36,853 nt of DNA from Romeriopsis navalis LEGE 11480 (GTDB lineage Bacteria > Cyanobacteriota > Cyanobacteriia > Leptolyngbyales > Leptolyngbyaceae), in NCBI RefSeq assembly GCF_015207035.1, contig NZ_JADEXQ010000063.1:1-36853 (forward strand), written 5' to 3'. A program made the position numbers and the translations under genes. Every line of letters starts with the position of its first letter. Within the stretch, counting starts at the first letter, position 1. The notes under the pieces were generated by a model. The model was not told where the DNA came from. It searched no databases and saw only the letters and a list, made by a program, of their open reading frames with translations. Shown piece after piece: positions 1-36,853 of the stretch.

Positions 1-18
1 CTGCTTGACTGACAAAAG
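1..18. repeat. Left terminal inverted repeat of the IS4-family element
   Basis: It matches the reverse complement of 1281-1298 at 17 of 18 positions, differing only at position 10 (C versus T). It lies just past the 3' end of the transposase gene. Confidence 0.85.
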
Positions 19-20
19 AA

Positions 21-1196
21 TTAAGCTGGAATGTGCTTGAGGACAGTAAATTCACGGTTTAGTGATTGATTGTATTGACGTTTGGAAGCCATTGCCGGTT
101 CAGGATCGGATGCACTCGATAGAAATCGCAAAATTGGGATTTTGGTTTGTTGGGTGATGGCACGTCGAATCCAATTCCACCCAATTTTGAGGTAACTCAT
201 GCCGCGTTTCCAGTGTGGGTCAACCAGTTGTCGTTGACCTTGAGCCACGACTTGGGTGGCTTGCAGCACCAGAAACAGCATGGTTAAAGCCACAACCCAG
301 AGCAATTGGCTGAGGGCAAATTTATCGCGCAATCGACAGGCTTCGAGCTGAAAGCCATTCGACTTGAGGTCAAGAAAACTCTCCTCAACTTGAAACCGTA
401 AGCGGTATTGGGCAAAGGTCTGTAGCGTTGTTGGCTCATCGCTGACAATCATCCAATCTTCACCACTTTCCTGGTCCAGGGCAAAGGCCAAATAGACCGG
501 TCCAGAGGTGTTTTTCTGACCCAAGTGGACTGGGCCTGTGAAGTAGGCTTCACCGGGCTGAAGTCGAATTTTCGCCACTTTTCGCCACCGCTGTTCACCT
601 GGGACTTGATACTGAAAGCGACGCTTAATCCGAATCCGAAAGTGCCACTTCAAAGTTTGACGTAAATATTTCAGTAACTTGCCATCGGCAAATCCTCGGT
701 CGCCCAGCAACACGACCGACGTATTGGCCGGAAGGACTCGAGCCACTGCACGGAGTACCCGCTGGATATACCATAACCGGACTGTACTGCTCTTATGGCG
801 GACCACCCGAAAGCAAATCGGGATGGTCCGACCGCGATACACGACACCCACCCAAATCACACAGAAACAGTTCCATAACATCGTCGTATCCAAGCTCAGG
901 TAGAGACGTGAGCGACCCCATTCCGACAAGGCTTGTCCGATTAATGCCTGGTGCGCAATCGCCACATCAATCCGGCGATTCCCCAGCCACCGCCGAAACC
1001 GACGTTGATGCGATTGGGCCTTGCGGGCCCGACTAGTGACATACACCCCAAACCCACTCGGATGAACTTTCTCGCTCTGAATCATCCCAATCATCATCCA
1101 ACACAACGTCTGCAAATGACGCACGTCACGCCAGACAATTTCACATTGACGTAGATAGTCGTGCAGCGCATCATACAGGTGGGTTGTTGGAGTCAT
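21..1196 (-). CDS. IS4-family transposase (DDE type)
   Basis: This 391-residue transposase catalyses cut-and-paste movement of the surrounding element. The catalytic residues are visible: first Asp at D103 in LSLDTTM, second Asp at D166 in LLGDRGFAD, and the glutamate region with the IS4 signature Y-x2-R-x3-E-x6-K at Y264, R267, E271 and K278. Many Arg and Lys residues fit DNA binding. The length is ordinary for an IS4-family transposase and there is no frameshift, so the gene looks functional. It fills almost the whole element; the stop lies 3 bp inside the left inverted repeat and the start about 85 bp from the right one. The family call is firm. I cannot name the exact IS. Confidence 0.92.
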   Translation of the reverse strand: MTPTTHLYDALHDYLRQCEIVWRDVRHLQTLCWMMIGMIQSEKVHPSGFGVYVTSRARKAQSHQRRFRRWLGNRRIDVAIAHQALIGQALSEWGRSRLYLSLDTTMLWNCFCVIWVGVVYRGRTIPICFRVVRHKSSTVRLWYIQRVLRAVARVLPANTSVVLLGDRGFADGKLLKYLRQTLKWHFRIRIKRRFQYQVPGEQRWRKVAKIRLQPGEAYFTGPVHLGQKNTSGPVYLAFALDQESGEDWMIVSDEPTTLQTFAQYRLRFQVEESFLDLKSNGFQLEACRLRDKFALSQLLWVVALTMLFLVLQATQVVAQGQRQLVDPHWKRGMSYLKIGWNWIRRAITQQTKIPILRFLSSASDPEPAMASKRQYNQSLNREFTVLKHIPA

Positions 1197-1280
1197 TTTT
1201 GAGGTCGGGCTTTTTGTGTGGTAACTCTTAGCCTATACCAGACTCCAATGCCCGCCTACATTGCAGCTCGTCAAGAAGTA

Positions 1281-1298
1281 CTTTTGTCAATCAAGCAG
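1281..1298. repeat. Right terminal inverted repeat of the IS4-family element
   Basis: It reads CTTTTGTCAATCAAGCAG and pairs with 1-18 with a single mismatch. It marks the end of the element on the transposase start side. Confidence 0.85.
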
Positions 1299-1334
1299 GT
1301 TATGAGACTTTAATGAGGAGGGCAATTAAATAAG

Positions 1335-1514
1335 TTATGCGCCTGTAGGACGATGCAATACACCGGCTAAAATCAAACCGGTGAAGCTAGTTAACAGAAT
1401 CCGCTGACATATTGATAGTCCAAACCAATTCCCTAACAGTGATGATGTAAACGTCAAGCTGAATCTTGGTATCGGGCAAGTGAGCAAGACCGGAACAATT
1501 AATTCAGTAGTCAT
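1335..1514 (-). CDS. Candidate small hydrophobic protein (59 aa)
   Basis: This short open frame runs from an ATG at 1514 to a TAA at 1335. The predicted peptide begins MTTELIVPVLL. It has a hydrophobic C-terminal stretch around residues 39-54 (ILLTSFTGLILAGVL) that could span a membrane, and it ends HRPTGA. No convincing Shine-Dalgarno sequence precedes the ATG. It sits between the IS4 element and a single-TM protein transcribed in the same direction, starting 38 bp after that gene's stop. I do not recognise it. It could be a real small membrane protein, a remnant of a gene cut by the IS, or chance. Confidence 0.28.
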   Translation of the reverse strand: MTTELIVPVLLTCPIPRFSLTFTSSLLGNWFGLSICQRILLTSFTGLILAGVLHRPTGA

Positions 1515-1552
1515 CTATGGCGCTTTACTGATCGTTGGTAGATTTTCTCAAT

Positions 1553-2116
1553 TCATGATGATGGAGAGGTTGCTGGACTAGGAGAGACTGCTGGTTCGAC
1601 TGGTGGTGAAGCATCCGGTTGTGCTGTTGGTGAAGTAGTGGGCATAGTGGTAATCCGGGTACGAACTGCTTCAGTCAACAGGCCAAGTTCTTTCTGGCGT
1701 TGTGCGAGTTCTGCTTTAACTTCGCTTAGTTGACTTTGGAATGTCTTATTGGCATCGAGCACCTGCTTGATCTGACTTTCAAGGTCTTTAAATTGATCGG
1801 CCAACTCACCCACTGAGTCATTTTGACCAATCGTAGTCTGTGCGTTATCAGTTGATGGCTGTGATAGTCGACTTTGTAGACTATTGAAGTTGAGGCCTAA
1901 CCAAATACCGGAGGTCGTCATTGCCATTACGGCGATGAGTAAACTGCCTTGCAGCCACTGTACTTTTTGACGCAACTGCACTTGTTCCCCGTGCAAATTG
2001 CCTAATCCCTGCTGAAAATTTTTCATGGCTTGCGATGTGCGATCGCGCTGATCATCAGCCGGTAACTGGTCGGGAGCAGCACTGGATTGCAACCGATCAA
2101 AATTCTCTTGGTTCAT
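1553..2116 (-). CDS. Hypothetical single-pass membrane protein with coiled coil
   Basis: I do not recognise a named family in this 187-residue protein. The N-terminal 50 residues are polar and probably cytoplasmic. One clear membrane segment follows at about 54-76 (LLIAVMAMTTSGIWLGL). A Gln/Glu/Lys-rich stretch at about 105-150 looks like a coiled coil, and the last 35 residues are Pro/Thr/Ser/Ala-rich low complexity. The layout suggests a small envelope or scaffolding protein with a coiled-coil domain outside the cytoplasm; that is inference. The ATG has only a weak upstream purine stretch. The next gene on the same strand starts about 195 bp upstream of it, so they may or may not be co-transcribed. 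Confidence 0.65.
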   Translation of the reverse strand: MNQENFDRLQSSAAPDQLPADDQRDRTSQAMKNFQQGLGNLHGEQVQLRQKVQWLQGSLLIAVMAMTTSGIWLGLNFNSLQSRLSQPSTDNAQTTIGQNDSVGELADQFKDLESQIKQVLDANKTFQSQLSEVKAELAQRQKELGLLTEAVRTRITTMPTTSPTAQPDASPPVEPAVSPSPATSPSS

Positions 2117-2310
2117 GGTGGATGAAGTCTACTTAATTTGGGGTTGAGTTGGTATTGCTGATTGGTCAATAACAGCTGGGATGCTCAGCAAAAGATCCGT
2201 CGCCAAGAGGAGAAAGCGTAAGCTACAGATAATGGATCGAATTCCTGGTTTATCCCGAAATTTTCGGACTCTAGTTCTTCAGGGGCTAGATAGCAGGATT
2301 CCCGTATCCC

Positions 2311-2625
2311 CTATAGCGGCTCAGTACCCCAGAGATGATCAAGCTGACGGAAAAGCTGATCAGCTTGTTCAATTACCTCGCTATCCTCAAATACATCGAG
2401 TAGAGCTGATGGTTCAATCTGATTGAAGTAATCATCTGATGCCATAAAGTCCGCATCACTCATAAAGACCGTTTTCCGATCATGAGCTGCTCCAGACTGA
2501 GTGGCAAAGTTTATCGGCCACCACACGTCGCAGGGATAAACCAAGACATTGAGCAGTGTTGTTGCGATCGTGCAGTCATCCTTGGAGCTAGACTGATGCG
2601 AAGCAGATTGATTGAGGTGGGCCAT
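2311..2625 (-). CDS. Hypothetical acidic protein (104 aa)
   Basis: This minus-strand frame encodes a 104-residue protein with an unremarkable N-terminal half and an acidic C-terminal half. That half contains MSDADFMASDDYFNQ and FEDSEVIEQADQLFRQL, which looks like ordinary helical protein rather than shadow sequence. A start at Met55 (MSDADFM) is possible and would leave a 50-residue acidic protein. No strong ribosome binding site separates the two choices. Overlapping plus-strand frames at 2181-2426 and 2482-2676 are Arg-rich or cysteine-rich and look like antisense shadows. I recognise no family. Confidence 0.45.
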   Translation of the reverse strand: MAHLNQSASHQSSSKDDCTIATTLLNVLVYPCDVWWPINFATQSGAAHDRKTVFMSDADFMASDDYFNQIEPSALLDVFEDSEVIEQADQLFRQLDHLWGTEPL

Positions 2626-2735
2626 CGTGGTTTACCCAATTCCCTATTCAATTTAAGTGAGTTGTTGTGGGAGTGATGCAAATGCCAAAAACCTTACCAG
2701 CGGAGCCTCATTTTGAACTGACTGGCCATGGTGAG

Positions 2736-2775
2736 ATGGGGCGTATGAGTTACGCAGATGGTTCATATGCCCCAT
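2736..2775 (-). terminator. Hairpin downstream of the lipoprotein gene
   Basis: The arms at 2736-2748 (ATGGGGCGTATGA) and 2763-2775 (TCATATGCCCCAT) form a 13-bp stem with one wobble and a 14-nt loop. It lies 10 bp past the stop of the lipoprotein gene. No T run follows on the minus strand, so it may act as an RNA-stabilising 3' hairpin rather than a classical intrinsic terminator. Confidence 0.5.
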
Positions 2776-2784
2776 TATGATGGT

Positions 2785-3066
2785 CTAGTTAGAATCGGAT
2801 GAGCTACTATCACTACTGTCTTCAGGCATGCTGCCGGAATCCTCGCTAGGGGTTTCTTCCGGCGGAGCACTTGATGGTTCACCGCTGCTACTCCCTTGGG
2901 GTGCTTTAGATGGAGTTGCGGGTGTAGCTTGACCCCCACTAGCTGAATCTGGCGTTGCTAGGGGAACCTCATTGGGGAAAGTTGCAGGCACTTCCTTTGT
3001 ACTACTACAGGCAACCAAAGCCAGTAGACTGCTCAACAGAACGCCTAAAGCAAAAAAGCGCTTCAT
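2785..3066 (-). CDS. Small low-complexity lipoprotein
   Basis: The product has a type II signal peptide: MKRFF, a hydrophobic core, then the lipobox LVAC with Cys20 as the predicted lipid attachment site. The mature part is about 73 residues, almost all Ser, Pro, Ala, Thr, Glu and Asp, ending in an acidic Ser/Asp-rich tail. I place the start at the ATG at 3066 because GAGGAA sits about 8 nt upstream. The longer frame would need a TTG at 3084, upstream of that site. The protein is probably membrane-anchored and unstructured, facing the periplasm or cell surface. The sequence does not show its function. About 640 bp upstream hold no confident gene. Confidence 0.78.
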   Translation of the reverse strand: MKRFFALGVLLSSLLALVACSSTKEVPATFPNEVPLATPDSASGGQATPATPSKAPQGSSSGEPSSAPPEETPSEDSGSMPEDSSDSSSSDSN

Positions 3067-3702
3067 TGGGATATTCCTCGTCAAATTAACGAAAATTTAG
3101 TTGGGATAAAGCTGAGTTGACGCAGTCAGTGAAGAAAGCGGATATTGCGGCTTACTCGAAGTGTAGTAAGAGCTGTACCGTTTGGGATTCACTGTTTTCT
3201 CGTCTGTGTTTAATTAAACGACAAAAAAATCAAAAAGAACACTAGTGAATCAGTGGGTTTATCCGGGCTGAGCATCAGTAAAAATCAATCGATCGATAAA
3301 TCACATGTGATGCCGCAACCAGAAATCCTGTAATGAGGCTATATAGAAAAGCTGAAATCGACTATCCAGCAGTAATCATAGCGTGATTTTCTTGAAGTTC
3401 AATTGAACTCACAAGCTGGATGATAATGGCGCTATCTGCCATTGTTGAGGTGCCAGATGATAGCTTGACTGAACACCCCTCATTAAAATCCCTCTAAATC
3501 TCCGTATTTCCCACTAGGCTTAACTATGCCACTCATTAAAGTGGCCTATATTGCTGAATTGAGGAGATGAGGTGGGGATATTGTTAAAGACATAGAGAAC
3601 AGGTTAACGCCTTGCCTCTATCACCGCTACATTTCCGAGTCGTTAAACCAATCGTCCCATCTCAAGTGGCCTTTGATTTAACCCCGTTCAATCTCAGAAG
3701 GC
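3067..3702. other. Long non-coding stretch upstream of the lipoprotein gene
   Basis: There is no convincing coding frame on either strand. It holds the perfect 14-bp palindrome AGTTCAATTGAACT at 3396-3409, a small hairpin at 3528-3545 (GCCACT-CATTAA-AGTGGC), and a bulged inverted repeat with GCTATC/GATAGC arms near 3430-3463. The part next to 3067 should contain the lipoprotein promoter. I cannot assign -10/-35 boxes with confidence. Confidence 0.5.
3396..3409. repeat. 14-bp perfect palindrome, copy 1
   Basis: The palindrome AGTTCAATTGAACT also occurs at 15210-15223. Here it lies in an intergenic gap with no gene within 290 bp. Confidence 0.5.
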
Positions 3703-3852
3703 ATGACGCTGAACGTAAACGCTAAATTGCGTTTCGGTGCTGCTCCAGGATTTCTCACAATTGAAGATCGCGAATTCGTGATGGCTGCTCTTCCCTTACT
3801 TTTTGTTCGGAGATCAGAGCATCGTGTCATGAAACGTCAAAACAAAGCGTAA
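3703..3852 (+). CDS. Candidate small protein (49 aa)
   Basis: This frame runs from an ATG at 3703 to a TAA at 3850-3852. The peptide has a soluble, protein-like composition: LRFGAAPGFLTIEDREFVMA in the middle and a basic tail ending KRQNKA. AGAAGG precedes the ATG, but only one base separates them, which is too close to be typical. It converges on the TamB-like gene, with 15 bp between the two stops. I do not recognise it. It may be real, the remnant of a longer gene, or chance. Confidence 0.3.
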   Translation: MTLNVNAKLRFGAAPGFLTIEDREFVMAALPLLFVRRSEHRVMKRQNKA

Positions 3853-3867
3853 TCAGAGATAAGAATT

Positions 3868-6800
3868 TTAGAATCGAGCATTGTATTCAAAGAAAGCTCG
3901 ACTCTCTCCTGAGAAATCAGTTGACCCTCGGAATAAAAAGTTGTCGTTGATTCGATAGCGTAGACCAAATTGAGCTGGTGCACCATTAGTCAGCACTTTC
4001 AGCACTGAACCCGATAACGCTGGTGTAATGTCATAGCCCGCTTCTGCAGCTAAACCTAGTGTGGACGATCGTTGATCTTCACGAGTCGAGATTGTGGGGA
4101 ACAGTCGGAAGTCGCTTAAGCCCAAAGCATTGCCGATCGAGCCTTGAATATTCCTCAGTAGCCCAGAACTCGCTAAGTTAGCCAGCCCTAAAGTAGTACC
4201 ATCACCACCACTTAATGCATCGATGAAACTGCCACCCAGCAAACCGACAATTTCATTCTGACTGCGGCGGGGAGTACTACTTAGCTCCAGATTGTCAAAC
4301 AACTGACTGGCAGCTCCCTCAACCTTTGCCTCAACACGGACGCTTCCTAATGCACCAAAGCTACTGGCCAACCGTGGTGAATCATCAATTTCAGCCGCGA
4401 TCGTTTGTTCTTGGGTAAATAAGGGAGTACGTGTAACCTCCGGCACCAAAGCAATCAAGCGCACATCGATATATGGATCAAGCCCCTTCCCTTGAATGAA
4501 AGCCGCACGGTGGCGATAGCCACGGGCCAAAACAAACTGAGTTGAAAATAGATTGACTTGTCCCGACCGAAGGAAAACTTCTCCGGTTGGCTGTAGCGCA
4601 TTTAGTTTACCGTTGACTGTAAGTGCGCCTTCCGCCACAAAGTTAATGATTGGGGCTTTGACAATCTGGATATTTTGATTGAGGTTGAGGCGCAAGTTTT
4701 GGAATGCCACTCCGCTAGATGTTGGTGATGTCTTACGCTGACCACTAGCATCATTGGCTGCTGCTGTCGTCGTTGCGGGGGAGGCTTTGTCAGTTAACAG
4801 AATTTTGCCATTCGATAAAGCAACCTCACCAGTGAGACTCGGTTCGAATAGATTCCCAGCGACATTTACACAACCTTTGACACCCCCGCGATATAACTCC
4901 TGATAACTGAGTGAAATTTGATTCAGCGCCACGTTAAGCGATTGGTTAAGACCTTGCTCAGCACCTTGGGCCAGACAATCTTGTAAGGCCAACCCGTCTG
5001 GAATCACGACATTCGGCAATACGCCAGATATCGGAATGCGACCCTTGGCGGCAATATTACCCTGATTAAAGGCTCCCTCTAAGCGTTCTACTTGGACCCA
5101 GTTGCGATCGAAGCGAATCTGGCCATTCACACGCTTCAGTGCTTCCGGTAAACCTTGTACAGCAAAACTAGCGTCATTCAATGCCACAACACCATCAGCG
5201 CGAATATCGTCCAGTGCTCCCTCAACTTTGAGCTTAACTTGACCCTTACCACTAATCCATTTGATGGGTAAATCAACTAAGTTCAGCAGCGCTATTCCAT
5301 CATCCTGGACGCGAATTTCGGCTGCAATCTTTTCATTAGCCGGATATACCTGAATTTGGGGGATGGGGAGCGGGATTTCCCCAACAATACTCAAGGACTC
5401 TGAAGCCGCTAAATTTAGACTAGCGGATAAATCCAGACGACCAAGATTGTAGTTAAAGATTCCACCAGCACGGTTAATCGGCTGATTATTAATTGCGCCG
5501 TCCGTAATTGAAACTAAACCCTTTATGGTCGGATTTTCGCGACTGCCGCTGATTGTCGCAGTTGTTGTCAAGTCGCCAGTAATTTGGCCAGCCAATGGAT
5601 AGAACCGCTGAATTTCCGCAATCGGTAATTTATTAATGCTCAACTGACCAGCTGTATTTTTGCCGCCATAGTTCAACTGTAAGTTAACCTGAGCTTCACC
5701 AATTTGGGCGATCGCACGAGTAAGGTTGAGCTGCCGATCGATGTAGCTTGCATCAACGACGATCGATTGAATTTGCAACGCTGAATTATCCGGTGCAACT
5801 AAGGGAGTCGATTGATCCTTAACTTGGGATTGGGAGGTGGGATACGGTCGCCATTCAACATTCCGAGCCTGCAATTTGAACTCATCAATTGATAATCCTT
5901 GTGGCCCAAACTGGAACCGCACATCACTATTAAAGCGACCACGAATATTGGTATATGTTGGTGGAGCTGGCTTAGCTGCAGCAATTTTTTGGATCTGTTG
6001 ATTTAGTTTCTCGAACTGCTCCAACTGCATTTTCAGCGAAATATCCGATTGATTCGGTGCCCCAACCGTTATGCGGCCAATATCGGCGGCCTTGGCGTTC
6101 GCTGTCGGCCCTGGCCCACTGCTAAGCCCACTGCTAAAGCCACTCAACTCAAAAACCTGTAGTGCGGCAAATACATCTTCAATTCGCCCTTGCTCAACTT
6201 TCACGCTCCCGGTCACTTTTGGCTTTGACTTTAAATCCACCGCGCCGGCGATTAAAAAGCGACTATCACCCTTTTGGAGGAGTAAGTCAGAGACGCGTAA
6301 CAGACGATTCGCGTAGACAAAATTTGTGTTGATATTATTCGTGGCGATCGACCCTAGTTGCGGTTGAGCCAGGGTGATATTGCCTCGTGCAACCCCATTG
6401 ACATAACTTCCCTGGGCTTTAACCCGTTTGCTGCGGAATGCCGTCGAGAATTGACCAAATGCCGCTTGATCGATGAATAACTGCGCTTGGGGAATTTCCT
6501 GGCGGGCTAAGTCAACTGTCAAATTGCCCGATAACTGTCCACTAATGGACGATACGGGCAAACCCAAAGAATTCAGTTCAGACAGGGGAACCGCTGCGAC
6601 CTTGAGGTTAAACAAATCTCCTTGGGCCTGACCGAAAATTTTCAGTTGGTCTCGCTGGATGTTAACTGAAATCGGCTGATTTTGGCCATTGAGGTTAAGT
6701 GCTAAACGATCGTTCGCCCCAACTGTCGCCAGCTTCAATCCTTGCCCAGGAGTCAAATTCACTTGACCACGCAATGGTTCAAACTTCAGACTGTTGACAC

Positions 6801-9249
6801 TAAAACCGCGCAAGGCAATGTTCCCTTGAATTTGCGGCTGTGTGATGGCACCGTTTAATCGCCCATCAAAATCAGTTACCCCATTGACTTGCAAGGCTGG
6901 AGGTAGCGCTACGGGCAATTTCGACAACGCGAGATTTTTGGCATTTACCCGTAAATCTAACCCAGTGATTGCCGGATTGCCCTGGACATTCGCAAAGATG
7001 GTGCCACTGGCTGATAGATCGGGTCCTATTGCCGATAGCAGGTTAACCTGACGGCCATCCCAGTTGAACTTTGCGTCAATCGGCTGCGATGCGAGGGAAA
7101 TACCTTGAGAGAGTCGGACTTGCCCATCGAGCCGTGTCTGCGGAATACTGAGGTTCGCGAGATTCCCGCGCAGTTTGAGCTGACCATCGGCTGCTCCACG
7201 CAAATCTTTATTCACTTGAGCCAAGGCAATACTTGCTAGATCCACATCCGCTTGCCAGCGCTGATCGGCAAACCGGGCTAAAGCGTTAATTCTGCCACCA
7301 TAGGTCTGTGCCGCCAAATTAATCGTGCCAACCGTTTGAGCCAATTTGAGCTGATCGAGTCGCCCTTGCAACGCAGCCGTCCCACTCGCCAGACCTGTAA
7401 CTTGTGGGTTGATTTGAGTCAAGTTGAGATTTGCCGCACGGACATTTGCAAACCACTGACGATCGCGCAATGCACCACTTCCCTCAACTCTCCCACCATA
7501 GGTTTGTGCAACAAATTCGATATTGCCCGTTGTTTGGTCAATACTGGGTTGATCAAGACTGCCGCGTAGGTTAGCCGTTCCAGTGGCTACTCCGTCTAAT
7601 TGTGCATTCACTTTCGCCAAGTTAGCATTCACAACGCGGATATTTGCCTGCCACTGACGATCGCGCAGTTGCCCTGTCGCCGTCACTGTTCCACCATAGG
7701 CTTGGGCTGAAAATTGCGAGATATCAATTTGCTTACCGTTCTGCGCAATTATCAGATTGCCCCGTGCGGCATAGTCCGATTCTGGTGCTTGCCAGTTGAC
7801 CCGCGTAATTAGGTTGTCAACTCGGCCATTAACCTTGACCGTTGCATCCACAGGACCAACTTTGACTGGGGGCTGCTGCTGCGTATAAATCTGAGCGATC
7901 GCATCGCCTGGAAGCGCTGCCACATTTAGATCGACTTTAATACTTTGTGGAGCCGTAATATTAATCGCCGCTTGGCCCGTTACCCGTCCACCAACTTGTG
8001 GTGCCAGTGTCAGGTCTGCAAGCGTTAACTGACCCGTTTTCGTATTTAACTGAAACTTGCTAGCGACTTGTCCAAGGGCGACTTTATCTACGATGACCGC
8101 TTGGGTATTACGCACTGTCCCAGACAATATTGGCGCACCGATCGGCCCTTGCATATTCACTTGCGCCGCGACTGCCCCAATCACGGGCACGGGCGATTTA
8201 ACTTCAAAGGTCTTCAGAAACAACGGAATACCAACGTTGGCAATTTTCGCTTTGAGATCGAATCCCACGTTCGGGTCAATCGTCCCATCAGCCACAAACG
8301 GAATCGTGCCAAACTTGGCTTTTACACCCTTCAGATTAATTGCTTGACCCGCAAAATTTATCTTGCCGTTAATCGATTGCAACGGCTGTGGTGTGCCGGG
8401 AGCAATCAGATCAACCTGCTTTAAATTTGCCTCTCCCTGCAAACTTACAGGGCTGTTAGGTGCTAGCGTCATGACAACTTTGCCATCCGCCCGCCCTTTC
8501 TGGATCTCGATGGGCAATTGCGCGAGTCGATCGATATCTGCCACTAACAGATCATCCGCCTCAACTGTAATTTCCGAGTGCATGCCTTGCCCTTGGCGCT
8601 GCTGACTTTCGCCATTTATCTGTAAACTACCGTTTGTTGCAGCATTTGCGCGCAAATCATAGGTGAAACGACGATTTTCATCAAGCAGATTGAGCGCCCC
8701 AAAAACTTGATTTAACTGAATTGACTTACGCGTTTGCTTCGGCTTCGGCTTCGGGGAAAGTTCAATCTTCGCATCCTTTAACTGCACCTGGTTCAACTGC
8801 ACCTCAATTGCAGCTTTCTCCTCGGACTGCCGCAGCTTAGTCGCAATCCAAAGTCCATCAAAATCCTGCTTCAAATAGGCTTCCGGCTGAATTAACGCGA
8901 CATTCAGCGCCAACTGTCGCTGCCATAATAATTTCCACGGATTAAATTGTATCTGTACCGCTTTAACCGTCAAACGATCGGCGTCATCACTGGTTGCTGG
9001 TACAGAGCTTTGGCCAAACTGTAAATGATTAAAGGAAAACTCCTCAAGATCGCCAATCTTAATGGGACGGTTCAGCTCTTTGCTGAGCGACTTCGATACC
9101 AGCGGAGCCAACTCTTGATGAATAAATATCCAGGCCCACCGCGACCCAGCCGCAATACCTGCAACTGCCAATAATGCTAGTACAAATAACGCTTTAATCC
9201 ACCAGGAACGCTGTGAAGGTGGTGGTGTTGATGGTTCAGAAGAGGACAT
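3868..9249 (-). CDS. tamB: TamB/DUF490-like inner-membrane-anchored envelope protein
   Basis: This very large protein (1793 aa) has one N-terminal membrane anchor at about 17-37. A long run of beta-rich AsmA/TamB-like repeats follows, and the C-terminus has the TamB (DUF490) character, ending in an aromatic residue (FEYNARF). In the TamB family such proteins form a hydrophobic groove bridging inner and outer membranes for phospholipid transport or outer-membrane protein assembly with an Omp85 partner. No Omp85 gene is in this window. A block at about residues 500-700 is made of 66-residue repeats, marked by YGG followed by LRDRQW. AGG lies 6 nt before the ATG, supporting the start. It appears monocistronic. 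The family call is firm; transport of lipid is inferred. Confidence 0.88.
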   Translation of the reverse strand: MSSSEPSTPPPSQRSWWIKALFVLALLAVAGIAAGSRWAWIFIHQELAPLVSKSLSKELNRPIKIGDLEEFSFNHLQFGQSSVPATSDDADRLTVKAVQIQFNPWKLLWQRQLALNVALIQPEAYLKQDFDGLWIATKLRQSEEKAAIEVQLNQVQLKDAKIELSPKPKPKQTRKSIQLNQVFGALNLLDENRRFTYDLRANAATNGSLQINGESQQRQGQGMHSEITVEADDLLVADIDRLAQLPIEIQKGRADGKVVMTLAPNSPVSLQGEANLKQVDLIAPGTPQPLQSINGKINFAGQAINLKGVKAKFGTIPFVADGTIDPNVGFDLKAKIANVGIPLFLKTFEVKSPVPVIGAVAAQVNMQGPIGAPILSGTVRNTQAVIVDKVALGQVASKFQLNTKTGQLTLADLTLAPQVGGRVTGQAAINITAPQSIKVDLNVAALPGDAIAQIYTQQQPPVKVGPVDATVKVNGRVDNLITRVNWQAPESDYAARGNLIIAQNGKQIDISQFSAQAYGGTVTATGQLRDRQWQANIRVVNANLAKVNAQLDGVATGTANLRGSLDQPSIDQTTGNIEFVAQTYGGRVEGSGALRDRQWFANVRAANLNLTQINPQVTGLASGTAALQGRLDQLKLAQTVGTINLAAQTYGGRINALARFADQRWQADVDLASIALAQVNKDLRGAADGQLKLRGNLANLSIPQTRLDGQVRLSQGISLASQPIDAKFNWDGRQVNLLSAIGPDLSASGTIFANVQGNPAITGLDLRVNAKNLALSKLPVALPPALQVNGVTDFDGRLNGAITQPQIQGNIALRGFSVNSLKFEPLRGQVNLTPGQGLKLATVGANDRLALNLNGQNQPISVNIQRDQLKIFGQAQGDLFNLKVAAVPLSELNSLGLPVSSISGQLSGNLTVDLARQEIPQAQLFIDQAAFGQFSTAFRSKRVKAQGSYVNGVARGNITLAQPQLGSIATNNINTNFVYANRLLRVSDLLLQKGDSRFLIAGAVDLKSKPKVTGSVKVEQGRIEDVFAALQVFELSGFSSGLSSGPGPTANAKAADIGRITVGAPNQSDISLKMQLEQFEKLNQQIQKIAAAKPAPPTYTNIRGRFNSDVRFQFGPQGLSIDEFKLQARNVEWRPYPTSQSQVKDQSTPLVAPDNSALQIQSIVVDASYIDRQLNLTRAIAQIGEAQVNLQLNYGGKNTAGQLSINKLPIAEIQRFYPLAGQITGDLTTTATISGSRENPTIKGLVSITDGAINNQPINRAGGIFNYNLGRLDLSASLNLAASESLSIVGEIPLPIPQIQVYPANEKIAAEIRVQDDGIALLNLVDLPIKWISGKGQVKLKVEGALDDIRADGVVALNDASFAVQGLPEALKRVNGQIRFDRNWVQVERLEGAFNQGNIAAKGRIPISGVLPNVVIPDGLALQDCLAQGAEQGLNQSLNVALNQISLSYQELYRGGVKGCVNVAGNLFEPSLTGEVALSNGKILLTDKASPATTTAAANDASGQRKTSPTSSGVAFQNLRLNLNQNIQIVKAPIINFVAEGALTVNGKLNALQPTGEVFLRSGQVNLFSTQFVLARGYRHRAAFIQGKGLDPYIDVRLIALVPEVTRTPLFTQEQTIAAEIDDSPRLASSFGALGSVRVEAKVEGAASQLFDNLELSSTPRRSQNEIVGLLGGSFIDALSGGDGTTLGLANLASSGLLRNIQGSIGNALGLSDFRLFPTISTREDQRSSTLGLAAEAGYDITPALSGSVLKVLTNGAPAQFGLRYRINDNFLFRGSTDFSGESRAFFEYNARF
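7150..7750 (-). repeat. Three to four 66-residue tandem repeats inside the TamB-like gene
   Basis: The CCACCATAGG motif, which encodes the YGG core, recurs at about 7691, 7494 and 7297, a period of about 197-198 bp or 66 codons. Each copy reads roughly AQ-x-YGG, about 8 residues, LRDRQW, then NxNLxxIN, GxAxG and LxGxLDQ. A degenerate further unit follows toward 7150. This looks like internal duplication that lengthened the beta groove. Confidence 0.75.
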
Positions 9250-9570
9250 ACAAGACCTATCTCACAGTGTTTGTTGAAGCTCATTGCGTGCATCTTAACG
9301 TGCGTAACGCACACGTGGCTGTTTCTCGCTAACAGATCAAATTCTGTTGAATATGTAATAGAGTATGAATTAAATTCGGGGGAATCAGGCGAAAAATCGA
9401 CTTAGATTAAGCGTTATGGGAAAAAATGCTCTAAAAGCGTAATTAAGTAAAAATTTAGACTGATGACGAAGTCGGTTGCAATGCGGCGGATCAATGAATT
9501 GTGCTGGAATGAATTGTAGTGGTTGGATACCGGCAGTGTTCAAAACCCCTATCGTATTATGCTCCGTAGA
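9250..9570. other. Intergenic region upstream of the TamB-like gene
   Basis: No coding frame is supported here. It must carry the promoter of the TamB-like gene on the minus strand and the 3' end of the receiver gene transcript. A short palindrome, GTGCG-TAA-CGCAC, lies near 9300-9312. I see no clear terminator. Confidence 0.45.
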
Positions 9571-9996
9571 TTACGTTGGGATAACCGATCGAATAGTCAG
9601 CCCTAACGTTTCAGCAAACTGTGCGAAAGTCAAGAACTTGGGCACATACCCCGTGACATCTAGCTGTGTAGCTTCCCAGACTTGTTGGTCGATCGAGTGT
9701 GACATTACAATCACCGGAATATCCCAAGGTCTTTCAAAAAGGCGTAGGTTGCGTAGTAGTGAAATTCCACCGGCATGGGGCAGATCTAGGTCAAGCAAGA
9801 GAATCGATCGTTTGATGTCGGTATTTTCTGAAGCAACTGCTAGTTTCTCAAGGGCTTCCACACCATCCGGCACAACTTGTAGGTTGATATTGAGTTGACT
9901 GCGACGGAGAGCTCGCTGAACGATCATGACTTCCAATGCATCATCTTCGACTAATAGCAGATTGATTCCTTGTGTTTCATCCTGGTGTGCCAGCAT
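9571..9996 (-). CDS. Rcp1-like single-domain response regulator
   Basis: This 141-residue protein is one receiver domain. The acidic pocket is E17-D18-D19 in LLVEDDA, the phosphoacceptor is D69 in LLLDLDLP, the switch Ser is S99 in VIVMSHS, and the conserved Lys is K120. The pattern of insertions and lack of an output domain match the cyanobacterial Rcp1 group, which acts as a phosphotransfer partner of phytochrome-type kinases. GAGGAA lies about 9 nt upstream of the ATG. No kinase gene adjoins it, but the signalling cluster at 13.3-20.5 kb is close. Ser in place of the usual Thr at the switch position is a mild variation. Confidence 0.85.
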   Translation of the reverse strand: MLAHQDETQGINLLLVEDDALEVMIVQRALRRSQLNINLQVVPDGVEALEKLAVASENTDIKRSILLLDLDLPHAGGISLLRNLRLFERPWDIPVIVMSHSIDQQVWEATQLDVTGYVPKFLTFAQFAETLGLTIRSVIPT

Positions 9997-10123
9997 ATGG
10001 CTGATTCCTCAACTTTAAATTTAAAAAGATATCCGTATCTATTTCCGCTAATCCCGAAAACTAAGATTGAGCTTGCTCTGAATACTGAACATTGCCGATA
10101 TAGACTCAGGCCAAAATAGACTG

Positions 10124-10318
10124 CTAAATACAAACAACATTGGTGTTACCAATGGAATTGATACTATCCACATATTGCCAATCAGTCCGTTCATCGTCGC
10201 CCGCTAAAAGAGATAAATCCAGTCCGGAGAATGCGCCACGCAATATACCTTTTGAGCTACAGTCTAATTCGAGCATTCCAGGCCGTGATGTGTCTAAAAT
10301 AGCTGCGATAGTTTTCAT
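10124..10318 (-). CDS. Hypothetical small protein (64 aa)
   Basis: This frame reads MKTIAAILDTSRPGMLELDC at the N-terminus and has a Gly/Leu/Asp-rich middle. I chose the ATG at 10318 rather than the longer frame from 10357 because the shorter product begins like a small folded protein. Neither start has a good ribosome binding site. It lies between the amylase gene and the receiver gene, all on the same strand. A plus-strand frame covers the same bases, so coding strand is not certain. No family recognised. Confidence 0.33.
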   Translation of the reverse strand: MKTIAAILDTSRPGMLELDCSSKGILRGAFSGLDLSLLAGDDERTDWQYVDSINSIGNTNVVCI

Positions 10319-10425
10319 GATTGGCAAAGTCCAGATTGGATTTTGATATTTAGTCAAAGCGATTGCTGAATTCCGGCATTAGCACTGACTTAGAACAGTC
10401 ACAGCAGTGACCAAGGCATCTAAAA

Positions 10426-11904
10426 TCATTGCTGAGGCACCCAGACGGAGACGGAACCCGCCGCGCAAGGAAATTCGGCCCAGCCATGCTCGTTTGTTGT
10501 GACTGAGTCGGTAATATGCTCAGTCAGATCAATATAGGTTTGCGCAGGCTGTGCTGTTTCCATCCACTTTTGTCCCGCATCACCATTACTCAAGACGACA
10601 GCCATACCACCGGGTTTTGCTTCTGTCCCAATCCGCGTCCAACCGATCGTGTTAGCGTGGTCAAAATAGTCGTATTGGTCGCCGTAAGCGTACTCCTGCC
10701 GCACCTTAAGGAAAATATCAATTAGCCGCTGGTGACTATCCATCCATATCTCATACTCTTGACCATCATTACCCTGATCACGATAGTGAGCACCATAATA
10801 ATCAGCATAGAAAATGCATGGATAGCCATCTCGGCGGAGCAAGATTAAGGCGTAGGCTAGTGGCTTAAACCAAGGCTCAACAACTGATTCTAAGGCTTGT
10901 AGCGGCTGTGAATCATGATTTTCTACCAAAGTCACAGCTAATGCAGGTTGCTGCTTGACTAAGCTGTTATCAAAAATTTGGCGCAGGTCATACCCATTCC
11001 CGGCTTTGCTAGCATCAGCAAAGTTGTAATGTAGAGGTGCATCAAATAACATGACATCACCACCGGTCACGTCAATAAAATGATGCAACGCCTCAACGTC
11101 ACCGGACCAATATTCCCCGACGGCAAACAAGCGTTTGCCCGATTGTTTACGGCAATGTTGTAGCCATTGAGGAAAGAAGCCGGCTCGAACATGTTTTACT
11201 GCATCAAACCGAAATCCATCAACATTCGTCGTATCAACATACCATTCCCCCCAGCGATTTAAGCGTGTCTGTACCTCTGGATGCTCAACATCAAGGTCGC
11301 AGCCCATGAGATAGTCAAAAACACCTTTTTCTAAATCAACATTGTTATCAAATTGTTTGCCTTCGAATAGATAAATAGCATCCTTGTCTTGATCATGCTG
11401 ATTGTAGTCAACAGCATCAAAATGCCACCAGTGCCACTCGGCATCGGAATATTTACCATCACGGCCGGGAAACGTATAATGTGTCCAGACCTTAACTGTC
11501 TGCATATCACCGATCGTTTCATGGCGGTTATGGGGATTTAGCGGCACAGCCTGAGCTTCTTCCGCATGGTCGGCACCCATCATATGATTCATGACCACGT
11601 CTGCGTAGACTTCGATACCAGAGGCTTGAACTGCAGCAATCGCATCCAGGTACTCGGCCTTCGTACCATACTTCGTACGCACCGAACCTTTCTGATCAAA
11701 CTCGCCTAGATCGTACATGTCGTAAACGCCATAGCCAACGTCATATCCGCCTCCAAGACCTTTGTAAGCAGGGGGTAACCACAAGGCTGTAATGCCGATT
11801 TCCGCTAGATCATTAGACTTTGATTTGAGATCATTCCAAAGCTTCCCATCTGGTTCCACATACCAGTGGAAGAACTGCATCATGACACCATTAACTTTAG
11901 ACAT
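10426..11904 (-). CDS. amyA: Cytoplasmic alpha-amylase (GH13)
   Basis: This 492-residue protein is a complete GH13 alpha-amylase that hydrolyses internal alpha-1,4 bonds of glycogen or maltodextrin. It begins GVMMQFFHWY, as in bacterial cytoplasmic amylases, and lacks a signal peptide. The four conserved GH13 regions are present: DVVMNH at 102-107, FRFDAVKH with nucleophile D234, VGEYW with acid-base E264, and VENHDSQ with D331. A C-terminal beta domain ends in VSVWVP. Length is normal for the group. It is flanked by small genes of unrelated type, so probably transcribed alone. It likely takes part in glycogen turnover. The enzyme class is firm; the exact product size range is not visible. 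Confidence 0.93.
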   Translation of the reverse strand: MSKVNGVMMQFFHWYVEPDGKLWNDLKSKSNDLAEIGITALWLPPAYKGLGGGYDVGYGVYDMYDLGEFDQKGSVRTKYGTKAEYLDAIAAVQASGIEVYADVVMNHMMGADHAEEAQAVPLNPHNRHETIGDMQTVKVWTHYTFPGRDGKYSDAEWHWWHFDAVDYNQHDQDKDAIYLFEGKQFDNNVDLEKGVFDYLMGCDLDVEHPEVQTRLNRWGEWYVDTTNVDGFRFDAVKHVRAGFFPQWLQHCRKQSGKRLFAVGEYWSGDVEALHHFIDVTGGDVMLFDAPLHYNFADASKAGNGYDLRQIFDNSLVKQQPALAVTLVENHDSQPLQALESVVEPWFKPLAYALILLRRDGYPCIFYADYYGAHYRDQGNDGQEYEIWMDSHQRLIDIFLKVRQEYAYGDQYDYFDHANTIGWTRIGTEAKPGGMAVVLSNGDAGQKWMETAQPAQTYIDLTEHITDSVTTNEHGWAEFPCAAGSVSVWVPQQ

Positions 11905-12007
11905 GCTGGACTCCAGACCTGAGATAATCGATAAAACGAAGGGAGCTAATTGAAATTTTTTACAGAATCAACAATTACTCTGATGTGGTAATTGGTGCTT
12001 GCAACAG

Positions 12008-12184
12008 CTATTGTTGAATGTCATCGAGCTGCTCGATCGTGATAAAACCGTATTGCCACAACAGCATTGGTAAAGGTCCGTGCTGTCTCTGGCTTTGACG
12101 TAGCGCAACCTGAATTTGCTCTGAAGATAGTGCCAGCTCTGTTTTCAGGAACTGAATTAACTGCTGCAAGTTGTGGTATTTCAT
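12008..12184 (-). CDS. DUF2949 family small protein
   Basis: This 58-residue frame runs from an ATG at 12184 to a TAG at 12008. The first helix (LQQLIQFLKTELALS) is followed by IQVALRQ, then the conserved block GPLPMLLWQYGFITIEQLD, which I recognise as the DUF2949 signature of short cyanobacterial proteins. Function of the family is unknown. It lies 80 bp downstream of the NblA-like gene on the same strand and is probably co-transcribed. The ATG has no good Shine-Dalgarno sequence, so translation may depend on the upstream gene. A longer frame in another phase at 12021-12305 overlaps it and looks like a shadow. Confidence 0.78.
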   Translation of the reverse strand: MKYHNLQQLIQFLKTELALSSEQIQVALRQSQRQHGPLPMLLWQYGFITIEQLDDIQQ

Positions 12185-12264
12185 AGAACTTTTGAGAACA
12201 CACGAGAACGAAACTAAAAATTGCGATTGATGAGGGAAGAGATGGATGTGAATGACTTACCAAG

Positions 12265-12462
12265 CTAGGTCGAAGGGGTTGCTTCGCAGTGGGTCGCTGC
12301 TTCAATTAAATGCTGGATGACATTTTCTTTAACCATGAGCTGGCGGGTGAAATTAACTACGGCAGCTTGAAGTTCCTCACGACTGAGATAATCGGTGGAA
12401 ACTTCCAGGGCGCATATATGAAATTCCTGTTCGAGGGATAGTTGAAACTTACGGTTATCCAT
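12265..12462 (-). CDS. NblA-like phycobilisome degradation protein
   Basis: This 65-residue protein resembles NblA, the small helical adaptor that binds phycobiliproteins and delivers them to Clp protease during nutrient stress. The NblA-like features are LSLEQEF near the N-terminus, a first helix, then SREELQ and the second helix with RQLMVKENVIQHLI. I chose the ATG at 12462 because GGAGA sits about 6 nt upstream; the longer frame from 12498 includes that site. The C-terminal tail (AATHCEATPST) is longer than usual. The DUF2949 gene follows. Presence of an NblA suggests the host makes phycobiliproteins. It could be a divergent paralogue rather than the main NblA. Confidence 0.75.
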   Translation of the reverse strand: MDNRKFQLSLEQEFHICALEVSTDYLSREELQAAVVNFTRQLMVKENVIQHLIEAATHCEATPST

Positions 12463-12776
12463 TTGATGTCTCCATAAAATTTGTTTATTCTGCTGCATCC
12501 AGCCCAGCTAAGAACTAACAAAGCATTGACTGAAGATTTGATCCCACTCTAAAACTTCTAGTTGAATTTGCAGTCTGTCTGATTGCGGAAACCCACTGAA
12601 TCAAAAGGAATACCTCGTCACATAGGGTATTTCGGGCTGTATTCCCTGGAGTGAAACTATTCTAGCGATCGTTCCCTAATCGAGAATGGAAAAATCTCGG
12701 GTTTGCACTTTCGGTAGACGGTAGTTCAGTGATCACGGCATAAAGTGGAAATGTTGGAAAAAGAGGAAATCAATTT

Positions 12777-13118
12777 ATGGATAACCGCACAGAAAGAGAT
12801 GGTTACGATCGTCAGATGATTCCCGCTGAGATAGCGGCGCGGATTGAGCGTGAAGGCGAAGATTACAAGCAAATTCCGGATCAGGATAGCGAAGGCATTG
12901 ATACAACAGATGGTGTGACCGTTGACAATGAAGGCTTGCTCAATAACTATGCGATTGAGCCTGAAATGTACTACGAAGAGCCCGGCGATCGTGCGGAAAT
13001 AAAGGCAGCCGAGAAGGCAGAGCGCGAAGCACAGTTGAAAGAGATTAATCAGACAGACGAGTCGGGTCAGTTGACGATGGAGCAAGACCGCCGTGGTCGT
13101 GGTGTCGGCATTATCTAG
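12777..13118 (+). CDS. Hypothetical hydrophilic acidic protein (113 aa)
   Basis: This soluble, highly charged protein is rich in Glu, Asp, Arg and Gln. It has an unstructured-looking N-terminal half (IPDQDSEGIDTTDG) and a helical charged segment at about 72-92 (EIKAAEKAEREAQLKEIN). It has no membrane segment or signal. GAGGAA lies about 9 nt before the ATG, and a strong hairpin follows the stop, so the gene looks like a complete single transcription unit. It reads divergently from the NblA-like gene, with 314 bp between starts. I recognise no named family. The composition is that of a stress-related hydrophilic protein, but that is only compositional. Confidence 0.7.
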   Translation: MDNRTERDGYDRQMIPAEIAARIEREGEDYKQIPDQDSEGIDTTDGVTVDNEGLLNNYAIEPEMYYEEPGDRAEIKAAEKAEREAQLKEINQTDESGQLTMEQDRRGRGVGII

Positions 13119-13161
13119 GCAGCTATCAATATGGGTGAGAAAAAACATCTCTAACGCCCAC

Positions 13162-13189
13162 GGGCCAGGCATATTAATATGTCTGGCCC
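13162..13189 (+). terminator. Hairpin terminator after the 113-aa gene
   Basis: The arms GGGCCAGGCATAT and ATATGTCTGGCCC form a 13-bp stem with one G-T pair and a very short loop. It is followed by ATAGTTTATT, which is moderately T-rich. It lies 43 bp past the stop and also faces the end of the minus-strand receiver-kinase gene. Confidence 0.65.
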
Positions 13190-13288
13190 ATAGTTTATTG
13201 GTTCAACACTGCATCAATCATGATTAGATCGAGCATTTATCGTAGTATTGATGCCCATAGCCTTGACACTTATCGTCTTGATGCAAGC

Positions 13289-14407
13289 CTAAATCAATGG
13301 CAATAGAATGATAAAAGTCGTACCTTGGCCTACCTGGGATTCAACCTCGATTTGCCCCTGATGACTTTCAATAATTTTGCGTGATAGATATAGTCCTAAA
13401 CCGCTATTAGATCGCTTGTGCTTGCCTCGCCGAAATCGCTTAAATAGCTGAGTTTGATCAGCTTCAGAGATGCCGACACCAGTATCACTGACGGTAATTT
13501 TAAACTGTGGATTGCTGGGACTGCTACCGGTGAGCCGAATCGTAATACCACCCGTTTCTGTGAATTTGAGGCTATTCCCAATTAAATTCACTAAGACACG
13601 CTTAATTTCTGCGCGATCAAGTGCAATATCATAGGTGAGTTGGGGCGCTGTAATTTCGAACTCTAAGCTGAGTTGTTTATCAATCGCAAGTGGCTCAAGC
13701 TGCTGTAGAACTTCTTTAACGAGGCGTGGCATATTGACGCTCACCCGGTTGATTTCCTTGGCTCCAGCCTCATAGCTATAGACTTCAACCAGATCCTGAA
13801 CCATTTTTAGCAAATCACGATTGCTACTAGTAATGATGTCAATTTTAGCTTGAACGGTTTCTGCGACTTCACCAAACGCACCTTCTTGAATCAACTCCAG
13901 CATACGATTAGCACCAACTAGCGGTGTTTGCATATCGTGGGTCATGCGTGAAATAAACTCTTCGCGTTGTTCGAGTAGTGCTTCGCGTTGTTGTTTAATC
14001 CGCTCAGATTCCTGCTGTGCCGCGTATAAGCGTAGGCATTGCCGCATAATCCGATCAAGTAACTCAGGCCGGATCTTATCTTTGGCAATATAGTCTGAGG
14101 CACCGGCTTTCATAAGTGCCACAGCAACCTGCTCATCTCCGTGACCCGTCAGCGCAATTAGCGGATAGCGCACTCCGAGTTGTCTCAATTGGCCAACGAG
14201 CTCAACGCCATTACCATCCGGTAAGTTGTAATCGACGAAGGTGCAGTCGAAAGACTGACTCTGGCTAAGGTCCAAAGCCGCCTTGCAGTTTTCAGCTTCA
14301 ATTACCTCTAGCTCGGTTTGAATTTTGCGGAGATTACGCTTTACGGCCATCCGATCCACCGCATCATCATCAACGACAAGAACCTTTAATCTTTCTTGTT
14401 GCACCAT
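13289..14407 (-). CDS. Receiver-histidine kinase hybrid (REC-HisKA-HATPase)
   Basis: The product has an N-terminal receiver domain (about 7-120) with acidic residues in VVDDD, phosphoacceptor D59 in FVDYNLP, T87 in ALTGHG and K109. A helical linker follows, then HisKA with H157 in RMTHDMQTP, then an HATPase domain with N box NLIGNSLKF, G1 DTGVGIS and G2 SGLGLYLS. The protein is soluble, so it probably relays phosphate after its receiver is charged by another kinase. I use the ATG at 14407 (372 aa) because AGGAAG lies about 5 nt upstream; the frame could extend to 14464. It follows the lone receiver gene by 75 bp and likely shares its transcript. Confidence 0.88.
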   Translation of the reverse strand: MVQQERLKVLVVDDDAVDRMAVKRNLRKIQTELEVIEAENCKAALDLSQSQSFDCTFVDYNLPDGNGVELVGQLRQLGVRYPLIALTGHGDEQVAVALMKAGASDYIAKDKIRPELLDRIMRQCLRLYAAQQESERIKQQREALLEQREEFISRMTHDMQTPLVGANRMLELIQEGAFGEVAETVQAKIDIITSSNRDLLKMVQDLVEVYSYEAGAKEINRVSVNMPRLVKEVLQQLEPLAIDKQLSLEFEITAPQLTYDIALDRAEIKRVLVNLIGNSLKFTETGGITIRLTGSSPSNPQFKITVSDTGVGISEADQTQLFKRFRRGKHKRSNSGLGLYLSRKIIESHQGQIEVESQVGQGTTFIILLPLI

Positions 14408-14482
14408 TGTCTTCCTACGAATCTTGAATTCAATGCGATTTTCCTGAGCCGCATTATTGATCAAAGCTCTGTAGCGTAACGA

Positions 14483-14935
14483 TTAACTAGAAATCTGGCA
14501 AATACTCCAATAACGGGTGATGATGCCGATCATCTCAACAAATTCATGAAAATCAACTGGCTTAACAATATAGCCCGCAACATTTAACTCATAGGCTGCT
14601 GCTAAATCCTGGGGTTGATCGGATGTGGTTAGAATAATGACTGGAATTTTACACATGTTTTCCCGGCTGCGTAGAATTCTGAGAAACTCGAGCCCACCCA
14701 TCTTCGGCATATTTAAATCAAGCAAGATAATCAGGTTATCGCGCTCACCAGATGAGCTATCACCATAGCAATCATCGAGAATTTCTAATGCTTCGAGCCC
14801 ATGCGCTGCTCGCTGCAATGGAATATCCAGATGATTTTTGCGCAGAGCACGCTGGACATTCATCACATCGACATCGTCATCTTCAATCAGGAGTAGACTA
14901 AACTGCCGTTTTCTAACTAGATTGAGGGTTTGCAT
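14483..14935 (-). CDS. Rcp1-like single-domain response regulator
   Basis: This 150-residue protein is a single receiver domain with LLIEDDD, phosphoacceptor D73 in LLDLNMPKMGG, T103 in IILTTSDQP and K125 in YIVKPVDF. All active-site residues are canonical. It lacks an output domain and belongs to the Rcp1-like group common in cyanobacteria. It sits directly upstream of the receiver-kinase hybrid on the same strand and downstream of two sensor kinases, so a phosphorelay among these four proteins is plausible. The ribosome binding site is weak. It is more typical than the receiver at 9571-9996. Confidence 0.88.
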   Translation of the reverse strand: MQTLNLVRKRQFSLLLIEDDDVDVMNVQRALRKNHLDIPLQRAAHGLEALEILDDCYGDSSSGERDNLIILLDLNMPKMGGLEFLRILRSRENMCKIPVIILTTSDQPQDLAAAYELNVAGYIVKPVDFHEFVEMIGIITRYWSICQISS

Positions 14936-15209
14936 TGGGACGGTCTCGCATGCATTAAACTTGGGTACAAATCATTCAGGTGTTGTAGTCGCTGAATTAG
15001 GTATAGCCAGCTAATTATAAGCTGATGTTTTAAGTCTGAGTTTCTCTTTAGGGAGAAATGATAATCTAGCAATGAGAGGGAATTGGGAATTTTTATTCTA
15101 TTTTAAGGGGTAAGATGCGGCATCACTGGACGTATACCTACCTATGTATGTTGACATTGATTAGTTGGACTGACTTCTTACTAAAGGGGTGGATTCGCCG
15201 ACCTGTATA

Positions 15210-15223
15210 AGTTCAATTGAACT
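15210..15223. repeat. 14-bp perfect palindrome, copy 2
   Basis: This is the same AGTTCAATTGAACT sequence as at 3396-3409, with one extra shared A on the left. It begins 3 bp past the stop of the CHASE3-PAS kinase and could serve as an operator for a downstream promoter or as a recombination remnant. Confidence 0.45.
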
Positions 15224-15226
15224 ATA

Positions 15227-17116
15227 TTAGTGATTGTTTTCAGTCTCAGGTAGTTGTGGCAATATCAGGTGTACTGCCAGTCCCCGCAGCGATTCAGGCA
15301 CTGGATGTAACTCAATTGTGCCGCCAATTAGGTTTATCGTCTTATGGACTAATGAAAGGCCAATGCCGAGGTGCTCCGAGGCGTTAGGTGCATGTTCAAG
15401 CACCTGAAACATTTTGAACATTTGTTGGCGATACGCGGGTGCAATACCGGGGCCATCGTCCTGAATCACCAGTTCGACTTGCTGAGCGTGGGACTGTACT
15501 TTAATTATAATCGTGCCGCGATCGCGGTCATGATGCTCGATCGCATTGCGGATCAATTGATCGAAAATCAGACGCATTGCGAGATAGGAAGACCGCAATT
15601 TAGGTAGTGGGTGAGGTGTTTGCACGTCAAAATTGTCCGGTACGGGAATTTGCTGACAGACTTCGGCGACAATGAGGTTGAGATCGACCATTTGCGACGG
15701 CTCAATCCAGCTATCAATTCGCGCATAGCTCAGCAACCCATCAATCATGGCCTGAATTCGTTTGACGCGTTGATGCAAAAGCTGAAAGTGATTTTTGGTC
15801 TCACTATCGAGCGGCTCTACAAGATCAGCTTCAATCCACTGAGCTAGGCTGGCGATGCCACGTAGAGGAGTTTTGAGATCATGTGCAGCAGCATGAACGA
15901 AGTTTTCTAAGGATTGTTTCTGGCGCTGTAGTAACTGGTTAGTCGAGGAGAGCTCCTGATTTAGGGTCGCTAACTCACCAACTTTTTCCTGCAAGGCATT
16001 GGCCAAGCGAATTCGCTCTGATACATCGCGCAGCAAGACAATCAGCGTACGTGAAGCCGGATCGCTGCGGCTAATTGATAATTCGATCGGAATGACTTGG
16101 CCATCGGGACGATTTGCCTCCATTCGTTCAACAAGACCGCTTTCCAATCGTTGATTCACCCAGTTTTCCACATTAATCAGGGCCTGACGACGATCGGTTT
16201 TGGGTGGGAAGAGAATATTAACTAGCGATCGACCCCGCAGCGATGCAGATTTATAGCCCAAAATTAATTCAGCAGCTGGATTTAACGTCTCAATTAATCC
16301 CTGCTGATCGATCATAATGACACCATCAACCAGATTATCAGTAAGGGTGCGGTTGGCTGCGGTTGTGTGGTCGAGCTCGCGGCGACGTTGAAAGATTTCT
16401 TGATCAAGCACACGAAATAAATACACAACGCCGGCATAGGTAATCACGCTGAGTATTGCCCCAATGATCTGAATACGGTCAATCAGTTGCTTACGAGCTT
16501 GTAGCTGTCGCTGTTGCTGTTTGAGCTGTTTTTGCTGCGATGCTTGAAATTGGGCGACTGTCTGACGCAAGATATCCGTTTTCTGTTTGCCTTGGAGCAG
16601 CTTTTCGAGCAGTTCTTGGGACTCTGGCTTGGCCAAGGTGCGCTTGGGGCCAGTGAATCGCGATATTTCGGTTTGGCGATCGATCGCCTGAGCAAACTCC
16701 AGTAATTGTTCGGTAACAGCAAATCGAGCATTAATCTGCTGCTGTAGATCAGCGATCGCTGATCGCTGCTGAGGGGATTGTTGTTCGAGTGTTTTCAGCG
16801 CATTGGGGAGGGCCAGTTTGGCCAATCGGTAGGGTTGCAGAAACGTTTGGTCCTGGGTTAGCAAATAACCGCGTAGTCCTGTTTCATGATCAACCAAATA
16901 TTGGAGAATCCGGCGGCTGGTTTCTAGCCGGGCTTCGGTAGCGTTGACCTGTTGCTGTAGTCGGAGTTCCGTCGATCGGGCATCCATCACAACCAGTAAG
17001 ACGATAGCCAAGCAACTAGCCGGAATTGCAACGAGTAAGGCACCCCAGCGCCCGATCGAGATTTGCTGACTCAATTTACGTAGAAGCGGCTGAATTTTTG
17101 ACTTCACTTGCTGCAT
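15227..17116 (-). CDS. CHASE3-PAS sensor histidine kinase
   Basis: This 629-residue membrane kinase has a first membrane segment at about 24-44 and an extracytoplasmic CHASE3-type helical sensor at about 45-210, with the typical GLRGYLLTQDQTFLQPY. A second membrane segment follows at about 215-236, a PAS domain at about 255-370, a coiled linker, HisKA with H412 in AAAHDLKTPLRG, and an HATPase with RNAIEHHD and DDGPGI. It should autophosphorylate and pass phosphate to a receiver. Its ATG overlaps the stop of the upstream four-PAS kinase in TAATG, so the two are translationally coupled. The kinase cores of the pair are clearly paralogous. The signal is unknown. Confidence 0.9.
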   Translation of the reverse strand: MQQVKSKIQPLLRKLSQQISIGRWGALLVAIPASCLAIVLLVVMDARSTELRLQQQVNATEARLETSRRILQYLVDHETGLRGYLLTQDQTFLQPYRLAKLALPNALKTLEQQSPQQRSAIADLQQQINARFAVTEQLLEFAQAIDRQTEISRFTGPKRTLAKPESQELLEKLLQGKQKTDILRQTVAQFQASQQKQLKQQQRQLQARKQLIDRIQIIGAILSVITYAGVVYLFRVLDQEIFQRRRELDHTTAANRTLTDNLVDGVIMIDQQGLIETLNPAAELILGYKSASLRGRSLVNILFPPKTDRRQALINVENWVNQRLESGLVERMEANRPDGQVIPIELSISRSDPASRTLIVLLRDVSERIRLANALQEKVGELATLNQELSSTNQLLQRQKQSLENFVHAAAHDLKTPLRGIASLAQWIEADLVEPLDSETKNHFQLLHQRVKRIQAMIDGLLSYARIDSWIEPSQMVDLNLIVAEVCQQIPVPDNFDVQTPHPLPKLRSSYLAMRLIFDQLIRNAIEHHDRDRGTIIIKVQSHAQQVELVIQDDGPGIAPAYRQQMFKMFQVLEHAPNASEHLGIGLSLVHKTINLIGGTIELHPVPESLRGLAVHLILPQLPETENNH

Positions 17117-19554
17117 TAGTTAGCCTGCTTAGGCCAGGTAAACTCAAACCGGCAGCCCCGTTCCGGGTTTGAATGGACGGTGATTGTACCGCCTTCCGCT
17201 TCGACAATTTTACGAATAATTGCTAAGCCGATGCCAGTATTTTCTGGGGCGTCGCTGGGATTTAAAGTATGGAAAATCCCAAACACCTGCTGCTGTTGCT
17301 CAAGCGGGATGCCTGGCCCATCATCGGTAACGGAAAAATGATAGTACTGCTCCGCATCTTGCCAGCCGATTTCAATTTTGCCTTCCTCCCGATCGTGATG
17401 TTTGATGGCATTACTGATTAAGTTAGCGAACACCTGCCGCATCAGCAAACGTTTAGCGGCAATATGGGGCATTGACTGGGAAAACTGCAGTATAAATGTC
17501 GGGGGTGGGGCGAGTGAGTCGATCACTTCGAGGATTAGCTGCTGAACATTGACAGTTTCTGTATCGATTTGCTCACGGCCAACCCGCGAATATTGCAGTA
17601 GGCCATTAATTAAGGCTTCCATTCGTTTGACACGCTGCCGCATCAGGACCAGCTGAGCCTGATTATCTTCGGGTAACTGACCACCTAAGTCCTCTTCTAG
17701 CCATTCCGACAAATTTGCGATACCGCGAAGCGGCGCTTTCAAATCGTGGGAAGCCATATAGACAAACTGATCGAGTTCATCATTACGCTGTTCTAAATCA
17801 GCTTTTGCCCGTTCAAGGGCTGCACGACTGGTGGATTCTCGCAGTTCGAGCGCTTTACGATCGCTAATGTCCTCGATCATGGCTAAGAAGTACAAGGGTT
17901 GATTGGATACACGATCAACCGCCCGGCGCAGCAATGTTACGGTAATGTTGACCCAAATGAGTCCCCCATTTTTATGGATATATCGTTTTTCGAGTGAATA
18001 ACTTTTTAGCTTGCCATCAAGCAACTGCTGCACCATCGCTAAATCGCTGTCTAGATCTTCCGGATAAGTTATCTCCTGGAAGGTTCGCTGTAACAGTTCG
18101 GCCTCCGAGTAGCCGACAATCTGACAGAGCTTATCATTTACCCGTAGCCAGTGCCCGCTCAAATCAACGTGAGCCGCGCCCATCGCCACCTGTTCAAAGG
18201 TGGCTCGGAACTGAGCTTCACGCTCTTCAAGCCGTGAATTTTGTTGTTCTAACTGCTGGATGGCAGCCTCTAAGTCGGCAGTGCGCGCGGCAACCCTGGC
18301 TTCGAGTTGGGCCGTGAGGGCGCGCAGCTCTGTTGTTGCGGTTTTCTGGGCGGTAATGTCGCGAGCTTCAGGAATGACTAAGATAACCTTACCGTGACGA
18401 TCGAAAACTGGTTTGAGGGTGAAATCGATCGAGACTGTCTGACTATTCGCGTCACGTAAATCAACTTCGTAGCGAATAAACTCTCCATCGGCGGCTCGGG
18501 CAATGGATTGTTTCAGGTGTTTACGTTCTGCATCATTGAGCGAGTCCCACCAGCGAGTTTCCCAAAATGGGCGATTTAGGACTTCATTGGCAGTAAACGG
18601 GCCAAAGTCAAGGGCAGTTTGATTGACCTCCAGCAACGTGCCATCAGTCGAAAGCAGACCAATCATCTGAAAACTACGATTAAAGATTGCTTGGAACCGT
18701 CGCTCACTTAAATCGAGTTCAATTTCGGCTTCGCGGTATGCCGTAACATCGCGCATCACCACCACCGCTCCCAGCTTCTGGCCAGTGATGGAATAGATCG
18801 GATCAGCGTTAGCAATCAGCGATCGGGCCTTTCCCCCCTTGGGAATAATCATCATGCGGACGTCACGCACCTTTTCACCCTTGAGCGCGCGCAATAAGGG
18901 AATTTCTTCTGGCGTAAAGGTATGGGTACCAGAGCCATCGTATAGATCATAGTATTGTGACCATTCCTGGGGACTAATAGGTTCGGGTGGAAGACCATGG
19001 AAGTCCTGTGCCGCGCGATTAAATAGCACTAATTGGCCTTTATCGTTGCAAGCGACAACAGCATCGGAAACATTCTCAACGAGGGCTTCAAGAAACTCTT
19101 GCCCTTCCATCAAATGTGGATCGCCAGCAGCACTAGCCAACCGCTGCATCATGCCGAACCATGTCGCATTCGTTTGCGGCGCGAAGTCTTCATCGATCGG
19201 CCGTGCAACGATCGAAAACCATTCGTAGGAGCCATCGACTAACTGCAATCGTCCTTTTTCCTGAAATGGTTGATTGAGGGCGATCGCCTGCTGCCAGTTT
19301 GTGGTTAACCGCAGTTGGTCTTCAGGATGCAAAAATTGCCAAATGCCACGCTGTTGGGAAGCTTCTACCGTTTCGCCGGTATAGCGCTGCCAGGCGGAAT
19401 TAAGATTCAGAATCGCTCCCTGGGCATCAGCAAGCCACACAATCTGAGGAATTAATTCCATCAACTGTTGATACAGCAACGCTGGCTTTAGTGAAGTGTC
19501 CATATCCGCATGGCTATTGAGCTGAGGAAAGATACTAGATTGCTGCTGACGCAT
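17116..19554 (-). CDS. Multi-PAS sensor histidine kinase
   Basis: This soluble 812-residue kinase carries four PAS domains at about 25-138, 150-270, 285-405 and 445-565. The last is preceded by a coiled coil (about 405-445). HisKA follows, with H603 in MASHDLKAPLRG, then an HATPase with ISNAIKHHD, DDGPGIP and NTGIGLA. This kinase core is of the type found next to Rcp1 regulators in cyanobacteria. No GAF domain is visible, so it is not a phytochrome. The start could be Met1 or Met18; neither has a good ribosome binding site. It overlaps the next kinase by one base and is divergent from the LuxR-type regulator, 218 bp away. Confidence 0.9.
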   Translation of the reverse strand: MRQQQSSIFPQLNSHADMDTSLKPALLYQQLMELIPQIVWLADAQGAILNLNSAWQRYTGETVEASQQRGIWQFLHPEDQLRLTTNWQQAIALNQPFQEKGRLQLVDGSYEWFSIVARPIDEDFAPQTNATWFGMMQRLASAAGDPHLMEGQEFLEALVENVSDAVVACNDKGQLVLFNRAAQDFHGLPPEPISPQEWSQYYDLYDGSGTHTFTPEEIPLLRALKGEKVRDVRMMIIPKGGKARSLIANADPIYSITGQKLGAVVVMRDVTAYREAEIELDLSERRFQAIFNRSFQMIGLLSTDGTLLEVNQTALDFGPFTANEVLNRPFWETRWWDSLNDAERKHLKQSIARAADGEFIRYEVDLRDANSQTVSIDFTLKPVFDRHGKVILVIPEARDITAQKTATTELRALTAQLEARVAARTADLEAAIQQLEQQNSRLEEREAQFRATFEQVAMGAAHVDLSGHWLRVNDKLCQIVGYSEAELLQRTFQEITYPEDLDSDLAMVQQLLDGKLKSYSLEKRYIHKNGGLIWVNITVTLLRRAVDRVSNQPLYFLAMIEDISDRKALELRESTSRAALERAKADLEQRNDELDQFVYMASHDLKAPLRGIANLSEWLEEDLGGQLPEDNQAQLVLMRQRVKRMEALINGLLQYSRVGREQIDTETVNVQQLILEVIDSLAPPPTFILQFSQSMPHIAAKRLLMRQVFANLISNAIKHHDREEGKIEIGWQDAEQYYHFSVTDDGPGIPLEQQQQVFGIFHTLNPSDAPENTGIGLAIIRKIVEAEGGTITVHSNPERGCRFEFTWPKQAN

Positions 19555-19700
19555 GGCTAGACTGCTATGGTTTTGATCGAAGTCATATCACCAGACCAGA
19601 TTTGATGGCGCAATCAGCATCAATTTCTGAGGCGGCGGGTTCACAGACATTTGTTATCGGTAAATTCAGTGTATCTTAACTGTACGCGCTAGAGTAATGC

Positions 19701-19729
19701 TTGATGCAGTATCAAAACCGGCGTTAAAT
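19701..19729 (+). promoter_or_regulatory. Possible promoter of the LuxR-type regulator
   Basis: TTGATG and TTAAAT are spaced by 17 bp, about 45 bp upstream of the ATG at 19773. Each box matches the sigma-70 consensus only partly. The TTGAT-GCAGT-ATCAA inverted repeat overlaps the -35 side and could be an operator. Confidence 0.25.
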
Positions 19730-19772
19730 TTGTAATAAAAGCTTTGCATATTCGAGGATTGAACGAGGCCCT

Positions 19773-20489
19773 ATGTCAAACATTCGTGTTGTAATCATTG
19801 AGGACCATGATTTGACTCGTGCCGGTCTAGAAGCGGCGCTCCAAAGGCGAGCCAGAATAGAAGTTGTGGGCGGTGCCGGTGATGGTCTACGGGGGCTCCG
19901 CTTGCTTGAAACAGAAAAACCGGATGTGGCGATCGTTGATATCGGTCTGCCGGATATTGATGGGATTGAGCTCGTAAAACGATTTCAGAGTGGGCAAGCG
20001 GAAGATGCTCCAAGCTCGACTAAAGTACTGATGCTCACCATGCATAAAACTCAAGATTCAGTATTGGCGGCATTTGCTGCGGGGGCTGATTCTTACTGTA
20101 TGAAAGATATTGATATGGTGCGGTTAGAAGAAGCAGTCATTGCGACCCATGAAGGAAATCCTTGGATCGATCCGCAAATTGCCAGCATTATTTTGCAGCA
20201 AGTGCGTCAGGAGAGTGAAACGTCGAAACCCCAAGAGGCAAATACGATCGAAATCAAGGGTGTTAGCCCAGAATATGAAGAAATTGTCGAAAAAGCAGGC
20301 TTAACTGAGCGCGAAATTGAAATTTTGCAACTTATTGTACGAGGCTTCAGTAATGCTGAAGTCGCTGAGGCACTATATGTCACAGTGGGTACAATCAAAA
20401 CCCATGTGCGGCATATCCTCAACAAGCTGTGTGTTGACGATCGTACCCATGCCGCAGTACTGGCACTGCGAGCCGGCATTATTGAGTAG
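19773..20489 (+). CDS. NarL/LuxR-family response regulator
   Basis: This 238-residue transcription regulator has an N-terminal receiver with EDHD, phosphoacceptor D56 in AIVDIGLPDIDG, T89 in MLTMH and K111 in YCMKD. A linker follows, then a LuxR-type helix-turn-helix at about 175-235 with LTEREIEILQLIVRGFSNAE and VGTIKTHVRHIL. It is the only member of this signalling block with a DNA-binding output. It is transcribed divergently from the four-PAS kinase, a common arrangement for cognate pairs, so it may receive phosphate from one of the kinases. GAGG lies about 5 nt before the ATG. Its target genes are not visible. Confidence 0.9.
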   Translation: MSNIRVVIIEDHDLTRAGLEAALQRRARIEVVGGAGDGLRGLRLLETEKPDVAIVDIGLPDIDGIELVKRFQSGQAEDAPSSTKVLMLTMHKTQDSVLAAFAAGADSYCMKDIDMVRLEEAVIATHEGNPWIDPQIASIILQQVRQESETSKPQEANTIEIKGVSPEYEEIVEKAGLTEREIEILQLIVRGFSNAEVAEALYVTVGTIKTHVRHILNKLCVDDRTHAAVLALRAGIIE

Positions 20490-20527
20490 TTAGCACATTC
20501 AAAGTATTGCGTCTAACCAAAGTATTT

Positions 20528-20553
20528 GGGCCTAAATTGTCGAATTTGAGCCC
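20528..20553. terminator. Bidirectional hairpin between convergent genes
   Basis: The arms GGGCCTAAATT and AATTTGAGCCC form an 11-bp stem with two central mismatches and a GTCG loop. It sits between the LuxR-type regulator and the convergent DUF389 gene, whose stop is 4 bp away. No long T run is present, so efficiency is uncertain. Confidence 0.5.
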
Positions 20554-20556
20554 TGC

Positions 20557-21732
20557 TCACTCCGCCTCAACTTCTTGATCAGAGGTTTGTAGCGTTGGTT
20601 TTAGCGGTGCGACAGTGGATGGTTCTGACTTTGGCGGTGCGATCGACGGCGGTGGCGATTTTGAGTCAGCAGGGGGGGCAAAATTGCGCGAACCATCAAA
20701 ATCACGATTTTTATAGAGTTCTCCAGCTTCATCATCGACTGTAATTGTCTTAATAAATTGCACCCGCAGGTTCGATTGACGATTGTTCGGTGCTTTGGGT
20801 AATTTCACTTCTAATTGTTCAACGTCTTTGCGGGTTAATGGGTTGGGACCCCGAATCACCGCGTAGATAATTGGACGGTTACTATCTAACCCTGAAAACC
20901 TCACACTATCAATCGCATATCCAGTGCGGGTTGTGACGGTTTCCTTGATGATTTGACGACTTTTCACCTGAAATAGTTCTTTGGCCGCAATGGTACGAAG
21001 ATTCAGGGTCAAAAAGACGGCTAAAGTTGCCAGCAAAATAATATTAAACTGGTTGCGAAAAAAGAATTGTCTCAGTCCGGGTTTCGGCGCTGGTCGATGA
21101 AATCCTTTACTCCAGAGAACGATCGAAGTCGCAAATTGGATTGCCACAATATTGGCGCAGGCTAATAACAACGCACCAAGACCCGAAGAGATTTGACCCT
21201 GAGCAATCAAAATTGCTGAAGATGCTAGAGGTGGCACCAAAGCCGTCGCGATCGCCACACCCACCAATCCTGCTCCAAGGCTCTCGGATGACATGGCAAT
21301 TGCGCCGGCTGCGCCACCTGCCAGTGCAATCATCAGGTCAGTCGCTGTTGGGGCGGTGCGACTCATGATTTCATGGGTCATTAGTTGATCGCGATGAATA
21401 TAGCCAATTAGAAAGGCTGTAATATAGACGCTTAGCACTCCGACAAACATAGTACAACCAGCGCGTTGAACCAGCTTGTTATCACCCTCGACGATGCCGA
21501 GTGCCGCCGCGGCAATTGGATTAAGCAAAATTGCAACAACCATTGCACCAATCACAACCGCCGGACTGTTGGCCAGCAAGCCATAGGATGCAATCACTGT
21601 TGCCAACATATTCATCAATACGAAGTCCCAGCTGAGCACTGCGCCACTCCGAATATGCTTGCTAATTCGGTGATGATGCGGACTCGCATGGGTGATAATT
21701 TGCTCGCCTTCATGCTGGGTTTCAGGATTCAC
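20557..21732 (-). CDS. DUF389 family integral membrane protein
   Basis: This 391-residue protein matches the DUF389 (TIGR00341-like) family. It has a short cytoplasmic N-terminus and about six membrane segments between residues 33 and 245, with LLANSPAVVIGAMVVAILLN and VGVAIATALVPPLASSAIL as the best-conserved parts. A C-terminal soluble domain of about 100 residues ends in a Pro/Ser/Ala-rich tail. The family is widespread but its role is not established. GAGGAG lies about 10 nt upstream of the ATG. It appears monocistronic, and the 430 bp upstream carry a tandem 16-bp repeat and an inverted repeat. Confidence 0.85.
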   Translation of the reverse strand: MNPETQHEGEQIITHASPHHHRISKHIRSGAVLSWDFVLMNMLATVIASYGLLANSPAVVIGAMVVAILLNPIAAAALGIVEGDNKLVQRAGCTMFVGVLSVYITAFLIGYIHRDQLMTHEIMSRTAPTATDLMIALAGGAAGAIAMSSESLGAGLVGVAIATALVPPLASSAILIAQGQISSGLGALLLACANIVAIQFATSIVLWSKGFHRPAPKPGLRQFFFRNQFNIILLATLAVFLTLNLRTIAAKELFQVKSRQIIKETVTTRTGYAIDSVRFSGLDSNRPIIYAVIRGPNPLTRKDVEQLEVKLPKAPNNRQSNLRVQFIKTITVDDEAGELYKNRDFDGSRNFAPPADSKSPPPSIAPPKSEPSTVAPLKPTLQTSDQEVEAE

Positions 21733-21781
21733 AGGTGTCTCCTCGATGAATGGACGGGTTTGCCCTAATCAGGACAATGTG

Positions 21782-21813
21782 GCTTCGGGTTAATGCAGCT
21801 TCGGGTTAGTGCA
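21782..21813. repeat. Tandem 16-bp repeat, two copies
   Basis: GCTTCGGGTTAATGCA at 21782-21797 is followed directly by GCTTCGGGTTAGTGCA at 21798-21813, matching at 15 of 16 positions. It lies about 50 bp upstream of the DUF389 start and could be a double protein-binding site. Confidence 0.7.
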
Positions 21814-21831
21814 TAATCTAGTTCATTATGC
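21811..21831. promoter_or_regulatory. Inverted repeat upstream of the DUF389 gene
   Basis: GCATAAT-CTAGTTC-ATTATGC is a perfect 7-bp inverted repeat that abuts the tandem repeat. Its spacing suits a dimeric regulator. No direct proof of function. Confidence 0.4.
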
Positions 21832-22163
21832 GAACAAGCGAATATCCACGACTCATACAAAAGGAATAGACCGCGTTGCTCCAAAAGTATTACATTGAGT
21901 TTTAACTGAGCGACAGGCATTTCAGCGGTTTCTGAGCAATCTGGCTGGGTCAAATATTATTTGCCGATCGAAATATCTCAGTCAATCACTCACTTTTGAT
22001 AGAACCGTAAAGCGGACAGAGTCGATAGATTGAGATTAATCAAACGCAACTACAGATTCTACATTCAACCGAAATTTGATGAGTCATCATCTGCAAAAGT
22101 TTGGCGTTTAGCAAGAATTGACACAGTAGTTAGCGTTGCAAATAGAATTCAGGAGAACTCTCA

Positions 22164-22451
22164 ATGAGCATTGAACGAAAAATTGAAGCAAAGATCAACG
22201 ACTTGACCGATCGTGCAGCTGAATTAGCCGGTAAAGTCAAAGGCGATATCCAACAGAATGCAAACCAGCTTGTGGCAGATGGTCAGGCACTGGCGAGCGA
22301 GACCCAGGGCCACCTTGGTGCAAGTGTAAAAGATGCAACGGGCACGGTGCAGGAAATTGTTGGTCGTGTTACAGATAACCCGGCACTGGAAGCTGAGGGC
22401 ATGGCGCGTCAAACAGAAGCGCAGCTAGAGCACGAACTGGCAAGTGAGTAG
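22164..22451 (+). CDS. CsbD-like stress protein
   Basis: This 95-residue hydrophilic, helical protein has the CsbD-like core VKDATGTVQEIVGRVTDNPA followed by LEAEGMARQTEAQ. The N-terminal half (KIEAKINDLTDRAAELAGK) is a charged helix. CsbD proteins are general stress proteins of unknown mechanism, often induced by osmotic or nutrient stress. AGGAGA lies about 8 nt before the ATG. A 48-residue membrane protein gene follows after 59 bp and the PRC-barrel gene after that, all on one strand, which suggests a stress-response group. The family call is good; the mechanism is unknown. Confidence 0.82.
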   Translation: MSIERKIEAKINDLTDRAAELAGKVKGDIQQNANQLVADGQALASETQGHLGASVKDATGTVQEIVGRVTDNPALEAEGMARQTEAQLEHELASE

Positions 22452-22510
22452 TCCAAGTGATTGCATTTTTAATCGCATTTTTCGCATCAACGTTAGAAGG
22501 AGTAAGTTTT

Positions 22511-22657
22511 ATGCCGCGATTAGTTGGTAAAAAACCGAGTTACACACTATGGATTCTGCCCGTAGTGGTCATGGCCGCAATTGGTGCTGCAGCAGTGCAG
22601 ATGGAATATACCGGCACAATTGATATGGTTCCCCAGTTTGGCCGTGAACAGACTTAA
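22511..22657 (+). CDS. Small single-pass membrane protein (48 aa)
   Basis: I start this gene at the ATG at 22511, which has AAGGAG about 9 nt upstream; the longer frame from 22457 would bury that site. The peptide has a basic N-terminus (MPRLVGKKPSY), one membrane helix at about 13-30 (WILPVVVMAAIGAAAVQM) and a short tail ending FGREQT. The positive-inside rule puts the N-terminus in the cytoplasm. It lies between the CsbD-like and PRC-barrel genes, so a role in membrane stress is plausible but unproven. I do not recognise a named family. Confidence 0.65.
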   Translation: MPRLVGKKPSYTLWILPVVVMAAIGAAAVQMEYTGTIDMVPQFGREQT

Positions 22658-22890
22658 GCCAATGCTTGATAGTCAATGCCTGATCAAGCGAATTCCGGTC
22701 TGGATTGAGCTCTGCCTGAATTGATACGGGCCTCAATCAACACGGTATAACATCAACTTTGCAAGCCACAGAATTGCTTGGTTGCGAGGCTTGGTTTAGC
22801 GACTAAAAATTTATTGAACACAATCGTTCGATCCATTGTCAGTATTGCTTTCAGATTACAGACATCGTGCATCGAATAAGGAGGATTTTA

Positions 22891-24399
22891 ATGCGTAAGG
22901 GAACAGATTTAATTGGGCAGTCAATTATTGCTTATGACAGTGGAGCAAAGCTAGCGACTGTTAAGGATCTCATCTTTAGTCAAGATCAGAGTGCGTTAGT
23001 AGCGCTGCTGACCGACGAACCTAGTTGGTTCAGTTCGGGTAAGGTTGTTTTGATTGCTCATATTCAGGCGATCGGTCCTGATGGAATTTTGATTAAGTCC
23101 GCAGACTCGATCATGCCCATCAGTAAAGTGCCTTCAGTTCAGGCTTTGCTCGGTCGTGAGAATATTTTGCGCGGCACTGAAATTATGACAGTGAATGGTC
23201 GTAATCTCGGTAAGATGATCGATTTGTACTTTGATGCTAGCACCGGTAGTGTTGAGGGGTATGAGGTATCCGGCGGACTGTTTACAGATGCCTATACAGG
23301 TAGATCATTTGTGCCGAGCGATGACACCTTCCGGATTGGTCAAGATTTTGCATTTGTGCCCCATAGTGTTGTTGAGCTGATGGAGGAACAAGTTGGTGGT
23401 ATCAAAGCGGCTGTAACCGCAACCGGAGAGAAAGCGAAGAATATTGCCCAAAAAGCTAGTCATAAGGCACAAGAGGTGGGACAGACGGTTAATGAAAAAG
23501 CCGGAGCAATGCAGAGTCAGGCAATGACAACGATTACGGATGCCGTTGTTACCCCGAAAGAGCAGAAGCAATTTGCCTTGGGACGGACGATACAATCCGA
23601 TGTCAAACATCCGAATGGGAGTATTTTCCTCCAAAAAAATCAGACCGTCATCGAGTCAGATTTGGAGCAGGCGCAATCCTTGGGCATTTTGGATGAGGTT
23701 TACCGTGCAACCGATGGTGAAATTGTTGCAGCAGCAAAGCGGCGGGCTAATCAGAAAGCAGAGCAGTTGAGTAGCGCGGTATCAGCCACGATCGACAAAA
23801 CAACTCAAAAAACACAAGCAGCAATGGCCACATATGCCATTGAAGAAACGATCGGGCATCGGATTCAGTCGATGGTGCGGGGTGATGACGGCGAAATTAT
23901 TGCCGCAACTGGTCAGATTGTTACGCAACGGACGATTGATAAGGCGCGCGAATACGGTCAGGAAAAGGCCCTAATTAGTGCGACTGGATTATCAACACAG
24001 GAAGCAGCAAAGCGACAGTCGACCTTAATCGCAGAAGATAAAGCGGCGCAAATCCAAGAAGTCGGCGAGCAAGTACAGCATCACGCGAGTAGCGCGTTGG
24101 AATGGGCCAAGCAAACAGCCGATGAGCTGTTCGATAAAAGCAGCAGTGAGATTGAGAAGCATCGCATCCGTAGTGCATTGGGGCGTCCTGTGAATCGTGT
24201 GATTTTCGATACACAAGATAATATTGTGCTAAACGTGGGCGAGTTAGTGACCCACAATGCGGTGAAGTCGGCGCGTCAAGCAGGTGTTTTAGATATCTTG
24301 TTGAATTCAATTCATCAAGAAGTCCCGGACATTAATTCTTACGAGATGCCACATAGCCAAAATGGCCATAAAAGCCTAGTGAATACCAACAGCCGTTAA
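22891..24399 (+). CDS. PRC-barrel protein with three repeated modules and LEA-like helices
   Basis: The 502-residue product starts at the ATG at 22891, with AAGGAGG about 7 nt upstream, rather than at 22867. Two PRC-barrel domains occupy about residues 4-80 and 85-165. The rest alternates Ala/Lys/Glu/Gln-rich helices, like LEA or apolipoprotein-type sequence, with three copies of a 44-residue module at about 231-274, 322-365 and 431-475. Each begins G-R/H-x-(I/V), has an acidic turn, an I/V-rich strand and ends AxxxGxLD or similar. There is no signal peptide or membrane segment. It follows the CsbD-like and small membrane genes. Likely a stress-related or surface-associated cytoplasmic protein; the biochemical role is unknown. 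Confidence 0.78.
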   Translation: MRKGTDLIGQSIIAYDSGAKLATVKDLIFSQDQSALVALLTDEPSWFSSGKVVLIAHIQAIGPDGILIKSADSIMPISKVPSVQALLGRENILRGTEIMTVNGRNLGKMIDLYFDASTGSVEGYEVSGGLFTDAYTGRSFVPSDDTFRIGQDFAFVPHSVVELMEEQVGGIKAAVTATGEKAKNIAQKASHKAQEVGQTVNEKAGAMQSQAMTTITDAVVTPKEQKQFALGRTIQSDVKHPNGSIFLQKNQTVIESDLEQAQSLGILDEVYRATDGEIVAAAKRRANQKAEQLSSAVSATIDKTTQKTQAAMATYAIEETIGHRIQSMVRGDDGEIIAATGQIVTQRTIDKAREYGQEKALISATGLSTQEAAKRQSTLIAEDKAAQIQEVGEQVQHHASSALEWAKQTADELFDKSSSEIEKHRIRSALGRPVNRVIFDTQDNIVLNVGELVTHNAVKSARQAGVLDILLNSIHQEVPDINSYEMPHSQNGHKSLVNTNSR

Positions 24400-24735
24400 T
24401 GGTGAATGAGTCCAGTCCTAGCTTTGGTTTGATTCGGTGATGGTCAAATCAGCCGCTGGTCTAATCAGCGATTGCGCTATGCAAGTGACAATTGGGACGG
24501 CTAGCCATTATTGCCTCAATCTTCACTTGTTGATTTCGCCAACTCATACATCGCAGCGGCGTGGCTAACAACAATCAATAGGATCGAAAGCTCAAGATGA
24601 GCTTAGTGGATATACAGGTGCTCTCAGTTCAATCATCGTAACTTTTTTCAGCGTGATTAATTGTCGAAAAAGTGTAAGCAGTCCCCCCAGCTTATACATG
24701 CTCAATTTAAGAAATATTCGCTTTAAACTAGTACA
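24400..24735. other. Intergenic region after the PRC-barrel gene
   Basis: No coding frame is supported. A weak inverted repeat with ACTTTTTTC and GAAAAAGT arms lies near 24641-24672 and could end transcription. The part close to 24736 probably holds the promoter of the next gene. Confidence 0.4.
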
Positions 24736-24960
24736 GTGGTCATAAATTATCGGGGCAGTTTTGTTGGGAAAAAGCACCTGATCTGGACGTTGGTCAGGGG
24801 GCTTATTACGTTGGCAGTACTGAGCAGTTGGGTAGCGCGCACTGAGAGCGGTTTAAGCCAACGCATGGCACGACCAAAGATAAACCAGCCCATTGAGACT
24901 GGCTTTTACCCTGATCCAAATGCACCCCCCATGATTACGCAAGGTTCCGGCGTACGATAG
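24736..24960 (+). CDS. Hypothetical small membrane or exported protein
   Basis: This 74-residue frame opens with GTG at 24736. It has one hydrophobic segment at about 15-33 (LIWTLVRGLITLAVLSSWVA), preceded by Lys residues, as in a signal anchor. A polar C-terminal tail of about 40 residues contains YPDPNAPPM. No good ribosome binding site is seen, and a TTG further in is an alternative start. It lies 61 bp upstream of the PhoD-like gene on the same strand. No family recognised. Confidence 0.42.
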   Translation: MVINYRGSFVGKKHLIWTLVRGLITLAVLSSWVARTESGLSQRMARPKINQPIETGFYPDPNAPPMITQGSGVR

Positions 24961-25021
24961 AAGTACAATGAGGCTGCTGCGGTAAGTTGCAATCAGTTAT
25001 GCACCCACAGACTTTATTGCG

Positions 25022-27508
25022 ATGCTTCGAACGACGGCAAAACTCGATTTAACCCAGCTACCCCTGATCTTATCGGGACCCATTCTGCGTCGCACCGAGT
25101 CAACTTCAGTGACTGTATGGTTGGCTGTGCAGCGGCCCTGTCAAGTTAAGTTGCATGTGATGCCACATGAAGCAATTGGGACAGCCAGGCCGCAACTCAG
25201 AGGGACAGCAAGTACAATCGCCATCGGCAAAGCCATTCATATCCTCGCAATAACTGCATATGCGGTGGATGAACAGCGGCTTACACCGAACCAGCTTTAT
25301 GCCTATGATCTAGTATTTCAGTTACTTGATGATGGCGAAAGTGACACGGAAGTATCGCTGGGAGAGGCTTTACGATCGAGTGCCTTTCCCGATGTTGCAG
25401 TGAGCTACTTTGACCACGGCTTACCAACATTTGCTCTACCACCGCCAGATTTGAATGATGTCAAGGTGATTCATGGCTCTTGTCGCAAAGTCCATGATCA
25501 GGGATTAGACGCACTGCCGATTATTGATCAGCTCCTTGTGGCCGCTGCAGATAACCCGGCGCAACGACCACACCAGTTATTTCTCACGGGTGACCAAATC
25601 TATGGCGACGAAGTTGCCGCACCCTTTCTGTGGGGAATTCAGCAGTTCAGTCCAATTTTATTTGGGTGGACAGAAATAATTGCAGAAGGCGCTGACGTGA
25701 TTTTTGCGGCCAATTTACGTCCTGGTAAGCGCCAGTCAACGGCCGAGGCCCAAGCCGGTTTGACTGCGAGTCTTCAAGGCGATGAAGAAAAAACCAATAG
25801 CCATTTGCTGAGCTTCAGCGAGTATTGTATTAGCTATTTATTTGCTTGGTCAGAATGTCTTTGGCATTTGGAATTCCCACAGGCAGAATCAGTCGGGCGT
25901 AAAGGTCAGCTTGCCAGGCGTTGGAATCAATCAATCCAGCATCTCGCTAGCATTGCCCAGTCACAGTCCTCAGTTCGGCGGGCTTTAGCAAATGTGCCGA
26001 CATACATGATTTTTGATGATCATGATGTAAGTGATGATTGGAATTTGAACCAGGCATGGTGCTTACGTGTTTTGGGCAAATCGTTGGGGCGGCAGGTAGT
26101 CCGCAATGCGCTGTCGGCCTATGCACTATTTCAGGCTTGGGGGAACACACCAGAGCAGTTTTTGCCAGGAACAATCGGTGATCAATTACTCCAAGCAGTA
26201 CAGGGTTGGTACAAAGCCTCCGGTGATTCAGCCGCACACTTGGCGATCATCAATCAAGCGATCGGCATGCCCTTGGTTGATCCGCTGACCGATCTCCCCG
26301 AATTTGAACTCGTACAGGACGTCTTGGTCCTCAAGCGTCCGCCAGAGTCGTTGGAATGGCATTACCGGATTCGTGCGACTGCCTATGAGGTACTTGTGCT
26401 TGATACTCGGACTCAACGGGGCTATCCGATTGATGCACCAACTGACGCGCCACCGCAACTCTTAAGTCCGATCGGATTCCAAGATCAACTTCACCCAATG
26501 TTGCAAGCATCACAGCAAGAGGCGACTCAACCAGACTTACAGCTAACATTTGTGGTGGCACCAACTAATGTGTTCACGCTAGAAATCCTCGATCGGCTCC
26601 AGGCACTTGGTCAGGCTCAAGGCAAGGCGTTCGATATGGATATTGGGGATGCTTGGAATCTGGAAGGCAAAGCACGGCCACAGCTCTTAAAAGCGCTGTT
26701 TCAAGCACGATCGCAAATCGTCGTTTTATCCGGTGATATTCATTTTGGGGCAGCTTTATGCGTCGATTATTGGGCAACGCCTAACTCTGACGCAAAAACA
26801 TGGCGAAAAGCAGCAGATACCCCCGATGCACAGTTGGTCCAGTTGATTGCTAGTGCCATTTGCAATTCCGAACCTGTTACCGCAATTCTCCATACCAAAC
26901 TTAAAACCCTACTGCTGGAGCGCCGCCGCTACTGGGTCGGTTATCCCCAAGTGGGAGGAGAAACCGAAATTACGCCGCTGGCTTGGTGGGATTGGCTCGG
27001 CTGCTGGCAATATCTGCGGTTGAAATATGGTCGTTGGTTTACCGGCTTGAAGCAGCATAAATTGGATGAGAAGATAAGACAACCACTGCCCTCACCGCAT
27101 ACTGCAATTGATTGGGGCTATTCCAGTCGGTGGTTGCCGCGGGCCGCATCACAACAACCGGATTGGGAGCAGTCACCGAAGTGGCTGCGGAATTCGCTTG
27201 ATGTGCAAGCCTATGCGCCGAATATTTGGCAACGACTATGGAATAGCGCATGGTGGCAAGCTGGGCCAGAAGTCGTCGGTTTGAATAATATTGGGCTTGT
27301 GCAATTCGCCTGGCCTGATAACTCAACAGCGGCACCGATACTACTCTATGACCTGTACTGGTATGCACCGTGGCAGTCACCGCATATCGTATATAGCCGC
27401 TTTCAAACACCACTGCGCCCGCACATTACGACGATCGATCAAGTGCACCAGCAAAATCATCGTCATAGGTTGGATCATGAGTCCCCAAAAGCCGATCCCA
27501 AATCGTAA
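25022..27508 (+). CDS. PhoD-like metallophosphatase
   Basis: This 828-residue protein has the PhoD-type metallophosphoesterase core. HGSCRK (about 151-156) leads in, the metal-binding motif GDQIYGDEV begins at 190, FDDHDVSDDWN begins at 331, and LSGDIHFG lies near 570. The N-terminal 140 residues look like the beta-rich domain that precedes the catalytic core in PhoD proteins. It is longer than usual because of an insertion at about 210-320 and a 200-residue C-terminal extension rich in Trp. No Tat or Sec signal is seen, so it may act in the cytoplasm, unlike classical PhoD. The substrate is unknown. The last 83 bp overlap the convergent hydroxylase gene. The ribosome binding site is weak. 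Confidence 0.85.
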   Translation: MLRTTAKLDLTQLPLILSGPILRRTESTSVTVWLAVQRPCQVKLHVMPHEAIGTARPQLRGTASTIAIGKAIHILAITAYAVDEQRLTPNQLYAYDLVFQLLDDGESDTEVSLGEALRSSAFPDVAVSYFDHGLPTFALPPPDLNDVKVIHGSCRKVHDQGLDALPIIDQLLVAAADNPAQRPHQLFLTGDQIYGDEVAAPFLWGIQQFSPILFGWTEIIAEGADVIFAANLRPGKRQSTAEAQAGLTASLQGDEEKTNSHLLSFSEYCISYLFAWSECLWHLEFPQAESVGRKGQLARRWNQSIQHLASIAQSQSSVRRALANVPTYMIFDDHDVSDDWNLNQAWCLRVLGKSLGRQVVRNALSAYALFQAWGNTPEQFLPGTIGDQLLQAVQGWYKASGDSAAHLAIINQAIGMPLVDPLTDLPEFELVQDVLVLKRPPESLEWHYRIRATAYEVLVLDTRTQRGYPIDAPTDAPPQLLSPIGFQDQLHPMLQASQQEATQPDLQLTFVVAPTNVFTLEILDRLQALGQAQGKAFDMDIGDAWNLEGKARPQLLKALFQARSQIVVLSGDIHFGAALCVDYWATPNSDAKTWRKAADTPDAQLVQLIASAICNSEPVTAILHTKLKTLLLERRRYWVGYPQVGGETEITPLAWWDWLGCWQYLRLKYGRWFTGLKQHKLDEKIRQPLPSPHTAIDWGYSSRWLPRAASQQPDWEQSPKWLRNSLDVQAYAPNIWQRLWNSAWWQAGPEVVGLNNIGLVQFAWPDNSTAAPILLYDLYWYAPWQSPHIVYSRFQTPLRPHITTIDQVHQQNHRHRLDHESPKADPKS

Positions 27509-28196
27509 AGTACAGTCCAAAATGACAGCGATATTTTCGATGGTGAATGGCGTGATGGGTCGGCCCAATAAACCAACGACTCAGCCAATGCCGCGGAAAA
27601 TCAGCGGAAAATAGTTCAAACCCCAAGTGATTCCAGACACTCCAAATGGTCATCGTTATGAGCAATGCCATAACCACTGATATATGCAGCGGCAGAATGT
27701 AGACGATCGCCACTAAAAAAGCAGCCTGCAAAACCACCTCTAACGGATCAAAGGCAAATGCGGTCCAAGGGGTCGGATCGCCAGAAAGATGGTGGCCTTG
27801 ATGCATGCATTTGAATAACCACGGATGATGGAAACCCCGATGTAAAAAGTAAAAATAAGTATCCTGAATCATCAATGCGAAGACATAACTGAATACCAAA
27901 TAGCCCCAGCTATGCTGATTGACCGATTGGTACAGCAATGTGGAACCAAGACTAACGGCATTTGTAATAGCGGCAGCACACAATCCAAATAGGACAGCAG
28001 CACCGACAGACAGTTCCATGTCATGCCGTATGAGCTTCCATTTCACAGGTCGGGAGCGCAGGCTTTTGAACGGGCTGGGAATTTGACAATCGCCAGTATA
28101 GAAGTACCAGTACACTATTCCGGATATCAGAAAATAACGGACGAGAATGATGCCAAAAAAGGCTAGCGAGTAGTATGCAAATTGTTCAATCGTCAA
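27426..28196 (-). CDS. Fatty acid hydroxylase / sterol desaturase superfamily protein
   Basis: This 256-residue membrane enzyme has the three histidine clusters of the di-iron hydroxylase superfamily: HRGFHH, HQGHH and HHAIHH. They sit among about five membrane segments, and the protein ends with the typical WDRLLGTHDP before the tail. It should oxidise a C-H bond of a lipid, carotenoid or sterol-like substrate using iron and oxygen; the substrate is not shown. The only usable start for the full membrane region is a TTG at 28196, with an in-frame stop shortly upstream and AGG about 12 nt before. Its last 83 bp overlap the PhoD-like gene, tail to tail. Confidence 0.86.
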   Translation of the reverse strand: MTIEQFAYYSLAFFGIILVRYFLISGIVYWYFYTGDCQIPSPFKSLRSRPVKWKLIRHDMELSVGAAVLFGLCAAAITNAVSLGSTLLYQSVNQHSWGYLVFSYVFALMIQDTYFYFLHRGFHHPWLFKCMHQGHHLSGDPTPWTAFAFDPLEVVLQAAFLVAIVYILPLHISVVMALLITMTIWSVWNHLGFELFSADFPRHWLSRWFIGPTHHAIHHRKYRCHFGLYFTIWDRLLGTHDPTYDDDFAGALDRSS

Positions 28197-28850
28197 GGGA
28201 GCAGCACCTATGGCTTGAGACTATGTGATGTGATACTTCCACCATAGGAGTTTAGAATTTACCTTGCGTCTACCATAAGGGTTGAATTATTCGGCGCAAT
28301 CCACCCCTACATGGTAATTTACCCAGCTATTTGATTACCATTCTAATGATTTGAAACGTTACAATACTTTTTGGCGTTGATCCTACAGATATTTGGGAAA
28401 TTACCATCCGATCGACGTAGATGATATTTCAGGTTTGCCGATCAGATGCAGACAATCTCTGATCGCTAGGATCAAATCAAAAATAGCCAAAAGTACGATC
28501 GAGCAATTCACTTAAAATTATGGTCAACTAAATAAAGTCAAGCACTTACGGAATAGTTTTATTGATAGCTCAGCTGCCGAGAATTTCCTTTCGCTTCGCA
28601 TACAACGCATAGCTGTTGCGAGTAGCTCACACTCATGCTGCTACCACAAATTTTTCAGGAAGCGCATGAAAATTTAACCGGATTATTAAATTTAGAAATC
28701 TAGCATAAAGTCTTTAACCCTGAAGAATACACCTCTAAAGGGAGATGCAAAAAATAACCAGCAATACATAGTTGCTCTCTTTTGATAGATAGAAATCTGG
28801 TTCATGCTATTTAGACTGGGAAAGACGATATTATTTAGTACGCAGAGTTT
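28197..28850. other. 650-bp intergenic region with dispersed inverted repeats
   Basis: No gene is supported. It separates divergent genes and so should hold both promoters. ATGGTAATTT at 28311-28320 is repeated inverted at 28398-28407 (AAATTACCAT), and another TTACCAT lies near 28334. A 22-codon frame starts at about 28636. The 3' part is A/T-rich, as expected near the promoter of the channel gene. Confidence 0.5.
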
Positions 28851-30707
28851 ATGCCAAAGTTTCACAGTAAAAAAGCGTGGTGCCGCATTCCTCGATGGTC
28901 GCAGTTGATTGCACTTATTATCATCGGGATTATCTGGAGCAGCATATTCACTGGCTTAGGTACAACTTTTGCGAATGCTGCTCAGTCTGACCCGCCAAAT
29001 GCTCAAACCACTTCAAATGCTCAGACTAAATCCGATCAGCAGAGCTTGACGAACGGCAGTAAGGCTAGGACTTTACCCAACCTCGAATGGGTGTTTGAGC
29101 AATTTGACACCAGTAAAATCAATACTACATTTGTCCGGCTTGACGGGCGGCGTTTATTTCGCATTGCAACACCAGCAGCCCAAAATATAACGGCAGAGTC
29201 AAGTTCGGCTGAGCAACGAGCAAAGCAAATCGAAATGACACTCAAAGATGCGATCGATGATGCCGTTAATCGTCGTCCTGGCAGTGACCTGAAGGTAACA
29301 TCACAAGTTGATTCAGATAGTAATCTGCCCATCATCTATGTCGATAATAAGTATCTAATGACTGTGACCACCCTGGATGGAAAAGTCCAAGGGCTACAGT
29401 CACAGCGCACTAGCCAGCAGATTGTCCAAACAATTCAGACAGCTTTAAGCCAAGCGATGACCGAGCGGCAACCCCAATATCTGATTAAACAGGGATTCGT
29501 TGCTGGCGGCATCAGTTTTATAGGAGGTCTGCTCAGTCTGCTCTTTATTCGGCGAAAACACCAGAGCATCGATCGCCAACAAAAACTATCGACGGAGCTA
29601 GAATCACTCTGTCAAGCCGACCAACCAAAGTCAAATAACGATACATCATCGGCAGCCTCAACTCAGCAACATTGGGACAAGATCAAATTACAGCAGAAAT
29701 TGGGTACCCAAAAGTTAAAGACTCGTCTGTATGCCCTAGTGCAAGTTGTACTCTGGAGCATAATCGTGGCGATCATCATTGGATGCTTTCCCCAGACGCG
29801 CTGGCTGCGTCCGTTACTGCTTGCAACACCTCTGCGGATGATCGCGGTCATTGTCGGGATGTATTTCTTTGTGCGCCTCGGGGAAACAATCATCGATCGC
29901 ATCCTTGCTTCCGTTTTCCAAGAGCGTCAACTGCTCGGTAAAGTTACCCAACGTTTATCCATTCGGTTAGATACCCTATCACAAGTGTTGAAAAGTGCTT
30001 TGGCATTAATCATCAGTGGCGCTGGTGTTCTAGCAATACTTGCTACCCTAGGCGTTGATTTAGTGCCGGTATTGGCCGGTGCCGGTATTGTCGGCCTTGC
30101 GATTTCCTTTGCTTGTCAGAGCTTAGTCAAAGATGTGATTAACGGTGTATTAATTCTTTTAGAAGACCAATATGCAGTCAGCGACCTAGTCAAGATTGGT
30201 AATGTCACAGGGGCGGTTGAAACGATGAACCTGCGCATCACTCAACTACGTGATGCTGAAGGACGTCTAATTACTATTCCCAACAGTACGATTGATATCG
30301 TTGAGAACTTATCGAAAGACTGGTCGCGCGTTAACTTAACTGTCGATGTCGATTATCGTGCTGACCCCGATCGTGCATTATTTGTACTGAAGCGGATGGC
30401 CCAACAGATGTATACAGAATCGCCTTGGAGCAGCAAAATCATTGAGCCCCCTGAAGTGTTGGGCATTGACCGTTTAGATCACGTTGGATTACAAATTCGG
30501 ATATGGCTCAAAACTTTGCCTTTAGAGCAGTTTACGGTAGCCCGCGAATTTAGGCGGCGGTTGAAACGCGTGATGTCCGACGAGGATCTTGGAATTGGCA
30601 TTCCCCAGCAGCGACTCCAAGCACCAAATCTGTCGATCGAGAATGAACCCACCGATCGTGCCGTCACCATGAGCACCGCAAATAACTCGCATATTCAGCC
30701 TTCTTGA
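28851..30707 (+). CDS. MscS-family mechanosensitive channel
   Basis: This 618-residue protein opens with a signal or anchor helix at about 18-40 (LIALIIIGIIWSSIF) and a periplasmic domain of about 170 residues. Several membrane segments follow (near 217-235, 292-312, 325-345 and 380-402). The pore-lining MscS helix starts near 405 with VLAGAGIVGLAISFACQSLV, then the beta domain with VETMNLRITQLRD and ITIPNSTI. The C-terminal alpha/beta domain ends at about 590. It should release ions under osmotic down-shock. It is larger than E. coli MscS because of the N-terminal domain, as in many cyanobacterial homologues. The sigma factor gene follows on the same strand after 159 bp, with a palindrome between. 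Confidence 0.92.
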   Translation: MPKFHSKKAWCRIPRWSQLIALIIIGIIWSSIFTGLGTTFANAAQSDPPNAQTTSNAQTKSDQQSLTNGSKARTLPNLEWVFEQFDTSKINTTFVRLDGRRLFRIATPAAQNITAESSSAEQRAKQIEMTLKDAIDDAVNRRPGSDLKVTSQVDSDSNLPIIYVDNKYLMTVTTLDGKVQGLQSQRTSQQIVQTIQTALSQAMTERQPQYLIKQGFVAGGISFIGGLLSLLFIRRKHQSIDRQQKLSTELESLCQADQPKSNNDTSSAASTQQHWDKIKLQQKLGTQKLKTRLYALVQVVLWSIIVAIIIGCFPQTRWLRPLLLATPLRMIAVIVGMYFFVRLGETIIDRILASVFQERQLLGKVTQRLSIRLDTLSQVLKSALALIISGAGVLAILATLGVDLVPVLAGAGIVGLAISFACQSLVKDVINGVLILLEDQYAVSDLVKIGNVTGAVETMNLRITQLRDAEGRLITIPNSTIDIVENLSKDWSRVNLTVDVDYRADPDRALFVLKRMAQQMYTESPWSSKIIEPPEVLGIDRLDHVGLQIRIWLKTLPLEQFTVAREFRRRLKRVMSDEDLGIGIPQQRLQAPNLSIENEPTDRAVTMSTANNSHIQPS

Positions 30708-30738
30708 GTTATATCCGATGCCCCTTGATCAAACCCAA

Positions 30739-30756
30739 TACTCGATAAATCGAGTA
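30739..30756. promoter_or_regulatory. Perfect 8-bp palindrome between channel and sigma genes
   Basis: TACTCGAT-AA-ATCGAGTA is a perfect inverted repeat. A two-base loop is too tight for a good RNA hairpin, so a protein-binding site for the sigma gene is a better guess than a terminator. A second pair, ACTCAAT/ATTGAGT, lies at 30790-30834. Confidence 0.4.
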
Positions 30757-30866
30757 AAGTGCTGCTAATAAGCCTTTAGAAGGCAACTTACTCAATCGCA
30801 ACACTACTAAAGGTAGACGGATAAATTATTGAGTTTCAGTAACTTGGAGATAAGACAAGCGAAGAA

Positions 30867-31850
30867 ATGGTACAGGTAGTTATGGCACAGCAGAGTAAGG
30901 TTATTTCTGGCCCCGTCAACACAATGCGTTCTTACTTACAAGACATTGGGCGTGTACCATTGCTCAGTCGTGAGGAAGAGATTGAGTACGGCCGTCAAAT
31001 TCAGACAATGTTGGAATATCGCCAGACGAAGGAGATGCTAGTCGAGCGTCTCAAGCGCGATCCAAGTCTAGAAGAATGGGCTGCAGCATTAGAAATCACA
31101 GTCGATACTCTAGAAGTAGGCCTGGCCAATGGTGATTATGCGAAGCGCAAGATGGTTGAAGCGAACCTTCGCCTAGTGGTAAATATTGCGAAACAGTATC
31201 AGAATCGCAATATTGATTTGCTCGACTTAATTCAAGAAGGCGCGGTCGGCCTTCAGCGCGGAGCTGAGAAGTTTGATCCGAGCCGTGGCTATAAGTTTTC
31301 GACCTACGCTTATTGGTGGATTCGTCAGGCAATTACGCGGGCGATTTCCCAGCATTCTCGCACTATTCGTCTACCGATTCATTTGGTTGAAGTATTGAAT
31401 AAAATCAAGCGTCAACAGCGTGAACTTTCACAGCAGTTGGGCCGCACACCAACGATCGAAGAGGTTGCCACTACATTGGAAATGGAGCCGGAGAAAGTAC
31501 GTCAATGCTTGGATTATGCGCGTCAGCCAATGTCGTTGGAGAAACGCATTGGTGATAATGGCGATACTGAGCTGGGTGACATTCTTGAAGATGAATCAAC
31601 TTCACCGTCAGAGCACGTTGAAAAGATTACGCTATCCCATGATTTACAAAAGGCAATTTCTCAGCTGCCGGATATCATGCGGGAAATTATTATTATGCGC
31701 TTTGGTCTCGATGGGAATGAAGCACTATCGCTATCCGAGTCAGGCCGTCGTTTGGGCATGAGCCGTGAGCGTGTGCGCCAACTCCAGCAAAAAGCCTACA
31801 ACATTATTCGCCAGCGTAATTCTGGTATGCAGCACTATATAGCTAGCTAG
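30867..31850 (+). CDS. Group 2 RNA polymerase sigma-70 factor
   Basis: This 327-residue protein is a group 2 (non-essential, RpoD-like) sigma factor of the cyanobacterial SigB-SigE set. Region 1.2 has MRSYLQDIGRVPLL. Region 2 has NLRLVVNIAKQYQNR, DLIQEGAVGLQRGAEKFDP and YKFSTYAYWWIRQAI (-10 recognition and melting). Region 3 follows, then region 4 with the helix-turn-helix RLGMSRERVRQLQQKA. It lacks the long N-terminal region of a housekeeping sigma. It should redirect RNA polymerase under stress or in light-dark change. The true start may be the first ATG or the second at 30882. I cannot assign the paralogue letter. Confidence 0.93.
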   Translation: MVQVVMAQQSKVISGPVNTMRSYLQDIGRVPLLSREEEIEYGRQIQTMLEYRQTKEMLVERLKRDPSLEEWAAALEITVDTLEVGLANGDYAKRKMVEANLRLVVNIAKQYQNRNIDLLDLIQEGAVGLQRGAEKFDPSRGYKFSTYAYWWIRQAITRAISQHSRTIRLPIHLVEVLNKIKRQQRELSQQLGRTPTIEEVATTLEMEPEKVRQCLDYARQPMSLEKRIGDNGDTELGDILEDESTSPSEHVEKITLSHDLQKAISQLPDIMREIIIMRFGLDGNEALSLSESGRRLGMSRERVRQLQQKAYNIIRQRNSGMQHYIAS

Positions 31851-31862
31851 GTGACAATGATC

Positions 31863-31892
31863 ATCTGTGCAGCAGTAACTGGCTGCACAGAT
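31863..31892 (+). terminator. Strong hairpin after the sigma factor gene
   Basis: ATCTGTGCAGC and GCTGCACAGAT form a perfect 11-bp stem with an 8-nt loop, 12 bp past the stop. No T run follows, so termination may need another factor. Confidence 0.65.
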
Positions 31893-32051
31893 TGAAACTC
31901 TCGAAAAATTGCCAACGAGTTGTCCTTGCGTCAAGCAATTGGCTGAAAGTAACATAGAGCAAATTTTGATTAGATTCGGCATCTGAGCTAGGACATTACG
32001 ACTAGGCTGTGATGATTGATCGTTGAGTTATGCCTAATAAAATGAGTTTTC

Positions 32052-32417
32052 TTACTGAAGTAAAATTTTGACTTCATTCAAAGCCGCTAATTCGGCTTTG
32101 GTGGCAGTCTCATCAATTGTCGCTAACCCAGCCAATACCGAAGCGTTAGCAACCTTCCAAAAATTCCGCTAGAGTTAAACGATCGCCTTCCTGCAATACA
32201 GCATGACGCATTACATTCCAGCACTGCACCAAATCATAGGGTGAAGCAACTTGGATTTTAGGGGTGCACCGGTCTGACAAGCACAGTCAATCCCGAGTGA
32301 TTGAAGACGGTGATAAATCGCCCATCGATCAAAACCATCAACAAAAATCTAAAATTCTGGAGACGAGCCAGTCAATAGAGCTGTTGACAGATTAATGTCA
32401 GAACGTTCACATTCCAT
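32052..32417 (-). pseudogene. Decayed gene of unknown family (nonsense plus two frameshifts)
   Basis: Read on the minus strand from the ATG at 32417, a good protein-like frame (MECERSDINLSTALL) is interrupted by a TAG at codon 23 (32349-32351). It resumes in the same frame with IFVDGFDRWAIYHRLQSLG and DCACQTGAPLK. A missing base at the T run 32256-32259 then moves the frame to IQVASPYDLVQCWNVMRHAV and LAEFLEGC. A further shift near 32150 leads to ATIDETATKAELAALNE and a TAA at 32052. Joined, it would encode about 120 residues. I do not recognise the family with confidence. Continuity of sensible protein across three frames is the evidence for decay. Confidence 0.68.
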
Positions 32418-32541
32418 GATGATTTACCAAAAAAATCATAAAAAGTTTTGAATGTTTCTAGCAATTAGCGAAAATCCAGCAGTCGCTAAATTTAGTCGCA
32501 ATTTTTCTGTCGAATACAACGATGTTATGAAATAACGATTG

Positions 32542-32844
32542 CTAATCTGGCACCATATGATGCAGGATATCAGTTCCATATGGAGTTGGTTCAGGTGGCA
32601 CATCCTCATATGTGAGCCAACTCATCACTAGATGCGAACTAATACCCGTATAGTAAATTATTGCTTTAACCTCTAAACCATTGCGATACATCGCTATACA
32701 TAAATCACGTATAGCCGTTGGATTGAATTCTTCAGTCTGCAATTTGATTAATTTGCAGCCACAACAACTGCAAACATAATCGCGCTGTCGCGACCAGAGA
32801 CTATGTTTGCTGTAGTAATCCAAATTACAGAGTGCACATTTCAT
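32542..32844 (-). CDS. Orphan InsA-like zinc-ribbon/HTH protein
   Basis: I start this 100-residue protein at the ATG at 32844; the longer frame needs a TTG at 32871. Cys3-x2-Cys6 and a second cluster CSCCGC at 26-31 form a probable zinc ribbon. A helical domain follows (NPTAIRDLCIAMYRNGLEVK, then YYTGISSHLVMSWLTYE) like the helix-turn-helix of IS1-family InsA. It lacks a downstream InsB frame, and the tail (TDILHHMVPD) is unlike InsA. It may be a domesticated or decaying IS1 piece. It lies beside a pseudogene. Not certain to be expressed. Confidence 0.55.
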   Translation of the reverse strand: MKCALCNLDYYSKHSLWSRQRDYVCSCCGCKLIKLQTEEFNPTAIRDLCIAMYRNGLEVKAIIYYTGISSHLVMSWLTYEDVPPEPTPYGTDILHHMVPD

Positions 32845-33042
32845 AATGTATTTGTCATTTGTTTGGAGCAACCAAATGGATCATTGCTAAATTGACTTGC
32901 TAAACAATGCTAATGATTTGCATTTAGCCCTCTGCAATCGGCGTTTCACCCCCTTGCGGCCTCAGAAAATCTTGTTAGAGTGGGTGGTGCAGGACAATAA
33001 CACTTGATTTCCGTGTCTGATTTTAACTAGGAGCACAGCCCA

Positions 33043-33576
33043 ATGAGCACAGCAACATTAGTTCAGGCATTTAATACAGTGTCAGAGAATCCGGTCGGAT
33101 TTGAAACGTCGACAACTGAGCCAATCTGCGAAGGGATGAATCTAGCTTTAGCTAGCTTTCAGGCACTATATCTGCAGTACCAGAAGCAACATTTTGTAGT
33201 TGAAGGTGCTGAATTCTACTCTGTTCATGAATTTCTCGATGAAAGTTCGGGTAGTGCTAAAGGCTACGTACACGAGCTGGGTGAGCGACTCAATGGATTG
33301 GGGGGTGTACCGGTTGCCAGTTTCCACAAACTGGCTGAGCTTTGCTGCTTCACACCAGAAGAAGACGGCATCTTTGCTTGCCGTGCCATGCTAGAGCATG
33401 ATTTAGCGGCAGAGAAAGAAGTTATCAAACTTCTGCGTCGTCTCGCGTCACAGGCGGAAAGCCTGGGCGATCGAGCAACTCGCTACATGTACGAAAAATT
33501 CTTGCTCGAAACGGAAGATCGGGCTTTTCACGTTGATCATTTCCTCGCTTCTGACACTTTAGTCCAGTCGCGTTAA
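33043..33576 (+). CDS. dpsA: DpsA-type ferritin-like protein
   Basis: This 177-residue protein is a cyanobacterial Dps, a 12-subunit iron-storage and DNA-protecting ferritin. The ferroxidase region is [20 protein letters not shown], with H50, H62 (in VHEF) and E81. The usual Asp of the site is replaced by H77 in YVHELGERL, giving the three-histidine centre known from some cyanobacterial DpsA. A C-terminal helix has [25 protein letters not shown] lies about 9 nt before the ATG and a strong terminator follows. It converges on the antenna genes, fitting iron or oxidative stress. Identification is firm. Confidence 0.93.
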
Positions 33577-33629
33577 TCTCAAGGATATTTGATTTCTAAT
33601 ACACCTCCTGGTGGTTCAATCAAACCGAC

Positions 33630-33660
33630 AAAAAAGCCCTCTATCGTGGAGGGCTTTTTT
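33630..33660. terminator. Rho-independent terminator after dpsA (bidirectional)
   Basis: AAAAAAGCCCTC-TATCGTG-GAGGGCTTTTTT has a 6-bp GC-rich stem extended by A/T pairs and a T run. The A run on the left makes it usable on the minus strand too, where it would end the antenna gene transcript. Confidence 0.9.
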
Positions 33661-33782
33661 GTGGCAAATCTCTTCTAGACTATAACCTCTGATGAGATTA
33701 GTTATCATCTAATCTGCTAAATATCTTTCCGATATTTTCCCACTATGTAGATTTACGGCTTAGCCTCAATAACTTACATAGT

Positions 33783-33841
33783 CGGATACTCAGGATTCAT
33801 ACTGACATTCTAAGTGGTATCCGAATCAGGGACTTATTCGG
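33783..33841 (-). terminator. Overlapping inverted repeats at the end of the Pcb-like gene
   Basis: CGGATAC at 33783-33789 pairs with GTATCCG at 33817-33823, and CCGAAT at 33821-33826 pairs with ATTCGG at 33836-33841 across the stop codon. The two hairpins share bases and are mutually exclusive. They might influence 3' processing; no T run is present. Confidence 0.35.
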
Positions 33842-34898
33842 ATTGCTGCTCCAAGTCAATTGTTTGCGATGGAATCGCAATGGGTTCTGGCTGTAGCCAA
33901 GCAAATGCATCGGCACTCATCGGTGCCTCAGTCCGAGCACGATAGGCATGCCACAAGTGGCCAACTAAGGCCACAACTGCTAATCCAGCTTGAATATTCG
34001 CCGCCATCAATCGATCGCTGCCATAGAATTCTGGTGGAAAAGCAACGGTGTTGTGACTCACAAACAAACATGAAGTGAACGCCATAAAAGCCAATCCACC
34101 AAGGCTATAGGAGAGCAATGCATCTGGGCCAAGTCGTAGAACCTTTTTGGCCCAGCCCAACATCGGCACAATAATATGCCAAATACCGCCGAAGATTAGC
34201 AGTCCCGACAGCCAAATATGTCCACCGATAATATCCTCAAGATTATCAACCGCGGCCATGCCCCAAGGATTCCAACCAGATGCCGTTTGGCCAAACAGAT
34301 AACCAAAAATTCGTAATGGATCAATATTCGCAGCATCAACGATTCGGACAGATTGAAGATTGGCATCATATATTCCGCCCCATTGAGTCGCTCTGAGCAC
34401 AAACGCCAAAGCCCCGAGCCCTAGAAACAGCAAATGATGCCCCAGGATCACGCCAAGTGCGCGCGGATCGTTCCATTCGAAGTGAAATTTTTTGGCTTTT
34501 CCACCGACTATTTCGAGCTTATCGGCTCCCGTCGTTAAGTGAAATAATCCGCCCGCACCCAGTACCGCTGAGGCGGCTAAATGTAAAATGCCGATCGCGA
34601 AAAATCCATCAGTATCAACGATCGTACCACCTTCACCAATCCCAATGCCCAACATCGCCAGATGCGGCAGGACAAGCAATCCTTGCTCCCCTAAAGGCAA
34701 ACTTAAATCCAGCCGGGCAACTTCCATCACAGTTGTTGCACCAGCCCACAACATGATTAAACCTGCATGGGCAATATGGGCGCTCAGCCAAAGACCGGAA
34801 AAGTCAACTAAACGTGCATTGCCGACTAACCAAGATTTCTTTGAACCCGCAGGCACAAACGTCTGGGCCAGTGGATTATTGTTGATCGTTGTCGTCAT
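33834..34898 (-). CDS. CP43-like chlorophyll-binding antenna protein (Pcb/IsiA type)
   Basis: This 354-residue protein has six membrane helices and the CP43-like layout of the Pcb/IsiA family, without the long lumenal loop of CP43. His residues in conserved helices can bind chlorophyll: H41 and H44 (AHIAHAG), H79 (LPHL), H106, H154-H155 (GHHLL), H227 (GGHIW) and H314-H317 (GHLWHAYRAR). It should sit in the thylakoid membrane as a light-harvesting protein. It is the second gene after the IsiA-PsaL fusion, 124 bp downstream, and probably on the same transcript. I cannot tell from sequence which photosystem it serves or which chlorophyll it binds. The ribosome binding site is weak. Confidence 0.88.
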   Translation of the reverse strand: MTTTINNNPLAQTFVPAGSKKSWLVGNARLVDFSGLWLSAHIAHAGLIMLWAGATTVMEVARLDLSLPLGEQGLLVLPHLAMLGIGIGEGGTIVDTDGFFAIGILHLAASAVLGAGGLFHLTTGADKLEIVGGKAKKFHFEWNDPRALGVILGHHLLFLGLGALAFVLRATQWGGIYDANLQSVRIVDAANIDPLRIFGYLFGQTASGWNPWGMAAVDNLEDIIGGHIWLSGLLIFGGIWHIIVPMLGWAKKVLRLGPDALLSYSLGGLAFMAFTSCLFVSHNTVAFPPEFYGSDRLMAANIQAGLAVVALVGHLWHAYRARTEAPMSADAFAWLQPEPIAIPSQTIDLEQQSE

Positions 34899-34973
34899 AA
34901 TTCTTGTATACCGCTAAACGTCAAGCTATTTCAATGAGCACAATCCTATTTGTGGCCTGACCCAACTATATGA

Positions 34974-35022
34974 ATCGGTAAATTGAGCCAAGCCGATCGG
35001 TAAATTGATCTAAGTCGATTTA
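34974..35022. repeat. 13-bp direct repeat and hairpin between the antenna genes
   Basis: ATCGGTAAATTGA occurs at 34974-34986 and again at 34996-35008, 22 bp apart. The second copy also pairs with GTCGATTTAC to its right to form a weak hairpin with one wobble. Possible mRNA processing site in the antenna operon. Confidence 0.45.
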
Positions 35023-36528
35023 CTAGAGCGTGATTGGATGCAGCAGAATATAGGCAAAGAAGGCACTACCCGCGCCACCAATTAAGAAGCCTAAGGCAAA
35101 CTGATGCCAGCCCAATTTCGATCGCATATCTTCGGGCAACCGCATTGTATCCAGGGTCACAGTCGTAACAGTTGGCTCAACCCGGGATGAACTGTAAGCG
35201 GCCGTTCCATAGATTCGTAAAAGGATACTGCCAATCACAACCAAACCCACAGCCGAACCAAGTCCCGCCACACCAGCATTGGGCGTATCACGCATTGGGC
35301 CAAGCTTAAGAAACGGACCAAGCAGCCAGTAGCCGTGAGCCATACCAACTTCTAAACCACGACGCAGTGGACTGAGACCCGATCGGAAGATCGGTAGCTT
35401 GGCAAAAAAGACACGATTATAGTCCAGTGAATTGACTGGTGTCGCTAGCACACCTTCAAATGCTGAATTCTGTAGCGTAACGGGTCTCACACCAGTCTCT
35501 GGCGCAAATCGGAAATTATAGCCAGCCATCACCCCACGCGCTTGGATGGCATGCCAAATATGCCCCAGCAGGAACATCACAGAAAACGCCACATGGAAGG
35601 CACATAACCACCCCCGAGCCGAGACTGTACCATCGGCATAACGCAATGTCTGAAGTGGACCGTAGAACATCTCGGGATAAACGAGACCGTTTTGCCAAAC
35701 AAAATAAGAGGCGATCGCACCCATATAGGCAAGTGCTGCCAGACTATAGGAAAGATAGGCTTCACCGGACCATACCAAGGCTTTCTTGGCCCAACTTAGT
35801 GGCTGACTGGCACAGTGCCACATACCACCCAAAATACACAAACTGCCAACCCAGATATGTCCACCGACAATATCTTCGAGGCTATCAACTGCAGTCATTC
35901 CACCAAGGCCATGTTGACCAACCAAGTAGCCAAAAATTTGCCCTGGACGAATTGAAGGACTTGTAATGACACGGAGATCACCACCGCCAGCTATGGCTGG
36001 GTCAAATAGTCCGCCAAAGAACATCGCCTTTAGCACTAATAACCACGCACCAGCACCCAATAGAATTAGGTGAATTCCAATGATCGTCGTCATCTTATTG
36101 CCATCGTCCCAACGATAGCCAAAGAAACCCGTAAATTTATCGTTCTCGTTTAAAACGGCTGGACCGCGTAATGAGTGAAAGATTCCACCCGCACCAAGCA
36201 CGGCAGAGGAAATTAGGTGTACCACCGCCACATTGAAAATCGTTTCGGGATCGGTGATGACACCCCCGGCACCAACTCCAATTCCGAGGGTTGCTAAATG
36301 CGGCAATAGAATCAGACCCTGTTGCCCCATCGAAATTGTTGGGTCATAACGAAATAACTCAAATAAGGCGATTGCGCCTGCCCAGAACACAATGAGTCCG
36401 GCATGGGCGACATGGGCTCCGAGTAAACGTCCAGAAAGATTTGTCAGTCGAGCATTTCCAGCAATCCAAGTAATCCGTCGATCGACATTTGTAGCGTTCA
36501 ATATCGTATCCGTTGTAATGCTTGTCAT
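35023..36528 (-). CDS. IsiA-PsaL fusion (CP43-like antenna with C-terminal PsaL domain)
   Basis: Residues 1-345 of this 501-residue protein are a six-helix IsiA/Pcb-like antenna with chlorophyll-ligand His at H39, H42, H77, H104, H153, H224 (GGHIW) and H323-H326 (GHIWHA). Residues about 358-501 are a PsaL domain: LATPVNS, then [31 protein letters not shown] and [13 protein letters not shown]. PsaL is the photosystem I subunit at the trimer contact, so the fusion probably docks an antenna to PSI in place of PsaL. This fits the known class of CP43-like proteins with a PsaL extension. TTAGGTAGG upstream gives a usable ribosome binding site. An IS1 end lies 43 bp upstream. Confidence 0.93.
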
Positions 36529-36571
36529 GATGACGCGCCTACCTAATTAAAAATGATGGTGATTATTATTC

Positions 36572-36853
36572 GGTAGTCCTAGTCAGGTAAGGATGCGTTG
36601 TAATGGTGAACGAAGTACCAGATTGCCCCAATGTGATTTTCGAGCTTCTTTGAGAACGAGAGCGTCTTTCGCACAAGCCTCGATACTCGCTGCCTCAGGG
36701 TACAGTTGAATCGCTCAATGTGATTGGTCTGCCCACTTTCTTTGCCGACGGCTCGATGTCGCTTGCTGGGTAACACCGTTTCGTAGGCTTCCCAGAAGTC
36801 GCTGTAGCACACCGCACACTGACGATAGACCGATGGCAAAGATCGCCACAGCG
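36572..36853 (-). mobile_element. IS1-family element, truncated by the window edge
   Basis: GGTAGTCCT at 36572 is the probable terminal end, since IS1-family ends begin GGT. The transposase stop lies 7-9 bp inside it. The rest of the element, its other end and the target duplication are beyond the window. Confidence 0.7.
36579..36853 (-). CDS. IS1-family transposase InsB, C-terminal part
   Basis: This is a partial gene whose 5' end lies beyond the window. The visible part has LWRSLPSVYRQCAVCYSDFW with the catalytic Asp in YSDFWEAY, then VGKESGQTNHIERFNCTLRQ with the catalytic Glu, and the C-terminal YFVHHYNASLPD. It is the InsB end of an IS1-type transposase, which is normally made by frameshifting between InsA and InsB. 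The frame is open to the window edge with no defect visible. The TTG at 36839 is an internal codon, not a start. Confidence 0.9.
   Translation of the reverse strand, partial: LWRSLPSVYRQCAVCYSDFWEAYETVLPSKRHRAVGKESGQTNHIERFNCTLRQRVSRLVRKTLSFSKKLENHIGAIWYFVHHYNASLPD

Follow-up and report, generated by a model that had tools for sequence, protein, structure and literature searches.

The window analysed here is a stretch of 36,853 nucleotides from Romeriopsis navalis LEGE 11480. Near its right end lies a gene in which a chlorophyll antenna is joined in frame to PsaL, followed by a second, stand-alone antenna gene. A preliminary description of this locus had suggested a dedicated PSI antenna unit in which the fusion replaces PsaL and recruits the second protein. 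Which antennas the two genes encode, whether they form a unit of their own and how they might be controlled are considered below.

Organization and identity of the antenna genes

The two reading frames, their coordinates, the in-frame junction between antenna and PsaL, and the distance of 124 bp to the second antenna gene are all as first described (Table 1).

Table 1. Features of the fusion locus and its surroundings (positions in the window)
Feature	Position	Strand	Remarks
dpsA	33043..33576	(+)	iron/stress protein; convergent with isiA5
Terminator-like symmetrical hairpin	33628..33662	(.)	14 pairs; between convergent isiA5 and dpsA; consensus match only
isiA5 (gene 2)	33834..34898	(-)	stand-alone antenna gene, IsiA5 clade, 354 aa
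Fusion-isiA5 spacer	34899..35022	(-)	124 nt
isiA/psaL fusion gene	35023..36528	(-)	501 aa; Anabaena IsiA2 / Leptolyngbya IsiA4 / CBPV type
PsaL domain of fusion	35035..35472	(-)	residues 353-498, three helices
Antenna domain of fusion	35509..36471	(-)	approximately residues 20-340, six helices, without large lumenal loop
Target-site duplication	36564..36571	(.)	8 bp, GAATAATA
IS1-family element, right end	36572..36853	(-)	reads towards fusion; cut by contig end
IS1 transposase, C-terminal part	36582-36851		PF03400, 2.1e-12

The fusion gene encodes one open frame that matches the PSII family at residues 20-293 (1.8e-67 for the whole protein) and, with its PsaL domain, profile positions 6-147 of 150 of the PsaL family (6.6e-49), both from Pfam. 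Residues 21-339 score 369.5 bits with the NCBI antenna subfamily TIGR03041, above the cut-off of 335. The PsaL part aligns through its helices: residues 15-496 of the fusion align nearly end to end with the Anabaena fusion chain 7y3f_1 (PDB 7Y3F; 552 bits), and the PsaL encoded elsewhere in the genome also aligns with this part, except for its C-terminal tail, which is missing from the fusion. The AlphaFold model of the fusion, which is poor (mean pLDDT 49.9; 6 aligned sequences), contains nine long helices, six plus three. A six-helix antenna without the large lumenal loop, carrying PsaL in frame, places the protein in the IsiA-PsaL fusion class. PsaL-extended CP43-like proteins had rightly been described as a known class, which includes the solved Anabaena homologue and the class termed CBPV (PMC3610870).

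The gene isiA5 encodes a protein that matches the PSII family at residues 22-296 (1.5e-44, Pfam) and scores 317.5 bits with TIGR03041, just under the cut-off of 335. Its AlphaFold model, also poor (mean pLDDT 57.8; 4 aligned sequences), has six helices, and its best solved match is chain 9zjt_3 (369.5 bits). The residues M45, T46 and T49 are printed for IsiA2, IsiA3 and IsiA5, respectively, in PMC9938196 and, counted on the alignments, fit 7y3f_1, 9zjt_2 and 9zjt_3, respectively. Chain 9zjt_3 is taken to be Anabaena IsiA5 because its residue 49 is T, as printed for that protein. The original label of gene 2, 'Pcb/IsiA-like', can thus be narrowed, as far as sequence comparison indicates, to the IsiA5 clade.

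Phylogeny of the antenna domains

The main tree comprised 51 rows, including 15 fusions and leaving out Prochlorococcus-type Pcb sequences. No tree included the frames of L014, the fusion of L143, which is broken, or the short pieces in L141 (161 aa) and L145 (126 aa). A reduced tree, from which three long-branched rows were dropped, was built from earlier rows in which L015 and L140 carried foreign upstream letters. In the 51-row tree the PsbC clade separates with support of 100/100. Gene 2 falls into a five-row clade with 9zjt_3, two Calothrix genes and a gene of the nearest relative, L010 (96/86). This clade together with one further row is the sister of the IsiA1 clade (13 rows, 100/99). 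The branch of gene 2 is long (0.67), and support for its clade is fair because long branches meet there; in the reduced tree it stays with 9zjt_3 and the Calothrix genes (100/98).

The fusion groups with the fusions of L010 and G018 (99/95). All 15 fusions and five stand-alone genes form a group of 20 rows (92/97); a clade of fusions only is absent from the best tree, yet it is not rejected (p-AU 0.125). The five stand-alone genes (L015:3771, L011:3823, L012:3605, L139:9053 and L140:2732) join six of the fusions with support of 99/96, which looks like the loss of PsaL from a fusion or its acquisition inside the group. The preliminary description had envisaged a placement against PcbA, PcbC and IsiA clades. 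On the IsiA side, gene 2 stands with the IsiA5 clade and the fusion with known fusions; Pcb was judged by the order of solved matches alone.

Occurrence and gene order in related genomes

A search of 58 genomes, including that of the window, gave an intact match running from the antenna through PsaL in at least nine of the 57 others (G003, G014, G018, G025, G037, G038, G040, G043 and G052), the match in G038 reaching residue 456 only. Since the fusion recurs in other genomes, a product of chance or of assembly is excluded. In G007 the fusion is broken over two pieces with stops; it lies in two reading frames on contig 416 (L143:5586-7129), beside an intact isiA1 and a flavodoxin gene. From the 80 loci of one search, L010-L015 and L024 were examined for fusions, and the rest mostly matched the PsaL part only. 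L024 carries tandem psaL-like frames (5911-6426 and 6703-7233), of which the second resembles PsaL of the fusion more closely (51% vs 40%).

The intact fusion records examined amount to 14 distinct ones: L010 (the same record as G014/L144), L011-L015 and L135-L142. Another antenna frame is present in the stretch in 14 of 14, as a piece only in L014 and L141. Gene order around the fusion varies among these relatives. An IsiA5-clade gene directly follows the fusion in the window, in L010 and in L137, where it is so assigned by its place on a long branch. In L011 and L012 the IsiA5-clade gene comes after isiA1. The gene isiA1 is divergent from the fusion in L010 and follows it in L136. Several relatives have a flavodoxin gene next to the fusion. 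In L010 the fusion and isiA5 are immediately followed (8992-13162) by genes for an iron/B12-type ABC permease, an ABC ATPase (recognized by eye) and a haem/transferrin-type TonB-dependent receptor, which suggests that, in the nearest relative, the pair has an iron-related context.

Separate psaL and isiA genes and the neighbouring genes

The genome assembly (6.47 Mb, 251 contigs, 99.5% complete) contains both genes for which a search had been proposed, a separate psaL (contig C94, 21198-21614) and a stand-alone isiA1 (contig C61, 37344-38300; 343 aa). The five best solved matches of the latter are all IsiA chains (543-570 bits). Antenna family matches in the genome number seven, namely CP47 (C71), CP43 (C86), the fusion (two pieces), gene 2 and the C61 gene (two pieces); an IsiA3-type gene is absent among them. 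Because an ordinary psaL and isiA1 are kept, any replacement of PsaL by the fusion would be conditional.

The gene isiA1 is adjoined by a flavodoxin gene on the opposite strand, and a ferritin-like Dps gene (L120:3287-3829, (+)) lies a few kb away. No Dps match was found near the fusion in the stretches of relatives examined. A small cysteine-bearing protein without a Pfam or NCBIfam match is encoded near isiA1 (L120:4841-5119, (-)). Such a protein is also encoded in the fusion stretch of nine of the 14 intact loci (L010, L011, L012, L013, L014, L135, L137, L139 and L141), and it is possibly an unrecognised companion of iron-stress antenna genes. The window also carries a sigma-70 factor gene (regions 1.2 to 4; 30867-31850, (+)) about 1.2 kb from dpsA and, at the opposite contig end, a second transposase gene (PF01609; 21-1196, (-)).

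A probable IS1-family insertion between isiA1 and the fusion

The right end of the window is the end of its contig (C63, 36853 bases), and the IS1 end found there stops 43 bp before the start codon of the fusion. The end of contig C61 (L120:8458-8671) consists of an IS1 left end that encodes the InsA zinc ribbon (PF03811, 1.6e-10), starts 113 nt past the stop codon of isiA1 and is preceded by GAATAATA, the same 8 bp that flank the right end. The InsA zinc ribbon, the IS1 DDE transposase, the similar ends and a target duplication of 8-9 bp assign the element to the IS1 family.

Several near-identical IS1 copies are present in the genome. Four left and four right IS1 ends were compared in 16 combinations, a copy on C9 (88%) and a match on C18 (71%) being left out. 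The flanks agree at 8/8 positions for C61/C63, 9/9 for C79/C166 and 7/8 for C201/C122; for the IS1 ends on C104 and C94 a partner was not found. C61 and C63 most likely flank one IS1 copy, because their flanks agree at 8/8 positions as against at most 5 in the other 13 combinations. This link is drawn from the IS1 flanks alone, the middle of the element being assembled in neither contig. In the orientation tested, the ends of C61 and C63 do not overlap by 9-300 bases, nor do the final 12 bases of each contig recur in the stretch of the other. Removal of the element would leave isiA1 and the fusion in the same orientation with 148 nt between them. The insertion appears to be young, because the ends of the split element are 99-100% identical to other copies. 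The genes probably stood in the order isiA1, fusion and isiA5, all read in the same direction, until IS1 recently inserted among them.

Control of expression

The FurA consensus of Anabaena (PMC4005646) was used to scan six regions, one of them from L010. A match at 16/19 positions lies about 150 nt before the start of isiA1, and only 2 of 300 resampled sequences were as good. No FurA-box beyond chance was found in the spacer of the empty site, upstream of the fusion as it now stands, between the fusion and isiA5 or before dpsA. Because the sole match beyond chance precedes isiA1, regulation of the pair by iron may have changed. A Fur box of the E. coli type was used as an alternative consensus; before isiA1 it did no better than chance (77/200). 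A 13/19 match of this type that overlaps the IS1 target site was set aside, as 7 or 8 of 200 resampled sequences were as good, six regions had been tried and the Anabaena consensus gave nothing beyond chance there.

Between isiA1 and the target site lies a strong hairpin with a T-rich 3' side (-34.2 kcal/mol, z -4.22, 0/200 shuffles). It was not listed by a simple terminator scan and is compatible with partial termination or mRNA processing. The hairpin in the fusion-isiA5 spacer is no stronger than those of shuffled sequences (z -1.38). It is plausible that a promoter upstream of isiA1 drove the operon and that the IS1 element alters iron control of the distal genes.

Antisense RNA regulation of the antenna genes was also considered. 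The Rfam model of IsrR gives antisense-strand matches in the fusion (125.7 bits), isiA1 (107.4) and gene 2 (72.2). The psbC antisense strand, used as a control, scored higher (155.6 in this genome at L122:4732-4918, and 163-175 in the three relatives L102, L104 and L110), and the candidate was dropped. IsrR matches in such genes show no antisense RNA because the match follows from coding homology.

Proposed function and alternative explanations

The locus is very probably the distal part of an iron-stress isiA operon that would equip a PSI monomer with the fusion in place of PsaL and that was recently split by IS1. The original operon would have read isiA1, 148 nt, isiA/psaL fusion, 124 nt and isiA5 in one direction, driven by a putative Fur-regulated promoter before isiA1. 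By analogy with Anabaena, the PsaL domain of the fusion would enter PSI in place of ordinary PsaL when iron is short, PSI would stay monomeric and the first antenna unit would be placed beside PsaA. The arc would be continued by IsiA1 and IsiA5, which would transfer energy to PSI, and PsaL-bearing PSI would persist alongside the fusion-bearing form. The IS1 element, inserted between isiA1 and the other two genes, may then have changed the expression of the fusion and isiA5.

The direction of such a change is where the first alternatives lie. It is unlikely that the insertion rewired the operon in such a way that the fusion and IsiA5 escaped Fur control and isiA1 kept it. If it did, monomeric PSI-antenna complexes could occur in iron-replete cells, or a complex of the fusion and IsiA5 without IsiA1, and the organism would be a natural experiment separating the two halves of the iron-stress antenna. 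It is distinctly unlikely that the insertion instead cut the fusion and isiA5 off from the iron-regulated promoter, leaving the pair silent or decaying and the cell reliant on isiA1 rings around PsaL-bearing PSI. The short distance from the element to the fusion and the lack of a FurA-box beyond chance beside the pair would fit such silence, as would the broken fusion of G007. Both frames are intact, but this is no proof of use because the insertion looks young. Transcription could nevertheless read through from isiA1 or start at a promoter within IS1, and the long branch of gene 2 does not speak for decay: it is not caused by IS1, because the L010 gene shares it and no IS1 is present in the stretch examined there.

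That the pair serves light colour or intensity instead of iron is very unlikely. This explanation draws on the genes Chro_2988 and Chro_2989 of Chroococcidiopsis thermalis PCC 7203, which drop roughly 80-fold under far-red light (PMC8827656), and is opposed by the flavodoxin genes beside isiA1 and beside the fusion in several relatives and by the FurA-box before isiA1; a light role would not exclude the iron-stress operon. An assignment of the two proteins to Pcb antennas or to paralogues of PSII CP43, instead of the IsiA type, is hardly credible. The psbC model does score 371 bits on the fusion and 274 bits on the gene 2 protein, but both scores are far below its cut-off of 603, both proteins are without the large lumenal loop and stand outside the PsbC clade, which argues against PsbC (CP43), and the genome has its own CP43. 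The Pcb reading is opposed by the order of solved matches only, IsiA chains ranking ahead of chains 7ymi_1 to 7ymi_4 for gene 2.

The preferred explanation, a split iron-stress operon, makes the pair ordinary in kind, a further lineage for a known system and not a new principle. The system is one that changes the oligomeric state of PSI under iron shortage. The analysis adds that gene 2 belongs to the IsiA5 clade, that psaL and isiA1 are retained and that IS1 has probably split the pair from isiA1 recently. This probable split is the new part; a limited literature search, covering parts of the sources, gave no mention of an IS element within an isi operon. The small set of genes (IsiA1, fusion and IsiA5, with no IsiA3-type gene) and its probable interruption by IS1 could help to show which subunits are required in the complex and how these are co-regulated.

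Comparison with known systems

In the PSI-IsiA complex of Anabaena PCC 7120 (PDB 7Y3F), PsaL is absent and the C-terminal domain of IsiA2 lies in its place; the complex is a PSI monomer with six IsiA subunits on the PsaA side, and PsaL, which continues to be produced, is thought to compete (PMC9938196, restated in PMC12808642). Homology to this complex favours the earlier proposal that the fusion replaces PsaL and is joined by IsiA paralogues, which is nevertheless already published and would hold here only conditionally. The idea of a dedicated unit is supported in so far as paralogues join the fusion in the solved homologue (by its chain counts, 9zjt combines the fusion and four IsiA1 chains with a single 9zjt_2 and a single 9zjt_3). 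The pair itself is not the whole unit, as isiA1 probably began the operon and relatives carry other antenna genes next to the fusion. Stoichiometry and pigment had been called not known; for the Anabaena homologue the subunit make-up and the pigments are known, IsiA2 binding 17 chlorophyll a and 5 beta-carotenes (PMC9938196).

As in Anabaena 7120, antenna and PsaL form one chain, further IsiA genes are present in the genome and an ordinary psaL is kept. The R. navalis locus differs in that only IsiA1, fusion and IsiA5-clade genes occur, an IsiA3-type gene not being among the antenna matches of the genome, and in the IS1 element between isiA1 and the fusion. The linker is 10-20 residues longer in places than that of Anabaena IsiA2, and the IsiA2 marker residues W426, F427, N451 and W454 (PMC9938196) correspond to A, Y, A and F at the aligned places.

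The pairing of a fusion with an IsiA paralogue is also in print already. Chro_2988 (fusion) and Chro_2989 (IsiA paralogue), which have neighbouring locus numbers, were proposed as a possible heterodimer acting on PSI (PMC8827656); unlike the present pair, likened to them by description, they were studied in white vs far-red light. The clusters isiA2-isiA3-isiA4 of Trichodesmium and isiA2-isiA3-isiA4-cpcG2-isiA5 of Leptolyngbya JSC-1 have been reported to respond strongly to iron (PMC12090762). Compared with these clusters, the R. navalis locus has fewer antenna genes, and no cpcG was recognised beside the pair among the window frames scanned. The PsbC-PsaL hybrid Nsp37500, which represents the class CBPV, has been suggested to add antenna to PSI monomers (PMC3610870). 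The R. navalis pair resembles the genes of JSC-1, Trichodesmium and Nsp37500, as far as these sources describe them, in that a PsaL-bearing antenna is clustered with isiA paralogues.
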